This document shows positions 1 through 64,000 of a stretch of 64,000 nucleotides of DNA, in pieces. The notes under the pieces are model-generated. The model did no database searches and was not told the origin of the DNA. It was given only the letters and a program-made list of their open reading frames with translations. The position numbers and the translations under genes were made by a program. Position 1 is the stretch's first letter. Each line of letters starts with the position of its first letter. The DNA is from an uncultured Oscillospiraceae bacterium (GTDB lineage: Bacteria; Bacillota; Clostridia; Oscillospirales; Oscillospiraceae), in the NCBI GenBank assembly GCA_947627285.1, contig CANQVL010000008.1, positions 1 to 64,000 on the forward strand. The letters run 5' to 3'.

Positions 1-53
1 ACCGCCATGACTACCGCCAAGACCAAGCACAGGGTCTTCTTCAGAGTCTTCAT
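1..53 (-). CDS. Secreted protein, N-terminal fragment (signal peptide only)
   Basis: Only the first 17 codons are inside the window. They read MKTLKKTLCLVLAVVMA, a lysine-rich start followed by a hydrophobic stretch, which is a typical Sec signal peptide. A strong ribosome binding site (GGAGG at about 62-66) lies just upstream of the ATG. Many clostridial surface-layer and repeat-rich adhesin genes begin this way, but the mature protein is outside the window, so its function cannot be judged. Confidence 0.6.
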   Translation of the reverse strand, partial: MKTLKKTLCLVLAVVMA

Positions 54-217
54 GTAGTGTTTCCTCCTTAATAAAAACTGGGATATATTTACAGTAACCT
101 TTTTGGAGGAAACGAAGTTGGTGATTAGTAAATTTAAGCAGGTTTGGGAAACAAAAGCTTTTGTTTGAAAAATCGGCTTGTGTCTTGCGCGTGGGTTATA
201 CAGGATTTTCCAAAAGC

Positions 218-247
218 TTGACTTTTTGATTTGTGCTGTGATATAAT
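218..247 (+). promoter_or_regulatory. Possible orphan promoter, rightward
   Basis: TTGACT at 218-223 and TATAAT at 242-247 are separated by 18 bp, close to the sigma-A consensus. It points toward the 3' end of the PstS-like gene on the opposite strand and has no gene of its own. A transcript would pass through hairpins at 298-328 and about 349-366. It could make a small RNA or be a chance AT-rich match. The rest of 54-431 holds no gene. Confidence 0.35.
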
Positions 248-281
248 AAAAATTTTGCCTGTTTCTATTTTGGGCAAAAAA
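248..281 (-). terminator. Probable terminator of the PstS-like gene
   Basis: Read on the minus strand, TTTTGCC and GGCAAAA pair across a 13-nt loop and are followed by a run of T residues (plus-strand A-run at 248-253). It lies between the PstS-like gene and the secreted-protein gene, both leftward, so it would separate the two transcripts. A second 9-bp hairpin (GAGAGCACC/GGTGCTCTC, 298-328) lies between it and the gene end. Confidence 0.45.
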
Positions 282-431
282 GGTCCGGAAAAGCATTGAG
301 AGCACCATGCCGGTGGCACGGTGCTCTCTTATGAAGGGGATGGCGGACGCCGTAAGGGTACGGCGCCGGGCCAATTGTAATATACACTATTTCGCTGAAT
401 TTTGCAAGGGGTAAGAGGAAACTTTTTTGAA

Positions 432-2351
432 TCAATCCACCACCTCGTAGCCCAGGTAGGTCCTGAAAACCACGTTCATGGTTTGCAGGTCGTAGTAGGT
501 GGCGTAATTGAGGGTGGTTAGCTCCACTATGCCGTCAAGAAGGCGGACGTCCTCGTACCAGTTGAAGCCGGCGAGGGTGAGCTCCGGCAGGGGCGTGCCG
601 TCGGCGCGGGAATACTCGCGGGACTCGGGGTCGGAGTAGTGCTCCGTCAGCACCAGGGGCTCGGCGTCCTCGCCCAGTATCTCGTCGGCGAGGTACTGGC
701 TGTCATCGGGGAGGGCGGGGAGCTTTGATTCGTCATAAATGGCGTCGAACCACTCCATTGCCGGCATGGTCTCCCGCTCCAAAGTCTCCCGGTTATAGAG
801 GACCACGTTGTCACCGTCGCTGTCGTAGGAGAGGGAGACGTACTTGCCGTACCACTCGCCGCCGATGCCGCCCTCGTTAACGCCGTACATAATGGCGTTG
901 AATTCCTCCTGGGTAATGCCCAGGTCCACAAGGAAAAGCTGGTCGCGGGGGTTGGCGTTGTAGTCGTAGAGGGTCATGCTGTCCTCGGTGAAGAAAATCA
1001 CGCCGTCGTGGGCGAAGCTCACCGCCAGGTGGCGGAACTCGGTACACCAGCTGCCGTCCCGCGCCGCCGCCGCGATACGGGGGCCGTCTTCGGTTACCTT
1101 TTGAAGCGCCAGGACGTTCCCCCGGGCGATGACGCTTGAGAATACCGGGTCAACCACCACAGCGCCGTCACGGGTCATGAGTCCGTAGAGGCAGCCGGTG
1201 CGGGCGGGCCAGTCGTCCATCAGGCGGCTCCCGGCGAAGGGGATAAGAGCGCCGTAATCGCCGGGGGTGAGCTCGTCGCGGTAATCGGAATAGAGGCGGG
1301 CGCCCACAATGGGGAGGAATTTTCTGTCGGCGGTATCGGCGTCCAAAACGGAGACGTAGCCCTCCGCCGCCACGAGCTTCTGACCGCTTTCGGAGAGGAG
1401 CCAGTCGTATATTACACGCGCGGGGGCGTCTTCGGGAAGATTTGCCGGGATGACCACGTATTTGGGGTTGATAAGGGGGTATTCGCCGCTTCTGATGGTG
1501 TCCGGCGCGGGGTCGACGCCCTCAAGCTTCAAAAGCTTCAGCCCCCGGGCGGCGCGCATCTCCTCGGCGTAATAGTACACGGAGTAGCCGATGGCGCCGG
1601 GGGAGTTGTCATAGCCGCGGACGGCCTCCATGAGCTCGCCCATTGTGGTGGCGATCCAGGCGGTGGGCGCCTCCATCATAGGCGTATCGCCCATGACCAG
1701 CTTTTCCATAAGTGTCTGGCTGCCGGCGCCCTGGTTGCGCTGGAAGGGTATGATCTCCCGGTCCTCGCCGCCCAGCTCCTTCCAGTTGGTTATCTCGCCG
1801 GAGTAGATGCGGCGGGCCTCGTCCACCGTTATGGAGTCAACAGGGTTGTCCTCGTTGACCACGAATACAAAGGCGTCGGTGGCGAAGGGGGTTTTTTCCC
1901 ACTCAAAGCCCAGGCGCTCCCTCTCCTTCTCCACATCGTCGTTGGACTCGCCCACGATGAGGATGTCCGCGTCGCCGCGCAGGAGGCTCATGTAGGCGTT
2001 GGTGGTCTTGGAGAAGTGGATTAGGTCCGCCGTGTCCTCCCGAGGCTCACCCAGCACAGCCGCGCATACGGCCTGGGCGAGGGGCGCGGTGGAGGTGGAG
2101 CCGTCAAAACGCGGGAGCTCCTCGCGGGTGAAGCGGGGGATGGCGTCAGGCGCGGGGGACGGGGAGACGGGGTCCTTTTCGTCCTGCGTGCCGCCGTTTT
2201 CGGGGTTTTCCCCCTCCCCCGCCCCGCCGCTGTTTTCACCGCCGCCGTTTTCGGGAGGCTCCGGCGTTGTGTCGGGCAGCTTTTTCTCCAAACAGGAGGC
2301 GAGGCTGAGGATGAGGGCAAGGGAAAGAATTATTGGGATCAGTCTTTTCAT
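432..2351 (-). CDS. PstS-like phosphate-binding lipoprotein with extra C-terminal region
   Basis: The 639-residue product starts with a signal peptide ending in a lipobox (LASC, cysteine near residue 20), then a Pro/Gly/Glu-rich linker to about residue 70. The next ~270 residues look like a PstS-family periplasmic binding domain: FDGSTSTAPLAQ near residue 83 matches the phosphate-binding DGST segment, and RNQGAGSQ near residue 210 fits the second ligand loop. The family binds phosphate or a related oxyanion at the membrane surface. The protein is about twice the usual PstS length; the last ~280 residues are WG/KWG-repeat-like but I cannot assign them. No pstCAB genes are adjacent, so a sensing role is as likely as transport. 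Confidence 0.75.
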   Translation of the reverse strand: MKRLIPIILSLALILSLASCLEKKLPDTTPEPPENGGGENSGGAGEGENPENGGTQDEKDPVSPSPAPDAIPRFTREELPRFDGSTSTAPLAQAVCAAVLGEPREDTADLIHFSKTTNAYMSLLRGDADILIVGESNDDVEKERERLGFEWEKTPFATDAFVFVVNEDNPVDSITVDEARRIYSGEITNWKELGGEDREIIPFQRNQGAGSQTLMEKLVMGDTPMMEAPTAWIATTMGELMEAVRGYDNSPGAIGYSVYYYAEEMRAARGLKLLKLEGVDPAPDTIRSGEYPLINPKYVVIPANLPEDAPARVIYDWLLSESGQKLVAAEGYVSVLDADTADRKFLPIVGARLYSDYRDELTPGDYGALIPFAGSRLMDDWPARTGCLYGLMTRDGAVVVDPVFSSVIARGNVLALQKVTEDGPRIAAAARDGSWCTEFRHLAVSFAHDGVIFFTEDSMTLYDYNANPRDQLFLVDLGITQEEFNAIMYGVNEGGIGGEWYGKYVSLSYDSDGDNVVLYNRETLERETMPAMEWFDAIYDESKLPALPDDSQYLADEILGEDAEPLVLTEHYSDPESREYSRADGTPLPELTLAGFNWYEDVRLLDGIVELTTLNYATYYDLQTMNVVFRTYLGYEVVD

Positions 2352-2401
2352 TTTATCAGCTCCTTTGTGGGTATTATAACCAATCGGCGCCGAAAATGCA
2401 A

Positions 2402-2425
2402 ATGCCGCCTTATGGCAGGCGGCAT
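2402..2425. repeat. 8-bp-stem hairpin between PstS-like gene and IS remnant
   Basis: ATGCCGCC at 2402-2409 and GGCGGCAT at 2418-2425 form a perfect stem with an 8-nt loop. On the minus strand the downstream sequence is moderately T-rich, so it may end transcription coming from the acyltransferase/IS remnant side. It could equally be a leftover of the inserted DNA. Confidence 0.35.
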
Positions 2426-2450
2426 GAGGATGACCGTGACATTGATGCTA

Positions 2451-2705
2451 TCAAAAAATAGCCCTCTGCTGTATACCATTGAGCAAGAGCGGAGGCCAAA
2501 CCATGACCACAATTTGCTCAAAAGTAATGCCGTCATAGGCGGTCTGCCGTCTGGACCTTTGTCCGCCCCTCCGGGCTCTTTCACGCAGGCTCAATGATTG
2601 GACGAATATCTCCCAATCCACAGCATGAGCGACGCGCTCAAGGGCATCGCCCATCATACCGGGCTTTTTCAGCCGATTTTTCGCGTCAAATAATCCAAGC
2701 TGCAC
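2451..2705 (-). pseudogene. IS5-family transposase, 5' remnant
   Basis: The 84-residue frame opens with QLGLFDAKNRLKKPG, then GDALERV and DWEIF, matching the conserved N-terminus of IS5-type transposases (LGLFDxxxRL, GDPLERL, DWExFR). Homology fades after TAYDGITFEQI, where a full protein would continue with PPYDxxxMFK and the DDE domain. The start (GTG) and a good ribosome binding site (GGGAGG, 9 nt upstream) survive, but all catalytic regions are gone. It is the scar of an insertion, next to an AT-rich acyltransferase gene. Confidence 0.65.
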
Positions 2706-2815
2706 AAATCAGTTCCTCCCACATGGTTTATAGGTCTGTTATACAAGAAATCCAGGTGAAATGGCAGGGGGTGAGGGTGGTAGAGGTTCCTTATATATTT
2801 GCGCCGTTTTCTAAT

Positions 2816-3895
2816 TTATTCTACCCGATACTCAAGTCGCTTACTGAGCCTTCGGAAAAGCCACGCGGTACAAAGATGATAAATCTGGTAAACCACATAG
2901 GAAACCAGGTAAATACCTATAATCGTTCCGACAATATGCAACAGCAAAAACCAAAGCGGGCCCTGCGCTGCCCCTTGTATATCAAGATGAGCAAGAATAA
3001 TATTTTGGAATAAATAGCAAGTATAGGAAGACCGCGCCAGATTGTTTACAATCTTGCTTTGAAATTTCATGGATTGGAAAATTAAAAAAAGAGAAACCGC
3101 CGTCAAAATCACCAGTGGATTATGATACATCCACGCGCAATGACCATCCAGTATTGCCAAACGGTCATCGAGCAACGACCACCCAAAAATTCCTGTAACG
3201 AGAAAAATCAGCGCCGGAACAAGGAAACGCTTCTTTTGAAATTTTGGGCTGACACCGTCCAACCGCAAATATGCGCCTATACAGTAGAGGAAAGTAAAGT
3301 TTACAATATTAAACCCCCTCTGATTTCCCCACGCGCCAATCGTACTGAGACCGAACCATTCAAATCCTAAAATTTCTTGCGACAAATCCACTGCGGTTGC
3401 CCAAAATGAAAAGAGAAAAGTCATTACGAGCAAAAACCTTTGCCTTCCCTTGGTATCAAGGCGTTTGAGAATCATATTGATATAAGGGGATATGAAATAC
3501 AATGCCATATATAGAATGACAAAATAGTTGCTGGGCACCGCATCGAGCAGGAGTCCTTTCAGGGTAATCGCGCGATGTACGCCAAACAGTGTGGAGCCTA
3601 TGTGCCTGAAGATATTAAATAAAGACACCTGTACTACAAGTTCCAATGGCTTTGCTATAGAGCGCTTTTGCGTAGTACACAAAAAATATCCGGTTATGAG
3701 AATGAACAAATCGACTGCGCATATACACAAACTATTAAGGAGACACAGAACAGTATAATTAATACCCCCCACCGAAAAAACAAGCGCTCTTTGATCGTTG
3801 TAATGGATCATTACAACCGCACAAGCCGCCAAAATGCGCAACAGTTCAATACCCGACTGACGTGTTTTCTTTTCAATTTCACTGCTTTCCTTCAT
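2816..3895 (-). CDS. Membrane acyltransferase, acyltransferase-3 family
   Basis: The 359-residue protein begins ...GIELLRILAACAVVMIHY, the hallmark first transmembrane segment of acyltransferase-3 (OafA/WecH-like) enzymes with its catalytic-type histidine, and has about ten hydrophobic segments. Family members transfer acyl groups onto cell-surface glycans or polymers; the substrate here is unknown. The gene is much more AT-rich than its neighbours and is bracketed by an IS5 remnant (2451-2705) and an IS110 remnant (4061-4249), which suggests horizontal acquisition. It is a lone gene with no glycan biosynthesis partners nearby. Confidence 0.8.
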   Translation of the reverse strand: MKESSEIEKKTRQSGIELLRILAACAVVMIHYNDQRALVFSVGGINYTVLCLLNSLCICAVDLFILITGYFLCTTQKRSIAKPLELVVQVSLFNIFRHIGSTLFGVHRAITLKGLLLDAVPSNYFVILYMALYFISPYINMILKRLDTKGRQRFLLVMTFLFSFWATAVDLSQEILGFEWFGLSTIGAWGNQRGFNIVNFTFLYCIGAYLRLDGVSPKFQKKRFLVPALIFLVTGIFGWSLLDDRLAILDGHCAWMYHNPLVILTAVSLFLIFQSMKFQSKIVNNLARSSYTCYLFQNIILAHLDIQGAAQGPLWFLLLHIVGTIIGIYLVSYVVYQIYHLCTAWLFRRLSKRLEYRVE

Positions 3896-4060
3896 CAGGC
3901 AAAGTCCCTCTTTCTATTAGCAATAAAACGGTATATAAATGAGCAAATTCGAAAGTTGAGCAAATTTTGTATGTTCAGGGAAACATATTTGCTTAAAATT
4001 GTTCGGATTCGCCTTTGACATAATAGTATCGCTTCGTATTGGAATCCTCTATATAACACC

Positions 4061-4249
4061 CTCGAATTTTTCGGCTTGAACGCCATAGTGGTCAACGCCC
4101 AACACATGAAAGCCGTTCCGGGAAGAAAGGCGATCGTGAAAGGCACAGAATGGATCGCCGACCTCCTTCAAAACGGTCTTTTTCAACCCAGCTACATCCC
4201 CGGTAAGGGCCAGCGTGAGCTTGGCGAACTGGTATGTCACCGCAAGAGC
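4061..4249 (+). pseudogene. IS110-family transposase, internal fragment
   Basis: The plus-strand frame reads LEFFGLNAIVVNAQHMKAVP, then GRKAIVKGTEWIADLLQNGL and ends in RELGELVCHRKS. This is the conserved central part of IS110-type DEDD transposases (VVNAxHxKxVPGRKTDVKDAEWIAxLLxHGL...RELREL.RYRKS). The expected DVKDAEW acidic segment has decayed to IVKGTEW, so it is inactive as well as truncated at both ends. It marks the right border of the foreign patch carrying the acyltransferase gene. Confidence 0.7.
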
Positions 4250-4336
4250 GCTCACGCCATTTTGGAGTATCTTCTCATGGGAAGACTAACACGCTCTTTT
4301 CAGGGCGGCGTGAGGGTTGAGGCGACGGAATTCGCC

Positions 4337-5137
4337 TTATTTGGCGTAAAGTAGGTATACCACCCAGTTTACCAGGCGGGAGGGCAGGAGGTGGGAGAGC
4401 GTTACCAGGGACTTGTAGCCGATGCCCACGGTGGAGGAGGGCGGGACGGAGCGGCGCAGGGCCATTTTGCGGATATACGCGCCGACGGCGGCGGGGTCCA
4501 TGCCCGCGCGCTCGTCGTGCTCCATGCGGGACACGCTTTTTGAGATCCGCCCGCCGTACTCGCCGTCCCCCTCCGGGGACTTCTCGCGGGCGTCGGTGAA
4601 GCCGGTGGCGATGTCGCCGGGCATGACGGCGGTGGCGGTGACGCCATAGGGCCGCAGCTCGTTGCGAAGGGCGGAGACGTAGGAATTGAGCGCCGCCTTG
4701 GAGACGGAGTAGTAGGTCTGGAAGGGTATCGGGATAGCCCCCGCCACGGAGCTCACCACCAGGATTCTGCCCGATTTGCGCTTGCGCATATGGGGCAGGA
4801 CGGCCTTCACGGTGTTGACAACGCCGAAAAAGTTGACCTCCAATTGCTTTTTCGCGGCGGCGGGGTCCGTAAACTCCACAGCGCCGGATATTCCGAAGCC
4901 GGCACAGCACACGAGAATATCTATCTGCCCCTCCCTCTCAAGGACGGTTCTGACGACCCGCTCCATAGCGGCGGCATCGGTGACGTCGCCGCGAAGGTGG
5001 ACGGCGGAGGGGTGCTCTACATCACGGCGGCTGGTCTCATAGACCGTGACGCCCGCCTGGGTGAGGGCGTTCACCGCCGCGAGCCCGATGCCGCCGGAGC
5101 CGCCGGTGACCAGGGCGACCTTTTTTGTGCTCAGCAT
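4337..5137 (-). CDS. Short-chain dehydrogenase/reductase, candidate 3-keto reductase
   Basis: The 266-residue enzyme has the classical SDR layout: TGGSGGIG nucleotide-binding loop near residue 11, a central serine in VVSSVAG, and YYSVSK with the catalytic Tyr and Lys near residue 150. The usual NNAG motif is CCAG. I chose the ATG at 5137 because it overlaps the stop codon of the upstream gene as ATGCTGA; a longer frame upstream lacks SDR homology. The C-terminus is hydrophobic, suggesting membrane association. Coupling to an SPT-like alpha-oxoamine synthase suggests it reduces the 3-keto product, as 3-ketosphinganine reductases do. That substrate is inference. Confidence 0.75.
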   Translation of the reverse strand: MLSTKKVALVTGGSGGIGLAAVNALTQAGVTVYETSRRDVEHPSAVHLRGDVTDAAAMERVVRTVLEREGQIDILVCCAGFGISGAVEFTDPAAAKKQLEVNFFGVVNTVKAVLPHMRKRKSGRILVVSSVAGAIPIPFQTYYSVSKAALNSYVSALRNELRPYGVTATAVMPGDIATGFTDAREKSPEGDGEYGGRISKSVSRMEHDERAGMDPAAVGAYIRKMALRRSVPPSSTVGIGYKSLVTLSHLLPSRLVNWVVYLLYAK

Positions 5138-6318
5138 AGGTTGTTCGCCTTCAGGACCTTGTGAATGATCTCCGCCGCCTCGGTGACCAGCGCCTCGGTG
5201 TGGGTCGCCATAAGGCTGGTGCGCAGAAGGCACTCATGGGGCGCCACCGCGGGGGGTATGGAGGTGTTGACGTAGACGCCCTCGTCAAAGAGCTGCTTGG
5301 TGACGGTGAGGGTGTCGATCATCTCGTATGTATAGATGGGGATTATGGGCGTCTCGCTCTGTCGGATCTTTATTCCCCGGTCCGTGAGCTCCTTGCGGAA
5401 GAAGGCGGATATGTGCTGAAGGTTGTCAACCAGCTCCGGGTGGGCGATCAGCTCGTCCAGCGCCGCCATTGCCGTGGCGCAGGAGGCGGGGGTGATGGAG
5501 GCGGAGAAGATGAAGGGGCGGGAGGCGTGGCGAACGTAGTCGCAGACGTTGGCGCTTGCCGCCATATAGCCGCCCAGGGACGCCAGGGACTTGGAGAAGG
5601 TGCCCATGTAGATGTCCACGTCGTTTTCAAGTCCGAAGTAACTGGCGGAGCCGCGTCCGCCCTTTCCGATGACGCCCAGGGCGTGGGCGTCGTCCACCAT
5701 CACCCTGGCGCCGTACTTTTTGGCAAGGCGCACGATCTCGGGGAGGTTGGCGATGTCGCCGCCCATGGAGAATACGCCGTCGGTGACTATGAGGCAGCCG
5801 GACTCCTCCGGGACCTTCTGGAGCTGCTTTTCCAGGTCAGCCATATCGGAGTGGCGGTAGCGGAGCATGGTGCCGTAGCTGAGCTTGCAGCCGTCATAGA
5901 TGCTGGCGTGGTTCTCCCTGTCGCAGATGACGTAATCGCCCCTGCCCACCACGGCGGAGATTATGCCCAGATTCGACTGGAAGCCGGTGGAGAAGGTGAC
6001 AACGCCCTCCTTGCCCAGAAATTTGGCGAGCTTGTCCTCCAGCTGAAGGTGGAGCTCAAGGGTGCCGTTGAGGAACCGGGAGCCGGAACAGCCGGTGCCG
6101 TATTTTTCTATCGCCTTTATCCCCGCCTCGACCACGTTGGGGTTCGTGGTGAGGCCGAGGTAGTTGTTGGAGCCCAGCATTATGCGGCGCTTGCCCTCCA
6201 TTATTACCTCCGTATCCTGGCGGGACTCAAGGGCGTGGAAGTAGGGGTAGATGCCCAGGCGCCGCGCCTCCTCCGCCTGGACGTTGCCGTGTACGAGCTT
6301 GGTGAATATATCGGTCAT
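5131..6318 (-). CDS. Alpha-oxoamine synthase, serine palmitoyltransferase/KBL-like
   Basis: The 395-residue PLP enzyme belongs to the alpha-oxoamine synthase family, which condenses an amino acid with an acyl-CoA and releases CO2. LGSNNYLGL, YGTGCSGSRFLNGT, DRENHASIYDG and DDAHALG are all present. The PLP lysine lies in GTFSKSLASLGG, nearly identical to the version typical of bacterial serine palmitoyltransferases; glycine C-acetyltransferases usually have a different sequence there. The N-terminal YPYF...DTEVIM segment also fits the SPT-like branch. An SDR reductase overlaps its stop codon. The pair could make a sphingoid-base-like aminoalcohol, but glycine C-acetyltransferase (threonine degradation) remains possible. 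A GGAGG site precedes the ATG. Confidence 0.75.
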   Translation of the reverse strand: MTDIFTKLVHGNVQAEEARRLGIYPYFHALESRQDTEVIMEGKRRIMLGSNNYLGLTTNPNVVEAGIKAIEKYGTGCSGSRFLNGTLELHLQLEDKLAKFLGKEGVVTFSTGFQSNLGIISAVVGRGDYVICDRENHASIYDGCKLSYGTMLRYRHSDMADLEKQLQKVPEESGCLIVTDGVFSMGGDIANLPEIVRLAKKYGARVMVDDAHALGVIGKGGRGSASYFGLENDVDIYMGTFSKSLASLGGYMAASANVCDYVRHASRPFIFSASITPASCATAMAALDELIAHPELVDNLQHISAFFRKELTDRGIKIRQSETPIIPIYTYEMIDTLTVTKQLFDEGVYVNTSIPPAVAPHECLLRTSLMATHTEALVTEAAEIIHKVLKANNLC

Positions 6319-6372
6319 AGAATTACCTCCGAATGTAAATGTATTATGGGACTTTTAAGGTCATACACATGT

Positions 6373-6401
6373 AATTTACCGCAATCCCATGGATTTGTCA
6401 A
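6373..6401 (-). promoter_or_regulatory. Promoter of the oxoamine synthase-SDR operon
   Basis: On the minus strand TTGACA (6396-6401) and TAAATT (6373-6378) are spaced by 17 bp, about 55 bp upstream of the ATG at 6318. It is divergent from the feo promoter with about 60 bp between the two -35 boxes. Confidence 0.6.
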
Positions 6402-6460
6402 CAAAGAACCTCCGGTTTTTTGTGTATTTCACTAAATTAAAGAAATTTTAAATTTGGGGG

Positions 6461-6489
6461 TTGACAAACGGCGGGGGCGGTGGTATTCT
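6461..6489 (+). promoter_or_regulatory. feo operon promoter
   Basis: A consensus -35 TTGACA (6461-6466) is followed after 17 bp by TATTCT (6484-6489). Transcription should start near 6496, inside the first of three inverted-repeat operators. Confidence 0.75.
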
Positions 6490-6496
6490 TTATCGC

Positions 6497-6582
6497 GGTT
6501 AGTGAAAGCTAACCGATTTATACGCCGCAGGGTTAGCACTCGCTAACCTTTATTAAGCGCACTCAGTTAGCATAATCTAACC
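6497..6582 (+). promoter_or_regulatory. Three GTTAG-N6-CTAAC operators, probable iron repressor sites
   Basis: Three near-identical dyads lie at 6497-6514 (GGTTAGTGAAAGCTAACC), 6531-6548 (GGTTAGCACTCGCTAACC) and 6565-6582 (AGTTAGCATAATCTAACC). Half-sites are identical, the 6-nt centres differ, and the starts are exactly 34 bp apart. The first covers the predicted transcription start and the others lie in the leader. The TTAG...CTAA core resembles DtxR/IdeR/MntR-type metal repressor sites. Control by an iron-loaded DtxR-family repressor is inferred; no such gene lies in the window. Confidence 0.75.
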
Positions 6583-6607
6583 TGCGGGCGAGACGGAGGG
6601 TGATAAA

Positions 6608-6826
6608 ATGATGCCGCTGACGATGGCGGGAAACGGCGAGACGCACACCATTGGGAAGATAACGGGAAAGGACCAGGTACGGCAGCACCTGGCGGAGTTG
6701 GGCTTCGTGGTGGGCGCGGAGGTGACGGTGCTCAATGAGATAACCGGCAGCGTGATCCTGGCGGTCAAGGATTCCCGCGTTGCCCTGGACAGGTCCATGG
6801 CAAACAGGATAATGGTGGATATGTAG
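6608..6826 (+). CDS. feoA: FeoA domain protein, first copy
   Basis: A 72-residue SH3-like FeoA protein. The pattern HLAELGFVVGAEVTVLNEITGSVILAVKDSRVALD matches the family's glycine turn, VxV strand and final basic strand (here shown over residues ~26-62). FeoA is a small cytosolic partner of the FeoB ferrous-iron permease. Start: ATG at 6608 with GGAGGG 7 nt upstream. It is the first gene of a four-gene iron uptake operon under the triple operator. It differs considerably from the second FeoA downstream, so the two copies are probably not interchangeable. Confidence 0.85.
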   Translation: MMPLTMAGNGETHTIGKITGKDQVRQHLAELGFVVGAEVTVLNEITGSVILAVKDSRVALDRSMANRIMVDM

Positions 6827-6888
6827 CTCCCCTGCCCTTTTCGTAAAAGGGTTTAAGCATAATATAATTTTAACGGAGGTACACAGGC

Positions 6889-7110
6889 ATGAAGACATTG
6901 AAGGACGCCGCCGTGGGTTCAACGGTCACGGTGGCAAAGCTCCACGGCGAGGGCGCGCTGAAAAGGCGCATCATGGACATGGGCGTGACAAAGGGCGTTG
7001 AGGTCTACGTCCGCAAGGTCGCTCCGCTGGGGGACCCCATCGAGGTCACGGTCCGGGGGTATGAGCTTTCCATACGCAAGGGCGACGCCGAAAACATCGA
7101 GATCGCGTGA
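6889..7110 (+). CDS. feoA: FeoA domain protein, second copy
   Basis: A 73-residue FeoA protein with the textbook pattern: RRIMDMGVTKGVEVYVRKVA, then PLGDPIEV and GYELSIRKGDAENI. It is closer to the canonical FeoA consensus than the first copy. A GGAGG site precedes the ATG. Two feoA genes ahead of feoB are common in Clostridia; both products are thought to help FeoB assembly or GTPase function at the inner face of the membrane. A fourth operator and a new promoter-like sequence lie between this gene and feoB. Confidence 0.9.
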   Translation: MKTLKDAAVGSTVTVAKLHGEGALKRRIMDMGVTKGVEVYVRKVAPLGDPIEVTVRGYELSIRKGDAENIEIA

Positions 7111-7141
7111 GGTCTTTTTTCACGCCGCGAAGTTAGTTGCG

Positions 7142-7167
7142 TATAATATTTATTAGAATAATCTAAC
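7142..7167 (+). promoter_or_regulatory. Fourth operator and possible internal promoter before feoB
   Basis: ATTAG-AATAAT-CTAAC at 7152-7167 repeats the TTAG-N6-CTAA dyad of the feo promoter region. TATAAT at 7142-7147 lies just upstream, though its -35 is weak (TTTTCA at 7117-7122, 19 bp away). feoB can thus probably be transcribed separately under the same metal repressor. Confidence 0.55.
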
Positions 7168-7194
7168 TATTTGATCACAGGAGGACAAACGCCA

Positions 7195-9432
7195 ATGGAA
7201 ATCAAGATCGCTCTTGCCGGCAACCCCAACTCCGGCAAGACCACCATGTTCAACGACCTGACCGGCTCCAACCAGTATGTGGGCAACTGGCCGGGGGTAA
7301 CGGTGGAGAAAAAGGAGGGGAAGCTCAAGGGGCACAAGGACGTGACCATCCAGGACCTGCCCGGGATATACTCCCTCTCCCCCTACACCCTGGAGGAGGT
7401 GGTGTCCAGGAACTATCTGGTCAACGAAAAGCCCGACGCCATACTCAACATCGTGGACGGGACGAACATAGAGCGCAACCTCTATTTGACCACGCAGCTC
7501 ATTGAATTGGGCATACCCGTGGTGGTGGCGCTGAATATGGCGGATCTGGTGCGCAAGAACGGGGACCAGATCGACGTCCAGAGGCTCAGCCGCGCCCTGG
7601 GGTGCCGGGTGGTGGAGACATCAGCCCTCAAGGGCCAGGGCTCCAAGGAGGCGGCGGAGCTTGCCGCGCAAGCCGCCGAGGAGAAGAAGGCGGCGGAGCT
7701 GCCGTCTGTATTCCAGGGAAGCGTGGAGCACGCCATAGCCCACATCGAGGAGTCCATCGAGGACAGAGTTGACCCGCAGTTTGTACGCTGGTACGCCATA
7801 AAGCTCTTTGAGCGCGACGAGAAGGTCCGGGCGGAGCTGAAGCTCCCGGAGGAGCTTTTGCGCCACATCGACGAGCACATAGCCGACTGCGAGGCGGAGC
7901 TTGACGACGACGCGGAGAGCATCATCACCAATCAGCGCTACGCCTACATAGCGGGCGTGGTCGCCAAGGCTGTGAAAAAGCATCACCTGGGCCAAAAGCT
8001 GAGCGCCTCCGACAAGATAGACAGGGTAGTAACAAACAGGATACTGGCGCTGCCCATCTTTGCCGTCATCATCATATTCATCTACGCCGTAGCCATGGGG
8101 CCCTCCCCTCAGGCGTTGGTCGACGGCTCATTCAGGGACGGCGAGTCCTGGGGTATCGGCATAGGCACCTGGGGCACGGATTTTGCCAACGACGTGGTCT
8201 TCGGCGAATGGGTACCGGGACTTGTGGACAAGGTGCTCCTGAGCTCCTCCGGTGAGCCTGTCATCGCCGATTGGCTGTACAGCCTTATCCAGGACGGGAT
8301 CGTGGCGGGAGTTGGCTCCGTGCTGGGCTTCGTCCCGCAGATGCTGGTGCTGTTCCTCCTGCTCTCCATCTTGGAGGACGTGGGATATATGTCCCGCGTG
8401 GCCTTCATCATGGACCGGATTTTCAGGCGCTTCGGGCTCTCCGGCAAGTCCTTTATCCCCATGCTGGTGGCGACCGGCTGCGGAGTGCCGGGACTTATGG
8501 CGTCACGCACCATCGAGCAGGACAGGGATAGGAAGATGACGCTTATGACCACAACCTTCATGCCCTGCGGCGCAAAGCTGCCCATCATCGGGCTCATCGC
8601 CGGCGCGCTCTTTGGAAATTCCCCCTGGATAGCCGCCTCCGCGTACTTTATCGGAATGGGCTCCATTGTGGTCTCAGGGATAATGCTCAAGAAGTTCAAG
8701 GCCTTTGCCGGCGAGCCCGCGCCCTTCGTCATGGAGCTGCCGCCGTACCATGTGCCCTCCGTGGGAGGCGTCCTCCGCGCCACATGGGAGCGGGGCTGGT
8801 CCTTCATCAAGAGGGCGGGCACCATCATCGTCATAGCCTCTATCCTCGTCTGGTTCCTCCAGTTCTTCGGCGTTGAGGGCGGCTCCTTCGGCGCGGTGGA
8901 GGACCAGGACAACTCCCTCATGGCATACCTGGGCAACGCCCTGTGCTGGATATTCGTGCCCCTGGGCTTCGGCAACTGGCGCGCGGCGGTGGCGTCCATC
9001 TCCGGGCTTGTGGCGAAGGAGAACGTGGTCAACACCTTCGCCATCCTATACCACTTTGCCGGTGAGATCAGCGAGAACGGCGACGAGATCTGGAGCATGG
9101 TCGCTGCGGACTACACCGTTTACTCCGCCTTCTCCTTCATGGTGTTCAACCTTCTGTGCGCCCCCTGCTTTGCCGCCATGGGCGCCATCAAGCGGGAGAT
9201 GAACAACCCAAGGTGGACCCTTGCCGCCATTGGCTATATGTGCCTGTGGGCGTATGTTGTCGCCCTCATCGTTTACCAGATCTCCGGGCTCATCGGCGGA
9301 GCGGTCAGCTTCAATTTCTTCACCGTCGTCGCCTTTGTTCTTCTGGCGGGTATACTTTACCTGCTTTTCAGGAGGAACCCCTACGACGAGAGCGGGAACC
9401 GTCTTTCCGACAGGAAGGCCGCCCATGCTTGA
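7195..9432 (+). CDS. feoB: Ferrous iron transporter FeoB
   Basis: A 745-residue Fe2+ permease. The N-terminal G domain shows GNPNSGKTT (G1, residue ~10), DLPGIYSLSPYT (G3, ~54) and NMAD (G4, ~112), then the helical GDI-like region. From about residue 290 come two gate domains with multiple membrane helices; the conserved cysteine-containing segments ATGCGVPG and FMPCGAKLP are present. ATG 7195 was chosen over a TTG-type frame start at 7171 because GGAGG (7180-7184) is correctly placed and the G1 motif then starts at the normal position. It overlaps the small cysteine-rich membrane protein gene. Confidence 0.95.
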   Translation: MEIKIALAGNPNSGKTTMFNDLTGSNQYVGNWPGVTVEKKEGKLKGHKDVTIQDLPGIYSLSPYTLEEVVSRNYLVNEKPDAILNIVDGTNIERNLYLTTQLIELGIPVVVALNMADLVRKNGDQIDVQRLSRALGCRVVETSALKGQGSKEAAELAAQAAEEKKAAELPSVFQGSVEHAIAHIEESIEDRVDPQFVRWYAIKLFERDEKVRAELKLPEELLRHIDEHIADCEAELDDDAESIITNQRYAYIAGVVAKAVKKHHLGQKLSASDKIDRVVTNRILALPIFAVIIIFIYAVAMGPSPQALVDGSFRDGESWGIGIGTWGTDFANDVVFGEWVPGLVDKVLLSSSGEPVIADWLYSLIQDGIVAGVGSVLGFVPQMLVLFLLLSILEDVGYMSRVAFIMDRIFRRFGLSGKSFIPMLVATGCGVPGLMASRTIEQDRDRKMTLMTTTFMPCGAKLPIIGLIAGALFGNSPWIAASAYFIGMGSIVVSGIMLKKFKAFAGEPAPFVMELPPYHVPSVGGVLRATWERGWSFIKRAGTIIVIASILVWFLQFFGVEGGSFGAVEDQDNSLMAYLGNALCWIFVPLGFGNWRAAVASISGLVAKENVVNTFAILYHFAGEISENGDEIWSMVAADYTVYSAFSFMVFNLLCAPCFAAMGAIKREMNNPRWTLAAIGYMCLWAYVVALIVYQISGLIGGAVSFNFFTVVAFVLLAGILYLLFRRNPYDESGNRLSDRKAAHA

Positions 9433-9616
9433 TTTTCTCTCAAAGAACCTGGCGACGGTGCTTGTGGCGGCTGTGATCGCCGCTGCGGTGGCGCTCATCA
9501 TCATCTTTCAGGTGAGGCGCCGCAAAAAGGGCTCCGGCTCCTGCGGCCCCGCCTGCTCCTGCTGCCCAAACGCGGAGTGCTGCTGCCATTCCCATGTTCC
9601 TCAGGACCGTGGATAA
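9425..9616 (+). CDS. FeoB-associated cysteine-rich membrane protein
   Basis: A 63-residue protein with one transmembrane helix (residues ~9-28), a basic stop-transfer cluster (RRRKK) and a tail with eight cysteines (CGPACSCC, then CCCH). This is the organisation of the FeoB-associated Cys-rich membrane protein family found directly after feoB in Firmicutes. The thiol-rich tail may bind Fe2+ or tune FeoB; the exact role is unproven. Its ATG lies within the last codons of feoB (8-bp overlap), indicating translational coupling. Confidence 0.85.
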   Translation: MLDFLSKNLATVLVAAVIAAAVALIIIFQVRRRKKGSGSCGPACSCCPNAECCCHSHVPQDRG

Positions 9617-9697
9617 AAAGCTTACCTCCATTTTACCTCCATTTTTCATTTTCCGTAACATTCTCTTCTCTCCTTCCCTATCCGCGGTCATCAAAAG

Positions 9698-9730
9698 GAG
9701 CTCCGGCCTTGCCGGGGCTCTTTTTGTTTG
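9698..9730 (+). terminator. Terminator of the feo operon
   Basis: GAGCTCCGGC and GCCGGGGCTC pair (one G-U) around a CTT loop, followed directly by TTTTTGTTTG. It closes the feo operon 80 bp after the last stop codon. Confidence 0.85.
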
Positions 9731-9764
9731 AAAAATGCGGCAGTCAAATAAATATTTTATGAAT

Positions 9765-9830
9765 CTACAATTGTAGTATTGACAGATGGGTGGGAATATG
9801 GTAAGTTATCGTTGTAAACTACATTTGTAG
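9765..9830 (+). promoter_or_regulatory. BlaI-type promoter with two operators
   Basis: Two 12-bp dyads, CTACAATTGTAG (9765-9776) and CTACATTTGTAG (9819-9830), carry the TACA...TGTA core bound by BlaI/MecI repressors. Between them lie TTGACA (9779-9784) and, 17 bp on, TAAGTT (9802-9807). Repressor bound at both sites would straddle the promoter, implying autoregulation of the BlaI-M56 pair. Confidence 0.75.
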
Positions 9831-9846
9831 AACGGAGGAATTGGAT

Positions 9847-10206
9847 ATGGACGCAAGGCTGACGAACGCGGAGCTCCGGGTGATGAACGTGCTGTGGCGG
9901 GAGGGGGAGGTCACGGCAAAGCACATCTGCGAGGTCCTGCGCGGGGAGGTGGGCTGGGAGCTCAACACCACCTACACGCTCATTAAGCGGTGCATAAAAA
10001 AGGGGGCTGTCGAGCGGAGCGAGCCGGGCTTCAAATGCCGGGCGCTGGTGAGCCAGACGGAGGTACAGAGGGCGGAGACGGACGAGCTGATTGACAAGGT
10101 GTACAACGGCAGGGCGGAGAGGCTTTTTGCCGCGCTTTTGGGGCGCGAGGAGCTGACAGCGGAGCAGCTGGAGCGGCTTCGCCGCATTGTGGACGAATGG
10201 GAGTGA
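9847..10206 (+). CDS. BlaI/MecI/CopY-family repressor
   Basis: A 119-residue winged-helix repressor. LTNAELRVMNVLWREGEVTA at the N-terminus and NTTYTLIKRCIKKG for the recognition region match BlaI/MecI, which bind as dimers to TACA-N-TGTA operators and are inactivated by cleavage. ATG 9847 was preferred to the in-frame TTG at 9841 because GGAGGA ends at 9840. It is followed immediately by an M56 metalloprotease gene, the usual partner, and two matching operators flank its promoter. Its targets beyond itself are not visible here. Confidence 0.85.
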   Translation: MDARLTNAELRVMNVLWREGEVTAKHICEVLRGEVGWELNTTYTLIKRCIKKGAVERSEPGFKCRALVSQTEVQRAETDELIDKVYNGRAERLFAALLGREELTAEQLERLRRIVDEWE

Positions 10207-10210
10207 GCGG

Positions 10211-11362
10211 ATGAGCATTTTGGAAATGGGCGTGTCAGGCGGGGCGATGATACTTGTGACCGCCGTTTTGCGCCTTATCGCCGGTGACAGGCTCCCCAGG
10301 AGGGCGTATATCGCCATGTGGTCGGCGGCGATTTTGAGGCTCCTTGTGCCTGTCAGGATAACCTCGGCGCTGAGCGTATACGGGCTGGTCCCGCCCGCGC
10401 TTCGCGGCGTACAGGGGCTTGGAACGGCTCAGGCCGGGTCGCCGGAGACGGTCGGTATATGGACGGTCCTGCGGCTTGCCGGCACTCTGGCGGCGGCAGC
10501 CGTTTTCGCGGCGTCGTATATACGCTGTATCCGGGCGTTCCGCGTATCCGTTCCGGCGGAAAATATGTATGTAAAGAGGTGGCTGAAGGCTCATCCGCTG
10601 TGGCGGAGTGTCGAGGTCCGCGTCATTTCGGGGCTTAAAACTCCGCTGACCTACGGGCTTTTTCGCCCGGTGATACTCCTGCCGCGCGACGCCGAGGACT
10701 GGGAGCCGGAGAAGCTTGGAATGGTGCTCTGCCACGAGTATATACACATAAGGCGCTTTGACGGCGCGCTGAAGCTTCTGGCGGTCGCGGCGCTGTGTGT
10801 ACACTGGTGGAACCCCGCCGTGTGGCTGATGGCGGCGCTTCTTGACCGGGACGTGGAGCTTGCCTGCGACGGCGAGGTGGTGGACCGCTTCGGACCCGAG
10901 TGCAGGGCGCGGTACGCCGGACTTCTCATTGACCTGAAAGCCCCCGGCGGAACCGTCCCGCCGGTCACGGGCCTTGGAAAAAGCGTAACGGAAAAGCGCA
11001 TCCGGGGGGTGATGGGTCACAGGCGGGCGGCGAGGTCCGCCGCCGCGATCTCCGCCGTTATCGCCGCCGCGACGGTGCTTCTTTTTGCCACGTCGTCAAA
11101 TCCGAAGGCAGAGAAAGCGCCGGAACAGGGCGGGAAATCGCCGGAGCTGACGGTGGAAAGCCTCAAGCCGGGGGAGCTTGAGAATATCCCAGCGCACCTT
11201 CCCGAAAAAAGAGGCGAGGATACCGAGCCGGCAAGTCCAGAGCACCCGCTTTACAGGGAACCCGCCGGACCCGCGGGCGAGACATACGAGACGTATGTGA
11301 TACGACCGGAGTGGGAGCAGGGGTGCGCGGGTGATGTCTCCGGCGGGGAAAAATCAGATTAA
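10211..11362 (+). CDS. M56-family membrane metallopeptidase (BlaR1-like, no sensor domain)
   Basis: The 383-residue protein has N-terminal membrane helices, a cytosolic zinc protease with CHEYIHIRR (HExxH) near residue 181, and another helix near residue 285 (AAISAVIAAATVLLFA). BlaR1-type members carry a C-terminal penicillin-binding domain; here only ~80 Pro/Glu-rich residues follow the last helix. The signal that triggers proteolysis of the neighbouring BlaI-like repressor must therefore differ from beta-lactam acylation. Start is the ATG at 10211, four bases after the repressor's stop codon. Confidence 0.85.
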   Translation: MSILEMGVSGGAMILVTAVLRLIAGDRLPRRAYIAMWSAAILRLLVPVRITSALSVYGLVPPALRGVQGLGTAQAGSPETVGIWTVLRLAGTLAAAAVFAASYIRCIRAFRVSVPAENMYVKRWLKAHPLWRSVEVRVISGLKTPLTYGLFRPVILLPRDAEDWEPEKLGMVLCHEYIHIRRFDGALKLLAVAALCVHWWNPAVWLMAALLDRDVELACDGEVVDRFGPECRARYAGLLIDLKAPGGTVPPVTGLGKSVTEKRIRGVMGHRRAARSAAAISAVIAAATVLLFATSSNPKAEKAPEQGGKSPELTVESLKPGELENIPAHLPEKRGEDTEPASPEHPLYREPAGPAGETYETYVIRPEWEQGCAGDVSGGEKSD

Positions 11363-11365
11363 CAG

Positions 11366-11394
11366 GTGACAAATCGGTCCATATGTGCTACAAT
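11366..11394 (+). promoter_or_regulatory. Promoter of the flavodiiron protein gene
   Basis: GTGACA (11366-11371), 17-bp spacer, TACAAT (11389-11394), 35 bp before the ATG. Confidence 0.55.
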
Positions 11395-11428
11395 GTTCCG
11401 CAGAAATCTTTTTTACGGAGGGACACAA

Positions 11429-12589
11429 ATGAACAGACCCGTTATTTCCGATTCCGTCCTTTACATCGGCTGTGACGACAGCGATCTGGACCTTTTTGAG
11501 AGCCAGTACGTGGTGCCGGAGGGCGTTTCCTACAACTCCTACGTTATACTCGACGAGAAGGTGGCGGTCATGGACACCGCCGACAGGCGCGTGGGGGATA
11601 TGTGGCTTTCAAATCTTGAAGCCGCTCTCAACGGCAGAAAGCCTGACTATCTGGTGATACACCACCTGGAGCCTGACCACGCCGCCAACATCGGCAGGTT
11701 CGCGGAGAAGTACCCCGACGCGGTCCTGGTGGGCAACGCCAAGACCTTCCTTATGCTCCCCAGCTACTATGAGGACCTGGATCTTACCGGGCGCACACTG
11801 ACTGTCAAGGAGGGCGACACACTCTCCCTGGGCAGGCACAGCCTCACCTTCGTTATGGCGCCCATGGTCCACTGGCCGGAGGTCATGGTGAGCTTTGAGG
11901 CGTCTGAGAGGATACTTTTCTCCGCCGACGCCTTCGGAAAATTCGGGACCATCGCCTCCTACGACGGGGACTGGGCGTGCGAGGCGCGCCGGTACTACAT
12001 GAACATAGTGGGCAAATACGGCGCGCAGGTCCAGGCGCTCCTTAAAAAGGCCGCCGCGCTGGACATCGCCACCATCTGCCCGCTCCACGGCCCCGTGCTC
12101 ACAGGCGATCTGAGCCGGTACATGGAGCTTTACGACATCTGGTCCTCATACCGCCCGGAGGACAGGGGCGTCACCGTCGCCGCCGCGTCCATCCACGGCA
12201 ACACCCGCGGAGCCGCCAGGTACCTTGCGGAGCTTTTGGAGAAGAAGGGCGAGAAGGTGGAGTTTTTTGACCTCACCCGCTGTGACATCGCCGAGGCTGT
12301 TGAGGCGGCGTTCAGATATGACAGGATGGTTCTCGCCGCCTGCACCTATGACGGCGGGCTCTTCCCGGCGATGGAGGACTTTTTGGCGCACCTCAAGGCG
12401 AAGAACTGGCAGGGGCGTTCCGTATCCCTCATAGAAAACGGCTCCTGGGCTCCCCAGGCGGGTAAGCTCATGCGCGCCGCGCTGGAGGGCATGAAGAACA
12501 TCACCGTGTCGGAGGACGTTATCACCCTCCGGGGCGCGGTGAAGAGGGCTGACAGGGCGGCGATCGAGGCCCTCGCCGAAAAGCTCTGA
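11429..12589 (+). CDS. fprA: Flavodiiron protein (FprA-type O2/NO reductase)
   Basis: A 386-residue A-type flavoprotein. The N-terminal metallo-beta-lactamase-like domain carries the diiron ligands HHLEPDHAANIG (H-x-E-x-D-H) near residue 80, the HW pair in MVHWPEVM near residue 148 and SADAFG near 168. The C-terminal ~135 residues form a flavodoxin domain (ASIHGNTRGAARYLAELL, the FMN phosphate loop). These soluble enzymes reduce O2 to water or NO to N2O and protect strict anaerobes. ATG 11429 follows a GGAGGG site. The Nudix gene overlaps its stop as TGATGG, giving an oxidative-stress pair. Confidence 0.9.
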   Translation: MNRPVISDSVLYIGCDDSDLDLFESQYVVPEGVSYNSYVILDEKVAVMDTADRRVGDMWLSNLEAALNGRKPDYLVIHHLEPDHAANIGRFAEKYPDAVLVGNAKTFLMLPSYYEDLDLTGRTLTVKEGDTLSLGRHSLTFVMAPMVHWPEVMVSFEASERILFSADAFGKFGTIASYDGDWACEARRYYMNIVGKYGAQVQALLKKAAALDIATICPLHGPVLTGDLSRYMELYDIWSSYRPEDRGVTVAAASIHGNTRGAARYLAELLEKKGEKVEFFDLTRCDIAEAVEAAFRYDRMVLAACTYDGGLFPAMEDFLAHLKAKNWQGRSVSLIENGSWAPQAGKLMRAALEGMKNITVSEDVITLRGAVKRADRAAIEALAEKL

Positions 12590-12978
12590 TGGGGACTCCC
12601 GTAAGCGTCGCCGCCGCGCTCATATGGCAGGACGGCAAATTTCTCATCTGCCGCCGCCCGCCTCACAAGGCGCGGGGAAACCTCTACGAATTTGTGGGTG
12701 GAAAGGTGGAGCCGGGCGAGACAAGGGCGCAGGCGCTCATACGCGAGTGCCGCGAGGAGCTGGACGTGACGGTGGAGCCGGGGGAGATCTACATGGAGCT
12801 TGTCCACGAGTACCCCGATATGACGGTCGACCTGACGCTCATAAGCTCCCGGATCGTCGAGGGCACGCCCAAGCTCCTCGAGCACACGGACATCCGCTGG
12901 ATCGCCCCCTCCGAGATCCCGCTCTACTCCTTCTGCCCCGCGGATAAGGAGATTCTGGAAAAACTCATGAAACAATAA
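12589..12978 (+). CDS. Nudix hydrolase, MutT-like (8-oxo-dGTP diphosphatase)
   Basis: A 129-residue Nudix protein. The box GGKVEPGETRAQALIRECRE followed by ELDV starts near residue 37. The short length and ICRRPPHKARGNLYEF lead-in are typical of MutT, which removes oxidised dGTP from the nucleotide pool. The start codon overlaps the flavodiiron stop, so oxygen detoxification and nucleotide sanitation are co-translated. Substrate is inferred from family and context; other (deoxy)nucleoside triphosphates are possible. Confidence 0.85.
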   Translation: MGTPVSVAAALIWQDGKFLICRRPPHKARGNLYEFVGGKVEPGETRAQALIRECREELDVTVEPGEIYMELVHEYPDMTVDLTLISSRIVEGTPKLLEHTDIRWIAPSEIPLYSFCPADKEILEKLMKQ

Positions 12979-13003
12979 AAGAGGCGCAAACAGCGCCTCT
13001 TTT
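12977..13003. terminator. Bidirectional terminator
   Basis: AAAAGAGGCGC (12977-12987) and GCGCCTCTTTT (12993-13003) form an 11-bp stem around AAACA. It serves both the Nudix gene and the convergent TspO gene, whose stop codon overlaps the hairpin's right arm. Confidence 0.85.
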
Positions 13004-13472
13004 AATTTAGGATATATATTCCGAAATTGAGATAGCCGGCGAAGGTGACCCAGAGGAGGTAGGGGAGTATCAGGCTGCCGGCGCGTTTGTCGATTTTGTG
13101 GAAAAAGGCGAAGGTGAATATGACCAGGAGCCACAGTGCGACGAGCCAGAAGAAGGAGAAAAGGTAGAGCTTCAGACGGAAAAACAGTATCGGCCAGAAG
13201 AAATTTACCGCCAGCTGGCAGAAGTAAACCGTCAGCGCCGCTTCAATGTGCTCCCTGGGACAGCGGGACTCGGAGACCAGGTAGGACGCCAGGCCCATGG
13301 CGAGATACAGCGCCGTCCAGACTATCGGGAATACCCACCCCGGCGGGGTGAGGGGCGGCTTATTGAGCGCGGCGAATCCACGCATCCCGGACATGCTCAA
13401 AAGCGCGGCAGCGGCGCCCACCGCCAGCGGGATCAGCAGGAACAGTATCAGCTTTTTTGGTTTGATTTTCAT
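13002..13472 (-). CDS. tspO: TspO/MBR-family tryptophan-rich membrane protein
   Basis: A 156-residue five-helix membrane protein with the TspO signature KPPLTPPGWVFPIVW near residue 38 and a WxxxFxxYLNFGIYILN C-terminus. Bacterial TspO binds porphyrins and is tied to stress and tetrapyrrole control; its role in anaerobes is unsettled. I place the start at the ATG at 13472, 8 nt after AAAGAGG; the in-frame GTG at 13481 would abut the ribosome binding site. Confidence 0.85.
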   Translation of the reverse strand: MKIKPKKLILFLLIPLAVGAAAALLSMSGMRGFAALNKPPLTPPGWVFPIVWTALYLAMGLASYLVSESRCPREHIEAALTVYFCQLAVNFFWPILFFRLKLYLFSFFWLVALWLLVIFTFAFFHKIDKRAGSLILPYLLWVTFAGYLNFGIYILN

Positions 13473-13580
13473 ATCGCTCACCTCTTTGCTGTAAATCTAT
13501 TCCTGTCCCCCTTCCAATATTCCCTTTAACGGCTGAATAAACCGCAAGCGGCGCGGCATAATAAGCGTGAGGTGATTTCA

Positions 13581-13754
13581 ATGAGTTCAAAAGAGCTTCT
13601 CTACGTCGAGGACGCCCTGGGACACGCCGAATTTCTCTCTAAGCAGTGCCAGGACGCCGTAAACACTCTGACCGACCCCCAGCTGAAGGCGCAGGCGCAG
13701 CAGCTGGTGGACAAGAACCGCCAGATATTCGGCAGGTTCTACGCGCTTGTGTAA
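13581..13754 (+). CDS. Small spore-coat-associated protein
   Basis: A 57-residue helical protein (MSSKELLYVEDALGHAEFLS...) preceded by GAGGTGA. It lies 12 bp upstream of the CotF-type coat gene. Two-gene sets of a short helical protein plus a Coat_F protein are typical of clostridial spore-coat loci. Its N-terminal KELLYVEDALGHA and QQLVDKNRQ segments resemble a half-length Coat_F helix bundle. The assignment rests on position and weak resemblance. Confidence 0.6.
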   Translation: MSSKELLYVEDALGHAEFLSKQCQDAVNTLTDPQLKAQAQQLVDKNRQIFGRFYALV

Positions 13755-13766
13755 GGAGGTAAGGAA

Positions 13767-14015
13767 ATGGACGACAAAACCATCATGGAGAACATTCTTC
13801 TCACCACCAAGGGCGTGTGCGACCTCTATATGCACGGTGCCATCGAATCCTCCACCCCCAAGGTCAACTGCGCGTTCAAGGACTCCCTGACCGACGCGCT
13901 GTGTATGCAGGATTCCATCTACAAGCAGATGACCCAAAAGGGCTGGTACACCACGGAGAACGTACCCCAGTCGAAGATTGACCAGGTAAAGCAGAAGTTT
14001 ACAAGCGCAAACTAA
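13767..14015 (+). CDS. Spore coat protein, CotF family
   Basis: An 82-residue Coat_F domain protein: DDKTIMENILLTTKGVCDLY, then ALCMQDSIYKQMTQKGWY, the conserved helix containing the QxxxYxxMxxKGWY motif. These proteins are assembled into the spore coat, which marks this genome as that of an endospore former. Expression would be expected from a sporulation sigma factor, but I see no clear sigma-E/K promoter. The stop codon is followed within 6 bp by a multi-hairpin repeat element. Confidence 0.85.
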   Translation: MDDKTIMENILLTTKGVCDLYMHGAIESSTPKVNCAFKDSLTDALCMQDSIYKQMTQKGWYTTENVPQSKIDQVKQKFTSAN

Positions 14016-14020
14016 GAATT

Positions 14021-14191
14021 TCAAAAAAGGGCGGAGCCCTTTTTTGAAGAGGAAACGTGCGGAAGACCTCCGAGAAAAGCCTGCGGGCTTTTCTCGGAGG
14101 TCTTCCTGCTGTCGCGCTGCGCGCGCCGCCGCAGGCGGCACACTTGCGCGACATAAGGTGATTTTTCCGACGTACATGCCGCCGGAAAAAT
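14021..14191 (+). repeat. Multi-hairpin intergenic repeat, copy A
   Basis: Four consecutive hairpins. HP0 (14023-14045) pairs AAAAAAGGGC with GCCCTTTTTT. After the linker GGAAACGTGC, HP1 (14061-14106) has a perfect 21-bp stem with a TGCG loop. HP2 has outer stem TGTCGCGC (14110-14117)/GCGCGACA (14146-14153) and inner stem GCCGCC/GGCGGC. HP3 (14161-14191) pairs ATTTTTCCG with CGGAAAAAT. HP0 or HP1 would also terminate the coat-protein transcript. Confidence 0.9.
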
Positions 14192-14369
14192 ATTTTATGG
14201 AGGGGCTTTATTCGGTACGGGAAAACATTTTATGGGGGTTTTATTCGGTCCGGGATAATTTTTTATTTGGGTTTCTTTATTCAGTTTTGATACCGAAATA
14301 ATTCCGTTTGTTTTCCGGGGCTTGGCAAATGGGTTACATGGCGGGGGTATAGTCGGTCCGTTGGGAGTG

Positions 14370-15263
14370 ATGGATACGGACGGCTATGGATATAACGGCA
14401 GCGGAGAGTACACGGCACTGCGCAGGCGCAGGCTCGCGGAGAGGCGGAGGCGGCGGAGAAGGCGGCTGACGGCGTTTCTGGCGGTCGCGCTGATTTTGAC
14501 CGCCGTATCCGCGCTGGCGCTGTCGGCAAGGCCCAAAAGGGAGGAGTCCCCCGATTCGCCGGCGAACGGGAGCGGGAACGTGACAGATGATGACGCCGGG
14601 TCCACAGACGGCGTCTCCGATACCTCCACGGCAGACACTCCGGAGTACGAGGGACCGTATGCCGATGTTTTCGCGGAGCTTTTGGTGAAAAATCCTGAGC
14701 TGGAGACGTTTATCGAGGGCTTCGACGGCGAGGAAGAGCCGGATCTGACCCTCGACCTTGGCGATGAGCTCACCGACGGCGAGATACCGTACCTCTCCCA
14801 GTGGGACAGCAGGTGGGGCTACTGCAAATACGGCTCGGGGCTGCTGGGCTGGACGGGGTGCGGTCCCACGGCGCTGTCAATGGTCGCCATGGGGCTCACC
14901 GGCGACGGGACGCTGACGCCGGCGTATGTGGCGGATCTCGCCATACGCGAGGGCTACTGTATCACCGGCGCGGGGACGGACTGGAGGCTCTTTTCCCAGG
15001 GCGCGGCGGAGCTGGGGCTCACGGCAAAGGAGATACCGCTCTGGGAGCCCACCATGCGCTCCGAGCTGAACGCCGGCAGGCCCATGATCTGCATCATGGG
15101 TCCCGGACATTTCACCGACGAGGGGCACTACATAGTCCTTACCGGCTGCGACGAGGAGGGCTTTCACGTCCTGGACCCCTTCCGCGCCTCAAACTGCGTC
15201 ACCTGGAGCTACGACGACATATCCGGGGAGATTCGGAATATATGGGCGTATAATAAAACTTAA
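14370..15263 (+). CDS. C39-like papain-fold peptidase, membrane anchored
   Basis: With the start at ATG 14370 the protein has 297 residues. An Arg-rich cytosolic segment precedes one transmembrane helix (LTAFLAVALILTAVSALAL), then a ~60-residue acidic Ser/Asp/Thr linker. A C39-like cysteine peptidase domain follows: catalytic Cys in GWTGCGPTALSM (~residue 170), His in EGHYIVLTG, Asp in LDPF. Related extracellular proteins process peptides or act in spores and cell wall; no substrate is suggested by neighbours. The start is uncertain: TTG/GTG codons lie upstream in frame and the ribosome binding site is weak. Confidence 0.7.
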   Translation: MDTDGYGYNGSGEYTALRRRRLAERRRRRRRRLTAFLAVALILTAVSALALSARPKREESPDSPANGSGNVTDDDAGSTDGVSDTSTADTPEYEGPYADVFAELLVKNPELETFIEGFDGEEEPDLTLDLGDELTDGEIPYLSQWDSRWGYCKYGSGLLGWTGCGPTALSMVAMGLTGDGTLTPAYVADLAIREGYCITGAGTDWRLFSQGAAELGLTAKEIPLWEPTMRSELNAGRPMICIMGPGHFTDEGHYIVLTGCDEEGFHVLDPFRASNCVTWSYDDISGEIRNIWAYNKT

Positions 15264-15432
15264 GCCGCCCTTCGGGCGGCTTAAGTTTTAGGGGGGAACG
15301 TGCGGAAAAAATCCTTGAATTCTGCGGAATTCAAGGATTTTTTCCTGCTGTCGCGCGGCGCGCGTGACCCGAAGGGTCACACACTTGCGCGACAAGAGGT
15401 GATTTTTCCGACGTACATGCCGTCGGAAAAAT
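15255..15432 (+). repeat. Multi-hairpin intergenic repeat, copy B
   Basis: HP0 (15255-15289) has a 16-bp stem with a TTC loop and already begins inside the last codons of the C39-like gene. Linker GGAACGTGC; HP1 15304-15345 (19-bp stem, TGCG loop). HP2 outer stem TGTCGCGC (15349-15356)/GCGCGACA (15387-15394). Its inner stem is GTGACCC/GGGTCAC instead of GCCGCC/GGCGGC, a multi-base compensatory change. HP3 15402-15432. Confidence 0.9.
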
Positions 15433-15694
15433 ATTTTATTTGGGGTTTTTGAAAACTCCCAATTCCCTTTTGTGTTCCCGGAGTATCTGAGCCACGGCTG
15501 GAGTGAACACTTATCCAACGGAGTGAACAAAAAATTCCCCGCCAGCATAATTGCTGACGGGTAATAATGCAAAATACCATGCTGTCTCAATTTGATAAAG
15601 TCGGTGTTGCATGATGACTGGTTCTACATAGTACGCAATATATGAGCGGAAGGCTATGTATAGAAGTGCGCCCTTTAGTTCCTAAAATGGGCTT
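15433..15694. other. AT-rich intergenic DNA, no gene seen
   Basis: No credible reading frame. It holds one imperfect hairpin, CCCGCCAGCA/TGCTGACGGG around 15538-15561, and a repeated AGTGAACA word. Base composition shifts here from GC-rich core to the AT-rich DNA of the next gene, so it may be the left edge of an insertion. Confidence 0.4.
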
Positions 15695-16291
15695 TTATTC
15701 TACCATGCTTCTCAAAATGCCTGTTATATCTTTTACTGCTTTAGCTGGTTTATCACTCATAATTTCCCAAACAGGCGATGTGCTTTGCTGCCCGGAAAAA
15801 TATCCTCGGGCACAGGACAGGACTGCCTCCACGTCCTGCTTTTCAAACATGGCATCAATTGCTTCGTCAAAAAAGAGCATATCACATCTTTGAGGACACT
15901 CATCATCTAATTCGATCTCATATAAATGGATTTTTGCTCTTTCTTCCTCAGGTTCCTGCTTCCAACCTGCCTCATAGAGAATTTTATAGTTTTCAAGGTT
16001 GTCGAAAAAATATTTGCATTTCAACCGACTAAGACAGTTGGGAAATTCTGTTTTGCGAACAAATTCAAAAGCACCCTCAATACTATATGTCTCATATTTT
16101 GCCCGGTCTAAACACGCCAATTCGTCGGGTACTGTCTGTTGAATTTGACCGTTGGCAATCATATCGCAAAAGTAGTCAACTCCCTTTTCAAGGGCATAAA
16201 CGAATGGAAGAGTAAGCTCAAATTTCTTCTCAAAATCGTTTTTCATTTCTTCTCCCAATATGAGCGTTTGGCTCATATGATATAAAATCAT
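15695..16291 (-). CDS. Hypothetical protein, AT-rich, possibly DUF2441-like
   Basis: A 198-residue soluble protein that I cannot assign with confidence. ATG 16291 follows a clear GGGAGG site (8 nt); the upstream extension lacks one. It opens with MILYHMSQTLILGEE, and the C-terminal half has W-E-I-M...KAVKDI. A short N-terminal YHxS strand and C-terminal WEI are seen in some DUF2441 proteins, which is weak evidence. The gene is distinctly more AT-rich than its neighbours and stands alone between repeat B and trxA, suggesting recent acquisition. Confidence 0.55.
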   Translation of the reverse strand: MILYHMSQTLILGEEMKNDFEKKFELTLPFVYALEKGVDYFCDMIANGQIQQTVPDELACLDRAKYETYSIEGAFEFVRKTEFPNCLSRLKCKYFFDNLENYKILYEAGWKQEPEEERAKIHLYEIELDDECPQRCDMLFFDEAIDAMFEKQDVEAVLSCARGYFSGQQSTSPVWEIMSDKPAKAVKDITGILRSMVE

Positions 16292-16414
16292 TCTAAACGC
16301 CTCCCCGTAACCTCGTTCCAAAAAATGTTTCAGAATTGATGGTGAGTTTTATTCATGCTGATTGATAATTGTTCATGCTTTTGACTGGGAGCACAAAGTC
16401 GAATTGGGACTTTG

Positions 16415-16458
16415 AAAAAAACGAACCAAACTGCCCTATTGTTGGGCGGGTTGGTTCG
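16415..16458 (-). terminator. Terminator of trxA
   Basis: On the minus strand a ~15-bp stem (16444-16458 with 16422-16436, two mismatches) is followed by seven T residues (plus-strand A-run 16415-16421), directly after trxA. Confidence 0.8.
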
Positions 16459-16466
16459 GGTGGGGG

Positions 16467-16772
16467 TTATTTTATGAATTCTGTGAGTTCGTCTTTGGTC
16501 AGGAGGCCGACGCTTTCTTTGGCGGGTTCGCCGTTTTTGAAGAGGATAAGGGTGGGGATGCTCATGACGTTGTAGTCGCGGGCGGTGCTGGGGGACTCGT
16601 CCACGTCCAGCTTGTAAAATTTAAGCTCCGGGTGCTCGCTCTCCGTCTCCTCCAGGATCGGCGCCATCATGCGGCAGGGACCGCACCAGGTGGCGAAGAA
16701 GTCCACGAGGACGGGGACAGGCGAATTTAAAACCTTCTCCTCAAAGCTTGCGGTATTTATCTGTTCAGCCAT
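16467..16772 (-). CDS. trxA: Thioredoxin
   Basis: A 101-residue thioredoxin with the active site ATWCGPCRMMAP near residue 29 and the cis-proline loop MSIPTLILF near residue 72. It reduces protein disulfides in the cytosol. It is divergent from trxB, its reductase, with a shared 120-bp promoter region. A GGAGG site precedes the ATG. Length and motifs are canonical. Confidence 0.95.
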   Translation of the reverse strand: MAEQINTASFEEKVLNSPVPVLVDFFATWCGPCRMMAPILEETESEHPELKFYKLDVDESPSTARDYNVMSIPTLILFKNGEPAKESVGLLTKDELTEFIK

Positions 16773-16806
16773 TTTAAAGCCTCCTTATTATATTATTGAC
16801 AGTAAT

Positions 16807-16835
16807 ATTATAAATCTTTTCTCTTCCTCTGTCAA
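16807..16835 (-). promoter_or_regulatory. trxA promoter
   Basis: TTGACA (minus strand, 16830-16835), 17-bp spacer and TATAAT (16807-16812): a perfect consensus promoter 35 bp from the trxA ATG. A weaker TATACT at 16853-16858 may serve trxB on the other strand. Confidence 0.85.
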
Positions 16836-16893
16836 TTTTTTTGAAAACGTGTTATACTGAGATATATGTATTTTTCTCATTTTGGAGGCGCTT

Positions 16894-17811
16894 ATGTACG
16901 ATCTTATTATCATCGGCGGAGGTCCGGCGGGGCTGACGGCGGCGGTGTACGCGCGAAGGGCGGGGCTTTCCACGCTGATTTTGGAGATAACCGTCTGCGG
17001 CGGGCAGATCATCAACTCGCAGAACGTTGAAAACTTTCCCTCGATCCAATCCGTTGAGGGCTGGCGGCTGGCGGACAGCTGGCAGAAGCAGGCGGAGGCG
17101 CTGGGCGCGGAGATAAGGACCGCCCAGGTAACGGGTGTCGAGCTTGAAGGGAACAAAAAGATCGTCCGCACCGCCAAGGGTGACTTTGAGGCGTTGGCGG
17201 TAATAATCTCCACCGGCGCGGGGCACAGGAAGCTGGACTGTCCCGGCGGGGCGGAGCTCTCCGGTCGGGGCGTATCCACCTGCGCCTCCTGCGACGGGGC
17301 GTTTTTCCGCGGCAGGAAGGTCGCCGTGGTTGGAGGCGGCAACACGGCATTTGAGGACGCGCTGTACCTCTCGTCCATCTGTGAAAAGGTTTACATCGTC
17401 CACAGGCGGCGGGAGTTCCGGGCGGAGAGGCGGCTTGTCGAGACTGCCCGGGGAAAGGCAAACGTTGAATTTTTGACGCCCTGCGTCCCCGCCGAGGTAA
17501 TCGCGGACGGGAACGGCCGGGTCGCCGCGCTGCGGGTGCGAAACGTGGAGACCGGCGGGGAGCTGACCCTTGAGACGCCCGGCGTGTTCACCGCCATTGG
17601 TATGATACCCAACAACGCGGCGTTCGCCAACGTGCTGAGGCTCGACGAATCCGGCTACGCCATCGCCGGCGAGGACTGCGAGAGCGGTACGCCGGGGGTC
17701 TATGTCGCCGGCGACGGGCGGCAGAAGGCCCTGCGGCAGCTGGTCACCGCCGCCGCTGACGGGGCGGTGGCGGCGACCAACGCCGCCGCGTATGTGAACG
17801 CGCTGAAATAA
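16894..17811 (+). CDS. trxB: Thioredoxin-disulfide reductase
   Basis: A 305-residue FAD/NAD(P)H flavoprotein. FAD motif GGGPAGLTAAVYARRAG near residue 8, redox CxxC in STCASCDGAFF near residue 131, pyridine-nucleotide motif VVGGGNTAFEDALYL near residue 149 and the C-terminal GVYVAGDGRQKALRQ near residue 268. In many TrxB the last motif is AGDVRxKxxRQ; here it is GDGRQK. It regenerates reduced thioredoxin. ATG 16894 follows GGAGG by 6 nt. Ferredoxin- or NADH-dependent variants exist in Clostridia, so the electron donor is not certain. Confidence 0.9.
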   Translation: MYDLIIIGGGPAGLTAAVYARRAGLSTLILEITVCGGQIINSQNVENFPSIQSVEGWRLADSWQKQAEALGAEIRTAQVTGVELEGNKKIVRTAKGDFEALAVIISTGAGHRKLDCPGGAELSGRGVSTCASCDGAFFRGRKVAVVGGGNTAFEDALYLSSICEKVYIVHRRREFRAERRLVETARGKANVEFLTPCVPAEVIADGNGRVAALRVRNVETGGELTLETPGVFTAIGMIPNNAAFANVLRLDESGYAIAGEDCESGTPGVYVAGDGRQKALRQLVTAAADGAVAATNAAAYVNALK

Positions 17812-17839
17812 CCGTACAGAGAGAAAGGAACATATTTTG

Positions 17840-18283
17840 ATGGAAAACGTGACTGTAAAGGTAAAAAAGCTGGACCCCAGGGCGATACTCCCCTCCAGGG
17901 GCTCCCCATTTTCCGCCGGAGCGGACCTGCACGCCTGCATGGACGCCCCCCTGACCGTCGCCCCCGGAGAGACGGTCATTATACATACCGGGCTCACCGC
18001 CGAGATTCCGGAGGGGTACGCGGGCTTCGTCTTTGCCCGCTCCGGGCTCGCCTCCAAGTCAGGGCTCGCCCCGGCAAACAAGGTGGGCGTGGTGGACTCC
18101 GACTACCGGGGAGAGTACATGGTGGCGCTTTATAACCACTCCCAAAAGCCCGTCACCGTAAGTCCCGGCGACCGGGTGGCCCAGCTCGTGGTGATGCCCG
18201 TGGCGTCCACGGAGTTTGTGGAGGCGGAGGAGCTTTCCGAAACGGAGCGCGGCACCGGCGGCTTCGGCTCCACGGGAAGGTGA
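17840..18283 (+). CDS. dut: dUTP diphosphatase, trimeric
   Basis: A 147-residue dUTPase with the five family motifs: SAGADLHA (1), RSGLASKSGL (2), GVVDSDYRGEYMVALYN (3), GDRVAQLVV (4) and a C-terminal RGTGGFGSTGR (5). It hydrolyses dUTP to dUMP, keeping uracil out of DNA and feeding thymidylate synthase (thyA lies at 44.4 kb). It is 28 bp downstream of trxB and likely co-transcribed. The ATG at 17840 has AAAGGA about 11 nt upstream. Confidence 0.95.
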   Translation: MENVTVKVKKLDPRAILPSRGSPFSAGADLHACMDAPLTVAPGETVIIHTGLTAEIPEGYAGFVFARSGLASKSGLAPANKVGVVDSDYRGEYMVALYNHSQKPVTVSPGDRVAQLVVMPVASTEFVEAEELSETERGTGGFGSTGR

Positions 18284-18290
18284 TACGTAA

Positions 18291-18348
18291 ATTATTTAAT
18301 GTTTATCATTAAATAATAGTTGACAAACGTATATTTCCGTGGTATACT
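18291..18348 (+). promoter_or_regulatory. DUF2975-HTH operon promoter with AT-rich operator
   Basis: TTGACA (18320-18325), exactly 17 bp, TATACT (18343-18348). Ending three bases before the -35 is a perfect 11-bp inverted repeat, ATTATTTAATG (18291-18301)/CATTAAATAAT (18307-18317). Its placement suggests an operator, most simply for the HTH protein at the end of the same operon. Confidence 0.7.
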
Positions 18349-18378
18349 GTGCCCAACTTCAAAGAGGAGGGCACATAT

Positions 18379-18993
18379 ATGGAAAAGCTCAAAAGGACAT
18401 CTAAAATACTTGACGGCTTTGCCAGGGTATTCCGCGTGATATTCATTGTGTTCGCGATATTTCTGCTGGCGGGCGCGGCTGTCGCGGCGGTACACTATTT
18501 CTCCGTCAGGGACGAGCTGACGGCGACGCTGGTGGGTGGCGATTTGCGCCTGAATTTGGGCAACGTGACGTTGAAGCTCGACCATCTCGTTCCCATGTCC
18601 GGCTATCCGATCGTACCGATAGTCATCTCGTTTTTATCCGGCGCCGTCGTGCTGGCGATAGCGTCGGTGGAGGCGCACATTCTGCACCGTATCCTGTCCC
18701 CCATGGCGCAGGGTCGTCCGTTTGACACCTCTGTGTCGGCGAACCTCCAAAAGCTTGGCTTTCTGACCCTGGCGCAGGCCGTGGTCTACGGGCTTGCCGA
18801 AGCCATAAGCACAGGAATGGCGCTGCGGCTTTTTGGGTTTGGGGAATTTCTGAATCCCGAATACGTGCAGGGCTACACGGTGAATTATCGCCTTGAGCTC
18901 GCCCGTTTTCTTGTTCCGGCGGCGCTGTTTTTACTCTCCTGGATATTCCGCTGCGGCGAGGAGTTGCAGCGTCAATCTGACGAAACGCTTTGA
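18379..18993 (+). CDS. DUF2975 membrane protein, first copy
   Basis: A 204-residue protein with four predicted membrane helices (around residues 15-40, 75-98, 130-150 and 178-198) and the DUF2975 pattern ILxxMAQGRPFDTSVSANLQKLG in its middle. It ends GEELQRQSDETL. DUF2975 proteins are nearly always followed by a small YozG-type HTH regulator, as here; their function is unknown. A GAGGAGGG site precedes the ATG at 18379. The next gene is a diverged tandem duplicate. Confidence 0.75.
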   Translation: MEKLKRTSKILDGFARVFRVIFIVFAIFLLAGAAVAAVHYFSVRDELTATLVGGDLRLNLGNVTLKLDHLVPMSGYPIVPIVISFLSGAVVLAIASVEAHILHRILSPMAQGRPFDTSVSANLQKLGFLTLAQAVVYGLAEAISTGMALRLFGFGEFLNPEYVQGYTVNYRLELARFLVPAALFLLSWIFRCGEELQRQSDETL

Positions 18994-19029
18994 GGTGGTC
19001 AGATTCCAATTATTAAGGAGGGCACATAT

Positions 19030-19635
19030 ATGGAAAAGCTGAAAAAGACCGCCCGCGTCCTTTACAGGATCGTCCGCATTTTGTACCGCCTCGGCATAGT
19101 CGGTACGATTGTCACGGCAGTCGCTCTGGTGCTGATCACTTTGCTCCCCGCTGACTCCCTTCGGCAAGTGGTGAGTTCTGCGGGCATGACCATCGAATTG
19201 GGAACGGCGGAGCTCCATCTTTCCAGGATTCTGGAACCAATCGGCGATATCCGCCTCTTTCTCTGCGCCGTCTTCGGCGTTGCCACAGCGTCTCTGGCAC
19301 TGTCCGTGTGCGCGCTGAAGCTGGTGCTGCGCATCTTGCGGCTCATGGCAGACGGACGGCCCTTTGACGGCACCGTGTCCGCCAATTTTAAGAGGCTGGG
19401 CTGGGTAACGCTGGCTGGCGTGGCGGTGCACTATGTAATGGACGGCGTGGACGCCGCCATGGATGTGTCCATGTTTGACCTGGATCAAATTTTCCGGCCC
19501 GACATGGTCAAAGGTGTCACCATCCAAAATACTGACAGCCTGTCGTCCCTGCTGATACCGGTCATGATGTTCCTGCTGTCCTATGTGTTCCGATACGGCG
19601 GGGAGCTTCAGCGCCAATCCGACGAAACGCTTTGA
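19030..19635 (+). CDS. DUF2975 membrane protein, second copy
   Basis: A 201-residue paralogue of the preceding gene. Both begin MEKLK, carry MADGRPFDGTVSANFKRLG/MAQGRPFDTSVSANLQKLG at the same place and end with the identical ELQRQSDETL. Their leaders (AAGGAGGGCACATAT) and the sequence after the stop (GAGGTGGTCA) also match, so the duplication unit included non-coding flanks. The middle of the proteins has diverged strongly, implying an old duplication with retained ends or gene conversion there. Confidence 0.75.
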   Translation: MEKLKKTARVLYRIVRILYRLGIVGTIVTAVALVLITLLPADSLRQVVSSAGMTIELGTAELHLSRILEPIGDIRLFLCAVFGVATASLALSVCALKLVLRILRLMADGRPFDGTVSANFKRLGWVTLAGVAVHYVMDGVDAAMDVSMFDLDQIFRPDMVKGVTIQNTDSLSSLLIPVMMFLLSYVFRYGGELQRQSDETL

Positions 19636-19644
19636 GGTGGTCAT

Positions 19645-19854
19645 ATGCCCATAATTTTACGCCTTGACCGGGTCATGGCGGACCGCAAGATGTCCCTGAA
19701 CACCCTCTCGGAGAAGGTGGGGATTGCCAACGTCAACCTTTCAAAAATCAAGACCGGCAAGGTCAGCGCCATTCGCTTTTCCACGTTGGAGGCGATATGC
19801 GAGGCCCTCGACTGCCAGCCGGGAGATATACTGAAATACAGCCGCGAAAAATAA
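19645..19854 (+). CDS. YozG-type HTH regulator (Cro/CI family)
   Basis: A 69-residue helix-turn-helix protein: MADRKMSLNTLSEKVGIANV, LSKIKTGKVSAIRFSTLEAI and CEALDCQPGDIL, the standard YozG-type layout. It starts 9 bp after the second DUF2975 gene with GAGGTGG as ribosome binding site. Such regulators are presumed to control their own operon; the AT-rich dyad at 18291-18317 is the obvious candidate site. Confidence 0.85.
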   Translation: MPIILRLDRVMADRKMSLNTLSEKVGIANVNLSKIKTGKVSAIRFSTLEAICEALDCQPGDILKYSREK

Positions 19855-19858
19855 AATT

Positions 19859-19890
19859 CCCCTCCGCGCCAAAAAACCGGCGCGGAGGGG
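19859..19890. terminator. Bidirectional terminator
   Basis: CCCCTCCGCGCC (19859-19870) and GGCGCGGAGGGG (19879-19890) form a 12-bp stem. The minus strand continues into a T-rich stretch (AATTTTATTTTT), so it is strongest for the leftward small membrane gene. Confidence 0.75.
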
Positions 19891-19909
19891 TTCTTGTGTG
19901 TGTTGATTT

Positions 19910-20101
19910 TTAAATGTCCGCGAAGGAATCCCGCTCCTCGGCGGTGAAGTCGGAACGGGTTTTTCCCCCGGACCTTTCCCGCTTGGCGGAGAGCGAGGTT
20001 ATCACGTCCGCGATCTGGCGGCGGAAAATGAAAACCGCGGCGACGACCGCCAGGACCGAAAGTATTATTGAAATGAGTACGATTATTTTTTTCTTGCTCA
20101 T
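19910..20101 (-). CDS. Small single-pass membrane protein
   Basis: A 63-residue protein: MSKKK, one long hydrophobic helix (IIVLISIILSVLAVVAAVFI), then a charged cytosolic tail (AKRERSGGK...AEERDSFADI). AAGGAGG precedes the ATG at 20101. No recognised family; similar tiny membrane proteins with charged tails occur next to yloU in Clostridia. It is convergent with the HTH gene and divergent from yloU. Confidence 0.6.
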   Translation of the reverse strand: MSKKKIIVLISIILSVLAVVAAVFIFRRQIADVITSLSAKRERSGGKTRSDFTAEERDSFADI

Positions 20102-20334
20102 AGATTTACCTCCTTGACTGGATATTTCCATTTTACACTGTTTCATTTGGTTTTTCAATACCCTGCCGAATAATAATTTCCCCGCCGGAATAGTATTTTT
20201 CATCACACTTTCACATTTTTGCCCCGAATACAGTGAAAAAACGTGTTTTTGACATCTTGTATACTTTGCGATAATGTAGTATAATTGTTGTGTATAGCAG
20301 CCTGTATCTTATTCTTTTATAAAGGGGTGCGGAT

Positions 20335-20685
20335 ATGGTCAGATTCAAAACGGCGCTTGGCGTCATTTCCATCTCACCGGACGTGATTACCACGCTTGTG
20401 GGCGACGCGGCGACAAGCTGCTTTGGCGTAAAGGGAATGGCTATGCGCTCGGTCACCGACGGGCTCGTCCATCTTCTCAAGCCCGAGGCCATGGGCAAGG
20501 GCGTTCACATCGCCTACGGGGAGAATTTCATCCTCATTGACCTCCACATAATCGTTGACCAGGGCGTAAACATTCCCGTCCTGTGCAGCAGCATCATCAG
20601 CGAGGTCAAGTACAAGGTCACCGAGGCCACCGGCATTGAAGTGAGGTCCGTTGACGTCTACGTGGACTCAGTAAGTTTGGATTGA
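20335..20685 (+). CDS. Asp23/Gls24-family protein (YloU-like)
   Basis: A 116-residue Asp23/Gls24 domain protein (GVISISPDVITTLVGDAATS...VNIPVLCSSIISEVKYKVTE). In Firmicutes it sits directly before the DAK-domain kinase fakA/yloV, as here, where the stop and start overlap as TTGATG. The family is linked to envelope stress and membrane association. Upstream, TTGACA (20249-20254)-N17-TAATGT and TTGTAT (20257-20262)-N17-TATAAT (20280-20285) are two overlapping promoter candidates. Confidence 0.85.
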   Translation: MVRFKTALGVISISPDVITTLVGDAATSCFGVKGMAMRSVTDGLVHLLKPEAMGKGVHIAYGENFILIDLHIIVDQGVNIPVLCSSIISEVKYKVTEATGIEVRSVDVYVDSVSLD

Positions 20686-22388
20686 TGGAGGACGAAGCCT
20701 TGATACAGTCGATAGATGCCGCGCTGTTCAAATCAATGATAATCTCCGGCGCGGCCCTTTTGGAGCAGAACAAGCAGGCAATAAACGAGCTCAACGTGTT
20801 CCCTGTCCCAGACGGGGACACCGGCACGAACATGAGTCTCACCATAGGCTCCGGCGTCACCGCCCTGAAAAACGGCAGCTTCACCACGGTCACGGCCTGC
20901 GCCGACGCTGTGGCGAGCGCCCTTCTCCGCGGCGCCCGGGGCAACTCCGGCGTTATCCTCTCCCTCCTCTTCCGGGGGATCGCCAAGAGCCTCAAGGAAA
21001 AGACCGCCTGCGGCGCCGCCGAGCTCGCCGCCGCCTTCCAGCGTGGCGTGGACGCGGCTTACAAGGCGGTCATGCGCCCCACCGAGGGGACGATTCTCAC
21101 CGTCTCACGTATCGCCGCCGAGGCCGGCAGGACATACGCCGAGACAGGCTCCGATCTGGAGGAGCTTTTTGACAGAATGATCGCCGCGGGCGACGTGGCG
21201 CTGGCGGGGACCACAGAGCAGAACCCCGTCCTCAAAAAGGCGGGCGTGGTGGACGCCGGCGGCAAGGGCTATCTTTGCATACTGCGGGGTATGCTCTCCG
21301 CCATTCTGGGCAATCCCATAGAGCACGTGGCGGCGGAGGAGCAGGAAAGCTCCGGTGCCGATTTCGCCGGTCTTTCCGACGAGGAGATAACCTTCGCCTT
21401 TGACACGGTCTTCATCGTCCGCAAAAAGGACCCGGATGTGGACCTTGATCCCTTCCGGGAGTATCTGGGCTCCATCGGCGACTCCCTGGTTATCGGCGAG
21501 GACGACGACGCCTTCAAGGTCCACGTCCACACCAACACCCCCGGCGACGCCCTGAACACCGCCCAGCAGTACGGCGTACTGGAGCTTGCGAAAATCGAGA
21601 ACATGGTCACCCAGCGTGACGACCTTGCCGCCGGCAGAAAGGCCCAGTCCACCGACGATTTGGAGGCTGTGGAGAAGGAGCTGGAGGCGCTGGAGGCGCA
21701 GAAAGACGAGCCCGTGGACGTTCCGCCCGAGAAAAAATACGGGCTTGTGGCAGTCTGCGCCGGCTCAGGTATGCACGCCGTCTTCAAAAATCTCGGGGTT
21801 GACGCCCTGGTCACCGGCGGGCAGACCATGAACCCCTCCACCGAGGACATTCTCCGCGCCGTTCAATCCGTTCCCGCGGAGACGGTCTTTGTCCTCCCCA
21901 ACAACAAAAATATAATCATGGCGGCACAGCAGTGCGACCGTCTCACCGAGAAAAACGTGGTGGTGATACCCTCAAAGACCGTCCCCCAGGGAATCTCCGC
22001 ACTGGTGTGCTTTGACGACTCACTGGAGCCAGACGAGCTCACCGACGCCATGACCGACGCCTGCGGCACCGTCCACACCGCGCTCATTACTTACGCCGCC
22101 AGGGATTCCGAATTCGACGGCAGTCACATCAAATCCGGCGAGTACCTGGCGCTTCTGGAAAACCAGCTTCTCGCCAGCACTTCCGACCTTGCCGAGCTCA
22201 TATCCGGCATCGCCGACGCCGTGCGCGGCTTCGACCCGGAGGTCATCACCATCTTCTACGGCGAGGACGTCACCGAGGACGCGGCGAAGGAGGTCGAGGA
22301 TAAGCTCGCCGAGCTTTTCCCCGACGCCGACATCCAGCTCATCTCCGGCGGTCAACCGGTATACTATTACATGATCTCGGCAGAATAA
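20685..22388 (+). CDS. fakA: Fatty acid kinase catalytic subunit FakA (DAK domain)
   Basis: A 567-residue protein. The N-terminal DhaL/DAK ATP-binding domain shows NVFPVPDGDTGTNMSLT (Asp triad for Mg-ATP) near residue 38 and RGARGNSGVILS near residue 88. The middle and C-terminal FakA domains include KEIENMVTQ-like (AKIENMVTQRDD) and TFVLPNNKNI-like (VFVLPNNKNIIMAA) segments. FakA phosphorylates fatty acids held by FakB for phospholipid synthesis. A FakB/DegV gene lies convergently next to it, supporting the assignment. ATG 20685 overlaps the yloU stop. Confidence 0.9.
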   Translation: MEDEALIQSIDAALFKSMIISGAALLEQNKQAINELNVFPVPDGDTGTNMSLTIGSGVTALKNGSFTTVTACADAVASALLRGARGNSGVILSLLFRGIAKSLKEKTACGAAELAAAFQRGVDAAYKAVMRPTEGTILTVSRIAAEAGRTYAETGSDLEELFDRMIAAGDVALAGTTEQNPVLKKAGVVDAGGKGYLCILRGMLSAILGNPIEHVAAEEQESSGADFAGLSDEEITFAFDTVFIVRKKDPDVDLDPFREYLGSIGDSLVIGEDDDAFKVHVHTNTPGDALNTAQQYGVLELAKIENMVTQRDDLAAGRKAQSTDDLEAVEKELEALEAQKDEPVDVPPEKKYGLVAVCAGSGMHAVFKNLGVDALVTGGQTMNPSTEDILRAVQSVPAETVFVLPNNKNIIMAAQQCDRLTEKNVVVIPSKTVPQGISALVCFDDSLEPDELTDAMTDACGTVHTALITYAARDSEFDGSHIKSGEYLALLENQLLASTSDLAELISGIADAVRGFDPEVITIFYGEDVTEDAAKEVEDKLAELFPDADIQLISGGQPVYYYMISAE

Positions 22389-22390
22389 TC

Positions 22391-22469
22391 AAAAAAGGGC
22401 GGAGTCCTTTTTTAAAGAGGAAAAGTTCAAAAAAAATCCGTGAATTTCGCGAAATTCACGGATTTTTTC
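22391..22469. repeat. Partial multi-hairpin repeat (HP0-HP1 only), copy H
   Basis: HP0 AAAAAAGGGC/GTCCTTTTTT (22391-22413) and HP1 (about 22431-22468, CGCG in place of the TGCG loop) match the first half of the repeat family, joined by an A-rich linker. HP2 and HP3 are missing. It sits exactly between convergent fakA and fakB and can act as a terminator on both strands. Confidence 0.75.
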
Positions 22470-22472
22470 TTT

Positions 22473-23345
22473 TTATCTCTCTGTTCCCAGATAGAACAGC
22501 GCCAGTGTTCCGGGGCCTGAGTGGGCTCCTATCACGGGGCCTATGGCGTTTATCGTTATGTCCGCCGGGTGGAGCCCGTCGTTCACAAGGGACGCCAAGT
22601 ATTTTGCGTCCTCCTCGCAGTCACCGTGGCTTATGAAGAGGTGCTGGTGGGCGACGTCCACCCCCGTGGCGGCGCACTTGTCGTAAATCGCCTTTATTGC
22701 CGCCCTCCTGCCACGCGCCTTGGACATATTTATGAGGAACCCGTCGTCGTCCACGTGGAGCACGGGCTTGATATTCAGCAGTGTCCCCACGGCGGCGGTG
22801 GCGGCGGACACCCTTCCCCCGCGCTTGAGGAAAAAGAGGTCGTCAACGGTGAACCAGTGGACGACGCCGGGGGCGGTGCGGGCGGTAAAGTCGCGAAGCT
22901 CCTCGATGCTCAGTCCCTCCAGCTTTTTCTTCGCCGCCAGGTAGACCAAAAGCCCCTGCCCCAGGGAGGCGCACTTTGAGTCGACCACGTATATTTTTCT
23001 CTCCGGGTACTTCTCCGCCAGCTCCTCCGCGGCGATTACGCCATTCTGACAGGTGCTTGAGAGCGCCGAGGCGAAGGCGATATAGAGTATGTCCTTCCCC
23101 TCCTCCAGAACCGGCTTCATTATCTCCACAAATTCGCTGGGATTGACAGCCGAGGTGGAGGCGTTGCCGCCGCTGCGCAGCGCGTCGTAAAACTCCTTGT
23201 GGGATATTTCCCGCTCGTCCGGGTAATTTCTGAATTCCCTCCCGTCCAGATTCACCCTCAGCGGCAGGATCTGTACCCCCAGCTCGTCAGCCAGGCTCGC
23301 GGGAAGGTCGCAGGAGGAGTCGGTAAGTATGATATATTCGCTCAT
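22473..23345 (-). CDS. fakB: DegV-family fatty-acid-binding protein (FakB)
   Basis: A 290-residue DegV protein: ILTDSSCDLP at the N-terminus, STSAVNPSEF near residue 62, SALSSTCQNG near 94 and the fatty-acid-head-group region HSGPGTLALFYLG at the C-terminus. FakB proteins present bound fatty acids to FakA, encoded by the convergent neighbour. Its promoter on the minus strand reads TCGACA-N17-TATAAT (about 23391-23419). Clostridia often have several FakB with different chain preferences; which one this is cannot be told. Confidence 0.9.
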   Translation of the reverse strand: MSEYIILTDSSCDLPASLADELGVQILPLRVNLDGREFRNYPDEREISHKEFYDALRSGGNASTSAVNPSEFVEIMKPVLEEGKDILYIAFASALSSTCQNGVIAAEELAEKYPERKIYVVDSKCASLGQGLLVYLAAKKKLEGLSIEELRDFTARTAPGVVHWFTVDDLFFLKRGGRVSAATAAVGTLLNIKPVLHVDDDGFLINMSKARGRRAAIKAIYDKCAATGVDVAHQHLFISHGDCEEDAKYLASLVNDGLHPADITINAIGPVIGAHSGPGTLALFYLGTER

Positions 23346-23523
23346 TTAAGGTCCCTCTCTCAAAGGCGTGACGCCGTAATTTTCTTCCTTATTATATCAA
23401 ACGCGAATCGCCTTGTCGAGTACATTATCAGTTCCGAATGTGCAAAAAATACCGCTTTATTTGAGAAGGCTCGCCCTCAAGCTGTTGGCAAACCCCAGAA
23501 AAGAGTAAGACCCCATATCAAAT

Positions 23524-23620
23524 ATTTTTCCGGCGGCATGTACGTCGGAAAAATCACCTCTTGTCGCGCAAGTGTGCCGCCTCCGGCGGCGCGCGCAGCG
23601 CGACAGCAGGACCGAAGTCC
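23524..23620 (-). repeat. Multi-hairpin intergenic repeat, copy C (lacks HP1)
   Basis: Leftward copy at the 3' end of the SLH protein gene. HP3 (23524-23554) and HP2 (outer stem 23562-23569/23598-23605; inner GCCGCC/GGCGGC) are intact. The HP0-HP1 part is replaced by a short GGAC/GTCC hairpin (about 23609-23619) just after the gene's stop codon. Confidence 0.85.
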
Positions 23621-23636
23621 CGCCCTTATTGAGCGC

Positions 23637-26516
23637 TTATTTCACAATGTTTTCGCAGAAGTTCATGGAGACGGTGGCGGCCTGGGCGCGGGTGGAGGCG
23701 GCGGAGGGACTGAGGGCGGTGCTGCTTGTGCCCTCGATGAGGCTCTCCGCGACAGCCCACCGCATTGCGTCAGCCGCCCAGCCGCTCACCTCGTCGGCGT
23801 CGGAATAGCCGGTAAAATCGGCTGCCTTGGTCAGATCACAGCCCTTGTACTCGGCATAGCGATAGAGGATCAGCGCCATCTGCTCACGGGTAATGGGGTC
23901 TTTTGGCTTGAAGGCGCCGTCGGAGCCGGATACGATCCTCTCACTTGCCGCCCAGCGGATCGCCTCGGTGTACCACTCGCCCTCGGCGACGTCGGTGAAG
24001 GTCATCAGATAGTTGACGACCGGCCGGCCCTCAAGGTTCCAGAGGATACCCGCCATTTCCGCGCGTGTGGTGATGCCCTCGGGGTCGAAAACGCCGTCGG
24101 CTTTGCCGGTCATCAGCCCGTTCCTGACGGCGTAATCCACGCCGTCGTGATACCACTCGCTGATGTCCACATCGGTATAGCTGTGAGACGGGCAGTCGTC
24201 GCCGCCGTCGCAGGGCTTGAGCTTAAACGCCGCCGTTACCTTCACACCGCCGTAGGGCATGGTGAAGGTGTACGTCCCGTCGCCGTTGTCCCTGTACTCA
24301 ACCTCCTTGCCGGCGTTGTCGGCGACGGTGATGGAATCCAGAACGTAGCCCTCGTCGGGCGTCACGGTCAGTGTCACCCTGCCGCCTGCCACAGTATATG
24401 CCGAACCCGCGACCACCCTTCCGTTCTTGCTTTCCGCTATCCGCATGTAGTAGGTGGGCACAAAGGGCGCCTCCGGTTCGGGTTCAGGGTTCTTCTCGGC
24501 GACGTTGTTGCCGTTGGTGGAGATGATGGCGTAGGCGGAGAATTTGCTAGTGTAGATATAGATAAGGTTGTGCTCAGTATCTGCCCAGAAGGTCCCCTCC
24601 TCCGGCTTTGAGGGCTCCGACCAGAGTTTTTCGAGGGCTTTTGCCTCGCCGTCATGGTGACGGTAGACGGTCACGTTGGTCCTGCCGCCCAGGGAGTAGG
24701 GTATGACGATGGTAAGGATGCCTTCTGTTACGGGAATATCGGTGAAACCGCCGCTTTTGTCCATTTTTTGTACTTTGAAGTCGTAAAGTTGGAATTTCAC
24801 CTCATTTATCTCGTCGCCTCTGAAAGCTTCCAGGACAGCGCTGCTGATTTTATCGATACCAGCGAGTTCAATTGTGGCAGAATGACCGTAATACTTGGCG
24901 GTCATGGATAACGTGACGGTAGAGGCATCGCTCTCCGCCTGCGCAACAGCCTCCTCCTGCAGTCCGCCCACTACCACACCGGGTATGGGATCGGTCAAAG
25001 ATTCAGTACCGCCTTTACCTATGAACAAATCGAGCTTGGAGTTTACGCCGCTCTGGGGTATCACCAGATCCTGATCCGGCAAATCGGAATCGGAGACGGT
25101 CACCATGGAGGTCACGGTCTTTTCACCGGCGGTGACCACCACGTTGTAGACGCCGGGCTCCACGTTGGAGAAGGAATACGCGCCGTTTTCATCAGTGGTG
25201 ACGGTCACACCCACTTTGCTTCTGCCCTTCTTGAGCTCCACGCTCGCGTTGCTGACAGGAACTTCATCCTTCTCATTTGTGACCTTGCCGGAAACACTGT
25301 AGACATTCACCGTGCGGGTGACCTTACACGTCTCGCAGGTGTCAACGCGCGTCCCATCTACGACCTCGCCCTTTTTCCAGTCGTGGTCGCTGCGGCTGAA
25401 CTCCGCGCCGCAGACCGAGCACTTTTTGTAATGCTGATCGGTTTCTTCATCAACCTGCCAATCATCCGGGTCGGCGGCGTGCGCCGCCGCTTCATATTTG
25501 TCTTCATCGCAGGCGCCGGCGCCCAGACAGTCGTGCCAGTGCTGCGTCTCGTCATAGGTCCAGCCCTCATCCCATTGGTGCCGGTGCTGCGTGAACCAGA
25601 GTTGACCGTCCTCCCGGTACTCCGTCATGAGACCCGCGGTCTTGGGCACAAAGGAGCCAACGTCAGTGCTGACCGCTCCCGCGGCGAATTGGTGTACCGA
25701 GGTATCGGGGGTGCGCACAGTGTAGGGCTGACCGTTCGGCGCGCCGGTAAAGCCCTCCAGGGTGATGAGTTTGCCCGCGCCCAGGAAGATACTAGCGGTA
25801 TCATTCCTATCACCGCCGGTAATGACAGGGGAACCGGAGAGGGTAAACTTACCGCTCCCGCTCGTTTGGATCGCGTCATAGCCTGAGGAGATAGTTCCTC
25901 CGGAGATCTCCATTGTACCGCTTCCAGCCACACCGTTCTGCTTCGGAGCGTCCACCGTTCCGCCAAGCATCTCAAATTTTCCGGTGGCAGAAACGTACAC
26001 ATTCTGGTCGTTACCGCCGCTTCCCTCGCCGCTGGAGATTGTCCCGCTGACCAGCCGGAGGGAGCCGCCCCTGTTTATATAGACGGAGGAGGAGCTGTTG
26101 CGGGTGATGGTCCCGCCCTCCCCGCAATCGGTGATAGTCAGTTCGCACCCGTCGTCGGCGTAAACCTTGCCGTTCAGGGTGTACCCGTTCAGACACAGAA
26201 CGGACTTGCCGGCGATGTACACTGCATAGCCCCCCTCCGTAGTGGCGCTTGACAGAGCCATATCCTCAGCAAGGTAATAGTTCCCTTCGGGGAGCATGTT
26301 GTCGTTTATTAAATTCTCCCCGGCCTTGAGCACATCTTTTTCGCCCTCGCCGTTCTTCTCCAACGACAGGGGGATCCACTCAGTGCCGTTGTCGTCAGGG
26401 TGTGTATGCTCCTCCTCAGCTGCCCGGGCGCCCGGAAGGGCATTGGGGATCAGAACAGTCACCATACACGCCGCCAGAAGGGTCACAAGGACCCGCTTCC
26501 AAATTACTTTTTTCAT
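23637..26516 (-). CDS. S-layer-homology (SLH) anchored surface protein
   Basis: A 959-residue exported protein. A signal peptide (MKKVIWKRVLVTLLAACMVT...ARA) is followed by a beta-helix-like region rich in GGTISSG-type turns (~residues 60-260) and HxHxW-rich segments. A carboxypeptidase-regulatory-like beta-sandwich follows (SVSGKVTNEKDEVPVSNASV, ~430-500), then a repeat module (GYVLDSITV...YTFTMPYGGVKV). Three SLH domains close the protein (YTDVDISEWYHDGVDYAV, FTDVAEGEWYTEAIRWA, YSDADEVSGWAADAMRWAV), anchoring it to cell-wall polymer. ATG 26516 has AAGGAGG upstream; the longer frame has no signal peptide at its start. Ligand unknown. Confidence 0.85.
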   Translation of the reverse strand: MKKVIWKRVLVTLLAACMVTVLIPNALPGARAAEEEHTHPDDNGTEWIPLSLEKNGEGEKDVLKAGENLINDNMLPEGNYYLAEDMALSSATTEGGYAVYIAGKSVLCLNGYTLNGKVYADDGCELTITDCGEGGTITRNSSSSVYINRGGSLRLVSGTISSGEGSGGNDQNVYVSATGKFEMLGGTVDAPKQNGVAGSGTMEISGGTISSGYDAIQTSGSGKFTLSGSPVITGGDRNDTASIFLGAGKLITLEGFTGAPNGQPYTVRTPDTSVHQFAAGAVSTDVGSFVPKTAGLMTEYREDGQLWFTQHRHQWDEGWTYDETQHWHDCLGAGACDEDKYEAAAHAADPDDWQVDEETDQHYKKCSVCGAEFSRSDHDWKKGEVVDGTRVDTCETCKVTRTVNVYSVSGKVTNEKDEVPVSNASVELKKGRSKVGVTVTTDENGAYSFSNVEPGVYNVVVTAGEKTVTSMVTVSDSDLPDQDLVIPQSGVNSKLDLFIGKGGTESLTDPIPGVVVGGLQEEAVAQAESDASTVTLSMTAKYYGHSATIELAGIDKISSAVLEAFRGDEINEVKFQLYDFKVQKMDKSGGFTDIPVTEGILTIVIPYSLGGRTNVTVYRHHDGEAKALEKLWSEPSKPEEGTFWADTEHNLIYIYTSKFSAYAIISTNGNNVAEKNPEPEPEAPFVPTYYMRIAESKNGRVVAGSAYTVAGGRVTLTVTPDEGYVLDSITVADNAGKEVEYRDNGDGTYTFTMPYGGVKVTAAFKLKPCDGGDDCPSHSYTDVDISEWYHDGVDYAVRNGLMTGKADGVFDPEGITTRAEMAGILWNLEGRPVVNYLMTFTDVAEGEWYTEAIRWAASERIVSGSDGAFKPKDPITREQMALILYRYAEYKGCDLTKAADFTGYSDADEVSGWAADAMRWAVAESLIEGTSSTALSPSAASTRAQAATVSMNFCENIVK

Positions 26517-26707
26517 GGGTCTTTCCTCCTTAGAAAATAGTACCCCCCCCAGGAAAAATCTGGGAGGGAGCGTTCCCGTTGTCTGGCGGGAGCGTATTTT
26601 TTGTTTCACACGCATACTACCACAAGCGCCGCGAAAATTCAAGAGCTTTGTTTAAAAATGTATATGGCGTCAAATCATATGGTGAAACCGCTATATCTTT
26701 GATTCCC

Positions 26708-26740
26708 AAAAAACACCCCCGAGCGAACGCTCGGGGGTGT
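26708..26740 (-). terminator. Terminator of rpsB-tsf
   Basis: ACACCCCCGAGCG and CGCTCGGGGGTGT form a 13-bp stem with an AA loop (26713-26740), followed on the minus strand by TTTTTTGGG, 16 bp after tsf. Confidence 0.9.
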
Positions 26741-26755
26741 GATGTCGAACGGATT

Positions 26756-27670
26756 TTATTTTACCAGCTTGGCGACCTCGGCTGCCAGGTCGTCCTGGCG
26801 CTTCTCGATGCCCTCGCCCTTCTCAAAGCGGACGGCGTCGGCAAAGGTCACGCTTCCGCCCAGGGACTTGGCGGCGGAGGCGATATACTTCTCCACGGTG
26901 AGGGTGTTGTCCTTGACGAACTCCTGCTGGAGGAGGCAGTTCTCGGCGTAGAACTTGCCCATCTTGCCCATGACTATGCGCTCGCGGACCTGCTCGGGCT
27001 TGTTCGCCATGGCGGGGTCGTTTGCCATCTGAGCCATCAGTATCTTCTTCTCCTCGTCCAAGGTGTCCTGTCCCACCTGACTCTTGTCCCAGAAGCGGGG
27101 GTTGAGGGCGGCGATCTGCATCGCCACGTCCTTGCCCACGGTCTCCACCTTCTCGGCGGGCAGGTCGGTCTTCAAATTGACTATGACGCCAATCTTGCCG
27201 CCCATGTGGACGTAGGGGACGGAGACGCCGTCGGCAAAGCGGGCGAAGCGGCGGACGTTGATGTTCTCGCCGATCACCAGTACCTTCTCGTTCTGGGCCT
27301 CCTTGACGGTGAGCTGGGAATCGGGGTACTTGCACGCCATAAGCGCGTCCAGGTCGGCAGGGCCGTCATGGGCTATGACGGCGGCTACCTGGTGGACGTA
27401 ATCCACGAACACGTCGTTCTTCGCCACGAAGTCGGACTCGGCGTTGACCTCAACGCACACGCCCACGCCGTCAATGACGGCGGCATACGCCACGCCCTCG
27501 GCGGCGATGCGTCCCGCCTTCTTCTGGGCGGCGGCAAGGCCCTTCTCGCGCAGCCATTCAACTGCCTTGTCTATATCACCGTCGGTGGCGGCAAGGGCCT
27601 TCTTGCAGTCCATCATGCCGACGCCGGTCATCTCACGAAGATTCTTTACATCTGCGGCGGTAATTGCCAT
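26756..27670 (-). CDS. tsf: Elongation factor Ts
   Basis: A 304-residue EF-Ts: ITAADVKNLREMTGVGMMDC and KKALAATDGDIDKAVEWLRE at the N-terminal UBA region, and SDFVAKND (TDFVA motif) near residue 80. It recycles EF-Tu by nucleotide exchange. It follows rpsB by 18 bp in the usual rpsB-tsf operon. Length and motifs are canonical. Confidence 0.97.
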   Translation of the reverse strand: MAITAADVKNLREMTGVGMMDCKKALAATDGDIDKAVEWLREKGLAAAQKKAGRIAAEGVAYAAVIDGVGVCVEVNAESDFVAKNDVFVDYVHQVAAVIAHDGPADLDALMACKYPDSQLTVKEAQNEKVLVIGENINVRRFARFADGVSVPYVHMGGKIGVIVNLKTDLPAEKVETVGKDVAMQIAALNPRFWDKSQVGQDTLDEEKKILMAQMANDPAMANKPEQVRERIVMGKMGKFYAENCLLQQEFVKDNTLTVEKYIASAAKSLGGSVTFADAVRFEKGEGIEKRQDDLAAEVAKLVK

Positions 27671-27688
27671 TTCCTTATCCTCCTCTAA

Positions 27689-28429
27689 TTACTCAGCGGC
27701 TTCCGCGGTATCTGCCTCGGCCTCGGTCTTCGCCTCGGCGGCGTCCTCGCCCTGGCGTCCCTCCTGGACGGCGTTTGCCATGGTGGCGGCTATGAGGCGA
27801 ATGGCGCGAATGGCGTCGTCGTTGCCGGGGATGACGTAATCGACCTCATCGGGGTCGCAGTTGGTGTCAACAATGGCGACAACGGGGATACCCAGCCTTC
27901 TGGCCTCGGCAATTGCGTTGCGCTCCTTGCGGGGATCGACGATGAAGAGAGCGGAGGGGAGCTTGTTCATCTCCTTGACGCCGCCCAGGTACTTCTCAAG
28001 CTTTGCCATCTCGCCCAGGTGCTTCATGACCTCCTTCTTGGGAAGCATGTCGAAGGTGCCGTCCTCCTGCATCTTCTTCAGCTGCGCAAGACGGTCCACG
28101 CGGGTGCGCATGGTCTTGAAGTTGGTGAGCATTCCGCCCAGCCACCGGGCGTTGACATAGTACATACCCACGCGCTCGGCCTCCTCCTTCATGGCGTCCT
28201 GGGCCTGCTTCTTGGTGCCCACGAAGAGAAGGGTGCCGCCGTTCTCGGAAAGCTCACGCACGAAGTTGTAGGCCTCCTCCAGCTTCTTCACGGTCTTGGC
28301 AAGGTCGATGATATAGATGCCGTTGCGCTCCATGTAGATGTAGGGGGCCATCTTGGGGTTCCACCTGCGGGTCTGGTGACCGAAATGCACTCCGGCCTCC
28401 AGAAGCTGCTTCATTGATACTACTGCCAT
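27689..28429 (-). CDS. rpsB: 30S ribosomal protein S2
   Basis: A 246-residue S2 protein: [40 protein letters not shown] and VGTKKQAQ...[10 protein letters not shown] are diagnostic. The acidic Ala/Glu-rich tail after residue ~225 is common in Clostridia. First gene of rpsB-tsf. Confidence 0.97.
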
Positions 28430-28575
28430 TTGTTTTTTCTCCTTTTCAATTTAGTTCTTACCTCCACGGCTATCCACCCGAGCGCCAACCGTTGGCACAG
28501 ACGCCCGGTCCCTCCGTGTGCGTAATACCCCATGAGGGGCTTTAGCATTATAGCAAAGGCGCTTTGAAATTGCAA
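28430..28575 (-). promoter_or_regulatory. rpsB promoter and structured leader
   Basis: On the minus strand TTGCAA (28570-28575), 17 bp, TATAAT (28547-28552). The ~110-nt leader is GC-rich, with CCGGGCG and CGCTCGGG arms around a GTGCCAACGG-containing loop at about 28476-28512. Leaders of rpsB often bind S2 for feedback control. That role is inferred. Confidence 0.65.
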
Positions 28576-28607
28576 GGATTATTTTTGATTTTCATCCATT
28601 TTTTCGC

Positions 28608-30182
28608 TCAATCCCCGTAAAACCGCTCCGGCATACCCTCAATACCCTTTTTAAACGCCTCAAGGGTCTCCTCCGTCTCCGCAATCCAGTACGGACGCGC
28701 CACGGTGCCGGGCTTTGCCGGGTCAAAGTCGGCGTAGTCGAACCAGACAGCCGCCTTTATGTTCCCGTAGCTTGGGAGCTCTTCAAACATATCCTCTATC
28801 CACCCGGCCTTGTCCCCGCCGATGGAGGAGCTGGCAAACTCCGTGATTATCCACGGGAATTCGCCAAAGTGCTTCCCGTATTTTTTCTCTATGCCGTCGT
28901 AGATCTCCTTGAAGCTCTGCCACTTCTCCTTTGTCACGTCGGCGTAGTAGGTGCCGGTGTTGTAGCCCGTGACGCCCAGCATATGCACATATCTGTTGCC
29001 GGGGTAATAGGAGAGATAGCTGTTCCAGCTCGCCGCCGGGAAGTCCAGCCCGTTGGGGTTGAATATCCATATGGTGTTGTCCACGCCATTTTCCGCAAAA
29101 AACTCGTATATATACCGCCACGCCTGGCTGAAAAGCTCGGGGTCCGCCAGATTTACAACGCCGGAATAGCTTGTCCAGTCGGAGTTCATCTCGTTGTTGA
29201 GCCGGAAAAGCACCGGGTGCCCGAAGGCTTTCAGGTCCTCGGCGATCTCACGCAGCTTCCCATCATACTGCCCGGAGATGACCTCAATGAGCGGCGACGG
29301 GGCGTTGGCAAGCTCCAGATTGTTGGTGGCGGTGAGCTGAAGCGTCAGCTCCGTGAGCTTGCCCTCCTCGTACCAGCTTTGAAGCTTCTCCAGCGGCAGA
29401 GGCTCCTCGATGTGGAAGTACGTCATAGCCATGGGGAGCTGCCTCCCCAGCTTGTCCTCCAGCTCCCCAAGGTCCGCGCTGAAGGCGCCGAAATACGCCC
29501 GCTGAGTATTCGCCAGCCTTTCGTAGGTCTCCAGCGTCTCGTCGGACCAGCTGTAGGAAATCTCAGGGGAGATGTCATCATACCCCTCCCGCTTTTCGGG
29601 GAAGCTTACGGTCATCTTCACGGTGTCGGCAAATTCGTCTATCACCTTCACCGCCTCCTCGGCGTTCCTGTCGCTCCGGTACTTGAAAAGCGCCCGGACA
29701 AAATACCTGGTGTTCGTCCTGAGAATGACGTACGTGTACACGTCGTCATTCCAATCCGGCATCGCTCCAACCTGTATCGAGTATACGCTCACCCTGCCGC
29801 GCGTCTCATCCCGCAGTACGGTGACGTCGTTCTGCCTGAGCCAGTCGGAGTTTCTTATATACAGGTCGTGGTATCCCGCGATGTATTCGTCCACGTCAAT
29901 ATATGTGCTGCGCTCCCTGGTGACGCGGGCATAAAGGTAGTCGTTGCGCCCCTCAGCGTAATACCCATCGCTGGACGCGCCCCATAGCGACATATCCTCC
30001 GGCAGAGCGCCGCTCCAGCCAAGTGCCCAGCTCTCCAGTCCGAAGCCGTCATAGACAAACACGAAAATAAAGCCCAACACCCCCACCACGAGCAGGGCGC
30101 CCGCGCAGACGAGGATGAGGAGCTTCTTTTTCCAGGACATCTTTGGCTTATTTTCCCTTTGATTGTTCTCTTTCTTCGCCAT
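28608..30182 (-). CDS. Membrane-anchored GH26-like glycoside hydrolase
   Basis: A 524-residue protein. One N-terminal signal anchor (KKLLILVCAGALLVVGVLGF) precedes a ~150-residue beta-rich region and a TIM-barrel domain of GH26 (beta-mannanase) type from about residue 230. Putative acid/base Glu is in FRLNNEMNSDW (~375), nucleophile Glu in WIITEFASSS (~465). It would act outside the cell on beta-mannan-like or exopolysaccharide chains; many anchored GH26-like proteins sit in polysaccharide synthesis loci, but none is here. ATG 30182 follows ACGGAG and lies 35 bp inside the end of ylmC. Confidence 0.7.
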   Translation of the reverse strand: MAKKENNQRENKPKMSWKKKLLILVCAGALLVVGVLGFIFVFVYDGFGLESWALGWSGALPEDMSLWGASSDGYYAEGRNDYLYARVTRERSTYIDVDEYIAGYHDLYIRNSDWLRQNDVTVLRDETRGRVSVYSIQVGAMPDWNDDVYTYVILRTNTRYFVRALFKYRSDRNAEEAVKVIDEFADTVKMTVSFPEKREGYDDISPEISYSWSDETLETYERLANTQRAYFGAFSADLGELEDKLGRQLPMAMTYFHIEEPLPLEKLQSWYEEGKLTELTLQLTATNNLELANAPSPLIEVISGQYDGKLREIAEDLKAFGHPVLFRLNNEMNSDWTSYSGVVNLADPELFSQAWRYIYEFFAENGVDNTIWIFNPNGLDFPAASWNSYLSYYPGNRYVHMLGVTGYNTGTYYADVTKEKWQSFKEIYDGIEKKYGKHFGEFPWIITEFASSSIGGDKAGWIEDMFEELPSYGNIKAAVWFDYADFDPAKPGTVARPYWIAETEETLEAFKKGIEGMPERFYGD

Positions 30183-30501
30183 AGTATTCTCCGTATTTCT
30201 GTTGTGCGTTATCCTTTGCGGAGAACTGGCTTTTTGGACGCGGGCGCTTTTCCCGCGTCTCGGTGTGGTCGTCCTCCACAAGGATTATGTCGTCGCCTAT
30301 GCGCCTTATGGCGTCCCAGGGAATGATGTAGTCCTCCGCCTTTCCGAAGAGCCCCATCACCTTATACGCCCCCGGGACCACCAGCGCGATCATTCTTCCG
30401 GCCCTTGTGTCAAATACCGCGTCCCCCACATAGCCCAGCCTGAGCCCTGTGTTGACGTTTATGACCTCCTTGTAGCGTAGGTCCCCTATCCTGCACTGCA
30501 T
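30148..30501 (-). CDS. ylmC: YlmC/YmxH-family PRC-barrel protein
   Basis: A 117-residue protein with one PRC-barrel domain: RIGDLRYKEVINVNTGLRLG at the N-terminus and IIPWDAIRRIGDDIILVE near residue 58, the YlmC/YmxH sporulation pattern. The last ~35 residues are hydrophilic and unconserved. It overlaps the start of the GH26-like gene by 35 bp. Function in sporulation is known only by association. Confidence 0.85.
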   Translation of the reverse strand: MQCRIGDLRYKEVINVNTGLRLGYVGDAVFDTRAGRMIALVVPGAYKVMGLFGKAEDYIIPWDAIRRIGDDIILVEDDHTETREKRPRPKSQFSAKDNAQQKYGEYYGEEREQSKGK

Positions 30502-30568
30502 ATGCTCACCTCTTAGTGATTCATATGCGCGCCTCCGGCAATATATTACAGCCCCTTTTGATTATTTT

Positions 30569-31783
30569 TCAGTTGAGGAAGTCCTTGAGCTTCTTGGACC
30601 TGGAGGGGTGGCGGAGCTTGCGGAGCGCCTTCGCCTCGATCTGGCGGATGCGCTCGCGTGTCACGTTGAACTCCCTGCCCACCTCCTCAAGGGTGCGGGT
30701 GCGGCCGTCTATTATGCCGAAGCGCAGCTCCAGGACCTTCTTCTCCCTGGGCGTCAGGGTGTCCAGCACCTCCATGAGCTGCTCCTTCAAAAGGGTGAAG
30801 CTCGCCGCCTCAGCCGGCTCCGAAACGTCCTCGTCGGGTATAAAGTCCCCGAGGCGGGAGTCCTCCTCCTCGCCGATGGGGGTCTCGATGGACACCGGCT
30901 CCTGGGCTATCTTCAGGATGTCCCTGACCTTCTCCACGGGCATTTCCATCTCCTCGGCTATCTCCTCGGGGCTTGGGTCGTGCCCGAGCTCCTGAAGGAG
31001 CTGGCGGCTCACGCGTATGACCTTGTTTATGGTCTCCACCATATGGACGGGTATGCGTATGGTGCGGGCCTGGTCCGCGATGGCGCGGGTTATCGCCTGA
31101 CGGATCCACCAGGTGGCGTAGGTGGAGAATTTGTAGCCCTTCTGGTAGTTGAACTTCTCCACCGCCTTGATAAGCCCCAGGTTGCCCTCCTGGATAAGGT
31201 CCAAAAAGAGCATACCGCGGCCCACATAGCGCTTGGCGATGGACACCACGAGCCTCAGGTTGGCGTTTGCCATGCGGTTTTTCGCCTCCGCGTCGCCCTC
31301 CGCCATGCGCTGGGCGAGCTCCACCTCCTCCTCCGGCGTGAGAAGGGGCACCTTGCCTATCTCCTTGAGGTACATCCTCACCGGGTCGTCGATGGCAAAG
31401 GTGTCCGACAGGGCGTCGGTGCTCTCCAGCTCCTCCCTGGTGATCTCGTCGATGTTCTCAAGCTCCTCGATGGAGGCGTCGATGTCCTCGAACATCTCCA
31501 GCGCCTCTTCCTCGGTGGTCTCCACGCCGAGCCGCTCCAGGCGCTCATAGAACTTATCTATCTGCTCCGGGTCCAGGTTCATTGTGTCAAGGACCGTGAG
31601 CTCCTTGGCGGACAGCTGTCCCTTGCGCTGTCCCTCCTTTATGAGGGCCTCCAGCTTGTCGTGTATGAGCTGCTCCGGCGTGGGCTCGGCGGCGTTCTCC
31701 GCCGGCGCCCCGGTATTGGCGGCGTCCTCCGTCACTTCGGACTCCGTGTCCCCGGCGGCGGTGATCTTCTTCTTTTCTTCCAT
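30569..31783 (-). CDS. rpoD: Primary sigma factor RpoD (sigma-A)
   Basis: A 404-residue sigma-70 factor. Region 1.2 ([20 protein letters not shown]), region 2 ([57 protein letters not shown]), region 3 and region 4 ([35 protein letters not shown]). The start is taken as the ATG at 31783, 4 bp after the dnaG stop, because GGAGG lies 8 nt upstream; an in-frame ATG at 31798 lacks such a site. It completes the dgt-dnaG-rpoD operon and reads the TTGACA/TATAAT promoters seen throughout the window. Confidence 0.97.
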
Positions 31784-31787
31784 ATCT

Positions 31788-33527
31788 TTATCCTCCATAA
31801 CCTTTATTCTTCTGCCGGGCATAAGCCGCCAGGTCCCTGTCGGGACTTTGGCGCATGGCCTCGGTTTTTATCTTTTTTATGTAATCTCTCAGCGCTTCCG
31901 CGGCGTTGGACATCTCCTGGGGCTTTTGAAGTATCGTTGTCAACTGCGCCGCCTCTCCCGGCTCCAAAGACGCCGCTATCACCGCCGGAGCGACCTCCCG
32001 GCGCTCGGCGGCGCGGGCGCGGATGCTGTCGTATATCCTGCCCAGGAACGGGGCGGTGAAGTCCGCGCTCTCAAGCTCTTCGGTGTACCTCACAAGCTCC
32101 GGGTCCGCCATAAGTATCCTTATGACCCCCTCCTCCGCCATAGCCGAGGGCACGTTGTCGTACCTGCTGCCCCGTTCCACCGGCTGTGCCGTCACCTCCG
32201 GGCGCGTCACCTGCCGCTCCTCGCGGCGCTTTTCCGCCAAGGCTTTGTTCTTCGCGGCCTTCCTTATCTCCGCCTTCACCGCGTCGGAGGACACCCCGAT
32301 CATCTGCGCCACCCTGCCGGCGTACAGCTCCCGCTCAACGGGGCTTTTGTTCTCCGCCAGGATCTGCGTGGCGTCCCGCAGAAAGCCCAGCCGCCCGTCG
32401 TCCGTATTCATATCGTATTTTGATTTCGCCGCCAGTATTCTATACTCCACATGGTTGGCGCTGCTGTCCAGAAGCACCTGGAAGGCGTCGGGCCCCTTGA
32501 ACTTTATAAACTCGTCCGGGTCCTTTGCCCCCTCCATTTTCAGCACCCTCACCGACAGTCCCGCGGGCTCCAGCAGTCCTATCGCCCTCTGCGCCGCCTT
32601 TACGCCGGCGGAGTCGGAGTCGTAGGCTATGACCACCTTCTCCTTGTAGTTCTTCATGAGCCTCGCCTGCTCCGCCGTCAGCGACGTGCCCAGGGACGCC
32701 ACGGCGCAGTCAAAGCCCGCCTGGTGGAGCATGACCACGTCCACATTCCCCTCCGCCAGGATGAACATATCCCTCTTGGACCTTTTCGCCAGGTTCATGG
32801 CAAAGAGGTTCCGGCTCTTGGAGAACACCGGCGTATCCGGGTTGTTCAGGTACTTGGGCTCCCCGTCGTCAAGTATCCTGCCGGAGAAGCCTATCACGTT
32901 CCCCCGCACGTCGATGACCGGGAACATCAGCCTGTTCCGGAAGATGTCGTACACGCCGCCGTTTTTCCCCTTCTTCGCAAGTCCGGCGTCCAGAAGCTCC
33001 GTATCGGAAAAGCCGCGCTTTCGCATTTCGTTGACCAGCGAATACCAGTCGTTTGGTGCGGCGCCCAGCCCAAAGGCTGTCACCGTTTTTTTCGTGAGCC
33101 TGCGCTTGCGTATATACTCCACCGAGCCCGCCCCCTCCGGCTTTGAGAGGTTGTCGTAGAACCACCTCGCCGCCTGACGGTTCAGCTCAAAGAGCCTCTC
33201 CCGCCTTCCCCGCAGCTCCCTGTCCGTACCGTCCTCGGGGACCTCCATGTGCGCCCTGCGGGCGAGAAACTCCACCGCCTCGGGAAAGCTCAGGTTCTCT
33301 GCCTCCATTATGAAGCCGATGACGTTGCCGCCCTTGCCGCAGCCGAAGCAGTGGTATATCTGCTTGTCCGGCGACACGGAGAAGGAGGGCGTCTTTTCCG
33401 AGTGGAACGGACACAGGCCGAACCTGTTGGAGCCGCTGCGCTTCGTCAGCTGCACATACTCCGACACCACGTCCACAATGTCCGACCTCGCCAGCAGCTC
33501 CTCAATAAACCTGTCCGGAATTGCCAC
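31788..33527 (-). CDS. dnaG: DNA primase
   Basis: A 579-residue primase. The zinc-binding domain shows [13 protein letters not shown] and [10 protein letters not shown] (CHC2 type) near residues 40-65. The TOPRIM domain follows ([14 protein letters not shown] ~255; [15 protein letters not shown] ~305), then the DnaB-interacting C-terminus. GTG 33527 was preferred to GTG 33536 because AGGGGG is then 8 nt upstream and the protein begins [11 protein letters not shown], the usual DnaG N-terminus. It makes RNA primers for replication. Repeat D lies between it and dgt. Confidence 0.95.
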
Positions 33528-33550
33528 TCTCTCCACCCCCTTTTTAAATC

Positions 33551-33823
33551 ATTTTTCCGGCGGCATGTACGTCGGAAAAATTTCCTTTTGTCGCCCAAGT
33601 GTGCGCCCCCTCATGGGGTCCCCACGCAATCATGATTGCGTGGGGAGAGGAGGAGCGAAGCCTGCGCCTGAGCCCTGCCGCTTGCGGCGGGGCGAGGTTA
33701 AGCGGCTTCAGCGACGACGAGCGTGCGCAGGGCGACAGCAGGAAAATTTTCTCTGAATTTCGCAAAATTCAGAGAAATTTTCCGCACGTTCCCCTTGGCA
33801 TTGAAAGGGCGCAGCCCTTTCAA
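33551..33823 (-). repeat. Multi-hairpin intergenic repeat, copy D (with nested insert)
   Basis: Leftward copy between dgt and dnaG. HP0 TTGAAAGGGC/GCCCTTTCAA (33801-33823), HP1 33741-33783 (one bulged base), HP3 33551-33581. HP2's outer stem is TGTCGCCC/GGGCGACA (33589-33596 with 33730-33737), a paired change from the usual TGTCGCGC/GCGCGACA. Its interior is expanded to 133 nt with further hairpins, including CCCCACGCAATC/GATTGCGTGGGG. Confidence 0.9.
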
Positions 33824-33829
33824 GCCAGT

Positions 33830-34843
33830 TCATTTCACCGTCCACGCCATCGGCACGAAAATCGAATTGTATATCTCTATGGCGTATGGGTCGGTCATAC
33901 CCGACACATAGTCCGCCGCCGCGCGGCGCACACCGTCGCGTTCGGCTATTTCCAGGTACTCTGCCGACATTTTTGCCGGATTTGCAACGAAATAATCAAA
34001 AATGCCTGAAAGGAGCCCCAAAACCTTCCTCTCCTCGCCCTTTACCATGGGGTTCAGGTACACACGCTCATAGAGGAAACGGGAAAACTCCTCCACCGCC
34101 TCCGCCACGGGTCCGCTCATATGTACGGTCCCCGAGCTTGTCCCCTCGTTTATCACGTCCTCAACGATGGTGTTTATCCTGGCGCTGTACCTGCGCCCCA
34201 GGACGCGGCTGACGCTCTCGGGTATCTCCTCGCCCCGAAGGGTCCCGGAGCGGATGGCGTCGTCAACGTCGTGGTTTATGTAGGCTATCTTGTCCGCCAG
34301 CCTCACCACCTGCCCCTCCAGCGTGGCGGATAACGGGTCGCAGGTGTGGCGCAGTATGCCCTCCCGGACCTCGTATGTGAGGTTGAGTCCGCGCCCCTCC
34401 TTCTCGATAATATCCACCACCCTCAGGCTCTGCTCGTAGTGCCGAAAGCCGCCGTCGTCGGAGAGGAGCTCATTGAGCGCCCGCTCACCGGCGTGTCCGA
34501 AGGGGGTGTGCCCCAGGTCATGCCCCAGACCGATGGCCTCGGTCAAGTCCTCGTTGAGGGACAGCGCCCTGGCGATGGTGCGGGCAATGCGCGTGACCTC
34601 CAGAGTGTGGGTGAGGCGGGTGCGGTAGTGGTCGCCCTCCGGCTCAAGGAAGACCTGTGTCTTCTGCTTTAAGCGCCGGAACGCCTTTGAGTGGGTTATC
34701 CTGTCAATGTCCCGTTGGAAGCAGGTGCGGACCCGGTCCTCCGGCTCAGGCGTCAGCCGTCCCGCGGATTCCCTGGCGCGGACCCCCGCGCCGCATACAA
34801 GGAGCGTCTCCAGCTTCTCCCGCTTTTCCCTGATGTTCGCCAT
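33830..34843 (-). CDS. dgt: dGTPase-like HD-domain triphosphohydrolase
   Basis: A 337-residue HD-superfamily enzyme. [20 protein letters not shown], then [13 protein letters not shown] (His) and [13 protein letters not shown] (the HD pair) near residue 108 match deoxyguanosinetriphosphate triphosphohydrolase-like proteins, which cut dNTPs to deoxynucleoside and triphosphate. It precedes dnaG and rpoD, a recurrent clostridial order. Substrate breadth differs among members and cannot be fixed here. Confidence 0.9.
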
Positions 34844-34964
34844 TTGTCACCCCTCCTTCCGCCGTATTATCTTTATACGCCGTAAAGACCGAAAAACCTT
34901 TTTATTTTTTAAAAATTTTGTTTTAAATACCCACGTATTTTGCCGCCCGAGGTTCAAAAAAGTG

Positions 34965-34993
34965 TTGACTTTCAAGGATAATCATGTTAAAAT
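34965..34993 (+). promoter_or_regulatory. rpsL operon promoter
   Basis: TTGACT (34965-34970), 17 bp, TAAAAT (34988-34993), about 88 bp before the rpsL start. Confidence 0.7.
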
Positions 34994-35081
34994 ATCTGCT
35001 TGCGTGGGGTTTTTGCGCCCTTTCGCGGGTAAAATAAGCCCATGCGAATATTTTTCCATCATTGAAGAAAGGAGGAAAACA

Positions 35082-35507
35082 ATGCCGACAATAAATCAGC
35101 TCGTCAGGAAGGGACGTCAGACCAGCGTCTACAAGTCCACCTCCCCGGCTCTCCAGAAGGGGCTCAACACCCTGAAGAATCGTGCCACTGATTTAAGCTC
35201 CCCCCAGAAGCGCGGCGTCTGCACCGTGGTCAGGACAATGACCCCGAAGAAGCCCAACTCCGCCCTTCGTAAGATCGCCCGTGTGCGCCTCACCAACGGC
35301 TTTGAGGTCACCGCCTACATTCCCGGCGTGGGTCACAATCTTCAGGAGCACTCCGTGGTCATGATCCGCGGCGGCCGTGTCAAGGACCTGCCCGGTGTGC
35401 GTTACCACATCATCCGCGGCACTCTGGACACCCAGGGCGTCAACGGTCGTATGCAGGCCCGCTCCAAGTACGGCGCCAAGAGGCCCAAGGCCGGAAAGAA
35501 GAAGTAA
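35082..35507 (+). CDS. rpsL: 30S ribosomal protein S12
   Basis: A 141-residue S12: [12 protein letters not shown], then [20 protein letters not shown] and the [13 protein letters not shown] segment. The conserved loop lysines targeted by streptomycin resistance mutations ([11 protein letters not shown] and [12 protein letters not shown]) are wild type. AAAGGAGG precedes the ATG. First gene of the str operon. Confidence 0.97.
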
Positions 35508-35639
35508 GCCCATTCCCCAACAGCGTCCTCGTTGTTGTTTATATATTTTTAATGTATGGACACCTCGGGGCGCGAACACGGCATTGATTGCCGTGAGTAC
35601 CTGTGAATTCTTTATTCTGTTAAGAAGGAGGGAAGCAAA

Positions 35640-36110
35640 GTGCCCAGAAGAGGTAATGTTCCCAAAAGAGAAATTTTGCCCGATCCTGTTTACAACTCCG
35701 TGCTCGTCACGAAGCTTGTAAACTCCATCATGCTTGACGGCAAGAAGGGCGTGGCCCAGAAGGTGGTCTACGGTGCCTTTGACATCGTCAAGGAAAAGAC
35801 CGGCAAGGAGCCCCTTGAGGTGTTCCAGGCCGCCCTTGAAAACATCATGCCCAGCCTCGAGGTAAAGGCCCGCCGCGTGGGCGGCGCCACCTATCAGGTG
35901 CCTATCGAGGTCCGTCCCGCACGCCGCCAGACCTTGGGTCTTCGTTGGCTCACCACCTACACCCGCGCCCGCGGCGAGAAGACCATGAAGGAAAAGCTGG
36001 CAGGCGAGATCATGGACGCCGCCAACAACACCGGCTCCTCTGTGAAGAAGCGCGAGGAGACCCACCGCATGGCAGAATCCAACAAGGCGTTCGCGCACTT
36101 CCGTTGGTAA
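35640..36110 (+). CDS. rpsG: 30S ribosomal protein S7
   Basis: A 156-residue S7: [40 protein letters not shown] and ALRWL-type [20 protein letters not shown] start at 35640 after AAGGAGG. It organises the 3' major domain of 16S rRNA and in many bacteria represses its own operon. A 132-bp gap separates it from rpsL. Confidence 0.97.
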
Positions 36111-36185
36111 GCTGCCAGCGAGACCCATTTTGAGTATGGTCCGGGACCGACGGAGTTCCGGGCGCATCAGGAGAAAGATCATTTT

Positions 36186-38264
36186 ATGCCCAGACAATAT
36201 TCCTTAGAGAGAACAAGAAACATCGGCATCATGGCCCACATTGACGCCGGAAAGACCACCACCACGGAGCGCATCCTCTTCTACACCGGGCGCACCCACA
36301 AGCTGGGCGAGGTCCACGAGGGCGCCGCCACCATGGACTGGATGGTCCAGGAGCAGGAGCGCGGCATCACCATCACCTCCGCCGCCACCACCTGCTTCTG
36401 GAAGGGCACACGTATCAACATCATCGACACCCCGGGCCACGTGGACTTCACCGTTGAGGTGGAGCGTTCCCTGCGCGTCCTGGACGGCTCAGTCACGGTG
36501 ATGTGCGCCAAGGGCGGCGTGGAGCCCCAATCCGAGACAGTATGGCGCCAGGCCGACAACTACCACGTCCCCCGCATGATCTACGTCAACAAGATGGACA
36601 TCATGGGCGCTGATTTCTTCAACGTCATCAACATGGTCCATGACCGGCTCAAGGCCAACGCCGTCCCCATCCAGCTGCCCATAGGCAGGGAGGCGGACTT
36701 CCGCGGCATCGTCGACCTCATCGAGATGAACGCCGACGTCTACTACGACGAGCTTGGTCAGGATATGCGCGTGGAGCCCATCCCAGAGGATATGCGCGAG
36801 CTTGCCGAGGAGTACAGAATGAAGCTCCTGGAGGCGGTCTCCGACTTTGACGACGAGATCATGGAGAAGTATCTTGAGGGCGAGGAGGTAAGCTCCGAGT
36901 CCATCAAGGCCGCCATCCGCAAGGCGACCATTGCCAACGAGCTGGTGCCCGTGGTGTGCGGCACATCCTACCGCAACAAGGGCGTCCAAAAGCTCATTGA
37001 CGCCATAGTGGACTATATGCCCTCCCCCCTGGACATCCCCCCGATCAAGGGCACCAACCCCGTGACCGGCGAGGAGGAGGAGCGTCCCGCGGACGACAGC
37101 GCCCCCTTCTCGGCTTTGGCGTTCAAGATCATGACCGACCCATACGTGGGGCGTCTCAGCTTCTTCCGCGTCTATTCCGGCACGGCGGAGGCGGGAGCCA
37201 CGGTGATAAACCCCGTGAAGCGCCAGCGCGAGCGTCTGGGGCGCATACTCCAGATGCACGCCAACCACCGGGAGGACATCGACAAGGTCTACACCGGCGA
37301 CATCGCCGCTGCGGTGGGCCTCAAAAACACCACCACCGGCGACACTCTCTGTGACGCCGACCACCAGATAGTTCTGGAGTCCATGGAGTTCCCCGAGCCC
37401 GTCATACGCGTGGCTATCGAGCCCCGCACCAAGGCCGGACAGGAGAAAATGGCGATAGCCCTCCAGAAGCTCGCCGAGGAGGACCCCACCTTCAAGACCT
37501 ACACCGACGAGGAGACGGGTCAGACCATCATCGCCGGAATGGGCGAGCTGCACCTGGAGATCATCGTTGACCGGCTCCTCAGGGAGTTCAAGGTAGAGGC
37601 GAACGTGGGCCGTCCCCAGGTCTCCTACAAGGAGACTATCACCGGCACCGCTGACGTGGACTGCAAGTACGCCCGTCAGTCCGGCGGCAAGGGGCAGTAC
37701 GGACACGTGAAGATCCGCGTCGAGCCCAACGAGTCCGGCAAGGGCTATGAGTTCATCAACGAGATCACCGGCGGCGCCATTCCCAAGGAGTACATCCCCT
37801 CGGTTGACGCCGGTATCCAGGGCGCGATGCAGGCGGGCGTGCTCGCCGGCTTCCCCGTGGTGGACGTGAAGGTCCACCTCTACGACGGCTCCTTCCACGA
37901 GGTCGACTCCTCCGAGATGGCGTTCAAGATCGCCGGCTCCATGGCCTTCAAAGAGGCTATGGCAAAGGCGAATCCCACCATTCTGGAGCCCATCATGAAG
38001 GTCACCGTCATCGGACCCGACGAGTATATGGGCGACATCATCGGCGACATCAGCTCCCGGCGCGGAAGCGTGACGGGGACGGATATACGCAACGGGACCG
38101 TCCAGGTCACCTGCGACGTGCCGCTCTCCACCATGTTCGGTTATTCCACCGACCTGCGCTCCAAGACCCAGGGACGCGCCAACTATTCCATGGAGCCCAG
38201 CCACTTCATCGAGCTGCCCAAGAACCTCCGGGAGGAGATAATCAAGGGGCACGGCGGAAAATAA
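36186..38264 (+). CDS. fusA: Elongation factor G
   Basis: A 692-residue translocase. G1 [15 protein letters not shown] near residue 18, [11 protein letters not shown] (switch I), [20 protein letters not shown] (G3) and NKMD (G4) are present, followed by the usual domains II-V. Length is canonical. Third gene of rpsL-rpsG-fusA-tuf. Confidence 0.98.
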
Positions 38265-38286
38265 TTTCTCCGGTCCCACAAAACAG

Positions 38287-38315
38287 TTGCAAAATCCCCT
38301 GATTTGTATTAGAAT
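38287..38315 (+). promoter_or_regulatory. tuf promoter
   Basis: TTGCAA (38287-38292), 17 bp, TAGAAT (38310-38315), about 55 bp before tuf, allowing tuf to be expressed beyond the level of the str operon. Confidence 0.65.
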
Positions 38316-38370
38316 ACACTCAGAAAAATCCGAAGCCTTTTTCTAAATTTATTAAGGAGGATAACTACCA

Positions 38371-39579
<1,209 letters not shown>

Positions 39580-39587
39580 AAACTGGC

Positions 39588-39763
39588 TTGGAAGGTCGCT
39601 CCGCGACCTTCCAATGCCAATTGGAAACGTGCGGAAAGCCCCTTTGAAAGGTCTGCGGACCTTTCAAAGGGGCTTTCCTGCTGTCGCGCTGCGCGCGCCG
39701 CCGGAGGCGGCACACTTGCGCGACAAGAGGTGATTTTTCCGACGCGCATGTCGTCGGAAAAAT
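39588..39763 (+). repeat. Multi-hairpin intergenic repeat, copy E
   Basis: HP0 TTGGAAGGTCGC/GCGACCTTCCAA with TCC loop (39588-39614); linker GGAAACGTGC; HP1 39633-39677 (21-bp stem, TGCG loop); HP2 outer stem 39682-39689/39718-39725, inner GCCGCC/GGCGGC; HP3 39733-39763. HP0 is the likely tuf terminator. Confidence 0.9.
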
Positions 39764-39797
39764 GTTTGATTTTGGATTGGAAAAAGCTAAACGTTTT

Positions 39798-39831
39798 TGG
39801 AAAAGAAAACCCCCTCCTAAAATTGGAGGGG
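39798..39831 (-). terminator. Terminator of the class A PBP gene
   Basis: On the minus strand CCCCTCC and GGAGGGG pair around AATTTTA (39811-39831), followed by GTTTTCTTTTCC. It lies 8 bp after the PBP stop and is separate from the convergent repeat E. Confidence 0.75.
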
Positions 39832-39838
39832 ATTTGGT

Positions 39839-42322
39839 TTATATTATTGGCTGGTCTGTTTCCGGGGGCGGATTTTCGGGGGCGGGGGTGTCCGGATTGT
39901 CCGGATTGTCGTCCGGCGGCTCCGTTTCTTCGGGGTTTTCGGTCCCGCCGGGGGTCTCTGTCCCGCCCGGGTCCACGGTGTTGCCGGGGTCCTCGCCGCC
40001 GGGATTGTCGGGGTCGTCGGGGTCGTCAACGGGCGGCTCCGGGTCGTCCGGTATCACCGGGGTGCTGGGGACGTAGTTGAAAACAACCACGTTGTCCTGG
40101 GGCTCTATGGAGAGGGTCATGGTCGCCTCGGGCTCGCTCACAAGGTCATAGCCCTCAATCTCCGGCGCCGTGACGGTGATCTCCTTGCCCACTATGCCAA
40201 CGCCGCCGGACTCGTTGTAGATGAGCTGCGTGCCGCCAAACCCGTTGTGGGCCATTCCGTGGACGTAATACTCCACTGTCTCCACACCCTGTACAGGCGG
40301 CTGATACGTGTTGGAGGGCTTATTGAACTCCTTCACGGGCAGGTCCTCATGGATGTCCGTCATGATCTCCTTGAAGATCTTCGACGCCGGGTTCCCGCTG
40401 ACGGATATGGACGCGGGATAGGGGTAGCCGGTCCAGACAGCGGCGACGTAGTAGGGCGTGAAGCCCACGAACCACCTGTCCATTCTTTTGCCGGAGGTGC
40501 CCGTCTTGCCGGCGGTGGGCATGGAGCCCAAACTCGCCTCATAGCCCGTGCCGCTCTTGGACTTGCCCTGTACCTCCATGCGCCGCTGGACAGCGCCCTG
40601 GAGCATATCGGTCATCCAATAGGCGGTGACCGGGGTTATCACGTTCTCCGACTCAGGCTCGTTTTCATAGAGCAGGTTCCAGTCGGAGTCATAGATCTCG
40701 GTAAATGTGCGCGTCTCGATGAACTGACCCTCGTTGGGGAATATCCCGAAGGCCTGCGCCATCTCCCTGACGGTTATGCCGTATGTCAGCTGCCCCAGGC
40801 ACAGCGGCGCGTAATCCTCGTCGGAGGGCTCCAGGTTCATCCTGAGCTTCTGCGTCAGGAAGTCGTAGGAGTTTTCCGGCGTCAGATCGTCCAACACCTG
40901 AGCGGAAATGCGGTTGAAGGACTGGTGGATCGCAAGGCGTATGCTCACTATGCCGTGTGTCCGGTTGTCGTCGTTGTTGGGCATCCACCCCGGCTTCCCG
41001 CTGAGCTCCGTGGCGTCGTCGTCATAGAGCGTGTCCGGCGTTATAAGCCCCAGGTCCATAGCGGGGGCGTAAACCGAGATGGGCTTGAAGGAGGAGCCGG
41101 GCGGACGGCGGGAGGTGGTCGCCATATTCAAAAGGAGGTTCCCGGTCTTCTCCCCCACCGCTCCCGCCAGGGCGACGATGTTGCCGGTGTAGGGATCCGT
41201 CACCACTATGGCGGACTGGAACTGCTGGCTTGAGCCGGAGGCCTTCAGGCTGTTTATGAAATCCGTGCTCCCGTATACCTTGTCCACCGCCGCCTGAATG
41301 TCCGGGTCCATGGTGGAATATATCTTGAACCCGCCCGTGGCAAGGATCCCCTTTGCCGCCTTGACGGTTATTCCCCTCTGCTCAGCCAAAAACTCCGCCA
41401 CGTCCTCGCGGACAGTCTCATCGAACCAGGAGTATATCTGATTGGAGTTTCCGCCTGTGGAGGCGTAGACAAAGTGGAGCTCCTCCGCCTTTGCCTCCTC
41501 GTAGGTCTGCCTGTCGATGTAGCCCTGGTCGTACATCAGGTAAAGTATAGTCTCCTGGCGGCGCTTGTTGGCCTCCGGGTGGTAGTATGGGTTGTACATG
41601 GACGGGTTGTTGGTTATCCCGATGATGGAGCATATCTCCGCGAGGGACAGGTTCTCCACGTCCTTGTCAAAGTAGTACCTGGCGGCGTCGCCGATACCCT
41701 TTGACTCCCCGTGCCCGAAGTTCACCCAGTTCAGATACCACTCGATTATCTGCCACTTGTCGTACTTCTTCTCCATGTCAAGTGCCGCGAATATCTCCGT
41801 TAGCTTGCGCTGCACCGTCGCCTCGTTGTTGCCGGTGACGTTTTTCCGCAGCTGCTGGGTGAGCGTTGAGCCGCCGAAGGTGCTGTCGCCCAGGAACATG
41901 TAGATGAACGCCTTGGCTGTGCGCGCCCAGTCCACCCCGTGGTGCTTGTAAAAGCGCCTGTCCTCCACGGCGACAAGGGCGTGCTCCATGTCCTTGGGTA
42001 TCTTGGAGTACGGCACCCAGTACATGAAGCCCTCCTCGCTGACTATGGAGGCGGACTCCACCCACCGGTCCGTGTTCTTGTCGTAGTAATATATGACGCT
42101 CGTCTCGTTGAGCTGATACTCCTCCAGGGAAACGCCCAGGTCCTCGGACGCCAGGTTCGTCTTTATATATATCACAAAAATGCAGGCAAATATGGCCATG
42201 GTGGTGATGAGTATGAGCAGCAGCACCCCGATGACCCGCAAAGCGCCGGAAATGACGGCGGCGGCAGTACCGAACCCCGCCTTCGCCGTCCTTTTGATTG
42301 CCCTTTTCGTCTTGTAGTCCAA
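39839..42322 (-). CDS. Class A penicillin-binding protein (PBP1A-type)
   Basis: An 827-residue bifunctional peptidoglycan synthase. One membrane helix (~25-50), GT51 glycosyltransferase with VAVEDRRFYKHHGVD and GGSTLTQQLRKN (residues ~105-150), transpeptidase with Ser in RRPPGSSFKP (SxxK ~410), SFN (SxN) and AGKTGTS (KTG ~625). The last ~70 residues form a Pro/Gly/Asp/Glu-rich tail. I chose the TTG at 42322 after GAGGTGA; no ATG is well placed and the upstream frame is not membrane-like. It assembles the wall at the cell surface. Confidence 0.92.
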   Translation of the reverse strand: MDYKTKRAIKRTAKAGFGTAAAVISGALRVIGVLLLILITTMAIFACIFVIYIKTNLASEDLGVSLEEYQLNETSVIYYYDKNTDRWVESASIVSEEGFMYWVPYSKIPKDMEHALVAVEDRRFYKHHGVDWARTAKAFIYMFLGDSTFGGSTLTQQLRKNVTGNNEATVQRKLTEIFAALDMEKKYDKWQIIEWYLNWVNFGHGESKGIGDAARYYFDKDVENLSLAEICSIIGITNNPSMYNPYYHPEANKRRQETILYLMYDQGYIDRQTYEEAKAEELHFVYASTGGNSNQIYSWFDETVREDVAEFLAEQRGITVKAAKGILATGGFKIYSTMDPDIQAAVDKVYGSTDFINSLKASGSSQQFQSAIVVTDPYTGNIVALAGAVGEKTGNLLLNMATTSRRPPGSSFKPISVYAPAMDLGLITPDTLYDDDATELSGKPGWMPNNDDNRTHGIVSIRLAIHQSFNRISAQVLDDLTPENSYDFLTQKLRMNLEPSDEDYAPLCLGQLTYGITVREMAQAFGIFPNEGQFIETRTFTEIYDSDWNLLYENEPESENVITPVTAYWMTDMLQGAVQRRMEVQGKSKSGTGYEASLGSMPTAGKTGTSGKRMDRWFVGFTPYYVAAVWTGYPYPASISVSGNPASKIFKEIMTDIHEDLPVKEFNKPSNTYQPPVQGVETVEYYVHGMAHNGFGGTQLIYNESGGVGIVGKEITVTAPEIEGYDLVSEPEATMTLSIEPQDNVVVFNYVPSTPVIPDDPEPPVDDPDDPDNPGGEDPGNTVDPGGTETPGGTENPEETEPPDDNPDNPDTPAPENPPPETDQPII

Positions 42323-42568
42323 AATATCACCTCGCGAATATGGAAACCCGCCCCGCGAAAAATCGCCGCGCAACAATAAAGCTATACCCGAATATTGTAA
42401 CACAAACTCATGGGGATTTGTAGCATTTCTTTGAATTTTTAATAAATTCTTCCCCGTTCTCCGCCGCCGCGCGCTAAGGTATACAACAGCGCAAACGCGG
42501 CGATACTATAAGATGACGAAAACCGATTACAGTAGCCGGCACACGTCACCAAAAAAGGAGTGTATATC

Positions 42569-42886
42569 ATGAAATACCGTCTTTGGATCCTTCTTCTCGC
42601 CCTGTCCCTTGCCACGGTGGGCGGCGTGGCGTCTGTCGCCGCGGCGGCTCAATACGGCGAAAAGGCCGCCGCCTCGAAAAACGTATCTCCCGATCCCGCC
42701 GATATGGGCTACACCCTCGCCAGCTGCGGCGGGCGCATCGGTCTTTACCGCGGGGACGAGCTCATTTACACTGCGGACGTGGACGTGTCCGGGCTTCGCC
42801 GCGTGGACCGTGAGCTCATCGAAAACGGCATCACCGCCGAAACCTATGAGGACGCCCTGGCGCTTTTGGAGGATTTCGGAGATTGA
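42569..42886 (+). CDS. Small exported protein, BofC-C-terminal-like
   Basis: A 105-residue protein: N-terminal signal/anchor helix (MKYRLWILLLALSLATVGGV), then YTLASCGGRIGLYRGDELIY, followed by DVDVSGLRRVDRELIENGI and ALALLEDFGD. The second half resembles the C-terminal domain of BofC (a forespore protein controlling pro-sigma-K processing), where a short beta unit is followed by LPxxDRxxLxxGI and a final ED. The resemblance is by eye. AAAGGAG precedes the ATG at 42569. A DUF1292 gene follows. Confidence 0.6.
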   Translation: MKYRLWILLLALSLATVGGVASVAAAAQYGEKAAASKNVSPDPADMGYTLASCGGRIGLYRGDELIYTADVDVSGLRRVDRELIENGITAETYEDALALLEDFGD

Positions 42887-42969
42887 GCCGAATTTCGGCA
42901 TAACCGTAATTTCCCCTTGATTTATGCCTCCGCATAGTCTATAATAGGTGACGTAAAGGGGATAGCAAA

Positions 42970-43254
42970 ATGAGCGAGGAATACAGCGGAAACATCGTCT
43001 CCATCACCGACGACGAGGGCAACACCTACGAGCTGGAGCACCTTGACACCATCGAGATGGACGGCGTATATTATCTCTCCTTCCTGCCGGTGAACGACGG
43101 CAAGGGCGACGAGGATCTGGGCATGGTAATTTTAAAGACCGAGCGCGGCGAGGACGGCGAGGATTACCTTGTGGTCCCCACCGACGAGGAGGTCGACCGC
43201 GCCTATGACATCTTCATGGAGGAGCTTTTCTCCGACGAGGACGACGGGGAGTGA
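42970..43254 (+). CDS. DUF1292 family protein (YrzB-like)
   Basis: A 94-residue acidic protein: IVSITDDEGNTYELEHLDTI and YLVVPTDEEVDRAYDIFMEE, with the EGxExxFExLxTIExDGxxY-like pattern of DUF1292. Function unknown; in Firmicutes it often accompanies the Holliday-junction resolvase YrrK, absent here. A promoter TTGATT-N17-TATAAT at about 42917-42945 precedes it. A probable 6S RNA follows 31 bp downstream. Confidence 0.85.
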   Translation: MSEEYSGNIVSITDDEGNTYELEHLDTIEMDGVYYLSFLPVNDGKGDEDLGMVILKTERGEDGEDYLVVPTDEEVDRAYDIFMEELFSDEDDGE

Positions 43255-43285
43255 CCTTCTCCGTCTCACCCGATAAATACATCTC

Positions 43286-43477
43286 ACTCTGTGGAGCGAG
43301 GGGCGGGTCTGTTTAAACCCACATCTCTAATAAGGGATGCCACCCTCTGGCTTTGGTTCGCAGGCCTCCCGGCTGCCGTCTGCGGTTGGAAGTTGGAAGC
43401 GATAAAGACGTCAGGGAGCAACCCACCTGCATATATCGTGCAGGTTATAAATGGGCCCGCCCCCCGCTCTACAGGGT
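43286..43477 (+). ncRNA. ssrS: Probable 6S RNA
   Basis: The ~190-nt segment folds as one long interrupted hairpin. The closing stem pairs ACTCTGTGGAGCG-GGGGCGGG (43286-43307) with CCCGCCCC-CGCTCTACAGGGT (43456-43477). In the middle is a large open region whose 3' strand holds a small hairpin, ACCTGCA...TGCAGGT (about 43427-43447). The apical part contains CTTTGGTTCGCAGGCCTCC. This is the architecture of 6S RNA, which mimics an open promoter and binds the housekeeping RNA polymerase. A -10-like TAAATA lies at 43274-43279. No reading frame fits. The terminal hairpin is HP0 of repeat F. Confidence 0.7.
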
Positions 43478-43860
43478 TATTTATTCAAAAAGGGCTTTGC
43501 CCTTTTTGAATAAATAAATGGGAACGTTCAGAAAAAAGTCCTGAATTCTGCGGAATTCAGGACTTTTTTCCTGCCGTCGTCCTCGCTCGAGCCGCTTAAC
43601 CTCGCCCCCTCGTCCTCGCTGGCGCCACTTAACCTCGGGCTCCCGTTGGTCGCCCTCAGGCGTTGACGCCGCTCGTCCTCTCCCCAACAGGCTTTCGCCT
43701 GTCGGGGTCCCCCGACGGCAGGGCTCAGGCGCGGGCTCGGCTCGTCCTCTCCCCAACGGGCTTTTGCCCGTCGGGGACCCCAATTATGCGCGCGCCGCCA
43801 TAGGCGGCACACTTGCGCGACATAAGGTGATTTTTCCGACGCGCATGTCGCCGGAAAAAT
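43477..43860 (+). repeat. Multi-hairpin intergenic repeat, copy F (largest, nested modules)
   Basis: HP0 is a 19-bp stem with TTT loop (43477-43517) that would terminate the 6S RNA. HP1 43531-43570 (18-bp stem, TGCG loop). The left arm of HP2's outer stem is replaced by a ~215-nt insert holding two similar hairpins, CCCCAACAGGC/GCCTGTCGGGG and CCCCAACGGGC/GCCCGTCGGGG, plus CTTAACCTCG and CTCGTCCTC words. The inner GCCGCC/GGCGGC stem (~43794-43808) and HP3 (43830-43860) are intact. Confidence 0.88.
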
Positions 43861-43914
43861 ATTTGATTTGGGGATTTTTGACGGTCTGCAAATTTGGGGC
43901 GTTTACAGGCTATT

Positions 43915-44409
43915 TTATACTCTTTCCCACGTTTGGAACGCGTACCTGAGCCCATTGGACTCTGACTCCTCGCCGGGGGCTGAAAGTATCCAGTCCGGGA
44001 GGGTGTCAAGTGGCGGGAAGTAGGCGTCGTTGTCCGCGGCGGCGTATATTCTTGTGACGTGCGCCTTTGCGCAGTAGGGCAAAAACGCCCTGTACACGCT
44101 CTCTCCGCCGATGACGAAAACCTCCCCGTCGTCCCGGCATTTCTCCAGCGCCTCCTCCACCGAATGAGCGACCTCCGCGCCCTCTATTTCCAGCGAGGCG
44201 TCGCGGGTGAGCACGATGTTCCGCCGGTTCTTCAGCGGCCTTCCCCCCGGAAAATCCGCCAGCGTCCTGCGCCCGACTATCACCGTCCCGCCGCCGGTCA
44301 CGCTTCGGAAGTGCTTCCTGTCCTCGGGGATCACCAGCGTCTGCGTGCCGTCCTTCCCTATTCCCCAGTTTATATCCGCGGCGACCACCGCCTGAAGATC
44401 CCGCCTCAT
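43915..44409 (-). CDS. folA: Dihydrofolate reductase
   Basis: A 164-residue DHFR: QAVVAADINWGIGKDG at the N-terminus, TVIVGRRTLADFPGGRPLKN (cofactor strand) and EVFVIGGESVYRAFLPY near residue 95. The usual substrate-contacting acidic residue follows the IPEDRKHF segment. It reduces dihydrofolate made by ThyA. The start overlaps the thyA stop by 4 bp, so the two enzymes of thymidylate cycling are translationally coupled. Confidence 0.92.
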   Translation of the reverse strand: MRRDLQAVVAADINWGIGKDGTQTLVIPEDRKHFRSVTGGGTVIVGRRTLADFPGGRPLKNRRNIVLTRDASLEIEGAEVAHSVEEALEKCRDDGEVFVIGGESVYRAFLPYCAKAHVTRIYAAADNDAYFPPLDTLPDWILSAPGEESESNGLRYAFQTWERV

Positions 44410-45236
44410 ATCGCCACCGGTATCTTCTCGTCAAACTCGTTGTACTCGTACCCCTCCAGCTTGAAGCTGTCCCTGGTGAAGGCGTAAAAGTCGGTGACGG
44501 ACTTATCAATTACAAACCTCGGCGCGGGCTTGGGCTCCCGCGTCAAAAGCTTCTTGACTATAGCGACGTGCCTGTCGTATATGTGCGCGTCGGCGATGAC
44601 ATGCACCAGCTCCCCCGCCTCGAGCCCCGAGACCTGGGCGATCATATGTACCAGCACCGCGTACTGCACCACGTTCCAGTTCGAGGCGGTGAGCATATCC
44701 TGGCTGCGCTGATTGAGTATGGCGTTGAGCCTGTTCCCGGAGACGTTGAAGGTCATGGAGTAAGCGCAGGGATACAGCCCCATCTCGTGCAGGTCCGCGT
44801 GGTTATATATGTTCGTCATTATCCTCCGGCTCGCCGGGTCGTGCTTCAGGTCGTAAAGCACCTTGTCCACCTGGTCGAATTTCCCCTCGGGGTAAATGTG
44901 TTTCACCCCCAGCTGGTAGCCGTATGCCTTTCCGATGGAGCCGTTCTCGTCCGCCCAGCTGTCCCAGATGTGCCCGCGCAGGTCCTTTATGTTGTTGGAC
45001 TTTGCCTGCCAGATCCACAAAAGCTCGTCCACCGCGCTTTTCCAGTAGGTCCGGCGGAGCGTGAGGATGGGGAACTCCTTGGAAAGGTCGTAGCGGTTGA
45101 CTATGCCGAACTTCTTGATGGTGTGGGCGGGCGACCCGTCCTGCCACCTGGGACGCACGTTGAAATTCGTGTCCCACACGCCGGTGCTGAGTATATCCCG
45201 GCAGTTGGAGATAAAAATGCTGTCGGCCCTGCTCAT
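44406..45236 (-). CDS. thyA: Thymidylate synthase
   Basis: A 276-residue ThyA. Catalytic Cys in LYPCAYSMTFNV (~residue 155), RRIMTNIYN for the phosphate-binding arginines, NQRSQDMLTASNWNVVQYAV and HIYDRHVAIV for dUMP contacts. It methylates dUMP using methylene-tetrahydrofolate. The usual PCH of E. coli-type enzymes is PCA here, seen in other Firmicutes. With dut (17.8 kb) and folA this gives a complete dTMP route. Confidence 0.95.
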   Translation of the reverse strand: MSRADSIFISNCRDILSTGVWDTNFNVRPRWQDGSPAHTIKKFGIVNRYDLSKEFPILTLRRTYWKSAVDELLWIWQAKSNNIKDLRGHIWDSWADENGSIGKAYGYQLGVKHIYPEGKFDQVDKVLYDLKHDPASRRIMTNIYNHADLHEMGLYPCAYSMTFNVSGNRLNAILNQRSQDMLTASNWNVVQYAVLVHMIAQVSGLEAGELVHVIADAHIYDRHVAIVKKLLTREPKPAPRFVIDKSVTDFYAFTRDSFKLEGYEYNEFDEKIPVAI

Positions 45237-45264
45237 ATTTTTCCGTCCCCTTTTATAAATCTAT

Positions 45265-45304
45265 TTGACAAATCAATTATAATAGTGTATCTTAATATTT
45301 GCAA
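45265..45304. promoter_or_regulatory. Overlapping divergent promoters for thyA and tRNA-Ser
   Basis: Rightward: TTGACA (45265-45270), 17 bp, TATCTT (45288-45293), starting about 20 bp before the tRNA. Leftward: TTGCAA (45299-45304 as read on the minus strand), 17 bp, TATAAT (45276-45281) for thyA. The two promoters occupy the same 40 bp face to face, so polymerase binding at one should exclude the other. Confidence 0.75.
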
Positions 45305-45319
45305 CAAAAAAAATGCAAT

Positions 45320-45411
45320 GGAGATGTACCCAAGAGGCTGAAGGGTCCGCACTCGAAATGCGGTAGGCGTCTAAACAACGCGCGGGGGTTCAAATCCCTC
45401 CATCTCCGCCA
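45320..45411 (+). tRNA. tRNA-Ser(CGA)
   Basis: Class II tRNA. Acceptor GGAGATG (45320-45326) pairs with CATCTCC (45401-45407); G73 and an encoded CCA follow. The anticodon arm is CCGCA-CTCGAAA-TGCGG (45347-45363) with anticodon CGA at 45354-45356, reading UCG. A long variable arm (TAGGCGTCTAAACAACGC region) and T arm GGGGG-TTCAAAT-CCCTC complete it. Confidence 0.95.
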
Positions 45412-45459
45412 AGAGAAAGAGCCGCCTGCGGGCGGCTCTTTCTCTTGGCGGAGATGGAG
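45398..45459 (+). terminator. 62-bp palindrome overlapping the tRNA 3' end
   Basis: Two perfect 29-bp arms (45398-45426 and 45431-45459) flank a TGCG loop. The left arm includes the last ten bases of tRNA-Ser plus its CCA, so the right arm contains an inverted copy of the acceptor strand (GGAGATGGAG). The central GAAAGAGCCGCC/GGCGGCTCTTTC part with its T-rich arm looks like the tRNA terminator; the outer part is unexplained. Confidence 0.85.
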
Positions 45460-45640
45460 AATGATTGGATCGGAAGGGGAACCCTGACGGTCCCCCTCGA
45501 CCTCCCCTCCCTCCGAAGGCTTTCGGGTACTTCTCTGACCCACTTCTGAACCCACAACGGGACTTCGGAGCGGAAAGGACCGGAGAGTACAAGCTTTTGC
45601 TCATAATAACGCTATAATAATGCACAAAGGAGGTGATAAA

Positions 45641-45931
45641 ATGCCACAGATCAGACCGATTACGGATTAGCGCATTACCGCCGGGATTTCAAACGCATGT
45701 CACGCAAGACGTGAACCGATGCTCATAGCGAAAAACGGCTGCGGCGATTTGGTTATCATGAGCATGGAGGCCTACAAGGAAATGCTTGAAACAGCCGCCG
45801 CAGACACCGCTATTGCGGAAGTGGAGGCCGAGTACACACGGGACGGGAAGCTCCATGACGCAAGGCAGTCGCTCTGCTTGCCTCTCCCAAACGGGAGAGT
45901 TTTCTTCTCTGCGCTCATGACCACCTCATGA
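45641..45931 (+). pseudogene. Phd/YefM-type antitoxin with in-frame TAG
   Basis: A strong site (AAAGGAGGTGATAAA) precedes ATG 45641. The frame reads MPQIRPITD, TAG (45668-45670), then RITAGISNACHARREPMLIA and KNGCGDLVIMSMEAYKEMLE, the typical Phd/YefM sequence (MPxIRPISDLRNxxxISExxHxxxEPIFITKNGxGDLVVMSxExYE). Only the codon after TD is broken. The C-terminus degenerates (DARQSLCLPLPN) and no RelE/ParE toxin follows. It is a decayed toxin-antitoxin module in an accessory patch next to the tRNA gene. Confidence 0.75.
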
Positions 45932-46183
45932 CGGCGGCATTTTCCTTGGGATCACTGCCAAAACCGCCACCACCGACCCCCTAAAACCGGCCTCACCCAA
46001 AAACCGACCACCTAAGTGAAACGCTGAAAAGCCGCACACAGGGGCAACAATCGCGTCACTGCTCTGCCGACAGGGCGACTGGTCTATTGCGACTTTAGAA
46101 TGCCGATTAAGACGGTACCTGAACATCTGAGATTTTACAAACGGGAAGTTGTGAGGGCAAACACAAGGCTCTTCCATTCTCAC

Positions 46184-46933
46184 CTATACTCTGGTTCCAA
46201 CCTCTACCGCAATGCGCAAGATACGTTCCCGCATGTCCTCCGGCATGTGGCCGAGGATGCGGTGATCCCAAGCTGATCCGTCCAGACAGTCGGCGGCATA
46301 GAGCAAGTAGTGGACATCGACCCCGCGAAAATCGCCGCAGGCAGTCAGGGAGGCGCATTCCATTTCCACGGCGGCGCAACCCTCGGCTTTCCGGCGTGCC
46401 ATGGCTTCTCTCGTCTCCCGGTATACGGCATCCGTGGTCCAGACCTTCGCCTTGCGGAAGGGCACCTTCAGCTCGTCAAGGATTTGAATCAGACGCGCCG
46501 CTGTTTTGACCTCTATGTAATCGGAGGGCGGGGCGTAGTGGTAGCTTGTGCCCTCGTCCCGGTATGCCGCAGTCGGGACGATGAGATGCCCGCTTGTCAG
46601 TTCCTTATCCAGCGACCCCGCTGAGCCGAAAAAGAGGAGCTTCCTCGCCCCCATGGCGATCACCTCCTCCAGGACGATGGCGGCGGCGGACCCGCCGATG
46701 GGCGATTGGTAATAGGCCATTGCCTGTCCCTGGACTTCAAATTTCCATATCGGAATGGGACGCCCGCTTTGGCTGGCCGCGATCTGTTCCACCGGGAAGA
46801 GCGAGGTGAGCAGATTCGTGGTTTTCGCGGAAAAGGCAGATAAGACCGTTTCCGGGAACCCTGGCACTGCGTTCGCTATATCCCGCGCCGTGAGGATCTC
46901 CTCTCCACTACGTTCAAAGGAATCAATAATCAT
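46184..46933 (-). CDS. Nucleoside phosphorylase (PNP/UDP family 1)
   Basis: A 249-residue phosphorylase: FFGSAGSLDKELTSGHLIVP (phosphate/ribose loop, ~95-115), DAVYRETREAM (~170) and the AAVEMECASLTACG ribose-binding segment (~190). It splits a purine or pyrimidine nucleoside with phosphate; the pattern EMECASL is closest to uridine-phosphorylase-like proteins. It is the first of three leftward genes, unrelated in function, in the accessory patch beside tRNA-Ser. Confidence 0.85.
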   Translation of the reverse strand: MIIDSFERSGEEILTARDIANAVPGFPETVLSAFSAKTTNLLTSLFPVEQIAASQSGRPIPIWKFEVQGQAMAYYQSPIGGSAAAIVLEEVIAMGARKLLFFGSAGSLDKELTSGHLIVPTAAYRDEGTSYHYAPPSDYIEVKTAARLIQILDELKVPFRKAKVWTTDAVYRETREAMARRKAEGCAAVEMECASLTACGDFRGVDVHYLLYAADCLDGSAWDHRILGHMPEDMRERILRIAVEVGTRV

Positions 46934-47007
46934 TTTGAGACCCCCTTTAAATTATCATGTCAAGGTCATATTTTCACCTTATTTTCTCCATTTTAAGCTT
47001 GATTTTT

Positions 47008-47493
47008 TCACTTGGAGAGATCGATCCAATATCTCTCCACATTTATTCCTTCATCTGGTTCATAGACAACAGCCTCGAAAGTGCCGCCGTTTTTCAAAAT
47101 TGCTTTTTTGCTGCCTTCATTGCCGCTGATACAGGTAATCAGCACTTTATCGATTCCCAACTCCCTGCATTTCGGTAATGCCATTTTCAGCATCTGCGTT
47201 GCATACCCTTTGCGGCGTTCACTCGGAGCAACAGAATAACCGATATGGCCTCCATACCGTTTTAGGTAATCGTTGGATAAATGGATCATTCCAACGATTT
47301 TCTGATCTTCTTCCCGCACGAGCATATACTGCAAGTTTCGAAAACTGCTTACATGATCGATCCAATCCTGTGGATTTTCAAATCTTCTGAGATGTGCTGT
47401 GCCATCCGAGGAATCGCCGCAATCGAGAAACTCTTTTCGATACGCCCGGATTTGTTTGTCGTATTCTATTGCGGGTTCAATCAACTTCATCAT
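47008..47493 (-). CDS. GNAT-family N-acetyltransferase
   Basis: A 161-residue acetyltransferase. The acetyl-CoA loop lies in GYSVAPSERRKGYATQML (R/Q-x-x-G-x-G/A variant, ~90-105), followed by VLITCISGNEGSKKAILKNGG, the motif B region. Substrate unknown; small molecules or aminoglycoside-like amines are typical. AT-rich compared with the core genes. Start at the first of two tandem ATGs after AGGGGG. Confidence 0.8.
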   Translation of the reverse strand: MMKLIEPAIEYDKQIRAYRKEFLDCGDSSDGTAHLRRFENPQDWIDHVSSFRNLQYMLVREEDQKIVGMIHLSNDYLKRYGGHIGYSVAPSERRKGYATQMLKMALPKCRELGIDKVLITCISGNEGSKKAILKNGGTFEAVVYEPDEGINVERYWIDLSK

Positions 47494-47573
47494 TAGCGCC
47501 CCCTAAATTCCGATTTGTCGTACAGTCGTCCACTCGATATTTTGCATTATATCACGGTTTTTCGCAAAGGATG

Positions 47574-48236
47574 TCATTTCTCTGCCCCCGTGTTCTTGAC
47601 CTCGGGCCGGACAAAAACGAAGCTGTCCTGGTCCCCACAATAGCCGCAGATGCCCATGCGGGGAGAATTTGTGACCGGAAGCAGCATTTCACTGTCGAGC
47701 TCCCCCGCGCATCTATCACAGAGAAATGGATTGTCCTCCATGTAGACACGCTCCGGGTCGATCCATTCCGCCGTGGCGCCGCATTCCCCGCAAGTAAACT
47801 CCGGTGGGATGTTTCTGGTCAAAAGCCTGACGCCACGCTTGCCCTTTTCGCGCGTCGTATCTCCCACGACCGTGATCAGGCATTCCGTTGTGCTGCCAAA
47901 ATCGTACTCGTGTGTGAGCTTGGCCCCCACAGGGATGTCGCCCAGCTTCGTATTCTTGCCGATTTGAGTATATCCGGGGCCAAAGAAAGCGCTCATATGC
48001 CCGCAGCATTCCAGCCAAATTTTGCGCAGAAAGGTGTCCACCACCGACAGACTGGCAGTCACAGGCACATCTACATAAAGCCAATATTTCTTATCATCGG
48101 CCCCCTCAATTTTCAAAAGCCGGCACGCCTGACCGCCTTCATGAAAGGCATGGGTCTTCATAATATGGTTTTTCATTGCCTGCTTGCCCAGCTCCGCTCC
48201 GCAAATATAGCAGTTTCCCTTTTGTATAGCAGCCAT
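47574..48236 (-). CDS. PRiA4-ORF3-like protein with zinc-finger motifs
   Basis: A 220-residue protein. An N-terminal C2H2-like motif (CYICGAEL...HIMKTH) precedes a PRiA4_ORF3-like fold (WLYVDVPVTASLSVVDTFLR, KIWLECCGHMSAF, HEYDFGSTTECLITVVGD), then two CxxC pairs (CGECGATAEW...CDRCAG; CGYCGDQD). Such proteins travel as passenger genes of IS1096-type elements and plasmids; no biochemical role is established. Its place in the tRNA-adjacent patch fits mobile origin. Confidence 0.7.
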   Translation of the reverse strand: MAAIQKGNCYICGAELGKQAMKNHIMKTHAFHEGGQACRLLKIEGADDKKYWLYVDVPVTASLSVVDTFLRKIWLECCGHMSAFFGPGYTQIGKNTKLGDIPVGAKLTHEYDFGSTTECLITVVGDTTREKGKRGVRLLTRNIPPEFTCGECGATAEWIDPERVYMEDNPFLCDRCAGELDSEMLLPVTNSPRMGICGYCGDQDSFVFVRPEVKNTGAEK

Positions 48237-48390
48237 TTAAATCGCTCCTCCGTTCTGGTGTGGCTATACATTGATTATACAAGCTTCTATCGGATTTCGC
48301 AAGCCCGGCAGTCTCCTGAAATGCTGGATCCCGTGTATTTATGTAAATTCTTGATTGAATGAGTTATCCGAACCGTCCGGCTCCTTGGGG

Positions 48391-49425
48391 TCACGCTTTT
48401 GAATACAGATGCAAAAACAATCGGCGGAGGTATTCCGCTTCGCGGTAGAGCCTGTATTTTATCGGGGTGTTTGTCAGGTACAGCTCACCGGCGAGATGAA
48501 CAAGGTCGGCTCCGAATTGGCGCTTGAAGCGGTATAGGCCGGAGCTGTCGTCCTCCGTCTCCAAAAAGCCCCGCAGGTCGTAGGAGGCGTCGCCCCTCGC
48601 GAGGGCGCGGCGTATCGCCTCCCATTGGAGAAGGTGACAGGGCATGAGGTTCCGGCGCTCGTTTGAGCTCGCCCCGTAGACGTACCAGGTCTTTCCACAA
48701 TCGGTGACGAAAAGTCCGGCGGCGACGGTTTCGCCCTCATATTTTGCCAGCAAAAGCTGCGCGTGCTCCGGCGCCATGGCGTCCCAGAGCCTTTTAAAGT
48801 ATCCGGCGTCCCTGGCAACGAACCCGTCGCGCCTCGCCGTCACCTCCATGAGCCGGCAAAGCTCCGTCAGGTCCCCGACGCCGCCCTCGGTTATCTCAAC
48901 TCCCCGCCGCGACGCGAGACCTATGTTGTACCTGAGCTTTTTGTGAAATCCCGCCAGCAGCTCCTCCTCCGTCCTCCCCCGAAGGTCCAGGCGGAAAAGG
49001 CTCCGGGGCTGTATCATGTCCCCGGCGTTTTTCGGCGGGCGGCGGACCCAGCCCAGGCCCTCCATGGCGTTCAGCCACTCGCTGTCCGTCTCATCTATGT
49101 CCGGCTCAAGGCGCGCGCCCACCGCGTTGTACGTCTCCATGACCCTCCGGACGCCCTCCGTAAGGTCCCCAAGTACCCTCGGATCGCTCCCGCAGACGGG
49201 TCCTCTGGGGCAGTAAATGAGGCTCCCGAACACCGGCAGAGGGCGTATAAGCAGGCTCATACCGCCCTCTATGACCCCGTCCGGGCCCTCTGACAGCACC
49301 ACAACGTTTTTCCAGTTGGACTTCACCGCCGCCCACTCCGGCGACTGCATAAAGTGCCCCTTGGGGTGCGACCTTAAAAAATTTGCCCATTTTTCCGTGT
49401 CCTCACGGTTATTGGCTATCCTCAC
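48391..49425 (-). CDS. FemX/FemAB-family peptidoglycan bridge aminoacyltransferase
   Basis: About 344 residues with two GNAT-like halves typical of FemXAB enzymes: HFMQSPEWAAVKSNWKNVVV, RLDLRGRTEEELLAGFHKKL, RYNIGLASRRGVEI and WYVYGASSNERRNLMPCHLL-type QWEAI segments. They add the first residues of the interpeptide bridge to lipid II from aminoacyl-tRNA on the cytoplasmic face. The start is uncertain: GTG 49425 follows AAGGGGG at 11 nt, but TTG 49461 is also in frame. Which amino acid is used cannot be read from sequence. Confidence 0.82.
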   Translation of the reverse strand: MRIANNREDTEKWANFLRSHPKGHFMQSPEWAAVKSNWKNVVVLSEGPDGVIEGGMSLLIRPLPVFGSLIYCPRGPVCGSDPRVLGDLTEGVRRVMETYNAVGARLEPDIDETDSEWLNAMEGLGWVRRPPKNAGDMIQPRSLFRLDLRGRTEEELLAGFHKKLRYNIGLASRRGVEITEGGVGDLTELCRLMEVTARRDGFVARDAGYFKRLWDAMAPEHAQLLLAKYEGETVAAGLFVTDCGKTWYVYGASSNERRNLMPCHLLQWEAIRRALARGDASYDLRGFLETEDDSSGLYRFKRQFGADLVHLAGELYLTNTPIKYRLYREAEYLRRLFLHLYSKA

Positions 49426-49532
49426 GGCTTTGACTGCCCCCTTTTTTCTCAACCGTGACAATATTGCGCCGCGCCTGTATCAGCCGAGGCAGGATTCGGG
49501 GACAAACAGGCATATTTTTTGTAACAAAACGG

Positions 49533-49568
49533 AAAAAAGTGTTTCCCCGAGGCTGTGCCTCGGGGAAA
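49533..49568 (-). terminator. Terminator of the ABC exporter operon
   Basis: TTTCCCCGAGG (49542-49552) and CCTCGGGGAAA (49558-49568) form an 11-bp stem. On the minus strand it is followed by a TTTTTT run (plus-strand 49533-49538). It lies 131 bp beyond the last gene of the operon. Confidence 0.7.
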
Positions 49569-49614
49569 TTACTTTGCAAAACTTGCGAATATTTCGGAAT
49601 GATAAAAATTCTTC

Positions 49615-49643
49615 TTGACATTTACTTAGTTTGGTGGTATAAT
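49615..49643 (+). promoter_or_regulatory. Perfect-consensus promoter facing into the ABC gene (antisense)
   Basis: TTGACA (49615-49620), 17 bp, TATAAT (49638-49643) on the plus strand. The nearest downstream sequence is the 3' end of the leftward ABC exporter gene (49699), so its transcript would be antisense to it. No plausible plus-strand gene follows. Confidence 0.7.
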
Positions 49644-49698
49644 GCCATCGTAAAGCGAAATAATTTTAACCGCTCACCGAAAAGGGGAGGGGGTGTGG

Positions 49699-51564
49699 TC
49701 ACTCTACGTAATATTGCGCCTGAGCGGTCCAGAGCTCGCGGTACTTGCCGTTTTCCGCCCTTAAAAGCTCCTCGTGGGAGCCCTTTTGGACCACCGCTCC
49801 GCTGTCAAAGACAAGTATCTCGTCGCAGAAGCGGCAGGAGGACAGGCGGTGGGAGATGTAGATCGCCGTGCGGTCGCCGGAGATCTGGTTGAATTTGGCG
49901 TAGATCTCCGCCTCGGCGATGGGGTCGAGGCTCGCCGTGGGCTCGTCCAGAATTATAAATGGGGCGTCCTTGTAAAGTGCCCTGGCGATGGCGATCTTCT
50001 GCGCCTCGCCGCCGGAGATCTCCACGCCCTTCTCGCCGTAATCCTTGTAAAGCTGGGTGTCCATTCCCTTCGGCAGTGTCTCCAGACGGTCCCCGAAGCC
50101 CGCGTCCAGCAGGGCTTTTCGGACCTTTTCCCTGTCGTAGTCGGCGCGCCCCGCCACGTTTGCCCCCAGCGGCTGGGAAATGAGCTTGAAATCCTGGAAA
50201 ACAACGGAAAAAATGTCCATGTAGTCCCGGTAATTGTACTTGCGAATGTCTATGCCGTTTAAGAGTATCTCGCCCTCCTGGGGGTCGTAGAGGCGGCAGA
50301 GGAGCTTTATGAAGGTGGTCTTTCCCGAGCCGTTTTCGCCCACCACCGCAAGGCGTGTGCCGACTTTAAATTTGACGCTCACGTGCCTCAGCGCCCAGGC
50401 GTCGGAGCCGGGGTATTTGAAGGACACGTCACGAAATTCCACCTCGTACTGCCTGTCGGAGCGCTTTTCCGTGGTGAGACTGCCCCGGTACATGGCGTTG
50501 GGGATGTCCAGGAACCGGAACGTGGTGTCAAGGTACGCGCTGTTGGTTTTCATGTCCCCCAAAAGGCTCACCAGAGCGTAAATGCTCCCAGCCATAGCCG
50601 TTGCCGCGCCCACGTACTGGGTGACGCTGCCCACGTCAAAGGCTCCCGCCCACGCCTTGAGGCAGGTGAAAACATAGACACAGCCCGTTATGACAACGGT
50701 TATGCCGGTTCCCAGCCCGCTGTATATGCCCATGGGACCCCGCGCCAGCCTTGCGATGCAGCCGTTCCAGCCAAAGGCAGAGTTCTTCCCCCAGTAGGCG
50801 CTGACAAGCTTTTCCTGACCGTATATCCGCGTCTCCGCCGCCCGCTCCTTTTTGAGCCCGAAGAACCCGAAATAGCCGAAAAGCCTGTTGCCCAGGGTGG
50901 CGTCCTCGGAGCCGCTGCTCCAGTAGGAGACCGCCTTTGCCGAGCACAGCCCCGCCAGCAGGCTCACCAGCACCATCGCCGCGGCGAGGGCGAGGATAAA
51001 GAGGGGGCTGTTGAGCGCCGTGAGGCGTCCGGCGGAGGCGGGGACCGGCGAGGTGAAAAGGCTCGCCGTCAGCGCGGCGCCGCTCAGGATGCCGACGACG
51101 CCTTTAAACAGCGCCTCGAACATTCCCGGCGTCTGCATAAGGCCCCAGCCGGACCAGTTTTCGTTTTGCTGTATCTGCGCCCGAAGGTCGTGAGTCTCCT
51201 GTTTGTCCATGTCGGCGTAGTCCAGGGCGAACATCTTTTGGGCGAAAAGTATCTCCTTTCTGCCGTAAAGGTCGTCCAAAAGCGTCTCCTTGCGCTGATA
51301 TATGAGCGCCCTCAGCACGGCGAAGAGTCCGGTGCAGACTACGCCGGCTATGACCCAGCGCCAGAGTATATCCGGGCGGCGGCCAACGGCAAGCTCGCTG
51401 AGTATCCGGGCGGAGAAGAACACCGCCACATACGGCGTCAACGCGTCCACCGCCGAAAACACCGTCAACATGGGGAAAAATTTGCGGCTCACGCTGTGGA
51501 GAAGCCTTACCGCGCGCAGGCTCACCGAGACGGCGTGGGACAGCTTTATCTTACTCTTTTCCAC
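49699..51564 (-). CDS. ABC exporter, fused permease-ATPase, second of pair
   Basis: A 621-residue half-transporter. N-terminal ~340 residues form six membrane helices; the ATPase has Walker A GENGSGKTTF (~395), Q-loop VVFQDFKLI, signature ISGGEAQK (variant of LSGGQ), Walker B FIILDEPTASLDP and the H-loop ISHRLSS. GTG 51564, two bases after the upstream stop, has GGAG 8 nt upstream. With the preceding gene it probably makes a heterodimeric exporter for a peptide or lipid. Family members linked to LytTR systems export or resist peptides. Confidence 0.88.
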   Translation of the reverse strand: MEKSKIKLSHAVSVSLRAVRLLHSVSRKFFPMLTVFSAVDALTPYVAVFFSARILSELAVGRRPDILWRWVIAGVVCTGLFAVLRALIYQRKETLLDDLYGRKEILFAQKMFALDYADMDKQETHDLRAQIQQNENWSGWGLMQTPGMFEALFKGVVGILSGAALTASLFTSPVPASAGRLTALNSPLFILALAAAMVLVSLLAGLCSAKAVSYWSSGSEDATLGNRLFGYFGFFGLKKERAAETRIYGQEKLVSAYWGKNSAFGWNGCIARLARGPMGIYSGLGTGITVVITGCVYVFTCLKAWAGAFDVGSVTQYVGAATAMAGSIYALVSLLGDMKTNSAYLDTTFRFLDIPNAMYRGSLTTEKRSDRQYEVEFRDVSFKYPGSDAWALRHVSVKFKVGTRLAVVGENGSGKTTFIKLLCRLYDPQEGEILLNGIDIRKYNYRDYMDIFSVVFQDFKLISQPLGANVAGRADYDREKVRKALLDAGFGDRLETLPKGMDTQLYKDYGEKGVEISGGEAQKIAIARALYKDAPFIILDEPTASLDPIAEAEIYAKFNQISGDRTAIYISHRLSSCRFCDEILVFDSGAVVQKGSHEELLRAENGKYRELWTAQAQYYVE

Positions 51565-51566
51565 GG

Positions 51567-53375
51567 TCAAAACTCCTTTCCCTCCTGATAGTACCGGCTC
51601 TGGACCTCAAAGAGATTGGCGTATTCGCCGCCCAGCGCCAGAAGGCTCTCGTGGGTCCCCTCCTCGGCGATTCTGCCGCCGGAGAGGAAGATTATCCTGT
51701 CGCAAAACCTGGTGGAGGCGAGCCGGTGGGAGATGAAGACGGAGGTCTTACCCGCCGTCATGTCGTTGTATTTCATGTAGATGTCATTTTCCGCGATGGG
51801 GTCCAGGGCGGCGGTGGGCTCGTCCAGCAGCAGCACCGGCGCGTCCTTGTAAAGCGCCCTTGCCAGCATGAGCCTCTGGGTCTGCCCGCCGGAAAAGAGC
51901 ACACCGTCCAGATATACGTCCCTGCCCACGTGGGTGTCAAGCCCGTGGGGGAGGGCTTCGATCGCCTCGGTGAGTCCGGCCTTGTCAAGGCACTCCAGCA
52001 CCCTTTCCCGGTCTACGTCCGTATTTGTCTGCGCCACGTTCTCCGCCACGGTCACGTCCAGAACGGAAAACTCCTGAAAGACGGCGCTGAAAAGCGTGTA
52101 ATAGTCCCGGCGGTCAAAGCATCGCACATCTTTGCCGTTTAAGAGCACCCGACCTTGCGTGGGGTCGAATAGCCCGCACAGAAGGCGCACAAGCGTGGTC
52201 TTGCCGGCACCGTTGAGCCCTACCACCGCAAGCTTTTCGCCCGCCTTTACCGTGAGGTCCAGGTCGTGTATTGTGTCCTCCGCCGCGCCAGGATAGCGGA
52301 AGGAGACGCGCTCCAGGCGAAGCTCGTAAGCCTCCGCCTGTGGGACCTTTTCGCCCCCGTCGAATTTGAAGGGCTCCGGGTAGTCCAGGAACTCCCGCAG
52401 GCGGGATATGTCTATGCTCTGCTTGTGGAGCTTTACCGCCTGGTCAAGTATCCCCATGATCCACTGGGTGAAGGTGGTGACGGCGGTGAAGTAGAGGAGA
52501 AATTCCGAGACGCTCAGTCCCTCCCTCAGCGCCATACCGATGAGGTACACATAGGCTATGCCGTTGCGCGCCGCCGTCATCAGCACCTCCACAAGGTCCG
52601 CCAGGAGCCATACGCGCTCAACCTTCATTCGGAAGTCCAGGTAGGCGTCGTGGACGCTGTTCAACAGGTCGTTGAGCCAGTTTTGAAGTCCGAATATCCG
52701 TATGTCCTTGGCAAGCTCCACCGACTCCGCCCTGCCCCTTAAATACTTCTTTTTGTAATAAACCTTGTCCTCCGCGTCCCGGTGGGTGAACATCCAGCTG
52801 CTCTTGTACCCGGAGGCCAGGAAGCTCACAAGGCAGGTGACGGCAACCACCGCGAGGAGGAGAGGGCTGAGACGCGACAGTATGGTGAGATAGACTATGA
52901 GCCCGCCGATATTTTGCAGAAGGAGGGTGAGCGTCTGCCAGATGAGCTCCGTCGCCTCGCTGTTGCCCTCGCAGGCGAAATACGCCCTCTCCCGGAGCTT
53001 TGTGAAGCTTTCCTCTAAGGTGTTTGGGTAGGAGGTGGTGTTGCACTTGCATGTGACCTTCTCGATAACCGCCGAGCGCACGTCCACCCGCGCGAACAGG
53101 GTGTTCTCCGACACATAGTCCTTCAAAACGAGTATGAGGAAGATGGCGGCGGTGAAAAAGGCTATCGTCCCCATCAGCGACCCTAAGGGCGCGCGGCTCT
53201 CGACCCTTTTTAAAATCTCCGGCGCGATGTAGAGCTGCGCTAAGTTGTACAAAATCTCCAGCGCCGCCGTCGCCGCACAGATGAGAAGGCAGACCCTTCT
53301 TGTGCTCCAGGCAATTCTCACCATCCACAGGACGTTTTGGGCGGCGTTGTATTTGGGCTTTTCCCGTTTTTTCAT
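51567..53375 (-). CDS. ABC exporter, fused permease-ATPase, first of pair
   Basis: A 602-residue half-transporter. Membrane domain to about residue 335; ATPase with Walker A GLNGAGKTTL, signature FSGGQTQR, Walker B VLLLDEPTAALDP and H-loop ISHRLAS. ATG 53375 follows GAGGTGA; sequence further upstream in frame is not protein-like. Both partners keep complete catalytic motifs, unlike many heterodimers with one degenerate site, although the second has ISGGE in place of SGGQ. It lies 46 bp downstream of the histidine kinase. Confidence 0.88.
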   Translation of the reverse strand: MKKREKPKYNAAQNVLWMVRIAWSTRRVCLLICAATAALEILYNLAQLYIAPEILKRVESRAPLGSLMGTIAFFTAAIFLILVLKDYVSENTLFARVDVRSAVIEKVTCKCNTTSYPNTLEESFTKLRERAYFACEGNSEATELIWQTLTLLLQNIGGLIVYLTILSRLSPLLLAVVAVTCLVSFLASGYKSSWMFTHRDAEDKVYYKKKYLRGRAESVELAKDIRIFGLQNWLNDLLNSVHDAYLDFRMKVERVWLLADLVEVLMTAARNGIAYVYLIGMALREGLSVSEFLLYFTAVTTFTQWIMGILDQAVKLHKQSIDISRLREFLDYPEPFKFDGGEKVPQAEAYELRLERVSFRYPGAAEDTIHDLDLTVKAGEKLAVVGLNGAGKTTLVRLLCGLFDPTQGRVLLNGKDVRCFDRRDYYTLFSAVFQEFSVLDVTVAENVAQTNTDVDRERVLECLDKAGLTEAIEALPHGLDTHVGRDVYLDGVLFSGGQTQRLMLARALYKDAPVLLLDEPTAALDPIAENDIYMKYNDMTAGKTSVFISHRLASTRFCDRIIFLSGGRIAEEGTHESLLALGGEYANLFEVQSRYYQEGKEF

Positions 53376-53421
53376 TTTGCTCACCTCACGGGACATACTA
53401 ACACAAAAATCCGCCCCCGTG

Positions 53422-54120
53422 TCAAACGGGGGACGAATCGCTCTTTTTGGGTGACGAATTGACGGTGGGAAGGAGTATTTCGGTGGTGAAGGCGCCCTCC
53501 TCGCTGTTGCGGGAGAGGTACCCGCCCAGCCTTTCAACTATGGCGTCCACGCGCACAAGCCCCAGGCCGTGCTGGGAGCCCTTGGAGCTTTTGAACCTCG
53601 TCCCGCTTTTTTCCAGCTTCCCTCCGGCGGTGAGGTTGGTGAGGGAGATGTAGAGCTGCGAGCCCTTCATGTCCATATATACGCGTATGAGCCGGCGGTC
53701 CTGGGGGAGCTTTACGGAGGCCTCGATGGCGTTGTCCATGAGGTTGCCGATGATACAGCACAGGTCCAGCTCCGGTATGCCCAGACGCACGGGGATGTGG
53801 GCGTCGGCGCGGACCTCGATGCCGCGGGAGGCGGCGAGGCTTATTTTGCTGTTGAGAATGGCGTCGGTCATGGGGTTGCCCGTCTTTATCACCGTGTCAA
53901 CGGTGGAAAGGTCCGTGTCAAGCTCGTTGAGGTAACGCTTTATCGCCTCCAAATCGCCGTTGGCGGCGTAGACCTTCATGGTCTGGATGTGGTTCCGGTA
54001 GTCGTGCCGCCAGCCGCGCATACGGCGGTACATGTTGTCCACCTCCTGAAAATGCGTCTCGATGAGCTCCCGCTGGTAGGAGGCGACCTTTTTGTCTATT
54101 CTCTTTGAAAAAAGTCCCAT
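53422..54120 (-). CDS. GHKL histidine kinase without membrane sensor (AgrC-like catalytic part)
   Basis: A 232-residue protein that begins directly in a helical region and contains WRHDYRNHIQTM (phospho-acceptor His, ~residue 38) and the ATPase boxes GNLMDNAIEA (N) and GLGLVRV (G). AgrC/ComD-type kinases have five to seven N-terminal helices as peptide sensor; here there are none, and no upstream membrane frame exists since the LytTR gene ends 3 bp before. It must sense an internal cue or pair with another protein, perhaps the exporter itself, as known for transporter-sensing kinases. Confidence 0.85.
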   Translation of the reverse strand: MGLFSKRIDKKVASYQRELIETHFQEVDNMYRRMRGWRHDYRNHIQTMKVYAANGDLEAIKRYLNELDTDLSTVDTVIKTGNPMTDAILNSKISLAASRGIEVRADAHIPVRLGIPELDLCCIIGNLMDNAIEASVKLPQDRRLIRVYMDMKGSQLYISLTNLTAGGKLEKSGTRFKSSKGSQHGLGLVRVDAIVERLGGYLSRNSEEGAFTTEILLPTVNSSPKKSDSSPV

Positions 54121-54123
54121 AAT

Positions 54124-54816
54124 TTACCTCAAGCTGATTATCGCCCGGTTTATTCCCTCCCAGGCGCCCCGGGGCAGGGGGATGACGGAGCCGTCGGTGA
54201 GTGTCACCTCGGTTCGGCTGACGCGGCTCACCCGGGTGAGGTTCACCGCCGCCCAGCGGCTCACCCGGTAAAATCTGTCGTCCAGCATATCCATGAGCTC
54301 CCCCAGGGTCATTTTGACCGTCACGTCGGTATTGGCGTGGAGGGTGACGTAGTTGCCGCGCACCTCGGCACAGCGTATCTCGTATACGGGCACGCGGACG
54401 GTCTCGCCGCCGGAGTCCAGGGTCAAAGCCTTTTCGTTTTTGGTGAGCTTCCCCACGGCCCGCGTAAGCACGGAGCGCAGCTTTGAGGGGTCAACGGGCT
54501 TTACCAGGTAGTGGAGCGCCTCCACCTCGTAGCCCTCCTCGATGTACTCGGAGTACCCGGTTATGAAGACTATCTGGAGCGTGGCGCTCTTTTCCCGCAG
54601 GCGCTTTGCCAGCTCCACACCGTCCATTCCGCCCATCTCGATGTCCAGAAGGAGTATGTCCCAGCCGCCGTCAAACTCGAAAAGGAAGCTCTCGGCGGAG
54701 GGAAATTCGGTTATCCGCGCGTCGTGCCCGGTGTCCTTCGCCCAGGAGCGGGCTATTTCGGCTATAAAGCGGCGGTCCGCGGCGCTGTCGTCGCAGACGG
54801 CGATTTTCAGGTCCAT
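54124..54816 (-). CDS. LytTR-family response regulator
   Basis: A 230-residue AgrA-like regulator. Receiver domain: CDDS acidic pocket, phospho-Asp in ILLLDIEMGGMDG (~57), Lys in YLVKPVDP (~106). The LytTR DNA-binding domain occupies residues ~135-228 (RCAEVRGNYVTLHA...FYRVSRWAAVNLTRVSRV). It starts 12 bp after fbp and is followed by the kinase and two ABC genes, an operon logic of signal-controlled export. Confidence 0.9.
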   Translation of the reverse strand: MDLKIAVCDDSAADRRFIAEIARSWAKDTGHDARITEFPSAESFLFEFDGGWDILLLDIEMGGMDGVELAKRLREKSATLQIVFITGYSEYIEEGYEVEALHYLVKPVDPSKLRSVLTRAVGKLTKNEKALTLDSGGETVRVPVYEIRCAEVRGNYVTLHANTDVTVKMTLGELMDMLDDRFYRVSRWAAVNLTRVSRVSRTEVTLTDGSVIPLPRGAWEGINRAIISLR

Positions 54817-54828
54817 TGTACGCCTTTC

Positions 54829-56805
54829 TCAGGGTGTCTCCCTGATGAGACCGGTGCGGTAGGCCCTGACCAGCTCCTTCAGATCCCCGATGAGCGCCCG
54901 CTGTTCCCGCCCCTCGTCGGTGTCGCCCACGGTGAGGCGGGTGGGGGCGGTGTAGATGTATTCGCCGGTGGAGGCGATGTCGCTGTCGGACTCGATGGCC
55001 TTGGCGGCGCTCTCAAAGGGCTGGTGGGTGCGGAGGGTGAGGCCGCGGGAGTTGTAGACCAGGGTGTAGCCGGCTATGCCGGTCTTCTCGTGGTAGGCGC
55101 GGCAGAAGCCGCCGTCTATGACGATGAGCTTGCCGCCGCCCTTGACGGGGCTCTCCCCCTCCACCGCCCGCACGGGGACGTGTCCGTTTATTATGTGGCA
55201 GTCCGAGGGCTCCAGCCCGAACTCGGTGAGGATTCTGTCGGCGGCGCCGGGGTCGTTTATGAGGCGGTAGTAGGGGTCCTTGACCTCCTTATGGGTCTCG
55301 GGGTCGGCGATGTAAAGGCGCTCGAAGGTGGTCATGGCGCTCCTGCCGTAAATGGGGCTCAATCTGCCGCACCAGAGATACCAGAGGAAGTCCTGCCCGG
55401 CGACACGGGCGGGGGAGCCCTCGGGGGCGAAGTAGCCCCGGCGGGCGCGCTCGTCGCAGTAGTCAAAAAGGGCGCGTCCGGAATAGCGCTTTCCCTCGAA
55501 GGTCTCCTCGGCAAAGCTCCCGTCGGCGTTCATGGGGACGGCGCCGTGGTAGAGGAGGTTGCCGTTGGTGACCTTGTAGACGCCGCCGGCGGAGTAGAGG
55601 AAACGGACGTGCTTTTGAAGGAGCTTGCTGTGGCGGAAGCCGCGTATCAGGTCCCGAAGGACCTCGGATTCCCTGGCGGTGAAGCGGGAGGGGTCGTCGG
55701 GGTCGACGGTGGGGAAGTCGGCGTCAAGAAGGGGGTACTCCTTCCCGTCGCATGTGACCGTGCCCTTTTCAAAGTCGATTTGGTTTATGTAGTCCCTGCC
55801 GCGCATTTGGAAATCCGGGTTGCGGGCTATCACCTGCGCCTCGGCCTTGAGCATCATCACCGTCACCGCCTTGTGCATCTGGGCCACCCGGTAGAGCTTT
55901 TCGGCGGTGGTGGGGCGGCGCTCGTCGGTTTTGGGCATCCAGCGCACCACGTCCGAGAGGCCGTAGACCTCCTGGGCCATGTGGTCAAGCTCCCGGAGGG
56001 ATATGCCGTAGCCGTGCTCCACGGTGTCGGTGTTGTTGTAGGCCAGGGTGGTCTTCAGGACCGTGAGGACGCATATGGGACTGCCAGCCGCGGCGCCCAT
56101 CCAGACGACGTCGTGGTTGCCCCACTGGATGTCCACGTCGTGGTGCTCGATAAGGCGCTCCAAAATGAGGTCGGGGCGGGGCCCCCGGTCAAAGAGGTCG
56201 CCCACGATGTGGAGGCGGTCCACGGCGAGGCGCTTTATCACCTCGCAGAAGCGGATTATGTATGGGTCGGCGCGGCGGTAGGAGATTATGGAGTCAACGA
56301 TGGTCTCGTAGTAGAGCTTTTTGTCGTGGTCCTCAAAGTGGGCGTGAAGGAGCTCGTCCAGCACGTAGGCGCAGCTCTCCGGCAGGCACTTGCGCACGTG
56401 GGCGCGGGTGTGCTTGGAGGAGACGAAGCGGCAGAGCCTTATGAGGCGCATGAGGGTGAGGCGATACCAGCTTTCAAGGTCGGGCTGGGCGGCCTTGAGG
56501 GAGGGGAGCTTCTTTTCCGGGTAGTAGATGAGGGTGGCAAGGTCGGCGCGCTGGGCATCGTCCAGCTCGCCCTCAAAGACGGTGTCGATCTTCTCGCGGA
56601 TGTAGCCGGAGGCGTTGTTGAGGATGTGGATAAACGCCTCGTTTTCCCCGTGGAGGTCGGACATGAAGTGCTCCGTGCCCTTGGGAAGGCGCAGGACAGC
56701 CTCTATGCGTATCGCCTCGCTCGCCGCCGCCGCGATGGTGGGGTACTTTTTTGACAGGAGGGACAGATACCTGAGATTTTGACCGTTGTCCGGCATTTCG
56801 CTCAC
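54829..56805 (-). CDS. fbp: Fructose-1,6-bisphosphatase class III
   Basis: A 658-residue Firmicutes-type FBPase. The calcineurin-like metal sites appear as MSDLHGENEAF (~48), VGDLFDRGPRPD (~200) and WGNHDVVWMG (~230), with INGHVPVR and IDGGFCRAYHEKTG near 545-575. It dephosphorylates fructose-1,6-bisphosphate in gluconeogenesis. Only 12 bp separate it from the LytTR gene, so read-through into the regulator operon is likely. Confidence 0.95.
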   Translation of the reverse strand: MSEMPDNGQNLRYLSLLSKKYPTIAAAASEAIRIEAVLRLPKGTEHFMSDLHGENEAFIHILNNASGYIREKIDTVFEGELDDAQRADLATLIYYPEKKLPSLKAAQPDLESWYRLTLMRLIRLCRFVSSKHTRAHVRKCLPESCAYVLDELLHAHFEDHDKKLYYETIVDSIISYRRADPYIIRFCEVIKRLAVDRLHIVGDLFDRGPRPDLILERLIEHHDVDIQWGNHDVVWMGAAAGSPICVLTVLKTTLAYNNTDTVEHGYGISLRELDHMAQEVYGLSDVVRWMPKTDERRPTTAEKLYRVAQMHKAVTVMMLKAEAQVIARNPDFQMRGRDYINQIDFEKGTVTCDGKEYPLLDADFPTVDPDDPSRFTARESEVLRDLIRGFRHSKLLQKHVRFLYSAGGVYKVTNGNLLYHGAVPMNADGSFAEETFEGKRYSGRALFDYCDERARRGYFAPEGSPARVAGQDFLWYLWCGRLSPIYGRSAMTTFERLYIADPETHKEVKDPYYRLINDPGAADRILTEFGLEPSDCHIINGHVPVRAVEGESPVKGGGKLIVIDGGFCRAYHEKTGIAGYTLVYNSRGLTLRTHQPFESAAKAIESDSDIASTGEYIYTAPTRLTVGDTDEGREQRALIGDLKELVRAYRTGLIRETP

Positions 56806-56930
56806 TCCCCGGAATAAATTTTAATTACATTATATATCACGGGGGAGATAAATTCAATTATTTCTGTTTTCAAATGCGCGATACTGTGCTACAATATACG
56901 AAGCGTTTGAATATTGGGAGGGACAGAGAG

Positions 56931-57698
56931 ATGGGTTTATTTCTGACGCTGGCGTTTTTGTTTTTCATAGGCTCGGTGTTCGGGTGGGTGCTGGAGCTGT
57001 TTTTCAGGCGGTTCTTTTCAAAGGCGAATCCTGAGAGGAAGTGGATAAATCCGGGCTTTTGCACGGGGCCGTATGTGCCGCTTTACGGCATGGGGCTGTG
57101 TCTGCTGTTCCTCATAGCGTCGCTGGAGAACACAACGTGGATCGAGAACCCGTTCTGGGAGAAGGCGGCGCTGTTCGCCTTTATGGCGGTGTGCATGACA
57201 GCCATCGAGTACATAGCGGGGATCATGAGCATTAAGATCGCCAAGGTGAGGCTGTGGGACTACTCCAACCAGTGGGGGAACATTCAGGGCATCATCTGCC
57301 CGGTGTTTTCACTGGCGTGGGCGGTGCTGGGGGCGGTTTACTACTTCCTCATACACCCGTACATACTGGACGCGCTTCGCTGGCTCTCCAACAACCTGGC
57401 GTTTTCCTTTGTGATAGGGATGTTTTACGGCGTTTTTATCATCGACCTTGCCCACTCCGTGCAGCTGGTGGCGAGACTCAGGAAATTCGCGCGGGACAAC
57501 GACGTTATCATCAGGTACGAGAACCTCAAGGCGCACATCCGCGCCTTCCAGGACAAAACAGCCCAGAAGCACCGCTTTTTCAGCCCCTTCTCCTCCTCCA
57601 AGGCGCTGTCTGACCACCTGAAGGAGCGCCTGACAAAGGCCCGCGACGACATAAAAGCCAACAGGGACGCGGTGTTTGCGGCGAACAGGAGGAAATAG
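56931..57698 (+). CDS. Membrane protein, ABC_trans_CmpB-type (PF06541-like)
   Basis: A 255-residue protein with about five membrane helices and conserved FGWVLELFFRRFF near residue 17, INPGFCTGPYVPLYGMG (~45), IEYIAGI and LWDYSNQWGNIQGIICP (~105), the pattern of PF06541 putative permeases. The C-terminal ~70 residues are basic and cytosolic. No ATPase partner is next to it; function unknown. ATG 56931 follows GGGAGGGACAGAG. Confidence 0.8.
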   Translation: MGLFLTLAFLFFIGSVFGWVLELFFRRFFSKANPERKWINPGFCTGPYVPLYGMGLCLLFLIASLENTTWIENPFWEKAALFAFMAVCMTAIEYIAGIMSIKIAKVRLWDYSNQWGNIQGIICPVFSLAWAVLGAVYYFLIHPYILDALRWLSNNLAFSFVIGMFYGVFIIDLAHSVQLVARLRKFARDNDVIIRYENLKAHIRAFQDKTAQKHRFFSPFSSSKALSDHLKERLTKARDDIKANRDAVFAANRRK

Positions 57699-57820
57699 GG
57701 AGATAGACGGAGTGCGGTTCTTGAGGGGACCGGCATCTGATTTAATTTATACATTATCCCGCCTCCGGTCCGGAGGAACGGGGAAGAAAAATCACGCCCC
57801 GCGTGTGCGGGGCGTCAGCC

Positions 57821-57990
57821 TGTCGGCAAAGGTCTTTGACCTTTGCCGACAATGGGAACGTGCGGGAAAAAGCCGTGAATTTTGCGAAATTCACGGCTTT
57901 TTTCCTGCTGTTTTGCTGCGCGCGCCGCCGTAGGCGGCACACTTGCAAAACATAAGGTGATTTTTCCGACGTACATGCCGCCGGAAAAAT
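57821..57990 (+). repeat. Multi-hairpin intergenic repeat, copy G (covaried HP2)
   Basis: HP0 TGTCGGCAAAGGTC/GACCTTTGCCGACA with TTT loop (57821-57851); linker GGGAACGTGC; HP1 57864-57905 with TGCG loop. HP2's outer stem is TGTTTTGC (57909-57916)/GCAAAACA (57945-57952), where other copies have TGTCGCGC/GCGCGACA: three positions changed on both arms. HP3 57960-57990. The 120 bp before it (57699-57820) contain two further short hairpins (CCTCCGG/CCGGAGG and ACGCCCCGC/GCGGGGCGT) and no gene. The recombinase gene begins 40 bp after it. Confidence 0.92.
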
Positions 57991-58030
57991 ATTTGATAGG
58001 GGACCTTATTCTTTAAAGGAGCGAAGCGGT

Positions 58031-58846
58031 ATGGAAAAGGAGCTTGCGGGGTTTGACGCGATGCTGCGCGATAAGGAGCGCTCCCGGGGGACGCGGGAGC
58101 AGTATCTGCGCGCGGTCGCGAGGTTTTTGCAGGATTTAGGCGGCGGGGAGCCGAGCCGGGAGACCGTGGCGGCGTGGCGGGATTCGCTCACCGCCCAGGG
58201 GTACAGCGCCGTGACGGTGAATGCCATGCTCTCCGCCGTCAACGGCTACCTTGTGTTCGTCGGGAAGCCCGAGTGCCGGGTCAAATTTCTCCGCGTCCAG
58301 CGCCGGGTGTTCCGGGCGAAGGAGCGGGAGTTGACGCGGGAGGAGTACGAAAGGCTCCTCGCCGCCGCGCCGGAGAGGACGGGGCTCATCATGGAGACTG
58401 TCTGCGCCACGGGGATCCGCGTCTCGGAATTGCGCTACATCACCGTGGAGGCGGTGCAGAGCGGCTGCGCGGAGATACGTTTAAAGGGCAAGATCCGCAC
58501 GATCCTACTCCCCGGCAAGCTGTGCCGGAAGCTGCTCAAATACGCCAAAAAGAAAAAGACCGCCTCCGGCGAGATATTCCTCACCGGAAACGGCAAGCCC
58601 CTGACGCGGGGTCAAATATGGGCGGAGATGAAGGCGGTATGCAAAAAAGCGGGGGTGGACCCGCGAAAGGTCTTCCCCCACAATCTGAGACATCTGTTTG
58701 CCCGGACATTTTACCACGTCACACGGGATATAGCGAAGCTGGCGGACGTGCTGGGCCACAGCTCCATCGAAACGACGCGAATTTACCTCATATCCACCGG
58801 TGAGGAGCACGCGCGGGTGCTGGACCGATTGGGGCTGGTGAGTTAG
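58031..58846 (+). CDS. Tyrosine recombinase, probable promoter invertase
   Basis: A 271-residue XerC/D-like recombinase. An N-terminal SAM-like core-binding domain (~1-90) is followed by the catalytic domain with Arg in ATGIRVSELR (~139), Lys in LKGK (~160), HNLRHLFART (His and Arg, ~218-224), LGHSS (His, ~239) and the nucleophile Tyr in TTRIYL (~250). All are present, so it should be active. It lacks the Arm-binding domain of phage integrases. The first recombination site begins one base after its stop codon. AAAGGAG precedes ATG 58031. Like FimB/FimE and clostridial RecV, it most likely inverts the adjacent 248-bp segment. Confidence 0.88.
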   Translation: MEKELAGFDAMLRDKERSRGTREQYLRAVARFLQDLGGGEPSRETVAAWRDSLTAQGYSAVTVNAMLSAVNGYLVFVGKPECRVKFLRVQRRVFRAKERELTREEYERLLAAAPERTGLIMETVCATGIRVSELRYITVEAVQSGCAEIRLKGKIRTILLPGKLCRKLLKYAKKKKTASGEIFLTGNGKPLTRGQIWAEMKAVCKKAGVDPRKVFPHNLRHLFARTFYHVTRDIAKLADVLGHSSIETTRIYLISTGEEHARVLDRLGLVS

Positions 58847-58902
58847 GACAAAATTATTCTTTTGTGCTATTAGCAATCTAACGCACGAAAAGATACGAAA
58901 TA

Positions 58903-58931
58903 ATAATACACCGAAACGGACGTTTTGTAAA
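58903..58931 (-). promoter_or_regulatory. Leftward promoter inside the invertible segment
   Basis: On the minus strand TTTACA (58926-58931), 17 bp, TATTAT (58903-58908); five of six bases match in each box. In the orientation shown it fires away from the surface protein gene into the recombinase 3' end. After inversion the start site would fall near 59047, about 66 bp before the surface gene's ATG. Confidence 0.78.
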
Positions 58932-58965
58932 GTCTTTATCTCATTTTTTTAATAATTGGCAAAAC

Positions 58966-59032
58966 CGGCAGGCGTCATCAGACCGGGGTCCTTTTTTCTT
59001 CGGGCTCTGGTCCGGTCGTGATGCCGTTTTTT
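58966..59032 (+). terminator. Rightward terminator inside the invertible segment
   Basis: GGC-TCATCA-GACCGG (58971-58986) pairs imperfectly with CCGGTC-GTGAT-GCC (59012-59025), closing a long hairpin that ends in GTTTTTT (59026-59032). In this orientation it would stop transcripts from the recombinase side before the surface gene. Confidence 0.7.
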
Positions 59033-59112
59033 GGGGCAAATATGTACGTTCGGCGGCTCAAAATCCGGCTGCTCAATACAAAAGAATAATTTTGTAATGA
59101 GGAGTGAAGGCA

Positions 59113-62100
59113 ATGAGGAAGAAGATCGCGATGTGTCTGGCTGTTGTCACTGCCCTCGTGCTGCTGGCGACCGCTGTCTTTGCCGCCGGAAACGACGCGG
59201 CGGCTGACAAGTGGGACGGCAGCAGTAAGGACACCAGCTGGTATACCGGACACGAAGAACAGAGTGAATTTACCATTACTACCGCCAAGGAGCTTGCGGG
59301 TTTGGCGGAATTGGTCAACGGAGGCAACGGTTTCCACGGCAAGACAATAAACCTGGGCGCTGACATTGACCTTGATAACCAGCAATGGACGCCGATTGGG
59401 AAGGTTAACGGTTCCTTCCGAGGCACCTTTGACGGTAAAGAACATACCATCAGTAACCTTACTATCACAGGCGACCTTGGTCTGGGTCTTTTCGGAGACT
59501 TAGGCGCAAATTCTAGTGATCACGAGCCCACTGTGGGAACCCTTCAGAACCTGACTATCAACAATGCAAAAATTACTGGTCGTGGATATATCGGCGCTTT
59601 TGTCGGCGGCGGTATCCCAACATACCGTCAAAATGGTTGCATCATAAAGAACTGCAAGTTGACAGGTAATGTCCACATCTCCGCCAGTATGGGTCAAGTC
59701 GGTGGAATTGCCGGATACATATCGGGCATGAATAATGAAGATGGCGCTAACATTGAGAACTGCACAGTCAGCGCCAATCCGGGCAGCGTAATTGACGGAA
59801 ACGGCAACATACGTGTGGGAGGTATACTGGGGTATACTGGAATAAGCCCTTCCTCCATCATTAAGGGGTGCAAGGTTTCCGGCGTTACTATTTCCGGCAG
59901 TACAGGCGTGGGTGGTATTGTCGGTGTCATAAATCAAAAAAATATTATTCAAGACTGCTCTGTTGAAAACATCACTGTAAATTCCACGAAAGACGACAAC
60001 ACTGCCGGCTTGATCGTCGGTCAGATTAATACAGAGGGTTCTAGCGCCGCAACTCTCCCGAAGATGTACGACTGCACAGCGGATGAGACTTCCAAAGTTA
60101 CCGCCGCAGACGCTGAGCTTGAGGATCCGCCCCTGATAGGTCAGAACGGTAGACCTGTTCTCGTTGGCACGGGTATCGAGCTTGATGATGAAGGCAAGAT
60201 CAAAAAGGGTGAGATCGAGCTCCAGGGCAACTTCTCCGGCACAGTAGATGAAAGCGAATTGGTTGCCACCGGCTCGGAAAACGACGTGAAAGTCAAGAAC
60301 GGCGGATTTGAAGAAGGCAAGCTCGTCTCCTACGCTGTCATGGTCGACGACAAGGGCTATGAGACGCTTGAAGCAGCTTTGGCGGCGGAGGAAACTGCGG
60401 AGAACGCCACCGTCACCCTCCTCAAGAGCATTTCGCTGAGCGAGGCTGTCAACATCACCAAATCCGTGACCATCAAGGGCGCGGAGGGTATCACCGTCAC
60501 TCGCGCCGCGAACTACACCGGTACGTTCTTCACCGTCTCCGACGGCAAGACCCTGACACTCTCCGGCGTAACCATCGACGCGGGCGGCAAGTGGAGCATT
60601 GATAAGGAGAAGTGGGAAGCGGATAAGAAGATCTCCCTGGAGCAGAACCTGTCCGTTTACAACGGCTCCTGGATAAATAACGCGGTAGACCCGGTCGTGC
60701 TGGGAGACGGAAACGTTGTCACCACCGCCAACTTGATCGTGCTGGACGGCACAGCCGGACTGGTGCTGGAGGGCGGCACGGTGATCCAGAATATGTACGC
60801 CGATTCGGAGCTTCACATCATCGGCTGGGGCAACACGCCGAATAACGGCACCCCGAATAAGATCACCGTCAATGACGCGGCTATAAAGCAAAATCTCGGC
60901 AAGGGTTCCCTGGTCGCGGCGCTCGGAAGAAAAGCTGATATTGCCCTGAACAGCGGAGCTGAGCTTACCGATAACTTCAACCTCTCCGGCGCCAACGGCG
61001 GCTTGTTCTATCTGAGCAGCGGCGCTTCGCTGACCATGGAGAGCGGAGCTTCAGTCATCGGAAACCGGGGCGTCAACTGCAACGGCACGTTCTTCATGTC
61101 CTACGGTGAGGGCACCGTCGCCACTATGAACGGCGGCACCGTCAGCAAAAACGAGGGACTGAAGGGCGGCAATACCTATTGCCAGCCGATTTACACCCAT
61201 TCGGGCGGCAAATTCGTCATGAACGACGGCTCTATTACGTACAACACTGGGTGCAACGCCGGAGCAATTGCGCAGAACCCCAAAGGGAACACCACCGTTG
61301 AGCTCAACGGCGGCGTAATAGCGAATAACCATTACCATGGTGAAGGAGAGCTGCTCGGTTACGGAGAGGTTTTCCTTTCCGGTACGGCAACCGTTGGCAA
61401 GGATGTTCAAATCACCGGCGAGGTTGGTATTTACGGTCAGGCCAGCGTGACTGTTGCGGAAGGCAACGTAATAGACGGCAGCGTGTTTGTCTGGTCTGAG
61501 CGTTATAATGACAGTATTAAGGACTACAAAGCGGATCTCAACGGCACAATAACCGGCGACCTCTATTTCCAAGACACCGCAAACGTCACCGTCACCGACA
61601 CAGGCACCGTCAAGGGTAACGTCACCGTTGCCGAGTATGACCCGGGTAATGACAAGCACTGCGAGGGTCCCTCTGTCAACAAAGGCACCATTGAGGGCAC
61701 CGTCACCCTTGAGCCCGGCACCTCGATTCAGCTCGGTGAGGAGGAGGTCACCGCCGGTGAAAACGGTGCTGAGTTCACCGTGGACGGAAATAACGTCACC
61801 CTGCTCGAGGGCACGTTGAAAGCAGCGAATGAGGAAAGGACGCTCACCGTCAAGGACAGCGAGGGCAACGAGTTGAAGCCCGGCGAAGGAGACGTCTACA
61901 TGATAGTCGTCGCCGAAGTCACCTGCGACGGTAAGTCCACGAAATTCGACAACCTGGTCGCCGCTGTAGCAGAGGCGAAGAACATAGCCGACCATCAGGA
62001 GGCCGGCAAGACCGAGCCTGTCACCGTCACCCTTCTCAAGGATGCTGAGGGCGGCGGGATCCAACTGACTACGGCTACGGATCAACAGACCAACAAGTCC

Positions 62101-64000
62101 CCCGAGATTGTTATCGACTTTGATCATCACACCTACACCCTGACCAATCCTCCGGTTGGCTCTACCGGAACGGCGACGCAAGGGATGCAGCTTAAGAAAG
62201 GCAACACCGTCACGCTGAAAAACGGCACACTTGCGGTTAGCGAGAAAAACGGAACCTTTGAGAAAAACTTCCTGTGGCTCATTAACAACTACGCGAACCT
62301 GACCATTGAGAACATGACGCTGGACGGCACAAATCTTGTGATGCCCGGTAGCCCCAAGATGATTTTTACGCTGAGCAACACCGGTACTGCCGACATAAAG
62401 AATACCAGGTTTATCGACAGCAACAGTCAGGCAGATGGAGAGATTTTCTCTATCGCCGCAGGATATGGGACGCAGCATGCAGGCTACGGTACTCCTGCTA
62501 AAGTCACTATTGACGACGAAACCACATTTAATAATGTTTATGTCGAACGCACTGTAGAGAACGAGAAACAGAGCTTTGATGAATTTACCGATGGAATGAT
62601 GGCCTACGTTGTATTTGGCGGCGTAAAGTACGGAATTGACACAACAGAACCGACTGCGAAATCTTACATCGAATTCACCAAGACCGGCGACACCCTCTCA
62701 CCCGTGCTGCCGGACGCGAACCTCAACTACAGCGCCATAGTGGATATCTCCATCGTGGACGACTGCGCCGCGCAGACCATGTGGGTGCGGTTTGACGAGC
62801 CCCTGCCGGCTAACACCTGGCTGTGGTTCGAGATCACTGCCTCCGATGGCACCGTCTACGGTATTGCCGCCCAAGGCAACGGCACCGCCACGAAGTTTGC
62901 CTGGAGCTTCCTGAACCAGAAACAGTTTGAGAACTGGCCCAAGGGCAAGGAGAGCATCGCCAACGGCGAAGCCACCGTAAAATGCTACGTTCTGCCCGGA
63001 AAGGTAGAAGGAGGGACAGCTCCCTCGGCTGATTCCATGTATTTTGCCTGGGAGAAGACCGTCAACGTCAGCAACGTCACCGCCTATGTCCCCGATCCTG
63101 TGGTGAGTGTTGACCCAAGCTTAGAGGATAATAAAGAAACCCTTACCCCAGCAGCTAATAACACAAAACTCGACCCAGCCGATATGAACGACCTCGCTGC
63201 CGAGGCCCTGACCGACCCCGACCATGCGATCCCCACGACGGAGGAAGCCAAGGAAGATCTCAAAAATGGAGGCGTGGAAGTCGGGGAAGACGCGGTTCAA
63301 ATCGTCGTCCAGACCTACATGGATGTCAAGGTCACAGATTATGAGAACGACGAGAACGGCAAAAAGCTGACCTTTGAGATCAAGCCCATGTACCAGGTCG
63401 TCGCCACCACTGCGGAAGACGTGAAGGAAATCAAGCTTGATGGCGATGAACCCAACGCCGTCACAATCGGCGAAGCCCATGAGCTCACCGTGACCGAACC
63501 CGTCACCATGACACTGGGCGTGCCGGACAACTTCCTGGGCGAGGGCGCGGTCTATGTCAAGCACGTCAAGGACAACGGCAGGACCTATTACTACAGAGCC
63601 TCCTCTAATAAGGACAGCAATACCATCACCTTCACCAACCCCCACGGCTTCTCCGAATTCACCGTCATCGTAACGGCTCCGGAGTTTAAGGCTGAGATCG
63701 GCGATACCCTTTATGAAACCCTCAAGGATGCCGTGGATCACGTTCAGAACGGCGAGACCATCGTTGTGACCGGAGACTGCTCCGAAGAGAACGTGACAGT
63801 TGGTCGCAGCGTGAGCTTCAGCGTCAAGGTTAATGACGGCGCTCAGGCTGGCACCATCACCGCCGGCGGCGGATACAACATGAGCACCAGCGTAAGCGGA
63901 ACCACTACGACCTACACCGTATCCTACTCCGCGCCGCCTGCTTCCGGCTCCTCCGGCTACACCGTGAAGACTGAGGAGGTCGAGAACGCAACTGTCGAAA
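59113..64000 (+). CDS. Giant secreted surface protein, phase-variable (3' end outside window)
   Basis: Open from ATG 59113 to the window end (more than 1,629 codons, no stop). A signal peptide (MRKKIAMCLAVVTALVLLAT) is followed by TAKELAGLAELVNGGNGFHG, GADIDLDNQQWTPIG and GTFDGKEHTISNLTITG, the GLUG-type module of surface adhesins, with GGIAGY/GGIVGV turns to ~residue 300. From ~420 come parallel beta-helix repeats (LEGGTV, NGGTVSKN, GTVKGNVTV) and later beta-sandwich-like regions with clustered Asn/Thr. SLH or other anchor domains would be expected beyond 64000. GAGGAG sits 8 nt upstream. No promoter is visible downstream of the switch terminator in this orientation. Confidence 0.88.
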   Translation, partial: MRKKIAMCLAVVTALVLLATAVFAAGNDAAADKWDGSSKDTSWYTGHEEQSEFTITTAKELAGLAELVNGGNGFHGKTINLGADIDLDNQQWTPIGKVNGSFRGTFDGKEHTISNLTITGDLGLGLFGDLGANSSDHEPTVGTLQNLTINNAKITGRGYIGAFVGGGIPTYRQNGCIIKNCKLTGNVHISASMGQVGGIAGYISGMNNEDGANIENCTVSANPGSVIDGNGNIRVGGILGYTGISPSSIIKGCKVSGVTISGSTGVGGIVGVINQKNIIQDCSVENITVNSTKDDNTAGLIVGQINTEGSSAATLPKMYDCTADETSKVTAADAELEDPPLIGQNGRPVLVGTGIELDDEGKIKKGEIELQGNFSGTVDESELVATGSENDVKVKNGGFEEGKLVSYAVMVDDKGYETLEAALAAEETAENATVTLLKSISLSEAVNITKSVTIKGAEGITVTRAANYTGTFFTVSDGKTLTLSGVTIDAGGKWSIDKEKWEADKKISLEQNLSVYNGSWINNAVDPVVLGDGNVVTTANLIVLDGTAGLVLEGGTVIQNMYADSELHIIGWGNTPNNGTPNKITVNDAAIKQNLGKGSLVAALGRKADIALNSGAELTDNFNLSGANGGLFYLSSGASLTMESGASVIGNRGVNCNGTFFMSYGEGTVATMNGGTVSKNEGLKGGNTYCQPIYTHSGGKFVMNDGSITYNTGCNAGAIAQNPKGNTTVELNGGVIANNHYHGEGELLGYGEVFLSGTATVGKDVQITGEVGIYGQASVTVAEGNVIDGSVFVWSERYNDSIKDYKADLNGTITGDLYFQDTANVTVTDTGTVKGNVTVAEYDPGNDKHCEGPSVNKGTIEGTVTLEPGTSIQLGEEEVTAGENGAEFTVDGNNVTLLEGTLKAANEERTLTVKDSEGNELKPGEGDVYMIVVAEVTCDGKSTKFDNLVAAVAEAKNIADHQEAGKTEPVTVTLLKDAEGGGIQLTTATDQQTNKSPEIVIDFDHHTYTLTNPPVGSTGTATQGMQLKKGNTVTLKNGTLAVSEKNGTFEKNFLWLINNYANLTIENMTLDGTNLVMPGSPKMIFTLSNTGTADIKNTRFIDSNSQADGEIFSIAAGYGTQHAGYGTPAKVTIDDETTFNNVYVERTVENEKQSFDEFTDGMMAYVVFGGVKYGIDTTEPTAKSYIEFTKTGDTLSPVLPDANLNYSAIVDISIVDDCAAQTMWVRFDEPLPANTWLWFEITASDGTVYGIAAQGNGTATKFAWSFLNQKQFENWPKGKESIANGEATVKCYVLPGKVEGGTAPSADSMYFAWEKTVNVSNVTAYVPDPVVSVDPSLEDNKETLTPAANNTKLDPADMNDLAAEALTDPDHAIPTTEEAKEDLKNGGVEVGEDAVQIVVQTYMDVKVTDYENDENGKKLTFEIKPMYQVVATTAEDVKEIKLDGDEPNAVTIGEAHELTVTEPVTMTLGVPDNFLGEGAVYVKHVKDNGRTYYYRASSNKDSNTITFTNPHGFSEFTVIVTAPEFKAEIGDTLYETLKDAVDHVQNGETIVVTGDCSEENVTVGRSVSFSVKVNDGAQAGTITAGGGYNMSTSVSGTTTTYTVSYSAPPASGSSGYTVKTEEVENATVE

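What the first reader, a model, noticed from the sequence alone, without database searches (positions are those of the whole stretch)
58031..64000. Recombinase-inverton-giant adhesin: a probable ON/OFF phase switch for a surface protein
Seen: a complete tyrosine recombinase gene; one base after its stop an 18-bp repeat (ACAAAATTATTCTTTTGT) whose exact reverse complement lies 18 bp before the ATG of a >1,629-residue secreted repeat protein; and a promoter in the 212-bp interior. Known: this is the anatomy of FimB/FimE-fimS and of RecV-controlled switches such as cwpV in Clostridioides difficile. Inferred: inversion decides whether cells display the protein. I know of no description of this particular locus.
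Basis: partly seen in the sequence, partly recalled or inferred. Interest (0 to 1): 0.95.

Follow-up and report, generated by a model that had tools for sequence, protein, structure and literature searches.

The report
Invertible surface-protein switch with antisense brake
This bacterium carries sixteen copies of a compact module in which a recombinase gene sits beside a short, promoter-like DNA segment framed by inverted repeats; the recombinase is predicted to flip the segment and so turn a neighbouring gene, here one for a surface protein, on or off, and in the off position the promoter would likely also make an antisense RNA against the recombinase itself.

Summary
In detail: a Xer-type tyrosine recombinase (58031-58846), an exact 18-bp inverted repeat (58848-58865 / 59078-59095) and a 1,876-aa secreted protein ending in three SLH domains. 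The promoter-like sequence inside points away from that gene, so this assembly shows the OFF orientation. The locus is one of 16 recombinase + inverted-repeat modules in this genome, and such repeats accompany this recombinase family in the genus (61 of 62 testable units) and order (89 of 96). Near-identical interiors occur in both orientations in paralogues and relatives, so such segments do invert; flipping of this copy is inferred. The layout is fimS-like, not cwpV-like. New here: recombinases of the window's class carry, inside their coding sequence, an intrinsic terminator on the antisense strand, kept by synonymous codon choice (z about -3.2), with compensatory changes, G-U pairs and a T-run that favour the antisense strand. 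It lies where transcription from the OFF-oriented promoter would end, predicting an RNA of about 350 nt. I read this as state-dependent feedback of the switch on its own recombinase; whether it acts as brake or shield is untested. New variant of a known kind.

The parts
58031..58846 (+). Tyrosine recombinase (271 aa), SAM-like N-terminal domain and catalytic domain; R130, K154, H217, R220, H243, Y252
   Evidence: PF00589 E 2.3e-25, PF02899 E 3.9e-7; aligns to XerA/XerD structures 4a8e, 1a0p; six residues invariant in 73 of 73
58559..58594 (-). Hairpin (16-pair stem, loop 4) of an intrinsic terminator on the antisense strand, inside the recombinase ORF (codons 177-188)
   Evidence: terminator scan; synonymous-codon tests; covariation; strand asymmetry
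58547..58558 (-). T-run (CTTTTTCTTTTT) after that hairpin, encoded by the Lys run
   Evidence: sequence; AAA preferred over AAG here in classes A and C, not B
58848..58865 (+). Left inverted repeat; itself a dyad ACAAAA-TTATTC-TTTTGT
58866..59077 (.). Predicted invertible segment, 212 bp
   Evidence: homologous segments occur inverted in relatives
58926..58931 (-). -35-like TTTACA, pointing at the recombinase (OFF orientation)
   Evidence: best-promoter score reached by 0 of 60 dinucleotide shuffles
58903..58908 (-). -10-like TATTAT
58970..59032 (+). Imperfect hairpin followed by TTTTTT (59027-59032), possible terminator inside the segment
   Evidence: RNA fold (whole segment z -1.24, not remarkable); not found by my ungapped terminator scan
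59078..59095 (-). Right inverted repeat, exact reverse complement of the left
59100..59104 (+). Ribosome-binding-site-like AGGAG, outside the segment
   Evidence: sequence
59113..64000 (+). Secreted SLH-domain surface protein gene (1,876 aa; ends at contig position 64743, beyond the window)
   Evidence: signal peptide by eye; SLH x3 PF00395 E 1.2e-34, GLUG PF07581 E 1.4e-5, PF18998 E 5.3e-5

Best explanation
A tyrosine recombinase gene and a pair of exact 18-bp inverted repeats next to it frame a 212-bp segment whose promoter-like sequence points away from an SLH-domain surface-protein gene, so the recombinase is predicted to flip the segment and thereby switch that gene on or off, while in the present orientation the same promoter would likely make an antisense RNA that is predicted to end at a terminator built into the recombinase's own coding sequence. 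Steps shown: the anatomy; the recurrence of recombinase + repeat pair; inversion of homologous segments among relatives; selection for an antisense hairpin plus T-run inside class-A recombinase genes. Steps inferred: that this copy flips; that flipping puts the promoter (start near 59047) in front of the surface gene; that the OFF state makes an RNA from about 58896 to about 58549; that this RNA dampens recombinase expression, or that its terminator shields the rest of the gene from convergent transcription, so that switch state feeds back on switching rate. I hold the switch at about 0.9, the antisense RNA at about 0.65, and its being a brake rather than only a shield at about 0.5.
For: Anatomy and chance. 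Repeat pair at or near the recombinase stop: 16 of 16 analysed in the own genome, 61 of 62 testable in the genus, 1 of 128 control gene ends, 89 of 96 testable in the wider set (rechecked). Catalytic residues 73 of 73. Interiors hold a promoter better than shuffles (p at most 0.05) in 134 of 152, and it ends 25-60 bp from the arm it faces in 138 of 152 against 17% of shuffles. Opposite orientations of near-identical interiors: G000_C33 (ON) against G018_C61 (OFF) 97.9% over 288 bp; G015_C37 (ON) against G015_C1 (OFF) 96.7% over 150 bp; G000_C33 against G000_C37 93% within the own genome; and, in the window recombinase's own 20-row subclade, G013_C58 inverted against G025_C2 and G019_C93 at 81-84%. 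Contig breaks on the repeat side 27, upstream side 8, of 182 units, p 0.0019. Antisense terminator: one peak in the whole gene over 181 genes; class A z -3.2; score 12 or more in 110 of 181 genes against 22% of synonymous shuffles; double-sided changes 34 against at most 19 in 300 shuffles; score 16 or more in class A 55 of 65, class C 23 of 42, class B 5 of 42, ordinary ORF windows 11 of 277; G-U pairs fit antisense 164 to 50, Lys run AAA 109 of 140 in class A against 407 of 1083 elsewhere, no such bias in class B.
Against: No reads or expression data were available. The interior of this very copy has no DNA match in the 39 relatives searched, so its own inversion is not seen. Of the 20 recombinases in its subclade 18 are called OFF, 2 undecided, none ON by score (one of the two is ON by homology). 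The promoter's lead over the best rightward candidate in this interior is small (10.1 against 9.3 on an ad hoc scale), and 18 of 152 interiors show no significant promoter. 1 of 62 and 7 of 96 testable units lack the repeat pair. Class B recombinases lack the antisense terminator although most of their promoters also face the recombinase in OFF, and about half of class C lack it, so it is not a universal need; a weaker signal exists on the sense strand too (mean z -1.01). Contig breaks can also come from near-identical paralogues. The arm classes A, B, C are my own pattern-based split.
Confidence: 0.8

Rival explanations
1. An ordinary invertible-promoter switch, with nothing special on the recombinase: the in-ORF hairpin is a sense-strand mRNA structure or a consequence of protein sequence, not an antisense terminator.
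For: The anatomy alone explains the switch; the hairpin also gives a weaker sense signal (mean z -1.01); class B modules do without it.
Against: Synonymous shuffles keep the protein and still lose most of the hairpin. G-U pairs that exist only on the antisense strand outnumber sense-only ones 164 to 50, and AAA is chosen in the Lys run that makes the antisense T-run.
Confidence: 0.25
2. A dead or frozen switch: the segment inverted in the past in relatives but this copy is fixed in the present orientation, and the surface gene is silent or uses another promoter.
For: All score-called members of the subclade are OFF; no orientation variant of this copy was found.
Against: The two arms are still identical over 18 bp although arm spacers differ between modules; the catalytic residues are intact; one homologous interior in the same subclade is inverted.
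Confidence: 0.07
3. The recombinase is a mobile-element or Xer-type integrase and the repeats are its terminal or attachment sites, with the surface gene a bystander.
For: It belongs to the Xer/phage-integrase superfamily and the modules are multi-copy in unlike surroundings.
Against: The repeat pairs found lie downstream of the recombinase and frame 149-383 bp, mostly with a promoter near one arm; repeats that would enclose the recombinase were not searched for. 52 of 63 genus units have a secreted- or prepilin-like ORF next to the right arm by my heuristic, though order-level neighbours are more varied. No relative was found in viral contigs.
Confidence: 0.03

Closest known systems
fim switch (fimS with FimB/FimE) of Escherichia coli
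   Same: Tyrosine recombinase beside a short segment with a promoter inside, framed by inverted repeats, upstream of a surface-structure gene; recombinase expression coupled to orientation (fimE by a Rho-dependent terminator inside fimS; PMC9993118, passages; layout PMC8777976, passages).
   Different: One recombinase, not two; its ORF lies directly against the left arm; the coupling predicted here runs through an antisense transcript stopped by an intrinsic terminator inside the recombinase ORF; target is an SLH protein; 16 modules in one genome. NCBIfam 'tyrosine-type DNA invertase' models match far below cut-off (29.6 against 221 bits).
cwpV switch with RecV, Clostridioides difficile
   Same: Inversion of about 200 bp controlling a large cell-wall protein in a clostridial bacterium.
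   Different: cwpV's promoter lies outside the inverted segment, OFF is proposed to be by a terminator in the transcript, recV is elsewhere (PMC2784873, passages).
Inverton group 139 with invertase group 35 in the hCom2 gut community
   Same: 33 invertons, 32 from Clostridia, linked to nearby tyrosine recombinases; one in Intestinimonas butyriciproducens DSM 26588 has 14-nt repeats and 227 bp between (from its coordinates) and changes orientation in culture (PMC11892184, section 8 and passages).
   Different: No antisense terminator is mentioned in the parts I read.
Invertible promoters of Bacteroides (capsule and S-layer switches)
   Same: Many promoter invertons in one genome controlling surface layers.
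   Different: From memory: there one global invertase (Mpi) serves many sites, while here each site lies next to its own recombinase.

Membership tests
Recombinase-driven promoter inverton (general kind) | Inverted repeats framing a short segment with a promoter next to a target gene | tested here: met
   (promoter by sequence only)
Recombinase-driven promoter inverton (general kind) | Both orientations exist | tested here: inconclusive
   Met for homologous modules (G013_C58 in the same subclade); not seen for this copy
Recombinase-driven promoter inverton (general kind) | Inversion is catalysed by the recombinase | not testable with these tools
   Association 61 of 62 and intact active site only
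fimS / FimB-FimE type | Promoter inside the segment, recombinase adjacent | tested here: met
fimS / FimB-FimE type | Recombinase belongs to the FimB/FimE subfamily | tested here: not met
   NCBIfam NF007370/NF007371 29.6 and 23.1 bits, cut-offs 221 and 222; that these two models stand for FimB/FimE is recalled
cwpV / RecV type | Promoter outside the segment, OFF by leader terminator, recombinase unlinked | tested here: not met
   promoter inside and recombinase adjacent; cwpV facts from PMC2784873 (passages)
hCom2 inverton group 139 / invertase group 35 | Repeat sequence and recombinase sequence of those groups | not tested
   its sequences were not in the text I could read; only size and taxon agree

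The most novel reading that the evidence does not exclude
Throughout an order of gut bacteria, self-contained recombinase-inverton modules carry a dual-coded recombinase gene: its codons also spell an antisense terminator, so that the OFF position of the switch emits a defined RNA of about 350 nt against its own recombinase. Switch position thereby sets switching rate, giving each of a dozen or more surface proteins an independent, self-braked memory element.
Probability: 0.5. Interest if true: 0.87.

Novelty: new variant of a known kind. Interest (0 to 1): 0.72.

Why it matters
If true, a single genome holds 16 independent switches, most beside surface-protein or pilin-like genes and each with its own recombinase, in clostridial gut bacteria. 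The antisense terminator overlapping the recombinase code would be a compact design in which the state of a DNA switch is read back onto the enzyme that sets it; that makes the question of what biases such switches towards OFF (111 of 152 modules here, 35 ON, 6 undecided) directly testable by RNA 3'-end mapping and synonymous recoding.

Tried and rejected
Rfam: 5 hits, all far below gathering scores (including a fluoride-riboswitch-like hit at 58962-59034, 17.6 against 34 bits): rejected. Folding of the window's segment: z -1.24 and +0.90 on the two strands, no special structure. Viral contigs: 11 stretches matched a peptide pattern, none encodes a relative; the predicted ON junction of this copy, 0 matches. 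DNA match of this copy's interior in 39 other genomes: only the recombinase end plus left arm. Segment terminators as an insulator: OFF-frame + strand 38 of 62 class A, 16 of 42 class B, 23 of 41 class C; other strand 34, 12 and 25; no hit for the window's copy, so not made part of the model. First regex search for the antisense hairpin found its place in only 93 of 185 genes; replaced by the alignment-based scan. Other integrases as a control for the antisense terminator (11 loci): stretches were not oriented and included flanks; several gave high scores on one strand or the other, so uninformative. The 2019 survey of invertible promoters (PMC6543533) is not held.

Rows dropped before counts: 2 distant own-genome homologues (31% and 28% identity); 7 fragments among 80 rows; 3 of 112 rows outside G000 and G003 (one truncated, one with an internal stop, one, G096, left out by oversight). 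One search scored at most 6 candidates per genome, so its counts are lower bounds. The set is 109 loci plus 5; of these 5, L155 and L157 repeat L203 and L181 (same isolate) and are not among the testable 96, while L156, L159 and L160 are, L160 being titled Lachnoclostridium and without a repeat pair. One of the 89 pairs (L266) does not look like the others. In one search, 4 of 185 genes were dropped as identical or short; 30 of the 181 have no repeat pair in reach and 2 fit none of the three arm patterns.
Full report
What is there. The window holds a 271-aa tyrosine recombinase (58031-58846), one base, an 18-bp repeat (58848-58865), 212 bp, its exact reverse complement (59078-59095), AGGAG, and at 59113 the start of a long secreted protein. 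The repeat occurs only twice in 64 kb with up to 3 mismatches; 0 of 100 shuffles did the same. Each arm is itself a dyad, ACAAAA-N6-TTTTGT, as expected of a tyrosine-recombinase core site with two binding arms around a crossover region (recalled general knowledge). The protein is complete on the contig: 1,876 aa with a signal peptide (by eye), a GLUG motif, an InlB-type repeat and three C-terminal SLH domains. 'Adhesin' remains a guess; surface attachment by SLH domains is a standard inference.

Orientation. The only sigma-70-like site found by the tool in 57690-59200 lies inside the segment on the minus strand; shuffles give 0.6 such sites on average, so alone it is weak. It faces the recombinase: OFF for the surface gene. 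By my own score it was reached by 0 of 60 shuffles, and it ends 37 bp from the arm it faces, within the 25-60 bp of 138 of 152 modules, though a slightly weaker rightward candidate exists.

A genome full of modules. The genome (2.81 Mb, 95 contigs) has 18 homologues of the recombinase; the 16 closest (42-100% identity) were analysed, 2 distant ones left out. All 16 have an inverted repeat pair that begins between 16 bp before and 42 bp after the end of the stop codon, one of them short (13 of 14 bases) and one compound. Arms fall into class A, (A)CAAAAT-N4-ATTTTG(T), in 11 modules and class B, (G)ACATTAT-N4-ATAATGT(C), in 5; the central spacer varies, with 11 distinct spacers at 16 sites, which would limit crossing between modules (inference). 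Eight class-A modules precede secreted proteins of 531 to 1,876 aa (the contig ends too soon to tell in the other three); the five scanned all have three SLH domains. The five class-B modules precede prepilin-like proteins; the two scanned match PF07963. Contig C56 begins a few bases from another such arm followed by a 2,376-aa subtilase-SLH protein, a probable seventeenth module.

Relatives. In the genus 19 of 34 genomes, the own one included, carry the family at E 1e-40 or better. Of 73 units kept from 80 rows, 62 have at least 375 bp after the stop, and 61 of these have the repeat pair; other gene ends, 1 of 128. In a sample of the order, 88 of 394 genomes (66 of 168 genera) have a match at 1e-75 or better, a lower bound since at most 6 candidates per genome were scored; in that set plus five loci, 89 of 96 testable units have the pair. 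In the protein database 7,959 of the 8,000 candidates scored match at 1e-60. The recombinase tree (73 rows, bootstrap not settled) splits into two clades: all ACATTAT-type arms and all prepilin neighbours fall in one, the CAAAAT-type arms and SLH neighbours in the other.

Does it invert? Interiors that are 89-98% identical occur in opposite orientations relative to recombinase and neighbour gene: G000_C33 against G018_C61 and G017_C33, G000_C33 against G000_C37 in the same genome, G000_C56, G000_C27 and G015_C37 against G015_C1, G025_C12 against G030_C29. Within the window recombinase's own 20-row subclade, G013_C58 is inverted against G025_C2 and G019_C93 (81-84%). Over all 152 modules with a repeat pair the calls are 111 OFF, 35 ON, 6 undecided. 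Contigs end within 375 bp on the repeat side in 27 of 182 units and on the upstream side in 8, as mixed orientations would cause, though paralogous repeats could add to this. In print, an inverton of similar size in Intestinimonas butyriciproducens, from a group tied to clostridial tyrosine recombinases, changes orientation in culture (PMC11892184; section 8 and passages); whether it is the same family is untested. For the window's copy itself inversion is inferred.

The antisense terminator. In OFF, the promoter would transcribe through the left arm into the recombinase gene backwards. The minus strand there carries a 16-pair hairpin at 58594-58559 followed by CTTTTTCTTTTT. I tested whether this is chance. 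Scanning 181 recombinase genes in 14-codon windows against synonymous shuffles gave one peak only, at codons 175-188 (antisense mean z -1.81, sense -1.01; the other 33 windows between -0.61 and +0.22 on the antisense strand). In class A the peak is -3.2, in B -0.73, in C -0.93. A stem plus T-run scores 12 or more in 110 of 181 genes against 22% of synonymous shuffles, and 16 or more in 55 of 65 class-A genes, 23 of 42 class-C and 5 of 42 class-B, and in 11 of 277 windows of ordinary ORFs. Across 59 distinct class-A hairpins, double-sided pair changes number 34 (300 shuffles: mean 10.6, maximum 19), further pair types 29 (mean 20.4, maximum 29); 82.5% of cells pair (shuffles 78%, slid 39-48%). 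Pairs that work only on the antisense strand (G-U) outnumber those that work only on the sense strand 164 to 50, and 149 to 18 without the two outermost pairs. Lys codons that make the T-run are AAA in 109 of 140 in class A against 407 of 1083 elsewhere in the same genes; class C 47 of 65 against 483 of 941; class B shows no bias (11 of 24 against 356 of 929). The predicted RNA has a median of 355 nt, middle half 348-361 (55 genes); for the window about 348 nt, from about 58896 to 58549.

Mechanism I commit to. The recombinase would flip the segment. ON: the promoter, now near 59012-59040, would transcribe the surface gene, start near 59047. OFF: it would make a short antisense RNA complementary to the last ~300 nt of the recombinase mRNA, stopped by the in-ORF terminator. 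I think it lowers recombinase output in OFF while the terminator spares the rest of the gene and upstream DNA; this would favour long OFF periods, in keeping with, but not proved by, the OFF excess. That class B lacks the terminator is unexplained.

Compared with what is known. It works like fim: promoter inside, recombinase beside it, and recombinase expression tied to orientation (there by a Rho-dependent terminator within fimS; PMC9993118, passages). It is not of the FimB/FimE subfamily by NCBIfam cut-offs, and it is not cwpV-like (PMC2784873, passages). I found no account of an antisense terminator inside an invertase gene in the listings, nor in passages of PMC10994844, PMC8777976 and PMC5903667; papers outside this open library, including the 2019 survey of invertible promoters, were not read, so absence from print is not established.

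Noticed in passing
L044 11863-12113 and L046 5275-5520 (own genome, contigs C56 and C27): Two modules have three recombination sites; the block between the outer sites in one is, by eye, the reverse complement in the other, as if two successive inversions separate them.
   Followed up: partly
L044 6-23 and 73-7203: Contig begins at an arm followed by a subtilase-SLH gene of 2,376 aa: probably a module whose recombinase side is not assembled here.
   Followed up: partly
L047, L048, L049, L050, L051: Five class-B modules precede prepilin-like genes; in one relative, G018, five modules with near-identical leaders do the same: possible phase-variable pilins.
   Followed up: partly
L126 1734-2507; L128: Class-B-like modules, one called ON and one OFF, upstream of a Wzz chain-length gene (L126, Pfam) and a look-alike (L128, by eye): envelope polysaccharide under the same kind of switch.
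   Followed up: partly
L185 79-1215, L225 620-1738, L277 1-1692: Order-level modules next to non-surface genes: DUF4379 zinc-finger protein, SPFH/band-7 protein, helicase with HA domains; possible phase-variable defence or stress genes.
   Followed up: partly
L273: A module with unusually long near-perfect arms (score 68).
   Followed up: no
window 57821-57905: Two strong hairpins between the upstream gene and the recombinase, one terminator-like.
   Followed up: no
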